From Albula goreensis (Eukaryota; Chordata; Actinopteri; Albuliformes; Albulidae): DNA of 64,000 nt. The position numbers and the translations under genes are program-made. Shown in pieces: positions 1 to 64,000 of the stretch (position 1 is its first letter; every line of letters starts with the position of its first letter). The stretch lies in the NCBI GenBank assembly GCA_022829145.1, contig CM040743.1, positions 25,828,646 to 25,892,645 on the forward strand, written 5' to 3'. The notes below the pieces were generated by a model, which was not told where the DNA came from, searched no databases, and saw only the letters and a list, made by a program, of their open reading frames with translations.

Positions 1-247
1 AGAAGTGTAGCTTCAGCCATGGACAGACATGATGTTAATGGGCTTGGCTATGGTCTAACAAGCATCTACGGACCGGTTCCCATAAATGTAAATCAGTAGT
101 GATTTTTATAGAAGGTACCGGCATGTGCATAAGGCTGGAGCAAACTTCTCGGGACGGTTTGCTGTACCTTTAAGAGCCAGCCCGGATCCTAAATCGAAAC
201 CGTGCAAGCGAAGCTAAGCTGCCCCCTAGCGGGTTGAGCTATCACGG

Positions 248-256
248 AAGGATATT
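248..256 (-). other. e2f3: U12-type (AT-AC) splice donor after E2F3 coding exon 4
   Basis: Reading the minus strand, the conserved coding match ends with CAG AA and is followed directly by ATATCCTTCC. This equals the U12 AT-AC donor consensus ATATCCTT. The nearest downstream GT would add unrelated residues where the protein normally continues into the marked box. E2F-family genes are known to keep a minor-spliceosome intron near here. The acceptor and branch point are outside the window. Confidence 0.8.
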
Positions 257-3200
257 TCTGATTGTGAGACTCCTCAGTCATCAGCCGCACGTTTCTGCTG
301 CAGGTCTGGATCAGCTCGTCCAGTTCCCTCTCCTCCTGGGTGAGCTCCAGCACCTCCCGCCCCAGGCTCTGGCTCTCGTTCAGTGTGGCGCCCTCTTCAG
401 ACAACTTACAGCCCCTGCAAGGCCACATATTTCCTTACCTCACAGTTCTACAGCAGATCAAACTGCAGCACATTTCTCACAATAATTTCCCATGAGTTTT
501 AAATTCAATGGAACTGAATAACATTGTTCAGATTTGCAAGTCATAAGGGCACATTCATTCAACATGCAGGTAGATCTTTAAACTGAAGATCATTCACAGG
601 TTTATGCTCTATATATTTATGGTATCCCTTCTGACAGACTTTTACCGCACTCTACGACTTTCAGCACTTTCATACCTGACTTATGCACTATGAGTTGTGA
701 GCTGTTCTGGATAATAACATCTGCTAAAAGACTATAACGTCATTTATTGAAGATGGAGGTGGAATTTCCAAACTAATCAGCAGCACAGATCTAATAATCA
801 CATCTACACATTACTCCACCCAGTGAACCAGCCTGTTTTACACGTTTGGGCTGCAAAACAATTTTCTTCATACCATCATGGTGCTAGAGGGTTCTACAGT
901 ATTAATTGGTTTGTCCAATTAAAAAGATTAGAACAGAAAATGGCCTAAATAAAAGTAATTGTTCCAGCAAGTCATCTCAGTCTGTAAAGTTTGTGTACAG
1001 AACAAAATAACCTGATAAAAGTCATAGAAGAGCCTCCTAGTATGTTCTATGGAGTGAAAAATCACTGATCAAATTCTTCACAACGCAAGTAACAGGACCC
1101 GTCATGTCCACGGGCTACAAACTGACACGTACATCCACTGAATGTTGTTTTTGGATTTCTTCTTGATTAGGCGGACACCCTCCAACACATTGGTGATGTC
1201 ATAGAGGCGCCTCTTCTGGACCTTCAGGGACTCTGCAGCCTGGTTCAGGTCCACCACACCGTCCGATGACTGGCCCAGCAGCTGGACAAACTTCTTCGTA
1301 AGGAGACCCAGAGACGTGTCATAGCGCGTCTTCTCTGATGGCGATTTGGGAGCTGTGGCATTAGAGCAGTAATTGATCAGCTTTTAAACCCATTTGACTT
1401 CAAAATGGATCCAAACCCCCACCCCCCCTCAAAATCACAAGCAGACAAATTTGCTGACAAAAGGGGAATGTTGCAAAAAAAAAAAATTTTTTTTTACATG
1501 CACCAACTGTGTCTTTGCATAAACATTTGGTGCTGGCTTCTGCAACTGAAAATAATGAGCACTTTTTGGATTGGCTGCTTTCTCCCTCTTCATTCTTTTG
1601 CACTGTGCCATTACAACCTGATGTAATCAACATCTGAAGTTGCTGTTCTAAATGACATGTCTGACAAGGAACAACCCAACACTAGCATCTTTATATGTAA
1701 ATATCATTGACTGAACAACTGGATGAGCCAGATTAGAAGCATTAGAGATGCCCCACACTTACTTTTGGGGCTCTTACAACCAGGACCGTTTGCCCCGCCT
1801 CGTCGCTTGGGAGTTTTCGCCGATTCACTGATATACTGATGATCAGATAGGTCCAGTTCCAGCCGTCGTTTCGCCTGGGGGATAGGAACACAAATATGCA
1901 GAGGGTTACATCCTTTTCCTAAATGACACTTACACACTCGAACAGAATAATCATCCATGACGAAAAAACTAATGCACACAAGCTTTAGCCAAACCATATT
2001 TTCCATAAACCAGTTACTATACTATAAAGTTGAGAAGCTCTGCCATAGATATCAATGCGTACCACATAAAGACAATAATTGACAGGTTTGAAAACATGGG
2101 CAAAATCAAGAGATGCATTTGGCCTCAAGATGGCTGCTTCAGTACTCAAACCCCTTTGAATAAAATGAATGCATGACGGGACTGGTTTGGACGCTGTAGT
2201 TCCAAATGCTACAATACTCGCTTCATGACATTCATACAAAGGCACTGTTTATCTACAAGACTCCTGCACGACATCTGCAATGTTAAAAGGTTACTCTGAA
2301 ATTTTGGCAGTCAAGCCTTTCTGCATACATATCAAGAGTAGAGAAACCCAGTGATAGTTTTTCTTACATTCTAGAAAAATCTCTGGAACTTACTTAATGT
2401 ACTTGGAGTAAGCACAATGACCAGAAGTCAATGTAAAGTTCAAAAAGTGATTTAATTTTTTTGTCAGGAAGAAACAATCAGGCAACTGAATTTGCTGTGA
2501 GCCTGACAGACATGGCAGCCCAATTCAATGTTCCTGGGGGATAAATGGATCAAAATGGTCATTTAACATTTTCAATACTGGTGGAAATTTTTGAAATATA
2601 CAATGGAAATACTTGGAGGCTGGGTACTAATTACAGAAACAAAACTGGACCAGCTAAACATTTTCAGTTCAAGTTTTTTTAAATATATATATATTTACAA
2701 GAATGAGAAAAAGTAAGAGGCTGGGGACTAAATCGGCTCAAAGAGGAATCAGTTCACATTTCAGCTGACCTCAGGACACAAGCATGTTTTGGCTAAACAA
2801 AAGCAAGACCAACCAAGGTGCACTGACTAAAGGAGTGTGCATAGTTCAGAGAAGAATTCCATTGGGTGGGGCTCTGGTGTTTTGTTGTTGGAGCATTGGC
2901 TTTTTGAACAGGTTATTACAAGTAGGCGACTGATGAAAACTTAAGTTGGAGCTTGAGGGACCTGTATGATCTGTATTTTTTTGCTCTTTTAGATAAATTA
3001 ATATTAGGTTAACTACATTATCCCTATTAGCTAGTTGGGTACAGAGACCAAGTTCCTAGAAAATATGACATTCTTTGAAAAGTAGTAAAACATAGTAACC
3101 AACCAATGGAATGAATGTACTGTAAACATAGATCCAGCTTGCTTTGTGTAATGGTGCATTGGTCAGGATTTGAAGAATTACATTTCTACAAATAAACCGG

Positions 3201-5147
3201 CTGTTAACTAATCCAGAATAACATGAGACACCAGTGTGGGCATTAAGCCATACTGGTAATGCCCTTTACAGCAGCACTTGGATTTTAACCAGGGAAGCCA
3301 TTTTAGAATCCTGTCCAGCATGTGTGCTGTAGGCCACATCACAGCACTTCCACTGTTTAACAGAGGAATTCAAACCTTTCTTTACCACATCTGCCTTGGT
3401 CAGTTTTTTTTTCCCCAAAACAGCTGTCAGCAAACAACTTGTGAATAAGTACACTGCAACATGACTTTTCTATAACTCAAGGTAGATTTTGTGATTTTGT
3501 ATAAACTGGTAGAAACCCTTGTTACAGCCTATCCATTTTCCTTATGAACATACAACGCAGTGATATTTGTTCATTTACCTTTACGTTATAAGGACAAGCC
3601 ACGAAAGATTGTCTGCATTTCAAACACCTTAAGAACAAGTTTCTACAACAGTGGCTGACCTGAGAAACGATCTTAGAATATTGGAATACGAGAGGGCTAA
3701 CTATGACCAATCCATCTTGCCATGATACTAGAGTTGTGAATGTAAACGTGTTACATTTTCTCAAATAATTAAAAAGTTGTAATGCATGTTGCACTGCCAT
3801 TCGATTTATTCGATTTACCATGTTAATATTGATGACATTCAGGGTAACGTATTAGTTAGCCAACAGCAGCTAGCTGGTTCTCCATGGGATGCATAGATGT
3901 AACCTGGCTAACGTGAGTGAGCTACAAACGCAACCGACCATGCTGGTTAGTAAATAATTTATGGCAAACAATTTAATTAACATTATGTGCATTATTGGGT
4001 ATTTTACCTTTAGCCAAAAATACTGTTATGATCGCACGGGATCTACTATCTTTTTCGCATGTGACCACGCGGGCTTGCTTGCCATTGAGCAAAGATAGGA
4101 AATATTGCTACCTCGTCCTATATCATTTTTAACCAACGCTAGCTAGTTGTTTAGCGCTGGGATAGCATTATCTATAGACACATACCCAAGCTATAGAACT
4201 ACGGTTATGAATCACGTCAACTATCGAATGCATTTGACAGGTCACGTTAATCAGACACGTATATCATAATATTAATTATTTTCGATGGCAGTTGTAGTTT
4301 TGAATGAGTTAATGCGAAAATGGACGCTAGTAAGACGATTAGGCGGCTAGCTAACCTCTACTCTAATCTTGTGTGGGGGAGGTCTCGAAGGAGCAAAGGG
4401 AGTAAGTTAGCCGACACTTCCCATCCCCCTACACAAACCCTTGAATAAGGCCTTGCATTTTAATATTACAAATAAACGATAGGTGTTTTAGTTACTAGCA
4501 ACTACGTCCCGTCTGCGGCTACTCGAGTTGCACTACTAGTGACATGCAAAAGTAAGAAATCTCTCTGTAGCATATTAGCTATCACTTAACTTTTTCCATG
4601 GTTAGGAAAGCGACTGTCTTGCTAGGCCATTTGCAGTCTTGCTAACGTTCGCTACGATAGACAAGTTACTCAAAAAAAGTTGCCAACTACCCCAGAAGTT
4701 TCATAAAAATAGCTTAAACCGAACCAGCTAGCTATCCGGTCTATCGACACTCATAATCTACCGCTAACAAGCCAACAGTACAAGTCACATTTGCTAGTTT
4801 TTCAAACCAAGTATTTGGCATTCACAAATTACTGTTCTTAATGGTTAAACAACAAAATGTTTATTAGTTACCGGAGGACGTCCTAATGTTGGTCGCTGTC
4901 CCGTTCCGTTGGTTGGTCCGTGGGGAGTAGAGTATATCAAACTACCCCCTGGTGGATCGGACATACAGCCATTAGTAGCCTGTGTTACAGAGGGCGGTGG
5001 GGTAATTATTTGTATAAATGCAGCAGTGGGAATAGTAGAAGTTAAGCGACCAGATAATGGTGTTAAAATTGTACTTTTATCTATAGTGGAGCCCCCAATC
5101 CCAGCTGCAATAACTCTCCCCTGAACAGAGGAGATCCCCTTTCTCAT
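256..5147 (-). CDS. e2f3: E2F transcription factor 3, 5' part (four coding exons; 3' part outside window)
   Basis: E2F3 binds DNA with a DP partner at cell-cycle promoters and is held in check by RB. Coding exons are 4872-5147 (92 residues starting MRKGI), 1763-1874, 1133-1352 and 256-414. Together they give 255 residues plus two bases, in frame at every junction. The start and an N-terminal TPHGP motif match the E2F3a isoform. Exon 2 opens with AKRRLEL, the cyclin A-binding motif. Exon 3 carries the winged-helix DNA-binding domain with [14 protein letters not shown] and the [10 protein letters not shown] end. Exon 4 is the leucine-zipper/dimerisation segment with [25 protein letters not shown] separates it from E2F4/5. 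The marked box and the C-terminal transactivation/RB-binding region lie beyond position 1. Three introns use GT donors. The fourth starts with ATATCCTT, a U12-type donor. No E2F3b-type exon was found in intron 1. Confidence 0.95.
700..745 (+). repeat. SINE-like 3' tail remnant
   Basis: The stretch contains CTGGATAA followed by an ATCTGCTAAA core and ACTATAA, a diverged copy of the tail (tctggataagagcgtctgctaaatga) that I recall as widespread in teleost SINE/LINE families. Only the tail is recognisable; no tRNA-related head is clear upstream. It lies in an E2F3 intron. Confidence 0.45.
1875..4871 (-). other. e2f3: E2F3 intron 1, no other feature seen
   Basis: This 3 kb intron separates the E2F3a first exon from the exon beginning AKRRLEL. 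In mammals an internal promoter and an alternative first exon for E2F3b lie here. I looked for a short coding exon ending in a GT donor compatible with the phase-0 exon 2 and found none I could support. Short open frames are unremarkable and the sequence is AT-rich. Confidence 0.7.
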
Positions 5148-5394
5148 CGTTGAAGGCTCGAGTGCTTTGTCCCTCCTTTACTTTGGAAGCAATTTTCTCC
5201 AATTCAAATAAAATCAAATCTACAATACCTGCAAAATGTGATAGGAAAACCTCTTATGTACCGAAAACCAGAGACCTAGCTTTATATTAGTCGCAGAGAA
5301 AGGCAGATGCAATGGATTTAAAACTAGCTGAGGTCCCCGTCCTGCCAGCTAAAAAATGGCTTCAGGAAGCTGACAATGAACGAAGGGATATGGT

Positions 5395-5600
5395 TTACGC
5401 GCGAAAGGCCCTCCCGCGAAACTCATATTTCCCGCGAAGTTTTCAAATTACATTAGCATATTCGTATCCATTGGTTATCGTGTTATCAGTCCCCGCCCTT
5501 ACGTCGTGACATATAGTTCCATTTGGACCAATTGGAATGTCCGTGTGAAAATACGAAAAAATCCATTGGCGCAAGCTCCCTGACTACGAAATAAAATTAT
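5395..5600 (-). promoter_or_regulatory. e2f3: E2F3 promoter with clustered E2F and CCAAT motifs
   Basis: About 250-290 bp upstream of the E2F3 start codon there are three E2F-type sites within 37 bp. They are GCGCGAAA at 5399-5406 (reverse of TTTCGCGC), CCGCGAAA at 5414-5421, and TTTCCCGC at 5428-5435. ATTGG boxes (inverted CCAAT) follow at about 5470, 5530 and 5562. Such a cluster is typical of cell-cycle promoters and of E2F autoregulation. The transcription start is not mapped. Confidence 0.7.
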
Positions 5601-8209
5601 TTGCATACAGGAAGCGTCATCAGCTGCGGGGATTCCCTTGTTTTGAGTTTGACAATGCACAGTGAATTAAAGCTGTGACTTTCTGTATGAAAGCGCCTGC
5701 GCAGTTATACGTCCATGCGGATATAACTGTTTTAACATTTAGGGCTGAGTTCAGCTTTGAAATCTAGCTTCAACGCAGACGAGGGAAATGCAGTTTAGAG
5801 GTCAAGATCATGGACATGTCGCTAAAGTTTGCATTATCTGACTACTCTTTCTGAGTATTTTCTTCTTCTGGAGTTGCACTATAGGATTTGTGCTGAGAGA
5901 TTGGAATGCACAAATAACTGAAATATGTTAAGGATACTATTTTCAGGGTTCTCAAGCTGAGTTCAGGTAAAATGTACTCATGCTTCAGCAACACCACTGA
6001 CTAAATGAATATTTTATTGATTTTCTGAAAAAAAGGCAGAACACTTCTAATTTGACAATTGCATGTAAAAAAAAAATTTATAAACAGAATACAATTTTAT
6101 CAGAGGATAAAAATATTGCATTGGAAATGTAGTATAGGCACTGGTTTACAGATATGCTTTAGAGGCAAGAGGCTTAAAGACATCTTAGGCAGTGTTTGCT
6201 CTGTACACTGTGCCTTGCGTAATCTGTGGAGAACACTTGATGGGCAAGGGCTGTGGTTGCCACATGAGTTGAAAGGACAAACTCTTGCATTAAACTGCAA
6301 CCACATATTCACTTCACGCACACAGACAAAATGACTGCTGCTGTCCTGCTCGAGTTTAAACTGAAGAATTATTTGGTTCTCTTCGCAACCTGGGTCATCA
6401 CCAAAACAAAACAGGTGGTATCCTAAACATACATTTTCTTTGAGAATTTTCTTTCTGAATTTAGCAATGTCCATTTTTTTATGTTTTTCCCTTTTTTAAT
6501 GCCCATCTGGAATTCTCAATCATATTCACAAGCTGCACTCATCTCCAATCCACTGTCAGATCAGGACAGAACAGACAATTATTGCTCCCTCCTCCGCAGT
6601 CAAACAGATGTTGATGGGATACATTTCATGTTGTTGGTAAATAACCAAAATACCAAAATGAGTAAAAATAACCTTAATTTTGATGAAGTGATGGACCCAA
6701 TGGTCGTAGGAAAAGAAGACAAGGCAAAAGTACTTGATTTATACAATTACACAGCTGCCAGGTAACCCCCAGAAGACAATTTGGCTCTGGTCACATGCAG
6801 CGGTATCATATTGTTATTCTGATACTCTTCATCAAATGCTGTGTTTCTCATTAGAACTTTCTCCTACCAATGTGCAGCTTTGTCCATTTAAAGTGTGGGT
6901 GTGTAATTGACCAGTGGTGATTCCTTGAGGGTGATGAAATGCAGACATTTCCACAAAATGACTTCTGCCCTCCCTGAAAAAGGTTGAGGCAAATTTTTCT
7001 TCAACCCCCTGGGTTGTCAGCCATCATTGACATTGGAATGGACTGGATTTAATACCAGACAAAGGGACCAACCCACACACGGAACAATACATTTTAAGTA
7101 TTATCAGGAAGGAGAGGTTAACTTTATGGAGAATATATATCCATAATGTAAGTTATAATTTAGGTAATATCTCTTATATCCATTATAAAACTTTTGTTGA
7201 AAGGGTGCAACATAGTCAGAAAAACAACCTTGCTTTTGACAGGTTCATATTCATATACGAGAACATACTAAGAGGGTAATGAGAGCTCAACCATGTCTAA
7301 ATGGATGCCTAAATTGCTGAGGTTGAAATTACCATGTTTAAGAGCACACATAAACTGAAACAAATGTATCTATGTGTTTTTAAGAACACAGATAATCTCA
7401 TTGTAATATTAGTATACATTTTAGTAAACACAGTAATTTCTTTAATGGATATTTAGTGGTTAATGACTGATTTATATGTGTATCCACAGAAGAATTAAAT
7501 TCTTTAGCATCACTTGCTCCTGCTAGAGCAAAGAGACCTCAGGCCTGTATTCGAGGAGGATTTTATGCTTCCTACTATGCTTAAACTTTATTATATGTAC
7601 TATATGATTTTATAATACATATTTTAACAAGTACAATTTAATTCAATCAAAAATGAACAAAAACATTTTCTCTGCAACTCAATTTTCTTCATCTTTCTGT
7701 TGAGCCCACTTCAACTGAAATCTCCCTCTATGAAATTATTTTTGCTGTGCACAACACCACAAAAACACACACAACAAAATGGAAAAATAGGGTTGCTGGT
7801 AAATTTGGATCACTGCCCATCAAGCAATACATCCAAAATAGACTATTCTTTTAAACAGAAACTTGCTTTCAGTTCAGGTGTTCAATAATAGACAATCAAG
7901 ACAATCTAAGCAAAATGCTGAATGTATTTTTTGATCAATCATTACAAATTGCTTGTATGTGTGACATCAAAAGCAAGGCTGTACAAGTACAAAGGAACAC
8001 AATGCTGACCAGACACTCACAGGAATAGAAATACTTTCTTTAAAATACAGTCAAAAAATGTCTATTACAACATGTTCACAGTTCAAAAAGCTGTTCAGAA
8101 CATTAATTGATTTTAGAGTTTAGTACCACTGTCTTGCTTTTGTTTGCTGTTCTTTAAATAAACTGCCAAAAGCAAGCAGAAAACCAACAATTTATTTTCT
8201 CTACAGACA
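5601..8209. other. Intergenic region between E2F3 promoter and SRFBP1 3' end
   Basis: No recognised gene. The only open frame that looks somewhat coding is on the minus strand at 6100-6474 (124 codons, matching no family I know). The remainder is AT-rich. Position 8191-8196 reads AATAAA on the minus strand only 14 bases past the SRFBP1 stop, probably too close to be its main polyadenylation signal. Confidence 0.5.
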
Positions 8210-9808
8210 TTAGTCATCATCAAACTTGATTTTCTTTCCCTGGAAGACTGTAATTTGTGCTTGCTGTTCTTTCCGTCGTTTGCTGGCCTCCCACGAGGGG
8301 TGGAGAGCTTGTTGGGAAGGGATGGAAGGTTTCCCAACTGAAGGTTTGTGGTCCTTTTGCTTCTCAAACTGTGTGTTGCCCCTTGCTGCAGCTGGGCTCC
8401 TGTCAAGTGAATAGGGGCCACCACGTGGATTCTGTCTCTGAAACTTCGACGGCATTGGTTTTCTGTCAAATTTCTGAAATCTGGGTGGTTTCTTAGTTTC
8501 ATCGGGCCCTCTGTTCTTATTCTGGAATCTCTGCTGCTTAAAGAAGCCACCAGGCCTCCCCCCACGGTTTCCAGGGGCCCCTCTTGCCCCTGACAATTTA
8601 CCGCAGAAGACTGACTCTAGCTTCATTGCTTTGGAGTTCTGTTTCCCTTCAGTTTTAGCATTTGGCTCTTTGGACACGGCAGCATTTTTGTCACGGGTAC
8701 TCTTTTTCTCCTCTTCTACAACAGGGTCAGTTTTCCTCTTTTTGAATTTACTCACTTTGCCCAGAAAGAAGTCATCCTCATCGCCGCTGTCCTCAGACTG
8801 GGATGACTGCTTACAAAACCGCTCCTCAGTGCTGTCATCAAAGTACTCCTTCTCTTCCTCATTGTCAGACAGCTCCAAATCACTTTCTACTTCCTCCTTC
8901 TCTTGCTTCTTCTTCTTCTCCTCCTCCTCTTTCTTCTCACTCTTCTTGCCCTCAGGGCCCTGGACCTTCACTCTGACATCTGGACAATTTTGTTGAGATT
9001 GTCCTTTTTGTGATGATTTCTGGGTTTCTTTTATCATAACAGGAGGTGTTTGTGAGCCCATGTGGGCAGTACAAGGAGACTTTTCTGGTTGACTGAGGAG
9101 CTCTAATTTTTCTCCAGGCTGCACCTCAGCTTCTATATCTTCCTCTGTTGCCTTTACTTCGGCTTTTGTGGCAGTAACTTCAACATCCTTGCCAGTTAGA
9201 TCAGCAGGCCCACCTTTAAAAGGACTCAAGTTGTCTTTAATAAAACCAATCCCTTCCTCTTCCTCTGAATCCTTCTCCTCCTCCTCCTCCTCCTCCTCCT
9301 CCTCCTCATTATCATCGTCATCATCATCATTATCATCATCATCATCATCCCCTACATCATCTGAATGCAGAGTGTCCATCTTTGTCTCTACAGGTTTTGC
9401 TGTCTTTGAGGCCTTCCCCTCAGCAGGCTTCCTCCGCTCTTCTTTGAAGGCCTTGATTGCTGCTTTGATCTCCAAGATCCTCTTGTTGATCTGTGGATGT
9501 GTAGCAATGCGTGCGATTGCTCGCTCCGTCAATGTGGAGCTGGGGTTCTTGCATACCTTTTCAAAGCTGAGGTTCTTCATCAAAGCAGCTTTTGTGACAT
9601 GGTCAGGCTTCAAAAGCTTCATTTCATGAATCTCCTCCAACAGTCTGGCTGCTCGTCGCTGGTTTTTCTCCACCTCTGACTCATTCCCCTTCTTCTTCTT
9701 CAGCTTAGCAATTTGTCTGGTGAGTTTCCGAATAATCAATGCCCTGGCCTTCTTCACCTCCTTCCTCATTTTCACCACCTCATTGTTTAAATTCAGCACC
9801 TCTGCCAT
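8210..9808 (-). CDS. srfbp1: Serum response factor-binding protein 1 (BUD22 family), single coding exon
   Basis: SRFBP1 (p49/STRAP) is the vertebrate relative of yeast Bud22, a nucleolar factor in small-subunit ribosome maturation; the vertebrate protein was also described as an SRF cofactor. The start is the ATG at 9806-9808, giving MAEVLNLNNEVVKMRKEVKK, which agrees with the family N terminus. The two codons before it (GTG AAG) belong to the 5'UTR. The protein has 532 residues. A basic coiled coil fills about residues 1-125, with the conserved LTERAIARIATHP segment. A run of aspartates and glutamates lies at about 150-190, then charged low-complexity sequence, then an RG-rich C-terminal part ending KIKFDDD, the family signature. 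No intron interrupts the coding region. A 3' splice site at about 9829 implies one 5'UTR intron. Confidence 0.93.
   Translation of the reverse strand: MAEVLNLNNEVVKMRKEVKKARALIIRKLTRQIAKLKKKKGNESEVEKNQRRAARLLEEIHEMKLLKPDHVTKAALMKNLSFEKVCKNPSSTLTERAIARIATHPQINKRILEIKAAIKAFKEERRKPAEGKASKTAKPVETKMDTLHSDDVGDDDDDDNDDDDDDNEEEEEEEEEEEKDSEEEEGIGFIKDNLSPFKGGPADLTGKDVEVTATKAEVKATEEDIEAEVQPGEKLELLSQPEKSPCTAHMGSQTPPVMIKETQKSSQKGQSQQNCPDVRVKVQGPEGKKSEKKEEEEKKKKQEKEEVESDLELSDNEEEKEYFDDSTEERFCKQSSQSEDSGDEDDFFLGKVSKFKKRKTDPVVEEEKKSTRDKNAAVSKEPNAKTEGKQNSKAMKLESVFCGKLSGARGAPGNRGGRPGGFFKQQRFQNKNRGPDETKKPPRFQKFDRKPMPSKFQRQNPRGGPYSLDRSPAAARGNTQFEKQKDHKPSVGKPSIPSQQALHPSWEASKRRKEQQAQITVFQGKKIKFDDD
9274..9349 (-). 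repeat. srfbp1: Triplet repeats coding for the SRFBP1 acidic tract
   Basis: On the plus strand there is a run of CTC triplets (about 9274-9307) followed by a run of ATC triplets with a few substitutions (about 9308-9349). Read on the coding strand they give a glutamate run and an aspartate run. They stay in frame and are probably length-variable. Confidence 0.85.
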
Positions 9809-9828
9809 CTTCACTTTTATCTTTGTTC

Positions 9829-10720
9829 CTGAAAATTATACAGAACAGAAATTGATTAACATTTCGGAGAATAAAGTCAATTTCTCACTGACAAACAAAA
9901 TGCGATAAGTAGGCACATATTGAGCTACAATACAGAATTCTCATCTGGAATTTAACTGAGGCATCCTTGGCCAATGGTTGAAGAGTTGTGTGAACAATCA
10001 AAACTGCACAATTTAATCAACTCCACTTCCATTCTAAAAAGAATATTCTATAATATTTAGTAACTCTCTCAGGAATAACTAAGGAAAGCTTCTGAAACCT
10101 CAGAAATGACAAAGGCAAATGAAAAGGTAGCTAATGTAACATATACTGTCTATTCACGTGCGTTTTCACTATCTTAAAGTAGGAATAAAGCTTTCTCTTT
10201 ATGACAACAACCAAGTAATAACAAACTATCTAACATTACAAAAGCAATGGAATGTTCGGTGATTGAACATTGGCAACTATATAATATTAAAGCTTAACGA
10301 TGAGTAGCACTTCACGTTCGTGTGTTTGCGAACCATTTACTAGCAAGCTACCTGTACGACAGCACTCTTAAATACTTAATGTCTAGGCACGCGTATAATG
10401 AACCTAAAACGTCCCATGTGAAGTACAGATAATGTCAAATCACATCGCTCGCAAAATACCCAAAATATTGTTAATGTAAAACGTAATTAATGACCAGCTT
10501 TAGCAACACGTGATAACGATGTCAATCGAAAAAAGGACATGTAGCACACATTTTGGTCCAGGAAGGACCCGCTTTATTTCCAGATGTAATGTAAATTATG
10601 TATGTCTTGTCGTAACAAAGAGGAAATTTCATATAAAATAAAACACACAAACCTTACGAGATAAACACGCCGCAGACAATTTATTTTCTACTACAGGCCG
10701 CAGCCATTTTCTCTTACGCC
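9829..10720 (-). promoter_or_regulatory. srfbp1: SRFBP1 5'UTR intron, first exon and promoter
   Basis: A 3' splice site (ttttcag) ends at 9829, leaving 20 bases of leader before the ATG. A matching donor, CTC|GTAAGG, lies with its last exon base at 10658. The short first exon would run upward to about 10,720. Minus-strand AAAATGGCTGC at about 10,700-10,710 resembles a YY1 initiator site. That ATG opens an 8-codon upstream frame (10681-10707, MAAACSRK, then stop). The exon is predicted only from splice signals. Confidence 0.5.
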
Positions 10721-11089
10721 GACGTATGCCATTTTTTGTAATCGATGCTTTTTTTGAGGTCCAAAAGAGATCAACTTTCCATTTAGATATGCATTGATTG
10801 AAACTTTATTTTGACGGGACACAAATGAAACGATATTGATATATACATATAAAGACAATAGTATATAAAGACTGTAGTATATGTCTTGCATTGTGTTTGT
10901 AATCGATGCAACATTTTGAATGTTCTTTGTAAACTTTCCCATCAAACAAAATCTGAAGTTTTTTAGAGGTCCAAAAGAGATGCAATAAAATAAACTACAA
11001 AATCGAAAAAAATGAACCAAGGAAAAAGCAATATTACCGCAGCTAGATTTGATTGAAAGTAGCCCTGCTGAGTTTAGATTGTATATATA

Positions 11090-11931
11090 TAGATGGTATA
11101 TATACATTGACCCTTACCATCAGAGAGAATTAGTCTACAGGCACACAATGCCATCATCAAAGGAGAACCCAGAAGCAGCTGAGGAAAATAGTTAACTGGA
11201 GATGTATCAGTCTGGAAAAGGGTTACAAAGCCATTTCTTAGGTTCCAGGAGTCCAGCAATCAACAATGCACGTCATTATCTCCAAACGGAGAAGACTTGG
11301 AACAGTGGTGAATCTTCCCAGGAGTGGTCGACTTGCAAAAACTTCTGCCACAGCACACCAGCACCTCATCCTGGGACCCTTAGAAAGATTTCCAAAGAAC
11401 TGCAGGCCTTTCTAGCATCAGTTTTGATCAGTGTCCATGACCCTACAATAAGAAAGACACCAGACAAAATTGGGCCTCATGGAAGAGATGAGAAAAACAT
11501 AAAAGCTTGTCTCACACTTGTTAAGAAGTACCTGGATGATGCTAAAGTCTTTTAGGATAATTTTCTATGTACAATTGAGTCAAAAGTGGAACTTTTTAGA
11601 GTGTGCTGGTCCTTTGTCTGGCATCAAGCAAATACAACAGTCCATTACAAGAATGTCATTCCTACATTAAAACATGGAGGTGGCAAGTCCAATGTCATAC
11701 TTAGTCTATAGGGACAATTACATTTTCACAGGGGGAATATTGGTAATTGATGACTATCTATTATGTGAATGAAATAATGATGTGAAAACTGTGTTTTATG
11801 TTTGCTTGGGTTTCTGTTGTCTCATATATTTAATAATATATTTGATTATCTGACATCATTCAGTGAGAGAAATTTGCAATAAAAGAGGAAATCAAGAAGG
11901 GGGGAAATACCTTTCCATGGCACTATAACGT
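11090..11931 (+). mobile_element. Decayed Tc1-like DNA transposon
   Basis: Plus-strand translation around 11,200-11,560 has the Tc1 signatures YQSGKGLQSHF, then HDPTIRKTPDKIGPHG and KKYLDDAKVF. The D-E catalytic part follows in broken form (ESKVELF at about 11,580, then KHGGG at about 11,680). Stops and frameshifts break the frame, and the piece between the second and third catalytic residues is gone. A probable right terminal repeat is at about 11,905-11,931 (CTTTCCATGGCACTATA); I could not find a matching left one. Inactive. Confidence 0.75.
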
Positions 11932-12352
11932 CAGTAAAATCTTTTAAGAATAAGTAACTCAAAGTAAATTCATTGAAATTGTTCGTAGATGTAGTTAAAA
12001 TGCTAATGTTTTATAGTGTGCAACTATTAAATGGGACCTAATGACAATTTGACCTAATGTTGCAGATATGTGGTGATTTGCTGGTTTGCTTTTGATGTCC
12101 TGCGACTTGGTTTGATACCTGTCTGAAACGTTGTCTTGGTGTTCCAGAAAAATACAGCAGGGGGAGCTCTGGTCACATACAATTTATATTGATCAAGCTC
12201 ACTTTTTACCCAACTCCTCATGTCAGCATACATGAACTAAAATTTTCAATCTATAGTGACTTAGTCAGGTAATTTTTCTAGTGTCAAGTATGACAGATTT
12301 AAATGAATAGTAAGTGAAAATGAATTATGACATGCATACACAAATACTTGCA

Positions 12353-12355
<3 letters not shown>

Positions 12356-12433
<78 letters not shown>
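12356..12433. repeat. (CA)n microsatellite
   Basis: A near-perfect run of about 39 CA units. Open frames reading through it are artefacts. Confidence 0.97.
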
Positions 12434-12434
<1 letters not shown>

Positions 12435-12639
12435 AGAGTCCCTTTAATATACACACAACCAAATAACACAGAACCCCCAGAAAAAAATAATTAACTTTAA
12501 ATAAATCAGAACTAAGAACTAAGCACACCCTCCCAACACACAAAAACAGCAAAAACCAAAACAAAAAATGCCAACCCAGTACCAGCATCAGACACCCCAA
12601 AAGGACAAAACCAGCCCTCTCTCCACCACTCACTCCCCA

Positions 12640-13240
12640 TATCCCCACAAACTCCTCACCATTATTGGAAATACTCCCACTCCATCAGTAATCTTCTCTT
12701 AATAATGTTCCTCAACACACTCAGTCAGGCCAGCCCCTGTGGCTTATTCTGCTGGGTGAGCCAAATGGCTGTCTTCGCTTTACCAAACAAGAAATTGAAC
12801 AGCACTGCCTTTGGCCGCTACTGGACACTGTATTTTGGCCCAAAATTGAATAGTGCACAATTTGAAAACCCACCACTCAGGAGAGCACACCACCCCCAGA
12901 ATCTCTTTCAAATGTGTACACTAAAGAAATGTGTCAACGTAATGCCTGTTGCCCCTGCCGTTACCGCACCATGGCCCCCTTCACCTATTTCCTGCAAGGT
13001 GGCACCCAGACCCTTTTCCCCCCACAGTGTGTTATTCAGACTTGGGCCATCTTATAAAATCTGCTCCTGCTGTATGTTATCAATCTCTTTTTCTAATTTG
13101 TGCAGAGTAACCACAAACCTTGCAGTGGAGTGTGCAGTGGACACTAAAAAAACTAATATTTGTGTTTTCTCCACGTCCCATCACTGATGCAAGTTCTCAT
13201 ATGTCCCTTTGGCTCTCTCCATTCTTCCCAAAACAGCCCA
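12640..13240 (-). mobile_element. Probable 3' fragment of an L1/Tx1-like LINE
   Basis: On the minus strand about 12,720-12,830 encodes FNFLFGKAKTAIWLTQQNK. This resembles the C-terminal segment after the reverse transcriptase in fish Tx1/L1-type LINEs, where a LFGKAK/AIW motif is followed by a helical tail. Upstream sequence is full of stops. A 160-codon plus-strand frame over the same interval is its antisense shadow. The identification rests on one short motif. Confidence 0.4.
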
Positions 13241-13507
13241 AATTAAAAAAATAAAACTCTGTCAAGTAAGAAATTAGTATTGACATGCCAATAATAACTT
13301 TGTGGCACTGTGCAATTGACACTCAGGGTAATAGTCATTATGGTCTGATAGGAAATAGCCAACAACAACAAGATCCTTATATTAACATCCTCTGACAAGT
13401 AAAACCTAAATGAGTCTTTTACTCCCCCCACTGAGCACTGCATCCAAGTGTACTGTCTTATACCTGGAATGTTTTCCTTTCACACATCAGCTAGCCTGTA
13501 CTGCACA

Positions 13508-16089
<2,582 letters not shown>

Positions 16090-16090
<1 letters not shown>

Positions 16091-18780
16091 AACGAATGCA
16101 GCCTGAAGATTCACCACTTCAATACGAAATCTGAGAGTCTACGGCTCAGGTGGCCAGCAGCAAACAGTGTCCTCACTGTGGAACCAATTAGACGGCGATG
16201 TTGACCAAATTCTGGAGGCAACAATTCTCATCGTCAGTATTGCATCTGAACGGTTTGGAGAAGAGGATGAGAAAAGTGCCAAAGCACTCTACGTAAAGAA
16301 CCAAAGAGCAATGAGGATCCAAAACATCAGGCAGGAGATGAAGATCCTAAAGTCCCACTACAAGCAGGTAGGAGAAGAGGAGCACATTAGCTTGACCCAG
16401 CTGATATGCATCCTACGCAAGAAGATCAGGGTTCTCTGTCAGGCAGAGTGGCACCAGAGGCAGCGCTGTGAAAGGGCACGAAACTGTGCTGCATTCATCG
16501 CCAACCCGTTCACATTCACCAGGGAGCTGCCAGGGCAGAAGCGCAGTGGCAAACTGACTTTCTCACAGGAGGAGGTAGACCACCATCTGGAGAAGACATA
16601 CAGCAACCCTGAAAGAGACCAGGAGTTGGAGGAGTGCGACATCCTGATAGAGCCTCCTGAACTAGGTGTGCAGTTTGATATGTCAGAGCTGCAGCTGAAG
16701 GAAGTAAAAGAGGTTGTCAGCCAGGCATGAGCAAGATCAGCCCCAGGACCAAGCATTACTTCATACAAAGTGTACAAGAACTGTCCCAGACTCCTGCTGC
16801 ACCAATGGCAGTTACTGTGAGTAATCTGGAGAAGTCCCCAGATATACAGGATTCCAGAACAGTGGAGGAAGTTTGGATCCTGAAGGAGGAACACTCTCAA
16901 TGGATTGACCAGTTCCGCATAATCTCACTGCTTAGCATAGAAGTGAAGACCTTCTTTAGTGCAACTTCCAACCTTCTTAGCAAAGAACAGCTGCATAGAT
17001 ACATCAGTCTATAAGGGAGGCATTTCAGGAATGCTAGGATGCATGGAGCATACAGGTGTGGTGGCACAGCTCATCAGGGAGGCCAGAGAGAACAAGGGCA
17101 ATGTGTCAGTGCTATGGCTCGACCTGGCTAACACATATGGTTCAATTCCACACAAGCTGGATGTATCTCACTCTGACAAAACATAATTTCTCCAGCAGAA
17201 TCAGAGACCTCACTAGCAACTTCTGGATGAGAGCCTCTTCAGGTGCTGTAACATCAGGCTGGCACAAGGTTGAGAATGGAATTATCACAGGGTGTGCTAA
17301 TTCTGTTCTCCCTCGCTATGAACATGCTCATGAAATCTGATGAACCAGAGTGCAGGGATCCCAAAGCAAAGTCCACTCAACATCAGCCTCCCATCAGGGC
17401 ATTCATGGATGACCTCACAGTCACCACAGAATCAGTCCCAGGCTGTTGTTGGATTCTGCAGGGACTTGGGAAGCTGATGGAGTGGGCCAGGATGCGTTTC
17501 AAACCTGCCAAATCGAGATTGATGGTGCTGAGGAGGTGAAAGATATGACAGGTTCAGATTCAGCATCGCAGGAGAAACCATCCTAACCACAGAGAAGCCT
17601 GTTAAGAGCCTGGGTAAGGTTTTTGACAGCACGCTGAGGGATGCAACGTCCATCCAGGCAAACTGCACCAAGTTGGTTAACTTGCTGAGAGAAGTGGACA
17701 CATATGGCCTACCTGGTAAATTTAAGGCATGGGTATACCAGCTTGGCATTCCCCCCAGAATCCTGTGGCCTCTCCTCATATATGAAGTTACGATCTCAAC
17801 AGTCGAGACCAGCAACCGCCTCACAAGATGGCTGGGGCTGCCTAGGCCACAACTAGCTGCAACTGCCACTCAGATCCTTGGAGGAAGAGTTAAAGGTAAC
17901 AATAGCCAGAGAAGTGCTGTATTAGAAGCACTGAAGAGATCCAAAGGTTGCCAGAGGTAGGGCTGAAGTGAGGATGGGCAACGAAGTGGAGGGCAGAGGA
18001 AGCACTACTGCAAGTAGAGTTGAGGCTGCGTCACAAGAGGCTAGTAGGAGTGGTGACACAAGGCTGAGCTGAACTGGGATCCTTCCAAACTCCCCATGTC
18101 AACACCACCAGTGGAAAGGAGAGGCACCGTCTAGGAGGTTGGAGCAGCAGTTGAGGAGTAGAGGTCCTGCAAGGTGGTAGAATGAAACAACAGGGAGCTT
18201 GGACAAGATGGGAGAATGCGGCTGAAAGGGAGGCGGCCTGGGCTGAGTTATGGAGAGCCAAACCCCACCACATGAAATACCTTATCTAGGCTATGTACAA
18301 TATGTTTCCCAATCCATCAAATCTGAACACATGGGGCAAGGCAGAGTACCCTGTGTGTCCTTTGTGCTGTAAGCGAGGAACCTTAGAGCACGTTCTCAGC
18401 TGCTCTCACCCCTCTAAGTTGGTGATCACCTTTGTCAAGGCTGGTGAACAGCTAAAACCTGCCGCAACAACATCTGCTGGCATCCTGACCTCTGCAAGAG
18501 ATCGGCAGCTGTCGGTGGATCTTGAGCAACAACTTAAGTTCCCCAACCACATTACCACCACCACACTGCGACCAGACATCGTCCTCTTGTCCAAGTCCAC
18601 CAAACAAGCAGTGCTGCTGGAGCTAACAGTCCCCTGGGAAGACCACTTGAAAGAGGCCTTTGAGAGGAAGCTCACCAAGTGTGCAGGACTAGTTAGCCAC
18701 TGCCAGCAAGATGGATTGAGGGCAAAATGTCTTGTAATGGAGGTCCCAGGAGATACTTTAATTACTTCTCAGTAATAGGC
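16090..18780 (+). mobile_element. Degenerate LINE with restriction-like endonuclease (R4/HERO/NeSL-type)
   Basis: A non-LTR retrotransposon whose single protein is broken by frameshifts. In order along the plus strand: an N-terminal helical part (about 16,167-16,730); reverse transcriptase pieces, with WLDLANTYGSIPHKL at about 17,115 standing for the first catalytic aspartate block and AFMDDLTVTT at about 17,400 for the catalytic DD box; a thumb-like part to about 17,940; a C-x2-C-x8-H-x4-C knuckle (CPLCCKRGTLEHVLSC) at about 18,355; and a PD-(D/E)XK-type nuclease (RPDIVLL then LLELTVPWE) at about 18,570-18,650. The order RT, CCHC, nuclease marks the site-specific or older LINE clades rather than L1/L2. 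The segment 17,960-18,290 is particularly eroded. Inactive. Confidence 0.8.
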
Positions 18781-18799
18781 TTCTTGGTGATGGCATTTA

Positions 18800-21700
18800 G
18801 AGGAAAAGTGGAGGCTGGAGTTTGACAGCATTTTTCATTGTCTCCTCACACTCAACAGAGGGAGAGTGAAGAGAGTAAATAAAAGAGGAAAAGAAACAGT
18901 CAGAGGATGAATGGAGGTGTGTATTAAAATATTGTCAAAATAATATGTTACATTATATCAACAATAGTATACTTTATGAACAAAAACAGACCTTATTTCA
19001 TTGTTAGACCCTTATTTTAATTGAAAGGGACATGTATTAATTAATGTCATAATTAATTTCACTTTGTACTTGGCCAGAGTTGTGTGCATGTATTCTGTAT
19101 TCTGCTAGGGAGCAGCACATTAGCGGTTATATCTCAATCACAAAAGTGGCTATATCTAATTAATTATAGCCAATTAGAGTGAAGGACTGGAAAGTTATTA
19201 AATTGGTGTAAAAGGCTTGACTCCTCATAAACTAAGTATGCTTTTACTTGTGGTTCTAACAGCTAAGATGACATAGCACAGTCATGGCTGTCAAAGAGTC
19301 AGAAGTAGGAAAAATAAATTACCCAATCAATACTGCTGTAAATTAAGAAGTGTATCTTTTTAACAACTAGAGATCTTTTCCCCTTGCAGATACAGAGTTC
19401 TCAATTTTGCTGAGTCCCTGTAATGATGGGTCAATTCAACCTCTTTTTGCAGGCCAGAAGATATACTGCTTTTGTGTGGGAATATTGCCTGTTTTTAATG
19501 AATGTTCCTGAGGGGCAAGAGATAGATCAGAATCTCATCCTGATGGCTGTGGGCAATGGCACTGAGAGGAGACAATCTTTTGTGAATCATATTGTCATTG
19601 AACTGTTTAAAATGATGTTCACACTGGATAACCTGTCTTAATCGAAGCATTATGGACATGGATTTATTTTTTGTATGATAACATTTTTTCTCATCCCAGT
19701 AAAAGATATTTTGTATATTTCATATTTTTCCTGTAGTATTTAATCTTCGGCAAATGCATTGCTTTATGTACATATATTCATTGTCAACTTTACCTGAAAG
19801 GTGTGAAAGTCCAGGATATTTCAATTGTTTTGTGATTTGTTTGACCGCCAATGGCATGCCTCACCTGTTTTCCCTCAGCCCTTCTGCACATCAAAAGACA
19901 CTCACTAAAAATAGAGGGGAAGTCAACCCATCACAGGTTTGCTAATGAGGAGAAAAGATGCTCAGCAGCCAGCCCACACAAAGACTTTTCAAAGAATTTC
20001 TGATGCATTCTTCAAAGTGATGACAGCCAAGAGAAGAGGAATACAACTTGGGCTTTAAATATTCACTTGTACTTCTTGTTCTAGGATTACTATAGTGAAA
20101 CAAATTATTTCACTCTGTGGGAGGAACAACAAATGCAAATATATACTCATTTTAATGTACTCTTGATAAAACCCTCTTGTAAGCATGCCAATTATGCTAT
20201 CCCAACAAACTTTTTTAAAAAAAATAAATATAGCTATGAATTTTTAGAAGATATCTGATTTATTGGAGCACATGTTTGATATGTAATATTCATATAATGG
20301 CTATGTCCCAATCTGAAGGCAGCCACCAACTGAGGAAAATTTTTATGCACTTTTGCACACTTGCCCACATGAAAGTCATTAAAAATGCATAATTCCAAGA
20401 TCTCTTATATTGGTTATATTTGAAGACAGCATCCTGTGTATCCTTCACCAGGTAGGATATTCTATAGGATTTTAGGCTACCTCAGACAACCTTGCATTTC
20501 TGTTAAAACAGTGGCAGCTGGTGACATCCCTTTGATTGGCCAGTGACACCAAGTCGGTGCTTTACAAGTGTTATAAACAAACCATTCCATGTAGTTATGG
20601 CTAAACTTGAAAACTTTGAAATTGTGTCTTAACTCTAAGTAATAGTTTCATTTTTGCAACTCACTATACTTTTGCCATGTATAATTGTCATACTAATCCA
20701 TAGAACTAATGTGTGTAAGTGAATTGTGTAAGGTGGGCTCACCTTTCACAGTTCACTAAGATGGGGTTACAATCAGATATACAGCCTTCAGATGTTACCT
20801 CAATAGCTATATTGTTTTAAATACTGTCTGTTCAGAGGTAGCAACCTTTGAAGGATGTGGGGAGCAGACAGCTGCTTTGGGAATGGAACACAACCATTGT
20901 TTCGTAATTAGCTTGCAGATAATGCCTGGCCTGTATGTGGTTTGTAAACCCTGTTATAAAATAATAGTTGTTGGTGGAAAAGAGACCTTTAAAATTTAGA
21001 ATAGGCCAAAGCTCTTCAGCAATTTAGTCCAGCAGGGTTTCTTAAATTAAACCATCCCCATCCAGAGAACAGGGGGACAGGCTAAATTTGTCAAATCTAG
21101 ACCATGATTACTAGAACCAGGTGGATCCAAAAATGTTTTTGCCAGAACAGACCCTCTAAGAATTAGCCTGGACTGACCATCATTTTCTGAGTTCCTTCCC
21201 ACTGCATTCACCCCAGAAAAACGTCCATATTCTGAAAGTCCAAATAAACTAGCTAAATAAATGATGTCCTTTCCAGTTCTGGTGCAAAACTGCTCTGCTG
21301 CATCACAATTCAAATCAAGATGAATGACTCCCTCTAACTGTGAGGTGTTTTGAAATCAAGGAATGTCACTGCTCTGATTATTATTTTGTTAGTGGTATAT
21401 ACTTCATTACTTTTTTCTTTCTCTGGGGAGAGGGAACAAGCAGCATTACTGGAACAGAACTGAAGGGAAACAAGAGTATTCACATCAAATGAAAAAAGGT
21501 CATTACTTCAGCCTGAAGGGTATGCCAAGCACCAAGATTATTTTACCGATTACATTGCCAACATCTTTGTCAAATCGTAATCGACGGATGTGAAATAATC
21601 AGTACACTGTATATCAAAACAACTTCACAAGCCCAAGAATGTAAACAGTTATTATAAATAAATAAAAGAGGTTGCTAATTGCATTGGCTCATTTGTGGGA

Positions 21701-23105
21701 ATACACAAAACTCAAACAGGCATGATTTGCATTTGGCTACAGTATCTTCTCCTTAGATCCTCCTTTCCTGCCAAAATTCAAAAGTTTCTTGTTGTATTTA
21801 TTTATGTTTTGAGAGATTTGGAACTTTATAACATGTTTTTCAAAGACACCTGAAGCAGTCTATAACTCATTTTTAAAAAAAGCCAAATGTTTTTCTCTCT
21901 GATATCCACAGTGTTCAAACACAAAGAGGTTTTCTCAGTGTACTTACACTATTAAGGTCTAACTAAAGAACATGTTATATTTTCACATGCCTTGCTTTCA
22001 AAATAGGTAGATTTGTACATGGCAATACACAAAACAATGCCACAGAATTTAAAGTGTGCCATTATTCTTGGTTCATTCATCTTGAATCATAGATATTAAT
22101 TCAAAGTTCAGTAGCAGAGAATTCATCTGAATGTACCCAACTGACAGAAAATTGCCCAATAAGGTGTTGTGACAGAAAAGGAGGAGGATTGTCTCATAAT
22201 TATAACTGAAGAAATTACAGTACCATTCTAAATTAATTCATTCAAGTACTTAACCTTAATATGGATCATGTTTTTCACTGAATTCATTCACATATGTATT
22301 CATGTATCCTCTTCAATTATATGTAAGGTTTAAAGTTCTGAGCTTCACTGCTTAAAGCAAAACAAATATTTTCTATGGAGATTGAGATGGCTCAAGATCC
22401 CCAGCATGCTCCAGAAAATTGTTGACCAGTTTTGCATAAAAACAGAAAAACAATGACTATAAAACTTGCCACATCCCGTCTTTCCCTTCAAGGTTTACAA
22501 GACAGCATCGATGGTTAGCCCTGAATGTACTGCTGGACATATATTTACATCAATGAATAAAATACCAAGAATACCTCGTTCTTCTTGCATCAATTATTTG
22601 TTATTGAGTACCGTATTAGCATGTCCTTGCATCTTGACAGAATATTACTTTGTGATACTTTATTTAATGCCATCCAAACTTATATTTAATTAAGCGACCA
22701 AAATAAACTTGCAAGATTATTCCTGAGTTTTTACTTAATTAGTCTCTCATGTAGAGTTTCACAACAGTCTTGTTCAAGGATACTTTGGGGAAGAACGCCT
22801 TCTGACAGGACAGGACAGCTTGCTGTTTGTTTTGTAAAATACAGGAGTATCTCTATAAAATGTAACATGTAAAACAATTCTTATTGAACTTTTAAACAAT
22901 TTTTTTTAAAATATGTTATTTTAATTTATTGTACAAATGAATTTATGTATAAAATATATATTTGTAATCTTAACTAATGAGATCTGTGCTATCAATGCGA
23001 AATAGGAAAATCTGAACATTGCAGCATTGTAGCATTGTTCTGACACAAAACAATGTTGAACATAAAATACATGATTATGTGGTAAGAGTTGTATTTAAAA
23101 TCTAA
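18800..23105. other. Gene-free stretch
   Basis: No gene or named repeat recognised. About 19,060-19,270 holds homeodomain-type TAATTAATTA motifs in non-repetitive sequence. An 88-codon minus frame at 21,047-21,313 shows no known motif. The rest is AT-rich. Confidence 0.5.
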
Positions 23106-23106
23106 T

Positions 23107-23994
23107 ACAGTGGATATAAAAAGTCTACACACCCTTATGAAATTGTAGGTTTTTAAAACATGAAGACTGAAATAACAACATAAATGTCAGACATTTTCCA
23201 TCTGTAATGTGATCTTCCAACCATCCTCCAATGTTGATGAGAGGATGAGGAGGAAACTTATCAGGGAGGCTATCAAGAGCCAGCAGCAACACTGAAGGAA
23301 CTATAGGAATTGGAGTTTCTGGCAGGCACTGGTCACTCCTTGCATGTAAGCACCATTTCCCATATTCTGCACATGTCTGGGCTATGGGCTAAGATGGCAA
23401 GACAGAAACCCTTTCTTACAAAAAGGAACTTCCAAGCCCATCTAAATTATGCCAAAAGATGCATTCAGTCACCCCAAACCATATGGGAAAATGTGTTATG
23501 GTCTGACGAGACAAAGATTGAACTTTTTGGCCTTAATTATAAAAGATATTTTGGTGCAAAGCCAATACAGCTCATCAATCCAAGGAACACCATATCAACT
23601 GTGAAGCATGGTGGTGGCAGCATCATGCTTTGGGGCTGCTTCTCTTCAGCTGGGTCAGGGGCTCTTGTCAAGACAGGATAATGAATAGCTCCATTACATT
23701 CCAACATGACAATGACTCAAAGCGCACATCCAAGTCAACCAAGGCATGGCTTCAGAAAGGAAAATCGAAATCTTGGGATGGCCCCTCAATCCCATCGTCA
23801 GAGCCCAGACCTCAAAATTTGAAGGAACCTTTTTTGCGAAGAGTTAAAAAATATCCTTACTAGTGGAATGACCTAAAGTATTAGCTAGTTGAATTAAAGA
23901 TGGAAAAACTCTTGACATTTTCACTTTATTTCTAACTTTACATTTCAAAAACCTGCAGTTTCTTAAGGATATGCAGACTTTTTATGTCCACTGT
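23107..23994 (+). mobile_element. Internally deleted Tc1-like transposon with both terminal repeats
   Basis: The left end, CAGTGGATATAAAAAGTCTA at about 23,107, and the reverse complement of the right end at about 23,966-23,994 (CAGTGGACATAAAAAGTCTG) are matched inverted repeats. Inside, a frame at 23,310-23,681 carries the Tc1 transposase middle: [16 protein letters not shown] (first catalytic D), then [17 protein letters not shown]. The second D appears after a frameshift in FQHDNDSKRT. The N-terminal DNA-binding part is missing, and the rest is broken. About 890 bp, non-autonomous. Confidence 0.85.
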
Positions 23995-23999
23995 ATGTT

Positions 24000-26900
24000 G
24001 TCTAGGGATTGTATTTTAATGAATAATAGAGTAGAATAGAATAATTCTATATATTAAATACTTCTGCATTTCTCCACTGCTCAGAACTGAAAATTATTGT
24101 TCAACCTGAATGTTCACAGCCAGAGACAAAAACAAACACACAAACAAAACTCCACATCTTTAAATCTGAATCACTTTTTAATGAGCATCATACAGTCTAG
24201 TCAAACCATAGGCAAAATAAAGACATTTTAACAAAATCACAATGTACTTTTTTGTAGCTAAAAAGTATCTTCTGCAACACATATCTGGTGGAAAAACAAA
24301 TGAATTTGCAAAAAAACATTTCCAAATGCTTTTCACAGAATTGTAATGTATATGACAAATAATTTTAAAAGCATGCAGCTTTTGAAAATAATAATGAATG
24401 TCACATACTGTAAAGACATTTGTTAAATATTTGAATTTAACATTTTCAAATGCATTTCACAAACTTAATCACTGCCTTCCAGGGGAGACTGCAGTTTTAA
24501 TTTCCCATGTATTACAAGCAAATATTTTTTAAAGCATGCAGTCTATGAAAATAAAAATTGTGTCACAATCTCAATGGCCAAAAATGTTATATCATATGTT
24601 ATGTCTTTCCAGGTCAGAGAGACAGTTTTTCTCCCATTCATTCTATGTTGGCTTTAGTGCATCAGTCAAAATATTGCCAACTAATCTCTTCACCAGTAGT
24701 GTAACCAAATTGGAAAAGAATCTAAACATATGGGGATTAAAACAACAAAAAAAGGATACTTGGATGGGTAGAGGGGAGTCTATAAAAAGTTGGCAAATCC
24801 TGCTTAATATTCAGGCCACACAGAATCACTAGTAAACATCAGTTTACAACCTGTTTGGTGTTGTAGGGTAGGAAAGAGTCTAACTGGAGAGGGCCTTCTC
24901 TAAAGATGCCAGTGAACTAGGACTCAAGGTACCCAGGGCACAAGCACACACTGCAACATCTTCCACCTCACCTTAATCTAAATTTATTCCCCATTAGCTC
25001 ACACCTGCCCACCAACCCCACTATGCTTGTACATAACTATTCATTGCACACTCTTACAATTAAAATTCATGTAGAGAGCAGACCATCATACTAAAGGAGG
25101 ATAACATCCAGACCTAAGCAAAACTGTCAGATAATCACATCCAAATGCTACCAGTTTTGCCAAGATCAGACACTCATCTACCATATTTTATAAAGGTCAC
25201 TAACTGGGTAAATATGCAGCTATGTAGCACAGCACTCCTCTGGGGTCAAAGTCAACAAAACTTAATCCATTAGATGAGGTTTGAAGAGGAGCTCCCAGTG
25301 TTCAATCGAGATGAAGTTGTATTATTAGAGCGAATGCACTCTCTTGAGCTGAACAACGTTCAGCATCCCTGACCATTTTCTCTGGTGTGAGAAGAACAAT
25401 ATTGGCAATATTACATACAGGCTTGTCTTAAAGTCAAAGTCAACAAAAATAGGTCTGACACTCAGGATACTAGTTTGAAAGTATAACAGTTCAAATATTA
25501 CACTGGCAAAGATATACAGATATGGAAGGAAAGCACAAATTTGTGCGCAAAACATACCTTATGAAATGATTGTGCTCATAAGGAGTGTATGTATTGTGTA
25601 TCTCCACACATATTACATTGTTAAAAAGTATTTAAAAAATTAATCAAAAGGTATGGAGTGTAGTTTGTTGCTTAATTTTCATTATAACTCGTGTTATTGA
25701 ATTAATACATTTACATCGATTCATAAATCATGCAAAAAGGCATTAACAATTATTCAATATATATATAGAATAAACACATTTGAATCAAATCTGATTCTGT
25801 ATTAAGTTAATCTTCAACATAAAAAGATAGATGAGGGTTAAAACATAAAAGGGGTATAATAGATATAATAATGTAATGCAGGGAAGGATACATGCAAGAG
25901 ATCTGTCGATTTCTGTTGTCATTTAGAATTGGTTTATCGACAACAGAAGTTGCAGGTTTGTACAATCTGTTGATTTTCATACAGAGTGCAGTGGCTCAAA
26001 TTCTGCCATGATGTGCATGTTGAGCTTCAAGATACTGAACATGTCCAGACATTGAAGTGAATAGGTTACAGTCTGTATAACTAGTGCAGTGAAGGCATTG
26101 AACAGCTGGATTCAGAGTAAAGTAGCATAGCAGCATGTCAAATCATACATTTTTTCATGATGCACAAACAATAGTGAATTGATTCAGTGAATAATGTTGG
26201 CAGATGTTAAAAAGTAGTTTTGATTCAAAACCAGAAGACAGTCATGCACTAGCAGCATCTTTATGTTAAGAGCATGCACCTCTGACTCAGCAAGTTCTGA
26301 TCAAGACTTATCAAAGAAATCCTGTTCAGTTTTGAGCAAATGCATTTCCAAATGAGAAATCTGAAGACTCAATTCAGTACAATATATATAGCACATTCCT
26401 AACTCATGCACATTGAGAACACAACACAATGTCATAACTGCACAATAATGTAAAATGAAAAAATGTAGAATAAATACCTTCTTTCCTGTATAAAATAAAA
26501 CTATATTTATACAGTAAGTAGACCATATAAAGAAATCAGTTAAGTGCATGTTGCCTTAAAAGGCATCCTTTTTGGCATGTTTGTGACTACAGCCCACAGA
26601 CAGCCTGAAGAATGTATCCATTCCAGTTTGCTTGTCCAACATTAAAATCATTACCACCCAAAGACATCCCCAGTTTCCTATTTGGAACAATCTGTGTATT
26701 TGACATTTCCTAAATATCCCAGCCATCTGACTCTGGCTGCAACTCACTTGCACAGAACTCCACAATTATCTCTTCACCACACTTATTTTCTACTTTGAGT
26801 TATATAAAACTGACAGCATCAACATGCTTGTGTATGTGCTCTCAACCATTAAAACAAGGCCTAAAACCGGAGGGGAAATAGGTATGGGAGAACATGATAA

Positions 26901-27723
26901 AAAATATAAAACTTTGAAAAATGCAAAGTTTCTGCCAATTGTGTAACAGGCATCATCTGCTGCCCAGACAAGTTTTTTGATGGTTCTCAACATATTTATA
27001 CATGAGGATAATTGCAAAACAGTTTAGATTAAGCATCCATTTAAGCCCCACCAAGGATCTATGCCTGTACTTTTCTGACTTTGATAAGATCCCTAAGGAT
27101 TCAATGATACAACAGAAATCTTGATAAAACAACACAAGGACATACAAACACACATCAGGAAAGCTTAACAAAAACCCAAGGGAGCTTAAAAAACACTTCA
27201 GAAGAATGTATCAAAAAATGTGGACACTAACACAGGATTTTAAAATAAACCCATGGCCCACCCCCCAAAAAATGTTGCATGCTTGAGTGATAATGAACAA
27301 ACAAGCAACAAGAGGCAGTATATGGAAAATGTTTCATCGTCATCCTTCATCAGACATCACTGAGCTTAGTACAGAACCGTGATCCAATTTCCTTCTTGTA
27401 AGAACGTAGAACTGTACAGAGGTCACCGTTGAAAATAAGCACAGCCCCAAGAATTGGATAAGGGAGTTGATGGTTGTAAGAAACATAAGGGTAGACCTTA
27501 ATGTTTTTTTAACTTGTGCAGATAACTTTGGACAACATTGTCAGAGGGCCATGCTTTTAGTGTTCAATATTTGTAGGTCTCTTTTGGAGCAGGGAAGCTA
27601 ACTATTCTATAATAAATGTAGACAAGTTTGTGGCGTAGCTTTCAGTTTGTAGCTTTCCATGCCTGTGGAAGGTAGATCTGTGTGCAGGCAGCCTCAGGTG
27701 CCCCAGGGATCCGTGGCAGCGCG
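24000..27723. other. Region downstream of the TMEM65 stop, partly 3'UTR
   Basis: No recognised gene. The part nearest 27,723 is presumably TMEM65 3'UTR, but I could not pick a convincing minus-strand polyadenylation signal close to the stop. One TTTATT (AATAAA on minus) lies far away at about 24,985. Small open frames have no recognisable motifs. Confidence 0.45.
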
Positions 27724-30700
27724 TTACTCTGTGCTATTTGTCTTCTTATCGTCGTCATCCTCGCCTAAGAAGAGCAGAGGGAACATGCCCAGAATGCAGC
27801 CGATAGTGACTCCGATGGCTTTTCCCTGCAAGGAACACGTCAAAGTTACCACACACTTGTAAAGGTAGAACTGAATTGTGTGCATTTTCAGCTATGCATT
27901 TTCAATGACTTGTGATGAAAAGCCAGCATGTGGTTAACCATAACCAGCAGAAATAAACATCTTAGAAGAATGACTCAGTATATCACTAGCAATTCAACAA
28001 CTGCCATTGCCATTTTCCCTTTGATATGAATTAATTCTACATGGATTGTCAGCCTCAAGAGCACTTTTGTCATTTTTTGTAATTACATATCCTACAGATG
28101 CTTGACCAGGGACTAGGACCGGGATGTTTTACTGCGCATCGCATTGATCAAGCTTGTCAGAGGCCACTTAACAAGATCTGCAACTGCAGTAATGGAAAGA
28201 GTCAGGAGACTCATTTGCAACAACATGGATCTAATTAATCTTTACTGATATTCCAGCCCATGGGTGACAGAACTGTCATCAATTTTCAAATTCCTCACAA
28301 TATTCATGTGTTCAGAAATGTTGTTTGTTTCGGGGAGGGCTTCGTGGGTGTGTAGAAACCCCAGTCACCCCATTTGCTAAGTTGCATCTTACCTGATCGA
28401 AATCTAAAAGTCATGAACAGGCAAACACTAGGATCAAAAACATGCATCTTGGTACGAAATCAAAATGGAAGAATGAAACAATGGCTTAGATTCTATCATC
28501 TTTTGTTTTTAAATTTTATATCACATTTGGCACTGTTATCCAGAGTGGCAATGTAAAAGAACATAAGTACATCCAAAGTTACTTTTTTTTCTACATTTTC
28601 TCAGATCCAAAAGACATAAGAGATGAATAAATAGAACTCTTTCAATACTTCTACAACCACGATTACTTGTACTGCTTGTTGCAAATTCCTAAATTTATTA
28701 TAAATATTAATATGGGAACATAAAAGGACATGGAGGAGGACTGTTGTGTTATTCCACTGTGGCTGCTGTGACACGGCAGGCTCAGAATAAATGCATTTCA
28801 ATAGAGCTTTTTCCATTTTTCTTTTAAGCAAACTTAGCAAGAGCAATGAACAAGCATTTGATGGTTCAGCAGATGGGGAATTTGAAACATAATTAGACAA
28901 GAGAAATTACCTGCTTTTGCCATCACAAATTTATGTTATAAACATAAAATATTTTATGTTTTATGACATAAATCATGCCATCAAATAACAAGAATTGAGG
29001 TTAATATCTTACCTAAAGAGTCAGTGAACCAAAACACATCCTCAAATTCCATGCGTTCTAGCCAGTCCCAGTACTACTGATGTCCCCAGGGTCCCTCCCC
29101 AGTCAAATTGGTTCCTCACGCTTCTCTACTGTTGCTCATGTGGAGCCAGGACCCTTTACTAACCCTATAAATTCTCCTATTCCTGACCCTACTCCTGGTT
29201 CCAACTGCAAAGCAGACAGTTTCATTCTGCCATCCCAACCACCTACAACTGCCCACTGCTCCCCGTCAGTCATCTACCGCCTCTACAATTTCACTCATCT
29301 GCAACAATCTGCCGTATTATCACGGTTGGCCTCAGCTGGGTGCTAATATCAGCAACCTATGTCGCATCAGCTGTGTTCCACGTAATCTTCAGCCTTTTCC
29401 CAGGGAATCAGCAACAAGAAAAGAACATACTACATGGCTGGACATTAGTGTAAACATACTTTTAAATGTAAGATCTTTAACAAGCAAGAGTTTCTTAATG
29501 ATTTTATTTCTGAGAAGAAGTTACGTTTTATGCTTCTTGTCGAAACCTGGCTAAAAATTTACAGCATTGCAACTCTTGTTGAAATTTGTCCTCCCAATTA
29601 CAGTTTTTTTTTTTTTTTAAATAAGTGAGACAGGAGAAGAGAGGTAGGTTATAACTGCTATTTTCTCTGATCAGTTTGTCTGCACTAAAATTGATCTGGG
29701 TAAATTCACCTCCTTTGAATATATTGCCATTGTGCTAAAAGCTGAGTCAAATGTGCTTATTTTAACATTACACAGGCCACCAAAGCAACCAGCAGTACTT
29801 CACTCTAAATTCTCAGCACTTACGTCTACTATCATTACTAGTTATTATCAAATAATTAAATATTTAAATTAAAGGAGAAATGAATATCCATGTAAATATT
29901 GACACAACATGTAACGGAAGCTACCCACCAACAGGGTAATATACTCGATCTGGTAGCACCTCACGGAATAATCATTGATAAAGTTTCAGTGTCTGACATT
30001 GGTATTTACGACCATTACTGTGTATTCTTCAATGCTCTGTTCAGTAGACCTACACATAGTGACAAAAGAGAAGTTATAATTAAAACACGGTACTGGATGT
30101 ACTTGTGCTTGTGATGTACACTGCTCGATAAATGAAATGATGCAGAACTCTACAGAATTGAATTCAAAACTGCTGTTGTGAAACCGCTACAGAAGAAATC
30201 AAATTTAGACTATAATGTCCAAAGTAATTACAGGTATTACCAATATCCAATTAACTCTTAATGAGCAAGATAATTGCAAAAGTAGTTTTTAACCAACTAA
30301 AAAACTTTAAATGTGAGTGATATTGTAGAGAAATTCCAGTCTGGTTTTGAGTTAACCACAGCACAGAGGCTGCACTAACCAAAATAGATAGCAATCTAGG
30401 ACTCAGTATTACCGCAAACAAGCTCTCAGTTCTTATTTGCTTAGATTTTTAAGACATTGAGCACAGCATCTGGTTGGATCATCTGGAAAAGTGGGCTGGT
30501 CTATCAGAACATGTCCTAAACTAGTTCTGAACACTCCCAGACATTGCGCTTCTACGCCCATTCATTTTAGAGTCCTTGGTGTCCTATGCCCCTCACGAGC
30601 CCTCAGGTCCTCTGAGGCAGGTCTTTCAAATGTACCAAATGTTCCCCAAAAGAAAATTGGGGAAGTCATCTACATTCTCTATGCGCCAAATTGTGGAACC

Positions 30701-31306
30701 GCCTGCCAAAAGGTATTAGGGACGTGGACTCAGTAGACATTTTTAAACGACAGCTGAAAACATATCTTTTTAACCTGGCATACAATCGCTAATACCCTTT
30801 TACTCTTTTCACCTTTTCCTTTTATTATTATATTTCTATTATAGTTGTTTTATTGCTTGTTCTTATTCATTGTTCTGATACGACTGATCTGAGCGGTCAA
30901 AGCACTTTGAGCAACATACTCTGGATGAAAAGTGCTATATATTATTATTATTACTATTATTATTATTATCATTATTATTATTAATAGTATTTTGTCTAAA
31001 TACTTTTCAAACATATGCGTATTCAACAACTTCATTCACTATACTGGGGAAATTGTGTTTCCTTGAGCCTAAAGTTTCCTCTCACCAAGTTAGGAAACAT
31101 GATTCATAATAAATATAACTAGTCACTGTTGTTGAATGAGATGTTGAAGAGGAGGGGCAGCTCAAATACTGTGGACATATTATTTCTGGGACTACATTGC
31201 AGCCTACTTCTTGACAACAACATAAATCCAAGTTTCTGCACTATGAATATAATGGAAGCAAATCTGCAAGTCATGCAAGTCAAACGCAAAGTTTAAAAAC
31301 AACTCA

Positions 31307-31342
<36 letters not shown>

Positions 31343-34300
31343 AATAAGGTGCCAGAACAGTTGCATAAACCATATAATGTCCTTATATTTAAATGCAAAC
31401 ATACACAAAACCAAGCAGTTAAACATGAAAACAGAAAGCACAAATCAACAGAGATAATTCTCTTAGGTCTGTTCATGTTGTGTCAAACAGTCATTAAGTG
31501 ATTAGCTCAGACAGTGGACATCTACATCTGGTGCTCTGTGAGGTCTTGCCTTGCGTGTCAACATTGACAAGATCAGACTGGCTAACTGCTGAAGAAGCTG
31601 GTCACTCACCGAGTGAGAGCTGACTCTGGTCTGCCACATGTCCACCTGTTTAGGGCTGAGGTCAGGGATCTGCATTCCCAATCTACAGGCCAGGGCCTCC
31701 ACGTATCCTGCAAGACTGAGAGAGCAACATAGTCATGAGAACATACCACTCCTTTCTGTTCAGTGGTGAGCACTTCCCTTTTAGATGGTTGCATGAAAAT
31801 GAAACCCTGAAAACTGCTTATATGTACCAAACAAACTAACTGTACATGCTACTGATTTATCATAAGATTGGTTGGTTAATTTAGATAAGAAAATGATAAG
31901 CCTAAATAGGATGAATTATCTATTTTCCTTGATACATATTCTTATGTTCTTACCTCTGAGCTGCTGTCACAGTAGTGAGACAACGAGCTTTTTCTGTATG
32001 GTCAGTTATGCCTGCATTTCTTAGTCTAAGTACACAGGGGCAACATTCATTTTATATAAAGGCACCTTTAAAAAACAAGTAAAGCACAGATTGCAACAAC
32101 ATATGACCTCACTATAACAGCATGGACAGCAAGAACTCAGAAAGAAATAGCCTGTTCTACATTTTCCTACTTTCCATAATTCTTCTGCCTAGTTAGCCAC
32201 CCAACTTAATTCTAATGCCACAGAAAAATGAGTGCCCACGGTACAAAGACTTTAAATTATTCAGATTCCTCTCATTTCAGTAAAACCTCAGTTGCTGTTT
32301 TGCTTTCTTAATATAACCCAAAACATCCTTAAAATGCATTATAACTTTGGGAAACAAAAGCCATGCAGCATTTGTCATTTAAAAGTTTTCCTCCACCAGT
32401 ACCTAATCTGCTTGTATGTCAGTTCTGGCAGTGAAAAATCTGTGCAAAGTCAAGCACAGCAGGTATAAAACGTGGAACAATCACAACAAAAACACACTAT
32501 TCTTAATGCATCATTTGTTTGCTCAGGTTCACCCCGGGTGCTGCCAATACAAAAGGGGAGCATCAGTCTCCGATGGCCTCATTGACCATTACAAGACATT
32601 CCAGGGGGTAATGGCCCCAGAAATGGAATTTCTGTATTATGACCATTTGCCAAAATTAGAACTACTCGCAGAACGGTCTCTGATAAAATGGACCCTCTCT
32701 TCCAAGAAACCACCAAGGAAAACCATGAGAATGTGATTTTTCCCCTTATAACTTCAATGGTCGGCATCTGCTGTATGAGCAAACAAGAGCAGATGGACAG
32801 CACAGTCAGATCTTTGGCAGTGAGTGGTGGCGTGGTTCTAGGAGTGTTCTTACCCAAGACCGGCCAGATCAGACACTAGGTTCCCAAGGGCAGCCGCTGT
32901 GAACAGAAAATGGTGACAAGGTGGTTATCCTTTGCTTCCTAAAGGGATTTGGAAAGGTTTAGAAAGGTAGTCTGAGAATGCAGTGGTCCCTAGCTGTAAA
33001 TGCAAACTGTGCTCATGCTACTATATCAATCAGGTAGCAATACAAATATCAACCTGTAGGAGTCTATGGAAAATACTGCCTGCATTTTCAGACAGAATGG
33101 GAGTAATGGATAAAGTGCTCTTATAGGCAGTGAGTGCAGGTTTTGTGTGGGCAGGGTGCGGATGACAGATTGGGCTGAATGTCGACCCCCCAGCAGGTGA
33201 TGAGATGGGATAGTGGTGGAGATGCGAGTTAATCGATGACCACTGATCTAAACCTCGGCAACAACGCCTCTGATAACTCTTCACTTTGGAGAGTGGAGAT
33301 CTCTCTTGCATACAGAGTGCAATAACAGCAATCTGCATTTAAAAGTGTGCAAAAATGAATACTGAATTGAGGGTAGAGTAACTCTTGTTTCATCTAAACT
33401 GTTTACACAGCCTTTAGCACAAAGGCATACATAACAGATGACAGAAGCTTGAGGATCTGCTTTGAAGTTTGTGAATGAAAAGTAGATAGCTGCAAATACA
33501 TAGCCAAAGAAACCAGTCACCCAGTAAAATCTCATACACATTTAAAAAAAGTCTATCAATTACTGTAAAGCTCTGTAAAACAAACACATGCAGACAAAAC
33601 AACAACATTTTCTCATTTAGTAACTGCAGAGTTCAAATTATTCTTGTGCAATGGCCTGGAGAACAATAATGTGGGTTCACTTTTAATTCTGGTAAAATTG
33701 TGACACATTTAGGCAATCAAAAATTCTATCCAAAAAACAACAATTTGTGTAAGGAGCATATTTTAAATAGAAAAACTGAGCAAACTAGATAGGTTGTCTC
33801 ATGCATTTAATGACATGCTTTTGAAGCCCATAACAACCCTATGGCAAGCAAGCAAGTTCAATTAAAAGCTGACAGCACTGGCCTTCCAGGTGCCAGATTG
33901 CCTGTTAGTTTGCAATCTGAGCTTGTCTAAGACACTCATTGAAAATTCTATCAGGGCCCGAGGCCGACGCTAAAGGAATGCCATCAGCTGACACAGTAGG
34001 ATCCGGAGATTTAAAAAGAGGGATCCATCTAAATGGGCACCCCACATCAAAGAGTGCCGCCGCCACAGCGGTAACCAGCTGTGTAATGCATGAGAGATAA
34101 GAGCGGCGACATCGTAACACGAGAACTGCATGAATACAGTTGCTGAGTGAAAATCAGTATGGATACTTCCTGTTTTATTCAGTACAGTGGAATCCACATT
34201 TATTCAAAACCATTTGTGGCTTGAAAAGTTACAGATTTGCCAGAAAGCATGAAAAATGTAGAAAAAAAACAATCTTTTTTTACCCTTGGAGTGAAAGGAA

Positions 34301-35544
34301 AATGTATTTCTCATATCATGACACTTGCAGAAGTGATCAAGGTTATGAGAGGCCAGATCATACAGCTATGATCTGGCCTCTCATAACCTTATTATGTGTG
34401 TGTGTATGTATGTATATACACCAAAACATTTTACTGGAATAGTTTCTTTGTCTCTTATAAAAAAGCTAAATCTTGATGTATGCTTCCTGTGTACAATGGC
34501 ACAGTCAGGGGCATTCGGCAACCTCTACATGTGCAGACCAGCTGAAATACATCCAAATGATGACCAACTCCTAAGATCAGCTCTGTGGTATACAAGCACA
34601 CATTTCACCTGACACCTCAGCTGGCTCATACAGTTATCAGAATCATCAAAAAAAAAGTATTGGACATACCTGCCATAGTTGATATTCCAAAGACCACCCC
34701 AATAGACAATTCTATCTGTGTCCCCTACAAATATAAAAATGGAACAGAATCATGTTAGTTTTTTGTTTGTTATTTCTCACTCCACATATCAAATGACATT
34801 CTGAATGACATCCATGTCATAACATATCCAGATATGAGATATGATTTCATTGACTGCGTCATATATTCACATACATAATGTTGGTCCTGGGGACCCAGTA
34901 TGTATGCTGGTTTTAATTCCAACCACAACCTCAACCCCAGAATCTTAAGAAGCTGTCAATTGTTCATAATTGTTAAATTATAATTTGCCATCATACCTAT
35001 GTAGGTCATGAAGAAAAAGCTCCTCACAATTGTGTCATACTGCAGACAATTGCATAAAGACAAGTAAAATGTTTGAACTCATATTAACGACCGGGGTGAT
35101 TCTGGACACATGACCACTAAAAACTAATCATCTGGTGGATAATGAAGGAATCAATGACAAAGCCAATTATAATAATGTAGGAGACTTTCCTTAATGACAT
35201 GCACAGCTATAATGGCAAATTAACTTTCTAATCATGAAAAGCACGACCAATTGAACAATTATGAACAATTAGCAGCTTGTTAAGATTCTGCGGTTGCAGT
35301 TGTGGTTGGAATAAAAACCAGCATACACAGTGGGTCCCCCAAGGACCAACACTGAGAACCACTGCTGTAATTAATGAAATGGCGCTGCTAGGCCAGTAGG
35401 AGGTGCTCTCTACCCTCAGAGTTAAATAAAATCCATGGCCACAGTCCAGTGATGGGGTCAATGTGAAGTAGCAGGTACCACCTGACGGATGAGATGTTAA
35501 ACTAAGGTCCTGACTCATTGTGCTTATTCTAAAGCTCATGACAA

Positions 35545-35575
<31 letters not shown>

Positions 35576-38500
35576 GTATGGGTATTAACCTTCTTTCCAT
35601 TTATCAAAACCCCACAATGTTCTCTCAATTGCTCTTCTATGTTTGACTGGCTACCCTCATATTTTGAGGATCATTAATAGTGAAAACGCATTCTCAGTCC
35701 AGTATAAATCAATGCATGTAATGGAAACAAATATTCTTACACTTTTCTGAGTTATCAATTTTCCTTCACATAGCACAAATGTAAAAACAGGTAAAAATCT
35801 ATACTGTATCCTGTTTGTAGATTTTATAAAATGTAAAAACATTTAGCAAATTTCCATATGAGAACCAGGGAACCATTAACTCCTGTCGTATGCCAGCTGC
35901 ATCCCTGGTTGTAACCTGTGAGCTTCACTAAAGCAGATCAATAAAAAAGAATCTAATTAGACTTGTGGGCCTGTTCTAAATTAAAACGCCACTTTGTTAA
36001 ATGGTAATGAATCACTTTGAAATCAGCTGTTAAATTCTTAATTAGGAAGTAAATGCAGTGAATTGTTTTGGGGGTGCTTGCTGATTGAAATGTGATACTA
36101 ATAGTAATAATTGTGCCTGCGGCGTAAAGAAGTGAGGCTGCTTCCTTTGCGCTGGGCCCAGCTTGTTTAATAATTGGAAGCTCTTTTTAAATGGTACCTG
36201 AAATTGCAAATAAAGTACATCACAGGTTACCTAGTAAAATGTTATGTTAAAACCACCATGATGTTCTCTGTGACCAACTTGCACAAACTAAAGCAATATT
36301 CACTGGTCTAAATTCATAATACAATGAAAGTTCAAACACCCATTTAGAATTTCAGTGTCTTTATATTACAGTTTATTTATAATTTATAGGTAGTAATATA
36401 TGCCTTTAATTAAAAATGGTAGGTAAATACATCATGTGAACGTAGGAAATGGGGAATATGTGACATGATTTAGAAGTTTCTCTTATAAAGCTTTAATAAT
36501 CTGAGGCTCAGATCTGTTTATAATTGTCAAGTTGTGATGAGTTGTACACCACAGACAGACATAGAGACAGAGAGTGATACTTACTGCTGCAATCATGATA
36601 GCATTATCCAGAAAGCCAAACCCAATGAAGGGGATGGCATTGTGCAGAAGTACTGCAATGAAAAACAGAATTCATTATGATTTGAGAAATCATTATGATA
36701 ATCCCAAATCACTACTATAACTGCACATTGCATGTGTGATATTTTGCAAACTGTATGTGGATATGTACATTATATATTTATCACTGTGTCTTGCAATATT
36801 TTATGGATTAAAGATGTAGTTGTCTGTGATCTGCAACCCAGCTCAAAACAAACATTTTTTTTACAATACTATGTTAGGTTGTCACTTAAAAATGAAAAAA
36901 ATGTAACGTAACAATTAAAATGTTTTGACTTCAAAGGTAGGGACAAGGTACTGCATATGATAAAACAGCCTTTGAAAGTAGCTGCCATGCAGGATAACCC
37001 ATGAAGCAGTCATTTCATACAGCAGTGTAATGATTACTTAGAATCAGAGTATTCATTAGCATCTGTCTTCCCTGCAGTTCTGTAGACTTAAAGCACCAAG
37101 CCAGCAGGGACAGAAAAGTTGGCTTGCATGATGTCTGGAAGCTCAGATGCAACTTTACAGCTGGGAGAGCCATGCATTGAGAACTACTGCTATACACCGC
37201 GTTCCAAATTATTATGCAAATTGTATTTAAGTGTCATAAAAGTTACATTTTTTGTTTTTCAATTAAACTCATGGATGGTATTGTGTCTCAGGGCTCTTTG
37301 GATCACTGAAATCAATTTCAGACACCTGTGATAATTAGTTTGCCTGGTGAGCCCAGTTAAGGGAAAAACTACTTAAGAAGGATGTTCCACATTATTAAGC
37401 AGACGACCATTTTCAAGCAATATGGGAAAGAAAAAGGATCTCTCTGCTTCTGAAAAGCGTGAAATAGTTAAGTGCCTTGGACAAGGTATGAAAACCTTAG
37501 ATATTTCACAAAAACTTAAGTGTGATCATCGCACTATTAAGAGATTTGTGGCTGATTCAGAGCACACACGGGTTCGTGCAGATAAAGGCACAGTGAGGAA
37601 GGTTTCTGCCAGACAAATACGTCGGATTAAGAGAACAGCTGCTAAAATGCCATTACAAAGCAGCAAACAGATATTTGAAGCTGCTGGTGCCTTTGGAGTC
37701 CCAAGAACTTCAAGGTGTAGGATCCTCCAGAGGCTTGCAGTTGTGCATAAACCTTCTATTCGGCCACCCCTAAACAATGCTCACAAGCAGAAAAGGCAGC
37801 AGTGGGCCCAGAAGTACATTAAGACTAATTTTCAAACAGTCTTGTTCACTGATGAGTGCCGTGCAACCCTGGATGGTCCAGATGGATGGAGTAGTGGATG
37901 GTTGGTGGATGGCCATCATCTCCCAACAAGGCTGCGACGCCAGCAAGGAGGTGGCGGAGTCATGTTTTGGGCTGGAATCATGGGGAGAGAGCTGGTGGGC
38001 CCCTTTAGGGTCCCTGAAGGTGTGAAAATGACATCTGAAAAGTATGTGGAGTTTCTGACTGACCACTTTCTTCCATGGTACAAAAAGAAGAACCGTGCTT
38101 TCCGTGGCAAAATAATCTTCATGCATGACAATGCACCATCTCATGCTGCAAGGAATACCTCTGCATCATTGGCTGCTATGGGCATAAAAGGAGAGAAACT
38201 CATGATGTGGCCCCCATCCTACCCTGACCTCAACCCTATTGAGAACCTTTGGAGCATCCTCAAGCAAAAGATCTATGAGGGTGGGAGGCAGTTCACATCC
38301 AAACAGCAGCTCTGGGAGGCTATTCTGACATCCTGCAAAGAAATCCAAGCAGAAACTCTCCAAAAACTCACAAGTTCAATGGATGCAAGAATTTTGAAGC
38401 TGCTATCGAATGAGGGGTCCTATGTCAAGATGTAACTTGACCTGTTAAGATGTTTTTGATTGAAATAGCTTTTGATTTCAGTAAATATGACCTCCTAATG

Positions 38501-41500
38501 CTGTAAATTCAACAAATGACCATTTTCAGTTCTTTACAACCTATAAATTATTTTGAAACTCTGTTGTGCGTAATAATTTGGAACAGTACATTTTAAGTTT
38601 TTTATTTTTGAAAAAAATACTGTCATCATTGGGAGGTTTGTTCAATAAAATTCAAATTATACTCTAACGGTTAATGACTTGAAAATTATGTTGACTGTCA
38701 TTTGCATTGACTATTTAGAAAATTTGAGAAAAATATCATTTGCATAATAATTTGGAACGCAGTGTAGAAGCAAATTCCAGAAAATAAACATTTCTAGCTG
38801 ACTGACATAAATTCACAAGACGGATAAGCAACATAACAGTCAGGACTCTTGTTCTACGTCACTTTTAAGTGTGCGTTTTCAAGTTAATTCAACAGCCGAT
38901 CCATTTCACTAGAGACCGAAGTTCTACCAGAATGATAGATGTCTGCTGTCTAAATATAAAGTCAGTTGAAAACAGTGTTCATACCACAGACTCACTTTAA
39001 ATTTGCTGCAATGCAACAAATAAATAGTTACTGAGCCTGGGGAAATGGTTCCGTTCTACGATGTCAACATTATTACAATATGTAAGGATGATGCGGTTAA
39101 CAGTAGAGTATGAAACTCTGTTATCCCCAGAGAACTTATTTAGCATCTGTGTCTTGGGCTTTGACTTCAGCACCAAGGGGAAGAGATGCTGAAGTCCCAG
39201 AGCAGCTAACGCTACAATACAGTCAAGTAGGTGAGACTGAGTGCACTGACACGTTGAATATAAAACCGCGCAGAGTGTGTTGCTGGCCATATGAATACCA
39301 TGGGGCATCAACATGTAGCTCGGACGGAAGTTCAACAGAACATTGATTGTTCTGATTGGCTGGAGGAGGTAACGAAGAGGAATACATCTCCCTTCATGAA
39401 ACGTGCTTGCCAATATGAGAAAGGTAAACTCTGAATAACGACTTCCTCTTACCGTATCTCAGCTGAGCTGCAGTGGGTGGGGCCATTTCCAGTTGTTCTG
39501 AAAAAATACATGAAAAAAATTAATTCAGAATAAATATAGCCCAACACTGTTTTCTCAGCCTTTGTGAATTGAGAGCAAGAATAACATTTTTATTAACGTC
39601 ATAACTTACAGTTGCCACATGATATGCAACTCAGAATTATCTTTTATACAGCAACCAGGCAGCATGGCACAAGGAACATCATCCCACGGCACAAAATTGA
39701 GACACCTAATGTTAACACCATGCGCAGCCAATTGGTACCACTTATCTCTTTCTGCCATCCTGACATCTGATACGTTTGCATGCCACACAGTCCACGGCTC
39801 CGCAAACCACATCGCTGTAATAACTGACCGAAATGTCTTTTGAGCACTTAGATGAATGATAAATGAATCCAGCTTTTGTTCGTTACACATCATAAATCAC
39901 ATTTATAACAGACGAGAAGCGTCCAAACTATATTACAGAACCGCAGAATCGGGCATATAAAGACTTTCACAGTATATCTTAGTCTACACTTCTCCTGACC
40001 AAGACGGAAGATTCTGCAGCTTATTGCTGCCTAGGGCCCAGAAAAAAAGGCTTGTGCTTTATTTGTGTGTGTGCAGCAATTTCTGGATCCAAGTAATGGT
40101 GCAGCTGAGCAGAGTGCAGTCTGGGAAGGGATCCAGCGTGGTGCGGGTGATATATGAGGGAGAAGCATTACAGCAATCTAATGATGTAGACACACAACCA
40201 TATACTGATGCACAATGTTCTTGCAAAAAAAAAAAAAAACAACACCACATAAAACACAAAGTGGTATAAATCAGTGCTCGCCAACCTCCATCATAGAAAC
40301 GCGTGTAAAAGCTGGGCACTTCCTCTAGTAATGCGGAGGCTATTTTTAACACAAGGAACTAATTACAAGTCTATGGGCTACATTCAATGAAATACGCCTA
40401 GTGGGCATACCAATTCAATCAAAATGCACTTTGGTCAGCTGAAAGTACAAATGCTATTCCATTTTAAAATGAGAACACATTCATAAGGATATGCTTGCTT
40501 GTCTCCAATAAAACATAACTTACTCAAAGAACTACTCGATTGTTGCAAAGGAAACTTTTTATTTAATTGTATATACCCTCAAAGAGATTAAGTGAATTTC
40601 ATTGAATTTGGCCCCCTATCTATATAGGTGAGGGAGAATTGGTTTCCAGACTGGGCATAAAAACAGGATGAGACAGGTTGAAAAGCGCAGAACTTCAGCA
40701 AACAATTTTGACAACAAAGGCAGTGAAGCATGCAACTGCATTGATTGGGGTTTATAAGTCCAAAGCTGGTTAATTATTTTTTTAAACTTCTCAGCTGATA
40801 TGTTGCTATGTCTGCACATCCAAAAAGTCTGATACAGGTTCTGGATCAAGGGTAAATCATATGAAAGAGGATATTATCTGCACACTCTTTAAAGCATCCA
40901 AAAATTAAATTTGAATACATGAAAAGAAGCAGGACAATTGCTTGATCCCATGGGGATTTTTGTCTGGTGAGAAACATCAGAGCTTTGGTTAGATCTGCAA
41001 CTGATATTCCCACAGCAAAGCTGAGATGGAGACAAGTGCATCTGTCTTTCACAGCTAATTCCACAGAGCACATGAAGACTCATACATCAACTTGACAGCC
41101 ATTTGAAAGCCACCGTAAATGTAGAACATACTTCAAATATCAAATAAATTTTTTACACAAAATTGTTACAAAGCAGTTTGTCGGAAATCCTCATACACAT
41201 AGGTATATCTCCCAACCTTTCAGTAAGCAGTAACTGATAGGAATAAAACCCTAGTATATCACACATATAACTATATTCATCATGGTTGTTTAAATTTCAT
41301 ATCTAGATGATTGTTTATTTTGCTACTTACCTGTTCTAATTTATTTTTTGAATTGCCTTATTTTCAGCATCTTGACAAGCAACTGTAGTCAGACTGATTA
41401 TAAAAAACTTCAAATACAGTAGAAATCTATCTAGGAACTCCAAAACTGAGGCAAAATTTTAAATTGTTTTGGCCCAAGTCATATTTTTATTCCCAGAGCA

Positions 41501-44500
41501 ATATCAATAGACATATCTCATACGGAGATTCTAACATCAGCTTACCTGTCATCTAAACATAATTTGGCAAGACAAAGCAGTCAGCAAGATTTCTTGCACC
41601 AGAGAGACTTGGCTGGGCAACAAAAATATGCAACAAATCATTCAGCATGTAACTCATATTCTGGCTGCTGAATGCTGGAGAAATTCCACAATGGAAATGC
41701 CCTTGACTCTATCCAGCAGCAAACAACCACATGCATTTTACTGGGGTTTAACAGAACTAGACTTTTGTGACAACAAAATGTATGACAGCATAAAGTATCT
41801 GCTGCAGCAATCAAACAGACAACAATGTGATTTGTTTTTAAGCATTTCTGCATTTTCTGTGTTGCTATGTGAGCAATTTTGTTTTGGTATAAAAACTTAT
41901 AGAAATGAGCCCAAAGGGGACAATATAGATAGTGAAACACAAGGCAGAATTTTAGGTTAAATACAGACACAACAAACCTCACACGAGCTTTGTGACACAT
42001 TTGGTGATCTTCAAATATTTCACATTATGGAGCCAATTTACACTGGTGAAAACTATCAAAAATATCTCAAGTTCCACCATAGCTATGATAGACGGTATGA
42101 AAAGAGATATTTTGTGGGGTGTAAACAGAAGGATCTAGACTCAAAATTTGACATTCTATGCAACATCCAGAGGAAACACACAATGGAATCCCACCCAGGT
42201 GAAACATCTCAAAAGCAGGGAAAATTGAACAGAAAATGCAAATGACATATGTTGCTGTCATGATAGTCACATACAAAGCTGCCAATTTTCACCAATGTCG
42301 ACAAGCCCTTAGATGATTTCGCTTCAGCTCTCTTAGTTCACAACCCAGTTCTTAAAAAGACTACTGGGAAGATTTAATATACTCACATAAATAACTAGGA
42401 ATAATACAATGAAAAAGAGCAAGATCAAGCTCAAACTCTAAACCAACTATCTATCTGAAAATCACAGCTTTGAAACGGTCTAAAGTAAAATGAACCAACA
42501 ATCACCAGCTGCTCAGAAATAACGACCAACCTCTGCATGAAAACCACTTTTCAGGTGAACACATTATCTGACAGGCAGACAGATGTCCTGGCTTTGTGTG
42601 TGGGTGTGTGAGCGTGCATGTGTCAGCTGTAAATAAACATGACAGTGGCATCTCAGCCAAGTCCTGCTGGACTGTTGCAGGGTACAGAAATGGAAGATTC
42701 ACACAGCAAACCAGAAAGGGTTCCATTACCACAATGTAAGCTTGTGATCAAAAAGCACAATAATCAAAAAAGAATGTATTGCATTAAATCATTGGTATAC
42801 AGTTTAAGTGTGGGTGTGACGAAGCATATTGGAGCGATATCAGTATCAGAAGCAACATTACAAAACTTTTGAATATATCCATTTCAGCAGCATAACTGCT
42901 TCTACTTACAGGAAACGGACACTCCATAGATTTTAAAAAGGCAAGGCAGTAAATAACTTTAGGTAATGCATTCTATGTTGTTGGCTGCAGTATGTGTTTG
43001 GAAATTAAAATATTCCCCAAAGAGAAAATCAGACCACAGCAGAGAAAAGCCACATGCTAGACTAATAACAGGTAAGTAGGTTTACAAACCTCAGTAACAG
43101 TTCTGCTCATACCACTGAAAAGGGTATTAGATACCACTTAAAATTTGACCACTCCCTACTGGATAATGAGAACTGACTACATGCATGAATAACTCGGTGA
43201 GAGAGTGCTTTTTGGGAACGCAATACACTGATACTATAGCTACAATGATTTTCATATTTTCAGTTCCATTCTGGTAGTGTTATAGCTGCTCTACCAGCAT
43301 CTTTTCATAATGCTACCACAAAGACAACCTGACACATATCTTAAGGACATACAGACCAACAAACATCATTAAATCCTAATTTAATTCTGATGTATTCTGA
43401 TAAAGGCATCTAAGGTGCTTTGGCCTAATTAGCAGGGAAGTAAACAGTAGGGAGAACTCATTACTGTAATGCATAATTTCAGCTGTCACAGTATGTGAGA
43501 AATAGTTCAGAATCTTGGCTATAATTTATTCATGGTTTACTCCAGCTGGGTGCACCACAGACATCTGAGTTCCACTGGCTGCGCCTCACCAAAGTTCCAG
43601 CCCTTAACTTTGCAGTCAAGAGCGATGGCTGAGGGGGGAAAGATTAGTCACTGCAGCTTTGACCTGTGGTCACATCACACCATAGCAGTCAAGCAGAACG
43701 AGCGAGGCAGGCCAGAGTTAGAAGTACCACTCTTTCACATCCAAAATTCAAATACAAGACCGCATCTGGTCAGTCAGTTCCCCAAACTCATTAAAATCTG
43801 TGACGATATAGTTCAAACAAGGAGGCAAAAACACCAGACCATATACATTTCAAGAAGAACAGCATGCAGGCAACACCCAATGTGGTCGAAGCCAGTAGCG
43901 CCATTCATTAGTGGTAACTTGAGAGGACAGGCCACAAACAGCACATGCGAAAATGGCATGGAAACCAGGCGGGCACGCTTCTCAATACTCTGTATGTCTG
44001 CCGCTGTCCCGGCAGCCAGCTCTTCTTCTGTTGCACGTCCTCTGGTGTACCGTGATTTCTTAGAGGCTAGTGGGTCAAAAGAGACAGGGGACTCTTGGGA
44101 AATGGAGAAAAATAATGAGGGTGAGCCACAGATTCAGGAGAGAAAGGAAGAGACAAGGCAGTAGAGACAGGTAGGGAGAAAAACGAAACACATAACAGCA
44201 CAAGAATCCATGAATATTTTAATTCCGTTTTTCAGGTGCACTAGTTGTAGAAAAGTCAAAGAAATAACTTTTTTTTCCTTGGATACACAGAAAGATAATT
44301 GTTTAATAATCTATTTACCATATCTTTACAAAATTTTAATTGGTGTAATCCAAAGTCTTTAAGAGTACAGAATTCAGGTAACGATTATCTCATTTTTTTG
44401 AAAGCACAAGCATAGAGGACAAGGATGGTAAGACTACACAATTTGGAACTGTTCTGGGGGCAGAATGGAGGTTTTTGTTTCTTCCTGGATCTCTGTGCTA

Positions 44501-47500
44501 CAGAAACAGTAATGCCAACTATATTCCATCAGATATGTGTATTCTACCTGCCAAAAAGCACTTAATCACAGCTCTTGATTACGGTACTGCTTCATAGATA
44601 TTATTAGACATTAAACAATCACATTTTTCAGTACAGAAAGTCAACTGCAGTTCAGGCATAAAATTGTCATGAATAAAATAGACTTTAGAAACATGTTAGA
44701 AAATGTTCTGCACAACCACACCTAACTTTTAAAATTGTAACAAAATAAGCATAAGACCATAGTGATTTCACAGGCTCATGTTATATTATATTAAATCAAT
44801 GTAATGGACACTCTAGAGTGAATTAAAATTAAAGCAACTAAGTGCATATGATAGGATTTCAAGAGCAATGGCTAAGGTACAGAAGGACCAGGTCCAGAAG
44901 TAACACTAGTAACCATTCTGATTTGAGGGTGAGAGCTTTTAGACTGATGACTTGTCACATGGCACAAAGAATATTCTGATTAGCACAGCAGGAAGGTAAC
45001 AAGAATAATTGAGCTGATTTGATGAATAGCGGTCATCTTGTTAATTCCAGTACTGTATATGTTTAGAAACAAGTTCTTATCATTTTCCATTCTGAAGTGT
45101 CAGCAGGACACCTCCCTGAGTGTACAGATATTTGAAAAATATGATACATCTTTATTGAGAGTAATATTAAACAGTATTAAAAAGTCACATATTTCAAGAA
45201 CTGGGTCCTTTTGGTAAGACAGGAAAACAAACACAATGTGCTGGCGAAAGCAACATTTACATCTAAAATGAGATGATGTCCAGTTATCTCAAGAGAAATG
45301 CTTTGACAGTGCACATAGAAAAAATGACATGGTATCCATGCTGCTGTCAATTTAATTCTGTCGATTAAAGCATCATAAGGGAAAAAAAGAAAACAGGCGG
45401 TGCTCTATGGAGTACTTGTCCTTATAGACTCTTCCTTATAGACTTCCTTCATATGAAAGGTAAGAAATTATGTATGTTTCCCAAAAACATTCAGTAAATT
45501 AGGCAAACAATCAATATTCTGATTAGCATTTCTTCTTATGGGTACTACCTTCTGAAAGACAAAAGATTTTTTCCTCAAAATATTTGTGTTCTTCAGGGAT
45601 CATGTTAACTAGCAATAGTAACTAAATTACTCAATGCATGAAATTATCTTGGTATTAAATAATAGTACAGAAATCAAACGATAAATTGTATAGTATAGGA
45701 CTTCCAATGTCTACAAAAGTAAAGAAATTGTGTAAAGTTATTTAGTCAAGTCATAAGTTCTCACACATTGTTCAAAGGCTAGTGATGGCTGAGCACTTTC
45801 ACTCAAATCTCTGTGAAAAGACAATGTTATATAACTCTGTGTGGATCTCTAACATCTCCAGAGATCGGAAATTCCACAAACAGAGGCTTTTCAAGACCCA
45901 CCCATAGTTTAGGCACCAGTTCGGTCACGGGAAATTGGAGTAGATTAAAGATAATGTTTTTCCAATTGCAAGTGTCAAAATATTTTAGCCCCCTTGGGAA
46001 CTGGAGGCTGAAAACACTCAGACAGAATTTCACAGCACTTTCATTTACAAACTGACAGCAAAGAACCAATAACTTCAGAGGTACCCTATACAATTCAGTA
46101 AACCAAAATTCACAAAACAACAATAAATAAGAGAGGAAAAGACAAGACTATCTACATTGTGACCAGACAAAGGTTAAATGAATTGTCACTAACCTGATGT
46201 TGTCACTAACCTGAAACAAACCTGCCAATTACATGGTTGAACATGCAAAAAATATGAAAGACTTTTAAATAATTGTTTAATTAGACCATGGCACAATAAT
46301 ACAGATGATCAAATGATATGAGGATCAAATACAACTACAGTAGAAATGTAATACCTTCCATTTGGGTGGCTAAAGGTTATGTATTCTTGTTTGATACCTG
46401 AATGAAAAAAAAAAAAAATTAGGATACCCAGTAATCAAGATATTGCTGTCTCATGGGCAGGGATTCCTTTAACCAAAAATTATACTTTGTGTGGGTCTAC
46501 TGTTTTTTTAAAAGCTTTTACAGATAACATTCAAAAGTCACCTGTCATTTTGACAAATGAATACATTATATATTGAGGCTTATAACACACTTGGTACATA
46601 TCACATATGCAACAATATGACATCAACATATCAATTATTTAAGATACAGACAGAAATGCGATTGATAATATGGTTATTTCACTTGTCCTTCACATGTCCT
46701 TACAACACCACCTTAAATCCTGTTCATTGTGGTGAAGGAAAGATGTTAATGTTGGCTGAAACACTGTTTATGGGTAAAATTACTGTTACTTGCCCCTATT
46801 TGCTATCAATAGCCTTTTCACTTTAAAAAATGTTGTTATTTTAGACACTTTGTAGAACTTGAATGTTATAAATTGGCCAATGCATTATATCCTTGTGTTT
46901 TTGATACATTAATAATGTGTAACTATTACAACCAAGTCATTATAAGACAACAGATTTGAACCCAACAGGAATCTGTATGTGTATGTCTTACGCATTTCTC
47001 ATAACTAGTGTTTTAGGGGCTTGTTTGGTATGGGAAACATAGACCATTGGAAAACATTTAGGCAGAAACAAGACTTCTTTTTGATTTGCTATTTGGTGCT
47101 TGACAAAAAAATATGACAACAAAAAGTCATTTAAAAGCATTTTTCATTGCCTAGAGGTGTGTGCTCAAGTTCTGAAAATTACATATGAGAACACATAGCT
47201 TTAAAACCTCCCTTATCTTTATTAAGTTTCTTTTGGCACTTCTCTGACTGTAATGCCAAAGCATTGAAAGCAACCTGAATCCCAAATCATTCAGATCACT
47301 GCATTGCACCTTCAGAAAACTATGCAAAAAAGAAGCTGAGTCAAAGATCAGATACTAGGGTGCTTACACAAACAAACAAGAACTAACTTTGCATGGGAAT
47401 TTGTACGGTAAAAACAATCTCAGCTTCACAAAATAAAATCATACCTGCTACTCACAAACACTGACATGCACAATAACTACAAATGCAGCAAGAAACAGTA

Positions 47501-50500
47501 ACCATAAAAATATGCTAAAACCAGAAGAGGCCAGGCATCAACAGCAGACACAGCCAGCTAATTAGAGGTATGAATGCACCATAAAAAAGCGGCATGCCGA
47601 GAGGCAGTTTCTGTAGGGGCAGTGGGGGCACACTAGCAAACACTAATGGCACCCCGAAGGAGTGCAGACCAATCAGGCTCAAGAAACATGTTGCTGTGAA
47701 AAAGCCCTATGCCTGAGCTGATTGGGTGCCAGCCTGACTGGATGTTGACCTAGAAGCTCACCCAGCTGAGTGTAACCAGAGCCCTCCTCAGGGATTCACC
47801 ACAAAGGTCATTCTAGGCTGTATTTGTACAGTGCCACAGCTTCTTAGGTGGTTTTAAAATCCGCCTTGTTGAGGGACAGCTGGTCTTTGGGGCACAGAGT
47901 TGGGAATCACTCACGTTCGGTTCCAGGGGGGAGGGCTTGGATACCGCGTGGAGGAGAGGTTTCTTAAATCGAGGCAATCCATTATCTTCACTTGGAAGAA
48001 ATGTGTGAATGAGTTTTAAGTCCACCTCTTGAGCTTTGTCAGCTAGCCTATTTTCACAGCAAATTAAATTCAGCGGCCCTGAGCAAAAGCAGAGCCTGTG
48101 CGGAAAATTCTGAATGTTTTTAATACTCCACCAAGGAAGGCTGTTCGATACTCAGTTTAATCCAACATGTAATTACAGGAAATGTAGTGATACTGTTATT
48201 AATTTGAGTATATAATATATTTTAACTGATGGTGGAAGTTTATTTAATACATTATATAGATGAAATACAGATTAGGTGCTCATATTGAAAAACAGTATGG
48301 AATGAAAGTACACAGTACCATTAACGCTTTCTTCAACATAGAAAGTCTCCATTAGCACTTGTTAGGTTGCTTCTTCCCCTTTTGTCTTCAGTTTTATGGA
48401 TACATGTATTTACATTACACTGATATGACTTTACCCTTCTCAATGGCAACTGATGAATGAAGCCTCGTTTCAGTTTTGAAGCATGGTAACTCTCATCCCC
48501 TCAACTGAGAGCCAACTGTCCCTGACCTTCCACTTGAACAGCTGGGCTAAAGGTTAACATTCCCCTCTCTTAAATAAATAAACTGCTTCATTCATTGCAT
48601 GAAGACAAACTACATTTCCAACTCAATATCAGAAATGGAATAAGGGTGTAATTAAAAAAAAAAACAAACAACATAAAAAACACTGTATGTGTTACCATGG
48701 GATATAGTCTAATTATAGTTCTTCAAGACCCTGCACTGGCCTAAATACATACACAACCTTGAGGGATGATCGGTTTCAGAAGCAGAAAGGAGGACAGACA
48801 GATAAATACAATTCTGAAAATGTAATTGGATACAGCAGGCACTGTAAAAAACCCTCTGCTCCAAGGGTATGAATTAACTATTGACTGCCTGCATGCGGAG
48901 TGAAAGCCCAGTGGCCAAATGTGTGGAAATGACCCCTGTGGGCTAGCCTTTGTGCAGCACATCACCGTTTCCTCAAGTCAGTCTAGCTGGAATGCCATTC
49001 ACTAGTACAGCTAAGCAGATGGAAGTATTTTTCCCTTACCTCGTCAACAGAATTTTCTGTTGGCATTTACAACAATGTTGCTTGTCGGTTAAAAAAAAAA
49101 AAAAGATTCAATCCTCGATGTTAAGAACAAATCACACCTGATTATTCTGACCAGAAGTCTCAATTTTGATGTCAAGAAAATTGAATTCTTCGAAAGCAAT
49201 CTATGGCAGGACAGCGACCAGAAAGAGTGATTGACAGCATGACAAACTACACTCAAAATACCCACAGGCACTGATGAAGTAGAGAGAGGCCACATTACAG
49301 CTGCTGAAAGGATGAGAAATGAGAGCAGATTCTGTTACATACAGCAGAACTTGACTGAAAAGGTACTTCACAATTGCAGGCAGCTGAAACTGTAATCTAT
49401 TTGTTCCAGGAGGAAGGCCTTTTGTTTCCTGGAGGCTTCAGTTTTGTGGCTCACGTTACAGTACGTTAAATGTACAAATTGCAATGAGGTTCCAAGCACC
49501 TAGTCACAAAATTAGGCCGGATCTCCAAGCAAGACAGGACGCCAGTTTTAAGCAGAGGATTCACAAATACACTCATTATAGTGAATGCACGAAATAAATA
49601 AATAAATTCTCCACACTGTTTCCTGGCCAAACAATGCACTCGCTTAACTCATGCCACATCTTCTTCTGATTACTTTTCCTCAAATATATGTTATGTTTGT
49701 TTTAATAGCACTTTTAATATTTTTATACTTTATTTTAAAAAAACAAAAAAAAAACCTAACTAGGGATGGGAGTTGGAAACTAGCAATAGCTAAAATCTCT
49801 GTATGCAGAACATCAGCTATGTGAACCTGGTGTAAACTGGCAGTAATGAACCTATGTCTCTTGGCATTGTCCCTATTCAAATAAACATTAAAAAATTCAA
49901 CAGTATAAATAAAACTTAAGTGTAAAACTACATAAAACAGCATAAACAAAACTCCCTTTCAAAAAAAGGTCCTTCCTATAGCTCTATTACGAAAAGTCGC
50001 TTTGGTGTCCTGGAGAAATTCCCACAATGGTCATTACAACCCTGCAGTCGGGATGGCATTTTCCAGTCAAATAAGCTATGTTTTATTAAACAGCTGAAGT
50101 TCAGAACAGCCTCTTCAAAGCTGGAACAAAAGCCAGCCCCCCCTCTGGAACATCCACCCAGAAACTGCCCGGGGGTCAATTCATCTGAAAAAATGAAAAG
50201 CGTTTCACAGGAGAAGATGGAGGGAGGCAACTCTTCCTGTGCGGTTCACTTTATGTAACAATACAACCTGTATGTACACTTGCCAGACGTTTCTGTGACC
50301 AGTCTACCTCAGCTGCAATATGCTTAAATGCAGTCTACCTGAAATTCTGTAAACGCGCCAACAGCTGTGATGTTATCTCTTCATTGTGAGTCAGGTATTT
50401 TCCTACTTTCTTTCATGCAATGGTAGGTAGCAAACTCATCATACTCAGAATTAAATAAAAAATTATGGGTTGCATTTGTTAACCATGTGGCACCATGAGT

Positions 50501-51868
50501 CTTGCAATTCCCTTTTTGTTTTTTACTGTGTTGTGTGTTAATGTTGCGCAGCCCAACTATAGTGAAGATGGGTATTAAGTGGAGGGGGCCCCAAGCCTCC
50601 TGGGACACTGGCCAAGCCTGTTTTGGGTGTAGTATGTGCTCGGACTGTGTGCTACCAAGGCTAACTCTGCTCTGCTGAATTACTGAGGCAAAGAGTCTCC
50701 ATACTCCATTGACAGTCTGATCATGTAAGTTTAAATAACTTATTCCAAATCATTACATTTTCTGCCCAGAAATGTAAATCAAAGCCCAGATTTCCTCAGG
50801 TTGAGAAGTTCCTTAAAATTCAAACTGCTCACATGGTATCACTGTGCTATTTTTCAAAGCTCTTCAAAAACAAGTGATCATAATCCGCCCACACGCACAA
50901 AAAAAAAAAAAATGTGGGATTTGATAAGCCTCAGATTTCAGCACATAGGGGTGATGTCCCAGTTACAACACCTCGGTTTCACAGCTCCAAAGGGAAACAT
51001 TACTTGCATACTTTTTCTTTACACACAAACATGCGCAAAACACAAAGTTGCTCTGCCAGTTGACTGTGACTTGTCTGACTCAAGAGGTTTTACTCCACTG
51101 CAATTGAAGTTGTGTGAGTCACACTGGGGACTCCTCCCTTAACACCCATTCTACTGTCTCAGAACACAAAAGCCCCACCTGCCTGCATGCCACATGACAC
51201 AGAAATTCCAGTGGAGGAGGAATATGCCCACATGCTGACATATTGTCAATATACAGGTTGGCCCTACCTTCCTACCTGCACAGTGCACAACTATCTTCAT
51301 TACACATGAGAAGTATGACCACACAATATAACATACAAAACATGTCAATATCATTCTGATTCTCTGTCCAGCAGTGCTTAAAGTAAAGGCTGCCCGACTA
51401 TTTACAAACAAAACACCATACATTCTGTCCATCGGACATATGGCTTTGAATGTGGTTATGGAATTTTCAGACACAATTAGGGGCTAGTTGCTAAAAAGCA
51501 AATCCTCCACATAAAAAGAAACTCAAATGGATGCGCTCATCCATCACCCCATAACTATGAGAGATAGATGTATGCAACTTCTTACCTTGAGCAATGGCTA
51601 TAGATTCAAAGCGGTGGAGTTCTTTCAGTAAGCATGAGCGCTCAGCGGGATGAAGGCTGTAGATGAAGTCTCTTGCCCCCTGCGCCGAGTTCAGCGGCTC
51701 CATTGGTTCTTTGGGTGAATGTGTTCCCAAGCCACTACTCTGCATCAGGAATACCGGAGACAGAGACTTGCAAGTCAGGGGTGGGTTACCGCAGACCTTT
51801 CCCAACACGAACCTCGGTCTCAAAGTGAACGCCGGTCTTACGGCTCTTTGCAGACAAGGCCACAACAT
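27724..51868 (-). CDS. tmem65: Transmembrane protein 65, complete coding sequence in seven exons
   Basis: TMEM65 is a mitochondrial inner-membrane protein needed for sodium-dependent mitochondrial calcium release, also reported at the cardiac intercalated disc. Exons are 51586-51868, 39453-39497, 36585-36652, 34670-34724, 32854-32896, 31610-31715 and 27724-27825. They sum to 702 bases, in frame throughout, giving 233 residues (human about 240). Residues 1-60 are arginine-rich and poor in acids, fitting a mitochondrial presequence. The most conserved blocks are LNSAQGARDFIYSLHPAERS, FIGFGFLDNAIMI, and LSPKQVDMWQTR. Hydrophobic spans lie at about 111-132, 137-164 and 203-221, and the tail is acidic (GEDDDDKK). 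All introns have GT-AG ends. Intron 1 (39,498-51,585) is 12 kb. Intron 2 holds an intact Tc1-like transposon. Confidence 0.95.
28516..28575 (-). repeat. SINE-like tail remnant, antisense
   Basis: CATTTGGCA...TTATCCAGAGTGGC resembles the reverse complement of the common teleost SINE/LINE tail (gctctggataagagcgtctgc...). Short, with no recognisable head. It lies in TMEM65 intron 6. Confidence 0.45.
29050..30990 (+). mobile_element. Decayed APE-type LINE (L2/Rex-like) with 3' tail
   Basis: Plus-strand fragments follow LINE order. An endonuclease part is at about 29,490-29,560 (LNDFISEKKLRFMLLVETWL) and about 29,670-29,770. GNILDLVAPHGIIID and SVSDIGIYDHYCVFF follow at about 29,930-30,030, the conserved SDH-type end of the endonuclease. 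Reverse transcriptase scraps lie around 30,350-30,520. The C-terminal module LWNRLPKGIRDVDSVDIFKR is at about 30,690-30,760. The element ends with the typical AGTGCTATAT motif and an ATT-repeat tail. Many stops and frameshifts; inactive. It sits in TMEM65 intron 6, antisense to the gene. Confidence 0.75.
30939..30983. repeat. (ATT)n repeat forming the LINE 3' tail
   Basis: ATT units with two interruptions follow directly after the conserved LINE 3' end, as expected for elements that end in short tandem repeats. Confidence 0.85.
31308..31341. repeat. Poly-A tract of about 34 bases
   Basis: A pure A run in TMEM65 intron 6. I see no retroposed gene or SINE body immediately upstream of it. Confidence 0.9.
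34339..34390. repeat. Perfect 24-bp inverted repeat with 4-base loop
   Basis: Arms 34339-34362 and 34367-34390 are exact reverse complements. The left arm begins AAGGTTATGAGAGGCC, and the loop is CAGC. It would form a long uninterrupted hairpin in DNA or RNA. It lies in TMEM65 intron 4 and is followed by a short TG/TATG repeat. Confidence 0.95.
34887..35365. mobile_element. Foldback (long-palindrome) element, probably non-autonomous
   Basis: The left arm (about 34,887-35,022) and right arm (about 35,170-35,365) are diverged reverse complements. Both contain GTTGGTCCT near the outer end, then TATGCTGGTTTT, ATTCCAACCACAAC, AGAATCTTAA, and ATTGTTCATAATTGTT. The outer right end reads CAGCAGTGGTTCTCA in reverse complement, similar to common teleost hAT-like non-autonomous ends. 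No protein is encoded. It lies in TMEM65 intron 3. Confidence 0.7.
35366..35569 (+). repeat. Fragment of a dispersed repeat ending in poly-T
   Basis: Contains GATGAGATGTTAAACTAAGG followed by TCCTGACTC, a phrase I remember as recurring in many fish repeats. A tract of 25 T follows at 35545-35569. The family is uncertain. Confidence 0.4.
35930..36230. promoter_or_regulatory. Candidate conserved non-coding element in TMEM65 intron 3
   Basis: Unlike the flanking simple AT-rich DNA, this stretch has several homeodomain-type sites (CTAATTAG at about 35,952, TTAATTAGG at about 36,038), no open frame, no repeat character, and a mixed-composition core around 36,110-36,170. This is a guess from texture; no comparison was possible. 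Confidence 0.3.
37193..38766 (+). mobile_element. Apparently intact Tc1/mariner (DD37E) transposon
   Basis: A TA duplication flanks the element at 37193-37194 and 38765-38766; the body is 37195-38764 (1570 bp). Terminal inverted repeats of 27 bp (37195-37221 and 38738-38764) differ at one position; they start CAC[C/T]GCGTTCCAAATTATT. A second, weaker copy of the repeat lies inside each end (37384-37403 and 38566-38589). The single frame inside is unbroken. The element lies in TMEM65 intron 2 on the opposite strand. Near-identical ends and an open frame point to recent insertion. Confidence 0.93.
37422..38435 (+). CDS. Tc1/mariner transposase, full length, DD37E catalytic triad
   Basis: A 337-residue transposase, near the usual 340 for Tc1 elements, which cuts and pastes the element at TA sites. 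Helix-turn-helix 1 is at about residues 8-45 (LSASEKREIVKCLGQG and then DHRTIKRF) and helix-turn-helix 2 at about 62-108 (VSARQIRRIKRTA). The catalytic D is at 144 in LFTDECR, the second D at 236 in FMHDNAPSHAA, and the E at 274 in DLNPIENLW. Thirty-seven residues separate the last two, against 34 in classical Tc1 and Sleeping Beauty. The glycine-rich strand GGGGVMFWAGI is present. The ATG at 37422 lies shortly after the left end, with no upstream in-frame candidate. From memory the spacing fits the vertebrate TRT (DD37E) branch. No internal stops or frameshifts. Confidence 0.93.
   Translation: MGKKKDLSASEKREIVKCLGQGMKTLDISQKLKCDHRTIKRFVADSEHTRVRADKGTVRKVSARQIRRIKRTAAKMPLQSSKQIFEAAGAFGVPRTSRCRILQRLAVVHKPSIRPPLNNAHKQKRQQWAQKYIKTNFQTVLFTDECRATLDGPDGWSSGWLVDGHHLPTRLRRQQGGGGVMFWAGIMGRELVGPFRVPEGVKMTSEKYVEFLTDHFLPWYKKKNRAFRGKIIFMHDNAPSHAARNTSASLAAMGIKGEKLMMWPPSYPDLNPIENLWSILKQKIYEGGRQFTSKQQLWEAILTSCKEIQAETLQKLTSSMDARILKLLSNEGSYVKM
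39498..51585 (-). other. tmem65: TMEM65 intron 1 (12 kb), no gene recognised inside
   Basis: AT-rich and largely non-repetitive by eye, with short A/T homopolymers. The longest open frame (plus strand, 43,532-44,164, 210 codons) lies in a locally GC-richer patch and shows no known motif. The patch at about 47,540-47,800 is also locally GC-richer. I see no exon of another gene. Confidence 0.6.
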
Positions 51869-53230
51869 TGTGTTGTCAGGGGAAAAGTTTGCCTATACCG
51901 GTGAACCTGGAATTTAAGACATACAAAAGAAAAATATTAGCTGATATTTTTTTAAAAAATCGAGAAACTGCATTCTAGATCATGCCTTAAGACAACCACT
52001 TAGTTAGTCAGCCAAATCATCTAACTTGGCAGCCAACTGTCATGTCATGTTATTTCAATGTAGTAGTTTTGTAGGCAACCAAAAGACAGTCCGAACTGCC
52101 GAAATGCGAAGAATGGTTACGAGAACATCTGACGGGCAATAAACCCAGAAGATCGTAAGCTGGCAATGGCTTAGTCAGTGATACTAAAAAGCGTGACTCT
52201 CACCTCGTTGGCTAACTCGCTAGTTAGATAGCTAACTTAAGTAGTTGCACTTTGCTTACCTCTGCTCCACTAACCCTCACCCTACACTGTACCTTTTACG
52301 ACTATCAGCTAACATGAGCGAACCTAGCTATCGGTGCTGTCGGTATCTGGAAGTTCCTCGCAAAGTTAGATGACAATTTAATGCTTACCAATCTGAAACA
52401 ATAGTATTTTTTCCATTTAGTTAGCAAGCTAGCCATTAGCAAAGACGGCTTGACAGAAGCAGTTAATGTTAACATCCATATTCATAGCTAGCTCGTGAAC
52501 ACTCGTGTAGTGGAGCGATAGCTCATCAGCTTAGCATCAGATCAACTTCAATAACAAGCAACCTTATGTTAAAGTAAACTTGCAAATACAAAAATGCATA
52601 TCCCGCGACAGAAGGTTCCGTGAAGTTGAACATTTGAAGAACACAGCTCCACACTAACCTCACTCAAGAGCACATTGGTTTAAAATTCCCATATTTCCCT
52701 CGAGGTCAAAATAATACAACCACTAAACACACATTTCTTCGCTCCTTGATTAGTCTTCCTTTTGAAAAATTCGAGTACACATTCGTACCAAAAATGTGAC
52801 CGTGGTGAAAACGATGAGTCAATTGGAAACACTCATTGTGAACACTTCTTTCTACCAGCGTATAGAAGGTATACTGCCGGTTAGTTCTGTCGCAATAGCC
52901 TGCATTTATTGACTTTCCGAATTCCTCCAATGGCAGCTGTTAGCTAATTTCGGTATTCAGTTTTCTTCTATACTGCCTTCCAACATGAGTCGGCAATGTG
53001 TCTCTAAAGCAACTAACCTCCGCAAACTTGTTTTCAGTAGCATAGCAGTAGATGGAGCCCACACGCCCCACTTGGAAAATGAAACATAATTTATGCATTA
53101 TGGGATATGTGTTTCTGATGAAAAAAAGTAGTAACACCGACCGATGTTACGTCCTATTTAAACTATATTTCCCGAAAGGCAACCTAACACCACTACAGCT
53201 TACGTAGTGTTGTAGGAAATGTAGTTCCCA
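51869..53230 (-). promoter_or_regulatory. tmem65: TMEM65 5'UTR intron and promoter region
   Basis: Upstream of the ATG a 3' splice site (aaattccag, exon starting at about 51,914) suggests a leader intron. The best donor for a first non-coding exon is GCGGAG|GTTAGT at about 53,017; other donors at about 52,258 and 52,658 are possible. Above it, the minus strand at 53,214-53,224 has ACTACATTTCC, and the plus strand at 53,162-53,172 has ACTATATTTCC. Both resemble the ACTACAATTCCC motif bound by ZNF143 in TATA-less promoters. Predicted from signals only. Confidence 0.4.
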
Positions 53231-55623
53231 AACAGTTCTAACACGAAAAATAGTCTTATCCATGGAATTAGAAATTCATTTTTCCTAACTGGATAAAACA
53301 TTTCTGAGCATCTTGGCGTTTCGGCATTATTCAACTACATGTAGATAAATGCATGTAAAATATGCAGTTTATTTATTTAGATATAAAAACGTAATGTGTT
53401 TTTGACTTGGCTCAGAAATTGGCTCAACTCCACCACCTAGCGGTCAACTGATGCTAGGGACGGGTGCATCAGCTAAATAATGCATTCTTCTACCTAATGT
53501 AAATTGTTATTGTATTAAACGATTGAACATTTTTCAAATACCTACAAACTGTTGTAAACCTTCCATTATTATGAGATGATGTTCTCATGACATAAGAATA
53601 GGTCCACAGTTGTCTACAGCAACGATCAGACGAACCTTTTAGTACCTACCGTATTACTGTAATAACAGGGATACTCATCTCATATGTTCACATACCTGAA
53701 GTCCTAACTCTGATTGCGTTGGATTTTAATCTCATAAAACAAAAAAAAAAAAAAAAACAGAATGCAAAATTCAACCACAAAGTTCCATAACTGTATTTAA
53801 GCAAAGTGCACTCATGATTACAAAATAACCTATTTCTGTGCATAATTCTTTCCTTGTATAATGGGTGCTGTTTTTCAATACGAAAAATACAGACATGGGC
53901 CTATAAGCTCTACTGAAATTATGACATTCAGTGTCCTTGCATAAACATCTGAATGAATATTATCTATGTTTGTTTCCATCAAATTAAATACATTTTAAAT
54001 AAGGTGATGGCTCTTCACCGAACAAGGAGGGAATCAAAGGACAACACTGTTGTACCAATTCATAGTTCTTACAGATAACCTTCAAAATATCAGTTGATAC
54101 AGGTAAAATTAACATTTTAATGGTGTTACAGCAAAAAGAATTGGCAAACAAAGTTTGTTTGGGCAGCTATAATCAAGAATAGCAAGTTACTAGATGTTAT
54201 TCAGTTTCATAATAATCTAGCTATTTATATATCATATCACTTTATACTATCATTTATAAGTCTGATAGCAAATTCATGTTTTTTTTTCAAACAATTATCT
54301 CTCATCCTTTTGTTGCTAGACCTTCAAGGTACAATGTGATCTGTAATCCCCTGTGTGAAGTGAAAATGTAATGTACTTTTTTATGTATGATTTGACCTGT
54401 TACCTTAGTAACATATAACATATACAAAGAGGCACTGTGAAAGAGGATTTTATTTACATAATCATTTTAAACTGAAAGGCAAAATTATGTTTATCTTTTA
54501 TTAAAAAGCAAATGATTAATCTATGAATCAAAATCCTTCATTTCCAAAAGAAAAAAAAACACAACTATTCCACAGAATAATCAGACCTTTTTTGAACTTC
54601 CTGATTTGAACACCCCAGTTATAACTAAATTGTTTCTGAAGTAGGCTGAGGGGTCACTTTATTTATTAAATGAAAAAAAAAAAACTTTTAGTGGCATATT
54701 GCTATTATTCAGGAAGTAGGCGTACCCATTTAAAAAAGTGTGTGATTTTAGCATAAGGTACAAATGCATTGTTTATGTAATTATGTGTTATTTAAAATAG
54801 CAAAAGTCACAGATGCCATAAAAAACACTGGAACTTTCAGATTGAAATGCCAAGATCTCCAATTAATACAGGTATTGTTTTAATTAAACACGGTACTGAG
54901 ATGTTACCTTCCATTTCACTCAGGAGAAAAATCTCCAGCACATTTTTTGTTCCAAAACATTCATTTGGATACTTTTTCTTTTATAAAGGAAAGTATATTT
55001 TATTACATGTACAACAATGTACACAATTTTAGCAAGGTCACACAAGAGACCAGTAGTAATGAGAGGAGGTATATTTGTGGTTACAGTAGCACATCACATT
55101 AATTCAGATCCTTCTTCCTGACACAACTCTGACCAGTCCATTTTAAGAGATTTTTTGTTTAATCAAAACAGCTAAGTTGCTTCCTTCAAATACTTAAACA
55201 GCTTAAAAGAAATAGGCCTAAAGGAAAACGTATCAGCATCATAAACTCATGTGAACATTTGGGTGAAAAGAATAAAAAAAAATAACGTAAAACCACCTGT
55301 TTGCTTACAACCTTTAAATGGTTTCTTAAAATATAAAGGCTATTCTCACATATTTCAAATTTCAAACTTTCACCAAACCAGCAAAAACATGATCATGAGT
55401 ATCCCTAGGAAATAAATCAATGTGCACCTTTTGCACTTGACATATATGCCTCCTCCCCTGGGCACGCTATACCACACACCTCATCATAACATTCACCCCT
55501 CCATAAGCCCTTAAAAAACAAACATATAGAAAAACAAAAAACAGACGACCAAAAGGTTAAAAAAAAAAAAAAAAAACATCCCTGATGTTGACAAATATGA
55601 CGCTTAATTTAAATACACTCTGA
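53231..55623 (-). other. Gap between TMEM65 promoter and RNF139 stop, largely RNF139 3'UTR
   Basis: No gene seen; in particular no intronless tRNA-methyltransferase frame (TRMT12). A minus-strand AATAAA at 54,999-55,004, about 620 bases past the RNF139 stop, is a plausible polyadenylation signal. Poly-A runs on the plus strand at about 53,740 and 55,560-55,577. Confidence 0.5.
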
Positions 55624-58600
55624 TCATTCCCCGCTAGAGTCTGTGTCATCATTAATGTAGTCTTCCTCCATGGGTGTTCCACCGTTCTGAGTCCCCCACT
55701 CATCCTCGTCATACTCAATACTGTCATTGTCTTCCAGGAGTTCATTCTCCAGCTCTGGCTCACCTGCGGCTGCCACAGCGTCTGCCCCAGCGGCCTCTGC
55801 AAATTCGCCAGCATTCTCATTGGGGGCAACATAGCCATTGTTGTTGGAAAAGGGGGCACTGTCTCGGGCCTCCTCTTCAATGTACACCTTTTGGTGGCAC
55901 ATGGGACACGTATCCTGGATGTAGAGCCACTTGCGCAGGCAGAGGGCATGAAAATAGTGGTGGCAGGGCGTGAGGCGCGCAGATGTGGCAAACTCCTGGT
56001 AACAGATGGCGCAGACATCCTCAATATCGCGCAGCTGGCTACCCTTGACCTCTGGTAGGGAGTTGATCTTTTTTACAGCAGTCCGCCTGTTGATAAAGGT
56101 CTTCCAGCCGTTCTTAGCCTGCAGGTAGATGTTAAAGTAGGCATGGAGGCACATCATGCAGGCCCGGATCTTGCTGCCAGACTCAAACATCATGGTATAT
56201 GCACCATTACCAAACATGATGACCCCAAAAATGAACTCAATGACATTGCCAGTAGAACGCACATAGTACACATAGTCATCCAGCTTTTCCCAAAGGACGT
56301 TGTAGTAGCCATCAACCATGAAGAGTGTATAAACCGTCAAAGAAACAATGACCTTGAGACAGAGCTCCACGCAAAAAGCGGTGACAGCAAACAACCAGGT
56401 GTTGAGGGCGTAGTGGTGCCAGAGGGCATAGCTGAGCACAATGGGGAGCACAAACAGGCAGAGCGACACCAGGAGGACAGGAAAGTGGCGACGAACAGAT
56501 GAGACGTGGGAGGCACTCAGAGACATGAGGACCGGGTCCGTCATCCCGTGGATGAAATGCAAGATGGCGGTCAGCAGAAGGCACATGTTGCGACTGAGCC
56601 TCACCAGCCTCTCCTCTGGGTCCAGGCCACTCAGTCCTGTCTGAAGGGCCAGGATGAAGAACAGGACTGGAGCCACAAAGCCCAGCCGCTTGTCCTCCTC
56701 CTCTGTGGAACCGATGAAAGCCAGGATGCTTAGCCCTAGGTAGTGTGCTATGGAGGAGATGACAGCACTCATGCCCAGCACTGTAAGCGTAGAGTCACAG
56801 CCACTGATGATGAGGTTGCTCAGCAGGTCCCAGAACACGTCCCAGGTCAGATAGGTCTGTTCACCACTTTCATTCCTGACCACCTTAACCACATAGATCA
56901 GAATGATCGCCTGGGCAGTCATACGGGTCAGCCAAAAGACCCGGAGAACATCTGGGAAGCGGATCCTCTTCCAGGTGTCTTCCACCAGCAGCTGTACCCC
57001 GTAGATCCTGTACATGTGCCGGACCAGCAGGAAAACGTAGCGGCAAGAATAGTAGAACCACTTCAGCTTCAGGGTCAGGTATACTGCCGTGTTGACCGCC
57101 AGTACCAGGCCCGAGGCGATGGCCACTAACTGTCGCACATCCACAGGCAGCTCAATTATAAGCCCCCAGATGGGGATCATGATGTCCAAGACCACAAGTG
57201 CCGCAAACACGGACTGGACGTTGAGGAGAAACACATAGCCAATGCCAAACATAAGCTGGACAACGGCCATTGCTAGCCAGAGGGTGGGTCCATTTCGTGG
57301 AAGCAGCCTGAAGCCTAGTGCTGCCTTGTAGTATGCACTGTAGAAGTCTATATGTGAAGTGGCGTAGTAGTTGATCAGGATGGCCACCACTCCCAGGAGC
57401 ACAGCAAGGAAGAGCATGTAGAACCTGAATAGGGCTCTCTGAGACAAGACCAGGACCACACTGGATACCAGAATACCTATAGGGACAGAGGAGCAGCATG
57501 GACGTTATATACCAGTACTCAAGCTGTTTATAGATGCTGATACGGTCTTACATGTAATTTATACAAGTTTTAAATTAAGCATTTGCTTTGACATTTAAAC
57601 ATTTGTTATATCTCAAGGGAAATGAAAGCAGAACATACAGCTTTTGAAAACACCAGTTCAGACATTAAAGCTGTATAAGATACCTTCAAAAACTACTTAC
57701 ATGTTAAATTAATATGACAATGGAAAAATGGAAAAGGCAGTGCTATTATAATGTGCTATGGGATTAGGGTGAACAAAAAGTAAAACCTCAAATTAATTCC
57801 CTCAATTAATTTCCTGATCAAGCTCTCGTGTCAAAGGTCTGATGAGAAGGATATCACTAGCTTTGGTTGCAATTTCTTTGGTTACGTATAATCCAATATT
57901 GGTTGTGTTTCGCAACATGGTCACTAACAGCTTAACCTTTATGTTTAACTGATCAAGATAAGTAAAGCCAAAAGACACTATATAGCAAGTCATGCAAAAC
58001 AGTATTTAAAATAAAATGAAGACAGATGTTCAACTACATAGATGTTTCACATGAACGGCGGAAAGATAACTAGAGAAGTCATGCTAGCACCCACAGTGAA
58101 TGAGGTCGGACCATATTTTTGTCAACCAATGGCCTGGACACTGGTCTGTCATTTTCCAAACTCGGAACTAAATCAATACCGTGTCCACCCTTTACACGAT
58201 TCTAGGGCTTGCTAATGTCACTGTCCTTTTGGGCAGTTTGTTTGCACATATATTACGACAGACATGGTAGTAAGCTAACTGACTAGGCCTCCAAATATTT
58301 ACAGTAACATTAAAGTTAGCGCAAGTAGAGTCCTTATCGATAAACCTAACTAGTTAAAGTAACTTTAGAGTCACCACCGAAATCTGATCCCTAATGACTG
58401 AACAAGAATAACCCGACAATATATTAGGTAATGGTTAACACTAGATATCATATCGGTACGTTATCTAAATGATGTCAGTCAATGTCTCTGGGCCTAGCTA
58501 AACAATAAAAAACGTTTTCAGGACAACTGACACGAAAAGTGCTCTGTCATACACATCTGTTACGACGCTGGCTGGATAGCTAGCAGCTAACATTATGTGC

Positions 58601-59186
58601 GCGCACTCTGAAAACCACAACAGAATGAGTACCAAGTTAGACGTTTTGCTAGTCGAGTTGGCCGACGTTAGCCAACTTAAACGGCTACAAAAACGTGGAA
58701 ACCATGGCACACATACTTTAAGGAGGCAAAATGATATGGCTTTACTACGCTATGGCGACTATTATTTACATTACAGTTGTTGACTACATTAGCGAGCCGG
58801 CTAAATAGCTAGCGGTAAATCGGATTTAGAAGGGTAAACAGGAGGCGAGAAGAGCGCTTGACAGGTGACCTCAGGTAGTTAGCTAGCAAGCTACTAGCGA
58901 TAAGCCCTGCTGGTGCAGCTGCTAGCTACTAGCAGGTTGATCAAATTGGCTACAATGACAGTTAGAGGCATTGCTGAGTTGGACAAAACACTTTCACATA
59001 GATGATATGCTGAATGACCTTACCTAAAAATCGAAGTAAAAGCTTTCCTGTAGCCCCGGCCCACCCGCACCCGGGATCATAGTAAGAGTTAAAAATGGCG
59101 TCGATTATAAAGATGCAGGGAACTCGGAACGCCACATCCAGTACTGCCAGGGCCTGTTGGCCGAATCGGGCATGAGGGGACGCCAT
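55624..59186 (-). CDS. rnf139: RNF139/TRC8, ER-membrane RING-H2 ubiquitin ligase, two coding exons
   Basis: TRC8 ubiquitinates ER clients such as misfolded and MHC class I proteins and affects sterol/SREBP signalling. Coding exons are 59024-59186 (54 residues plus one base) and 55624-57476. They join in frame (RFLG|ILVSS) to give 671 residues, against about 664 in human. The start is the ATG at 59184-59186; the family N terminus then continues ALAVLDVAFRVPC and IIDAIFNSY. The N-terminal 500 residues form many hydrophobic membrane spans with the sterol-sensing-like region; DTWKRIRFPD and GFVAPVLFFILALQTGLSGL are strongly conserved. The RING-H2 finger is at about 545-585 (CAICYQEF, then CHHYFHALC, then CPMC). 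The tail is acidic. The large second exon is typical of the gene. Confidence 0.96.
57477..59023 (-). other. rnf139: RNF139 intron, no other feature seen
   Basis: A GT-AG intron between the two coding exons. Nothing recognised beyond short open frames. Confidence 0.8.
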
Positions 59187-59400
59187 GTCATAGGGCGTTG
59201 TTCTGGAGGACAAGGTCTCTCCGTATGCTATCCACAGCCTCCAGTCCCAGGCGTCCGGATTCTCTGAATTTCCACACGTTATTTAACTGGATCCCCACAC
59301 TCCGCCATCTTCGCGACCCAGCTACTGCAATGCGAGGAACGCGGAAGTAACCCCGTATTTAAACGGCACGTCATTGTGGAAACGTCAAAATGATGGACGT
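59187..59400 (-). promoter_or_regulatory. rnf139: RNF139 promoter/5'UTR with YY1, ETS and CRE-like motifs
   Basis: Upstream of the ATG: CCGCCATCTT at 59302-59311 (AAGATGGCGG on minus, the YY1 motif often found at transcription starts), CGGAAGT at 59342-59348 (ETS/GABPA) and GCACGTCA at 59366-59373 (CRE-like). There is no TATA box near. This fits a housekeeping TATA-less promoter with a start near 59,300. Confidence 0.6.
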
Positions 59401-60620
59401 CTTCACCACGTCCCACTTGAGTGCAACGTGGTAAATGTTGTTACATAGTTTTTTATCATCAGCTGTTCTACGATACACTTGCTGATGACAAGAAAGCACT
59501 GCTTTAAACTGTCTAAACGGGCTATTCATTCTATCAGTTAATATCTCCATAATCTACTCCCAACTCAATATCTGGACTTCTACCGTAAAATTTAAGCATC
59601 TTTAATTGCTTTTCAATGTCGACAGTTATTTATTTACAATTATTGCATTAGCTCACGACTACCACTACATCTTATACTAGTAGACCTACTACTAATACAA
59701 CTTACTACTTAAGAACAATGTGCTGTCACATTCACTACTAGCAGTACTATTTAAGCTTAGATTTTTTTAAATTAACACTTTAACTACTTAACACTCCTCA
59801 ACTGAAAATAATGGTATTTCTCTTTTTCCAATAATTCCAACCATCATGCTCTTGTTAAGAGACACCCAATTTACTTATGCTCTTATTTCAACTCTGACAC
59901 AAAACAACTTTAGTGGTTTTGTTTGCATTTCCTTTTTTGTTACCATTTTTCATTTTATTCATCAATGAGACACGAAAAAACATAACAAAAGTGCCCACAC
60001 ACAAATGGAACAGTACTTTAAAAAAAAAGCATAATCTCGCCTCAACCAAAACCAACATGTCTGACATCTCCATAAGAAATTTCTTGCAGGGGATCAGATA
60101 TAATCTATGAACAAAATTAAAGTGTATCATCTGATGATTTGGGTTTGCGGTCTTGTTTGTATTTCTGAAAATATTTTTGTTTAATTTCTCTATGAGTTTA
60201 ATAAATTCAATTAAATTTTCACAAAGAAAAAAGTACCCTCTTTGTTAACACTAAGGAATTCAAGTCTTTGTTGAAAAGGTACAAAAAAAAATGTCCTGAA
60301 ATTACTAAAACAAGATGCAAAAATTAAAGACCTTATAATATATATTATTAATTTAGTTAATGTTGTGACATACAAAATGTAACAACAGAAATACCAGATA
60401 TTAAGACTTCCAAGGGATTTAGAAAAACACAAACACATCCTGTGCACACATCTATGAGAGTTTTAATTGCTTTAATTGCTTATTTGTGTGTACTTCTCAT
60501 CTGTGGTTCAGTTCATGTTCTAATTGCTTCATAAAATAACAGCCTGACATAACCATTTGTTATTGGCTGGGAAAAGACACCCATGAAATAATTGTGAATC
60601 TTAAATTTCATCTTAACACA
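59401..60620. other. Intergenic stretch between RNF139 promoter and TATDN1 3' end
   Basis: AT-rich, with no gene recognised. A minus-strand frame at 60,211-60,447 shows no known motif. Confidence 0.6.
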
Positions 60621-60642
60621 TGACATACATTTTTATATACTT

Positions 60643-60648
60643 TTTATT
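60643..60648 (-). terminator. tatdn1: Candidate polyadenylation signal of TATDN1
   Basis: AATAAA on the minus strand about 205 bases after the TATDN1 stop codon, a reasonable 3'UTR length. Confidence 0.5.
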
Positions 60649-60850
60649 GTAAGTAAACAGTTTTGGTACAACTGCCTGTGTGAGCACCCTAGGAGCTCAC
60701 ATGCTATTGTTTAATATCTGTTAAAAACCACAAGTTTGGACATAGAATATAGCAATGAAAATGTAAGGATCAGAGGTATTTTCAGATAGTCTATGGAAAT
60801 GAAGGCAATTAAACTCATTTGTCATCATGTGTGAGAAGGGGCCAACAAAG

Positions 60851-63800
60851 TCAACTTCCAGTAAAGAACACTTTCATTGTATTATTGAAAATGGTGTTGG
60901 CCATCTCCAAAGGGTCTTCCTCTCTGGCTGCAGCCATGACCTCCAACACTTGGCTGGAGATATAAATGGAAATTAAAATTAATTTTATTTTTCAATTATA
61001 TTTTCATTGATCTCTTTCATAATACTACAGTGTAGTTACGGTAACTGCTGCAATTTTTCTAAAATGACAGTGGTTCACTTACATGATGTGGCATGGCTCA
61101 TTCCTGTCCTTTAGACAGTGGCCAGTCTCCCATTTCTTCTTTGTGGGAAATGTAGTTTTGATGTACTTTGAGCCTGCATGTGTGGCTTTCACCCCACACC
61201 ATGGAGCATCTGATAAAAGAAGAGAGTTATATTTTCTCACTTCATAGAGAATATACATTCATAAATATATATCCACTGATATTCTATAAATACCAGATAC
61301 ACAGCTTCATGATTCTTTCTGTTATCTTTTCCAGAGATGGTCTAGAAATAAGACCTTTACAATTGGAGTTTTTCTACATTTTCTCCAGAAAATGTCTTAA
61401 GGTGCAAGTGCAATAGTGTTGTTACAGAAATTTTGCATGGTAATATAGAGAGCTCGAAAGAAATTCAGGAGCAGAAAGTCTGGTGATTCTAAAGAACATG
61501 TTGTCATGTCACACGAACAATGGATATCACTTCAATTCATGCCCCTTCATGAATATTTATTATCAGAAAGCATGTTGCAAATCAACAATTTCAGAAATCA
61601 TGTTAAGGAAAACTAATCTAAAACAAATTTCATAGCATATCTGTTGTATAACTTTCCAAAACTGCTGCTATAGTATTTTATACAAATGCCTACATCTCTA
61701 TCACCACATATTTCATGATACAATATGCTTTCTAGCTTGAATTAAAGGACTGCTTCAGCCGATTTTACTTCCTTGAAAATACTGTGACCTGAGGCCTCCA
61801 GGTGGCACACACAGTTAGCGTTTACTTGGGAAGCGGGTGTGAGCCCTGTGACTGGGTGGTCTAGTCCCAGCTGTGCCATTATTGGCTATGGAATGAGGTC
61901 TGAATTAGCATGGCAACAATTGTCCTGGCCTCACTAGACAAAGACAGGGGTTAAGCCAGTTGAGCACATCAATGTCATCACTCCCTAGCAGCCACTTCTA
62001 GTTGTCCAGGCACCTGCAGGTGAACCTCAACCTCTGTCAACCTCCAGCAATATAGGTAGCATGTAATTGTTGATGCAGCGGAAATGTTTTATCAAGGAGA
62101 GAAAACATTTTTGTTTTATCATAAAGCCTTAAACATACCTGTTTCAATCATCAGTCTTTCAGTTGGGATGGATTTCATTGACTCGAGATTGGCTTCAGTT
62201 TTCAAAGAGCTGAGGCAAGTTGACAATTAAAAGTAGTAAAAACTAATTAGTAAAAACAGTTAATGCTGTGAGAACGAATACAGTTATAATAGATGGTAGC
62301 AGCTATAACACAGGTAACCGAAGTTGGATTTATTTAAAATACACATCTTAACAAACTATACTGCAAGCAAATAAGCCCTTAAGCCTACAGTACCAGCCAT
62401 TGATGCCAATGTAAAGGTCCAAGTCAAGAATAGCTGCAGCATCGTCTTTGCACCCATCAAAAGAATGCACCTATAACAAATAAAATGTTGGGAAAAGATG
62501 TAAACCCCAATAGGCATCATTAAATCAAAAGAGATACTTAACTCTGTTAAATGTACTTACCACCCCTCCAACGCATCGGTCTCTATTCCTATTCATGATG
62601 TCTGTAAACAAAAAGATTGGGAGTGGGTCAAACTGGCCTACTTAGCATAACAGGCCATAACAAATGGTTTACCTCCAGTGCATGGCCATACCTATAAACT
62701 CCTTATGTGAGTTTCTGCAATGAAGGAACATGGGCAGTTTTGTTTCTTCAGCTAAGTCAAACTGCTTCTCAAAATACCTGTAAAAATCAAATACATAAAA
62801 AAACTTTTAAGCATTACACAAGGTTTTCTGATCTAAACAGCTCAGTGAAAAATGGAATACTTACACAAGCTGAGTCTCCTTTGGACAAAATTCCAGTCTA
62901 TCAAAATCTGAAAATATTCAAAAGTTTGTTAAATTAAAAACCCAAATGCATTTTTCATTTCATCGTTGCTCAAACTCACTGCTAAATTACAAACAATTCC
63001 ACCTGAAAAGTGACACATTTCAAGTCTCTGTAAAATATGGCATGAAACACATGCAAACAAAAAATAATGAAAACAAGTGATGTTTTGTATGTATTTTTCA
63101 AATGAAATTATCGCTTATACAGTGACAGCTGGGAGAGGTGAGTATGTTACCTACACATTACATCAGATATCCTTGTGTGAACATTCATTTGTATTTAACT
63201 GCCCATTAAAATATGTAAAATTTAAAAAAAGCCTGGATGTTTTATGACCTTTATAGCCGCATGGGTTTTAATAATTTAGCAGTATAACTCCGCAGCCAGG
63301 TTATGGTGAACATACAAATACTTGGCTCAGAATTGAAAGAAGTGTTATCTTACCAAGACCGCATTCCCCTATGGCTACCACCTTCCCTTTGTTTGACAAC
63401 GCCAGATCTCTTAAAGATGCAAAGTACTCGCTGGGTCCGTTCTGTTCAAACTCACTGCATCGTGTTGGATGACAGCCCACAGTACTGTAAAATTCGTCTG
63501 TTCGATATGAGATACAGTCATTCAGCATGGAATAGTCTGTAGATATATTGAACTTCACGACTTCTACTTCTTCAAAACTTGGATTACATGGTAATTAAAA
63601 GGAATGTCAATGATACGTTCATTTCCATATATTACAACAATTCAGCATACAAAAGATATCTCAATACGTGCTCAGATGTATAAACAATGGTAACAACTAC
63701 CACGACAGCCAGGTGGAACTCAAATTACCCCGAGTTTCAGCCAGTTTAATAGCTTCTTTACTGTCATCAAGGTTTCCTCCAGTGATGATAAACTGTAAAG

Positions 63801-63920
63801 TGGAAAAACAGTGTACTTTAATTCACTGTCACGCTCAGACTTCAAATGAATACTTAACTAAATATTTTACCTTCTGGACCCCAACGCCAATGGCCCTTTC
63901 AATTATTTGTTGAAAATCAT
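60851..63920 (-). CDS. tatdn1: TatD DNase domain-containing 1, 3' part (ten coding exons; 5' part outside window)
   Basis: TATDN1 belongs to the TatD metal-dependent nucleases (TIM-barrel amidohydrolase fold), implicated in DNA decatenation. Exons are 63871-63920, 63729-63792, 63354-63497, 62865-62907, 62692-62777, 62561-62601, 62394-62470, 62139-62209, 61083-61209 and 60851-60953. All junctions keep frame and give 267 residues plus a stop, corresponding to about residue 30 to the end of the human protein. Metal-site motifs visible in order are [25 protein letters not shown] and [21 protein letters not shown] is also conserved. The C terminus reads [11 protein letters not shown]. The start codon and first exon(s) lie beyond 64,000. 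Confidence 0.95.
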
Positions 63921-64000
63921 CTGCAAAGGAGTGCAGAACATGCTGTTAACGTTGTTTCAATATGAAATGCATTTTCGCCTACAGTATAAAGACGCAGAAA

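Follow-up and report, generated by a model that had tools for sequence, protein, structure and literature searches.

A TRT-type (DD37E) Tc1-like element in Albula goreensis and the probable mobilisation in trans of its transposase-dead relatives

The closest described systems are the TRT transposons of Zhang et al. 2016, among them DrTRT (= Mariner-14_DR), and the available text of that work (PMC5630946) gives full-length TRT elements as mostly ~1.55-1.57 kb long, with 27-bp terminal inverted repeats (TIRs), a transposase of up to 338 amino acids and a DD37E signature. Two other groups, Mosquito (DD37E/MS) and L18 (DD37E), are clades separate from TRT according to the accessible passages of PMC10379824, which report MS from invertebrates only. 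A four-repeat arrangement of the element ends, IR/DR, is given as the layout of Sleeping Beauty in the available part of PMC7827188.

Here we analysed a Tc1-like element lying in a 64,000-nucleotide stretch of the Albula goreensis genome (contig CM040743.1; this whole stretch is called the window). TRT-type DD37E elements are already known, and the window copy adds one more ordinary member to this published family. We consider it likely that this is a TRT (DD37E) family whose dead full-length lineages were moved in trans by the transposase of an intact one. This degree of confidence applies to the family assignment together with the trans-mobilisation account, and leaves the window copy's own history to rival explanations that are compatible with both.

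Anatomy and family placement of the element

A complete Tc1-like element of 1,574 bp, with TA at both ends, occupies positions 37193-38766. Its inverted ends (37193-37228 and 38731-38766) extend over 36 nt with 92% complementarity and their outer 27 nt contain one mismatch, so the intact 27-bp repeats and TA duplication claimed in the initial annotation are borne out, the TA being read on both sides. The element is organised as follows:

37193..37228, + strand: left outer terminal inverted repeat, with the TA target duplication at 37193-37194
37384..37401, + strand: inner direct repeat at the left end, matching the terminal core at 16 of 18 nt (IR/DR-type), present in other copies
37422..38435, + strand: open reading frame for a DD37E Tc1-like (TRT-type) transposase of 337 amino acids, identified by Pfam, alignment with Sleeping Beauty and residues D144, D236 and E274
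38567..38584, - strand: inner direct repeat at the right end, matching the terminal core at 17 of 18 nt (IR/DR-type), present in other copies
38731..38766, - strand: right outer terminal inverted repeat, with the TA target duplication at 38765-38766

The first 32 nt of the window copy are the commonest left end among the 37 near-full-length copies of the family (18 of 37), and TA is seen at both ends in 31 of these 37; in the remaining six the match ended short or an end is damaged. Genome-wide, the end-core pattern (at most 2 mismatches) gave 95 matches and its reversed version 0, so its frequency is above chance. The mismatch in the right end is not private decay of the window copy, since copy L010 carries the same base.

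The terminal core occurs four times in the window, where 0.19 occurrences are expected by shuffling, and these four are placed two per element end, at 37201 and 37384 on the + strand and at 38584 and 38758 on the - strand, with spacings of 183 and 174 bp. Two direct repeats per end in an inverted arrangement are characteristic of the Sleeping Beauty type; they are found in other copies too, and the inner repeats are a layout feature additional to what the initial annotation described. They do not evolve measurably slower than the rest of the element (0.83 changes per site on the left and 0.44 on the right, vs ~0.5), and hence it is the layout alone that argues for their function.

Pfam recognised a DDE_3 domain (1.1e-12) in the 337-residue protein, and among solved structures its closest relative is 5cr4, the catalytic domain of Sleeping Beauty (E 1.3e-17). 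D144 (in FTDE), D236 (in HDNA) and E274 (in PDLNPIE) align on the three DDE residues of Sleeping Beauty, confirming the earlier claim of an open frame with all three catalytic residues in place. The D236-E274 spacing is 37 residues, with 3 extra residues before the E relative to Sleeping Beauty. One replacement, S267Y, is private to the window copy and falls on the S of SPDLNPIE: among 43 readable rows, codon 267 is TCC in 39, ACC in 2, CTC in 1 and TAC in the window copy only, and the equivalent position is S in Sleeping Beauty as well. Judged from the residue affected, S267Y has perhaps left the window transposase with reduced or no activity.

Eleven open reading frames of at least 150 amino acids are present in the window, and the 337-residue frame is the sole recognised transposase; a Pfam search of five of the other ten found no transposase. 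Two host genes also lie in the window on the - strand, one at 55624-57459 encoding a TRC8_N plus RING protein, which we take to be RNF139, and one at 8210-9814 encoding a BUD22-domain protein.

Compared by description with published TRT, the window element is best placed in that family, a reading supported by its spacing, its size (1,574 bp, 337 amino acids), its ends (27-bp TIRs with one mismatch, TA) and its side of the protein tree; it appears otherwise ordinary. The TRT motifs (W/F)TDE and Q/HDNA are matched by FTDE and HDNA, while the third, SPD/HLNPIE, reads YPDLNPIE in the window copy and SPDLNPIE in copies L011, L027, L009 and L041. The 37-residue spacing is that of TRT, and differs from the 34 residues of the Sleeping Beauty family and the 38 of Intruder.

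An unrooted tree of one genome plus Sleeping Beauty, from which residues 245-262 (the loop holding the length difference) were left out, placed 16 DD37E-grouped rows on one side and seven DD34E-36E rows, including Sleeping Beauty, on the other, with support of 100/99. Since the split persists without the loop, the spacing of 37 is not a local insertion in a DD34E element of this genome, and the earlier statement that this is not an ordinary DD34E transposon stands; a DD34E element with a simple insertion is ruled out. Relatives on the DD37E side range from ~30-50% to more than 90% protein identity. Outside the window copy's own group, the spacing of 37 is found ungapped and in one piece in L059, L077, L078, L079 and L085; L082, also on the DD37E side, has one extra residue, and L058, L081, L083, L086 and L087 were pieced together from broken matches.

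Two older broken lineages were observed on the DD37E side; their protein identity to the window copy, calculated by segment, is ~55-75% for L058, L059, L077 and L081, and ~25-52% for L078, L079, L082, L083, L085, L086 and L087, several of the latter showing WTDEMRV at the first D. The genome also contains two Tc1 relatives of the DD34E type whose open frames are long, L071 (353 amino acids) and L072 (342 amino acids); in L072 the alignment shows N in place of the second catalytic D. A single-protein query of viral contigs returned 3 pattern matches, none confirmed as relatives.

Copies in the genome and their shared lesions

The genome searched comprises 932 Mb in 208 contigs. DNA matching recovered at least 40 loci (40 scored of 64 candidates), and 14 more were fetched by their end pattern, of which nine were used, giving 49 copies in all; L058-L062, being older lineages or bare end matches, were excluded from the set. 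The whole-element tree contains the 37 near-full-length copies, including the window copy, and thus 37 of 50 alignment rows; the other 13 rows belong to 12 shorter copies, of which L052 takes up two rows, one per piece, and were aligned outside the tree. One of the shorter forms, L056, is an internally deleted, MITE-like copy of 459 bp that keeps both ends.

A full 337-residue frame is found in only three of the 37 near-full-length copies, the window copy, L011 and L027, and the frame of L009 reaches 330 amino acids. Twenty-five of the 37 belong to three dead lineages, each defined by a shared deletion and each forming a single clade in the whole-element tree: a 1-bp deletion at 37603 (18 copies, 16 of them near-full-length), a 10-bp deletion at 37728 (seven copies, six near-full-length) and a 2-bp deletion at 37538 (three copies, all near-full-length). 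Five copies of the 37603 lineage carry an additional 1-bp insertion at 37580 that restores the later frame, and all five contain in-frame stops nonetheless (3 each in L025, L029 and L034; 9 in L031 and L040).

Copies that share a lesion could have arisen by segmental duplication or gene conversion rather than by transposition in trans, and we compared flanks all-against-all (up to 550 bp a side) in 48 of the 49 copies, L052 being left out. Three matched pairs were obtained, and no flank match was found between copies sharing one of the three lesions, which rejects segmental duplication as their source. Gene conversion has some evidence on its side: in L028 and L033, which belong to the lineage with the 2-bp deletion, 37603-lineage markers appear in a short conversion-like patch (window equivalent 37817-37873), and unexpected lesion combinations occur, such as the mosaic L042, which combines the deletions of two lineages, so that some conversion between copies seems to have taken place. 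The markers of the 37603 lineage, however, extend from 37603 to 38566, about 960 bp of the element, and therefore point to descent and not to one converted patch. On these grounds we regard duplication or conversion as a highly improbable origin of the dead lineages.

Because their lesions are shared on unrelated flanks, the dead copies were instead probably mobilised in trans: from standard Tc1/mariner biology, dead copies at new sites would have needed an enzyme supplied from elsewhere. Under the mobilisation account, and by homology with Sleeping Beauty, the TRT transposase would bind each end at its inner and its outer repeat (four sites in all), pair the ends, cut at their outer limits and paste the element into TA. 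Three lineages would have lost their transposase and then moved using the enzyme of an intact lineage, the dead copies would include the youngest insertions, and the functional lineage would have dwindled as transposase-dead full-length copies kept spreading.

A feature of the ends sets the 37603 lineage apart. In 17 of its 18 copies with the deletion, the right inner repeat is identical to the outer repeat over 20 nt, and the same match is found in L044, a member of the lineage whose own deletion removes 37603. The match region corresponds to 38562-38590 of the window and its carriers are 16 tree copies, L044 and L046; it is absent from the mosaic L042 and from the other copies readable there. 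This match may have made the 37603 lineage a better substrate in trans; it could also be chance, being one of 7 substitutions counted on the stem of the lineage. Meanwhile some three open copies may be all that was left of the enzyme source, and among them the window copy is alone in showing a trace of purifying selection. That a dead full-length TRT lineage thereby outcompeted its own autonomous source is a conjecture that we hold to be decidedly unlikely. In a literature search on defective Tc1 copies mobilised in trans, none of the matches listed was a paper on TRT.

Age of the copies and history of the window copy

The closest pairs among the 37 near-full-length copies are L016/L019, with 2 differences in 1,568 sites, and L029/L034, with 3 in 1,570; all four belong to the dead 37603 lineage, and the members of each pair lie on different contigs with unlike flanks. 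The TRT family was thus recently mobile, by the evidence of transposase-dead copies. The window copy differs from its nearest neighbour among the 36 others at 53 of 1,571 sites (3.4%), and its private branch (~0.0215) ranks 31st of 37 counted from the shortest, while every one of the 22 shortest belongs to one of the three dead lineages. Private branches give upper bounds on insertion age, so the long branch of the window copy is no proof of old age, and the ranking favours amplified lineages because branches are short where many sister copies survive. The comparison shows only that nothing found marks the window copy as recent.

The coding changes on the private branch of the window copy, counted with its codon context applied to every row, comprise 10 silent and 10 replacement changes, whereas the tips of the dead lineages have 29 silent among 146 (117 replacement or stop; Fisher P 0.005, or ~0.065 after Bonferroni correction for the 12 branches tested). 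Against the computed neutral silent share of 0.256, the binomial P is 0.016 before correction, and when counting single-copy letters only there are 9 silent vs 8 (P 0.004). The other two open copies, with silent:replacement counts of 3:12 and 2:13, look neutral, and the inner branches outside the dead lineages have a weak silent tilt (30 N : 15 S, 2.9 expected). The silent excess on the window branch is suggestive of purifying selection, and in view of it the window copy may have inserted much later than its branch length implies. In a two-phase fit, the neutral part of this branch was 6-31% depending on the assumptions, with limits of 0-83%.

Two explanations of the window copy's own history were weighed against these data. 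One, which concerns the window copy only, is that it is decaying under pure neutrality and has kept its frame by luck. In its favour, an open frame is found in three of the 12 copies that lie outside the dead lineages, and the branches of two of these three look neutral; the silent excess of the window copy (the Fisher and binomial values above, before correction for the 12 branches) speaks against it, and we consider this explanation rather unlikely. The other, which the initial annotation had proposed in calling the element a candidate for current or very recent activity, is that the window copy is active now or was very recently, having inserted from a functional source without a surviving close copy. 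Its open frame and intact ends, the silent excess with its fitted neutral part of 6-31%, and the need for some recently active transposase to move the dead copies are consistent with such activity. They are countered by the absence of any near-full-length copy nearer than 3.4%, by the private S267Y, by two further open frames among the 11 other copies not in the dead lineages, both on neutral-looking branches, and by the assembly, in which no empty version of the insertion site or second haplotype was found. We consider recent activity of the window copy unlikely. Recent activity is thus established for the family, with its near-identical pairs of dead copies, and unproven for the window copy, which has no near-identical counterpart among the copies found.

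Within the preferred account of mobilisation in trans, the functional lineage, which would have acted as the source of enzyme, is the probable origin of the window copy; this copy would have drifted since, perhaps with reduced or no activity. It may have been a late enzyme source, or a recently decayed one, and the assembly may lack the copy that drove the youngest insertions.

Comparison with described Tc1/mariner systems

It was right to annotate the locus as a well-preserved DD37E/TRT element, and current activity of the window copy is unproven. Whether a transposon copy retains an open reading frame says little about how recently it moved: in this one genome, whose copies can be ordered, the youngest of the insertions found are dead passengers, and the family offers a testable case of takeover by full-length parasites of its own enzyme.

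Mosquito (DD37E/MS; available text of PMC10379824) and L18, compared by description, have the same spacing as the window copy, and Intruder (DD38E), a Tc1/mariner family named by its D-E spacing and likewise compared from the accessible description (PMC7731502), has 38 residues where the window copy has 37. Sleeping Beauty shares the four-repeat IR/DR layout and a homologous DDE domain, but it is a DD34E element, as opposed to the 37 residues here, and lies on the opposite side of the tree branch. With respect to TRT, as presented in the accessible parts of PMC5630946, the window copy has Y in place of S in the SPD/HLNPIE motif, the printed subterminal repeat of DrTRT and the inner repeats found here are, in a by-eye comparison, oppositely oriented, and lineages with shared lesions, present in this genome, are not among the features described in those parts. 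TRT and the window copy have in common the DD37E spacing, the element length, the 27-bp TIRs, the TA target and the FTDE and HDNA motifs, and their transposases are 338 and 337 amino acids long, respectively.
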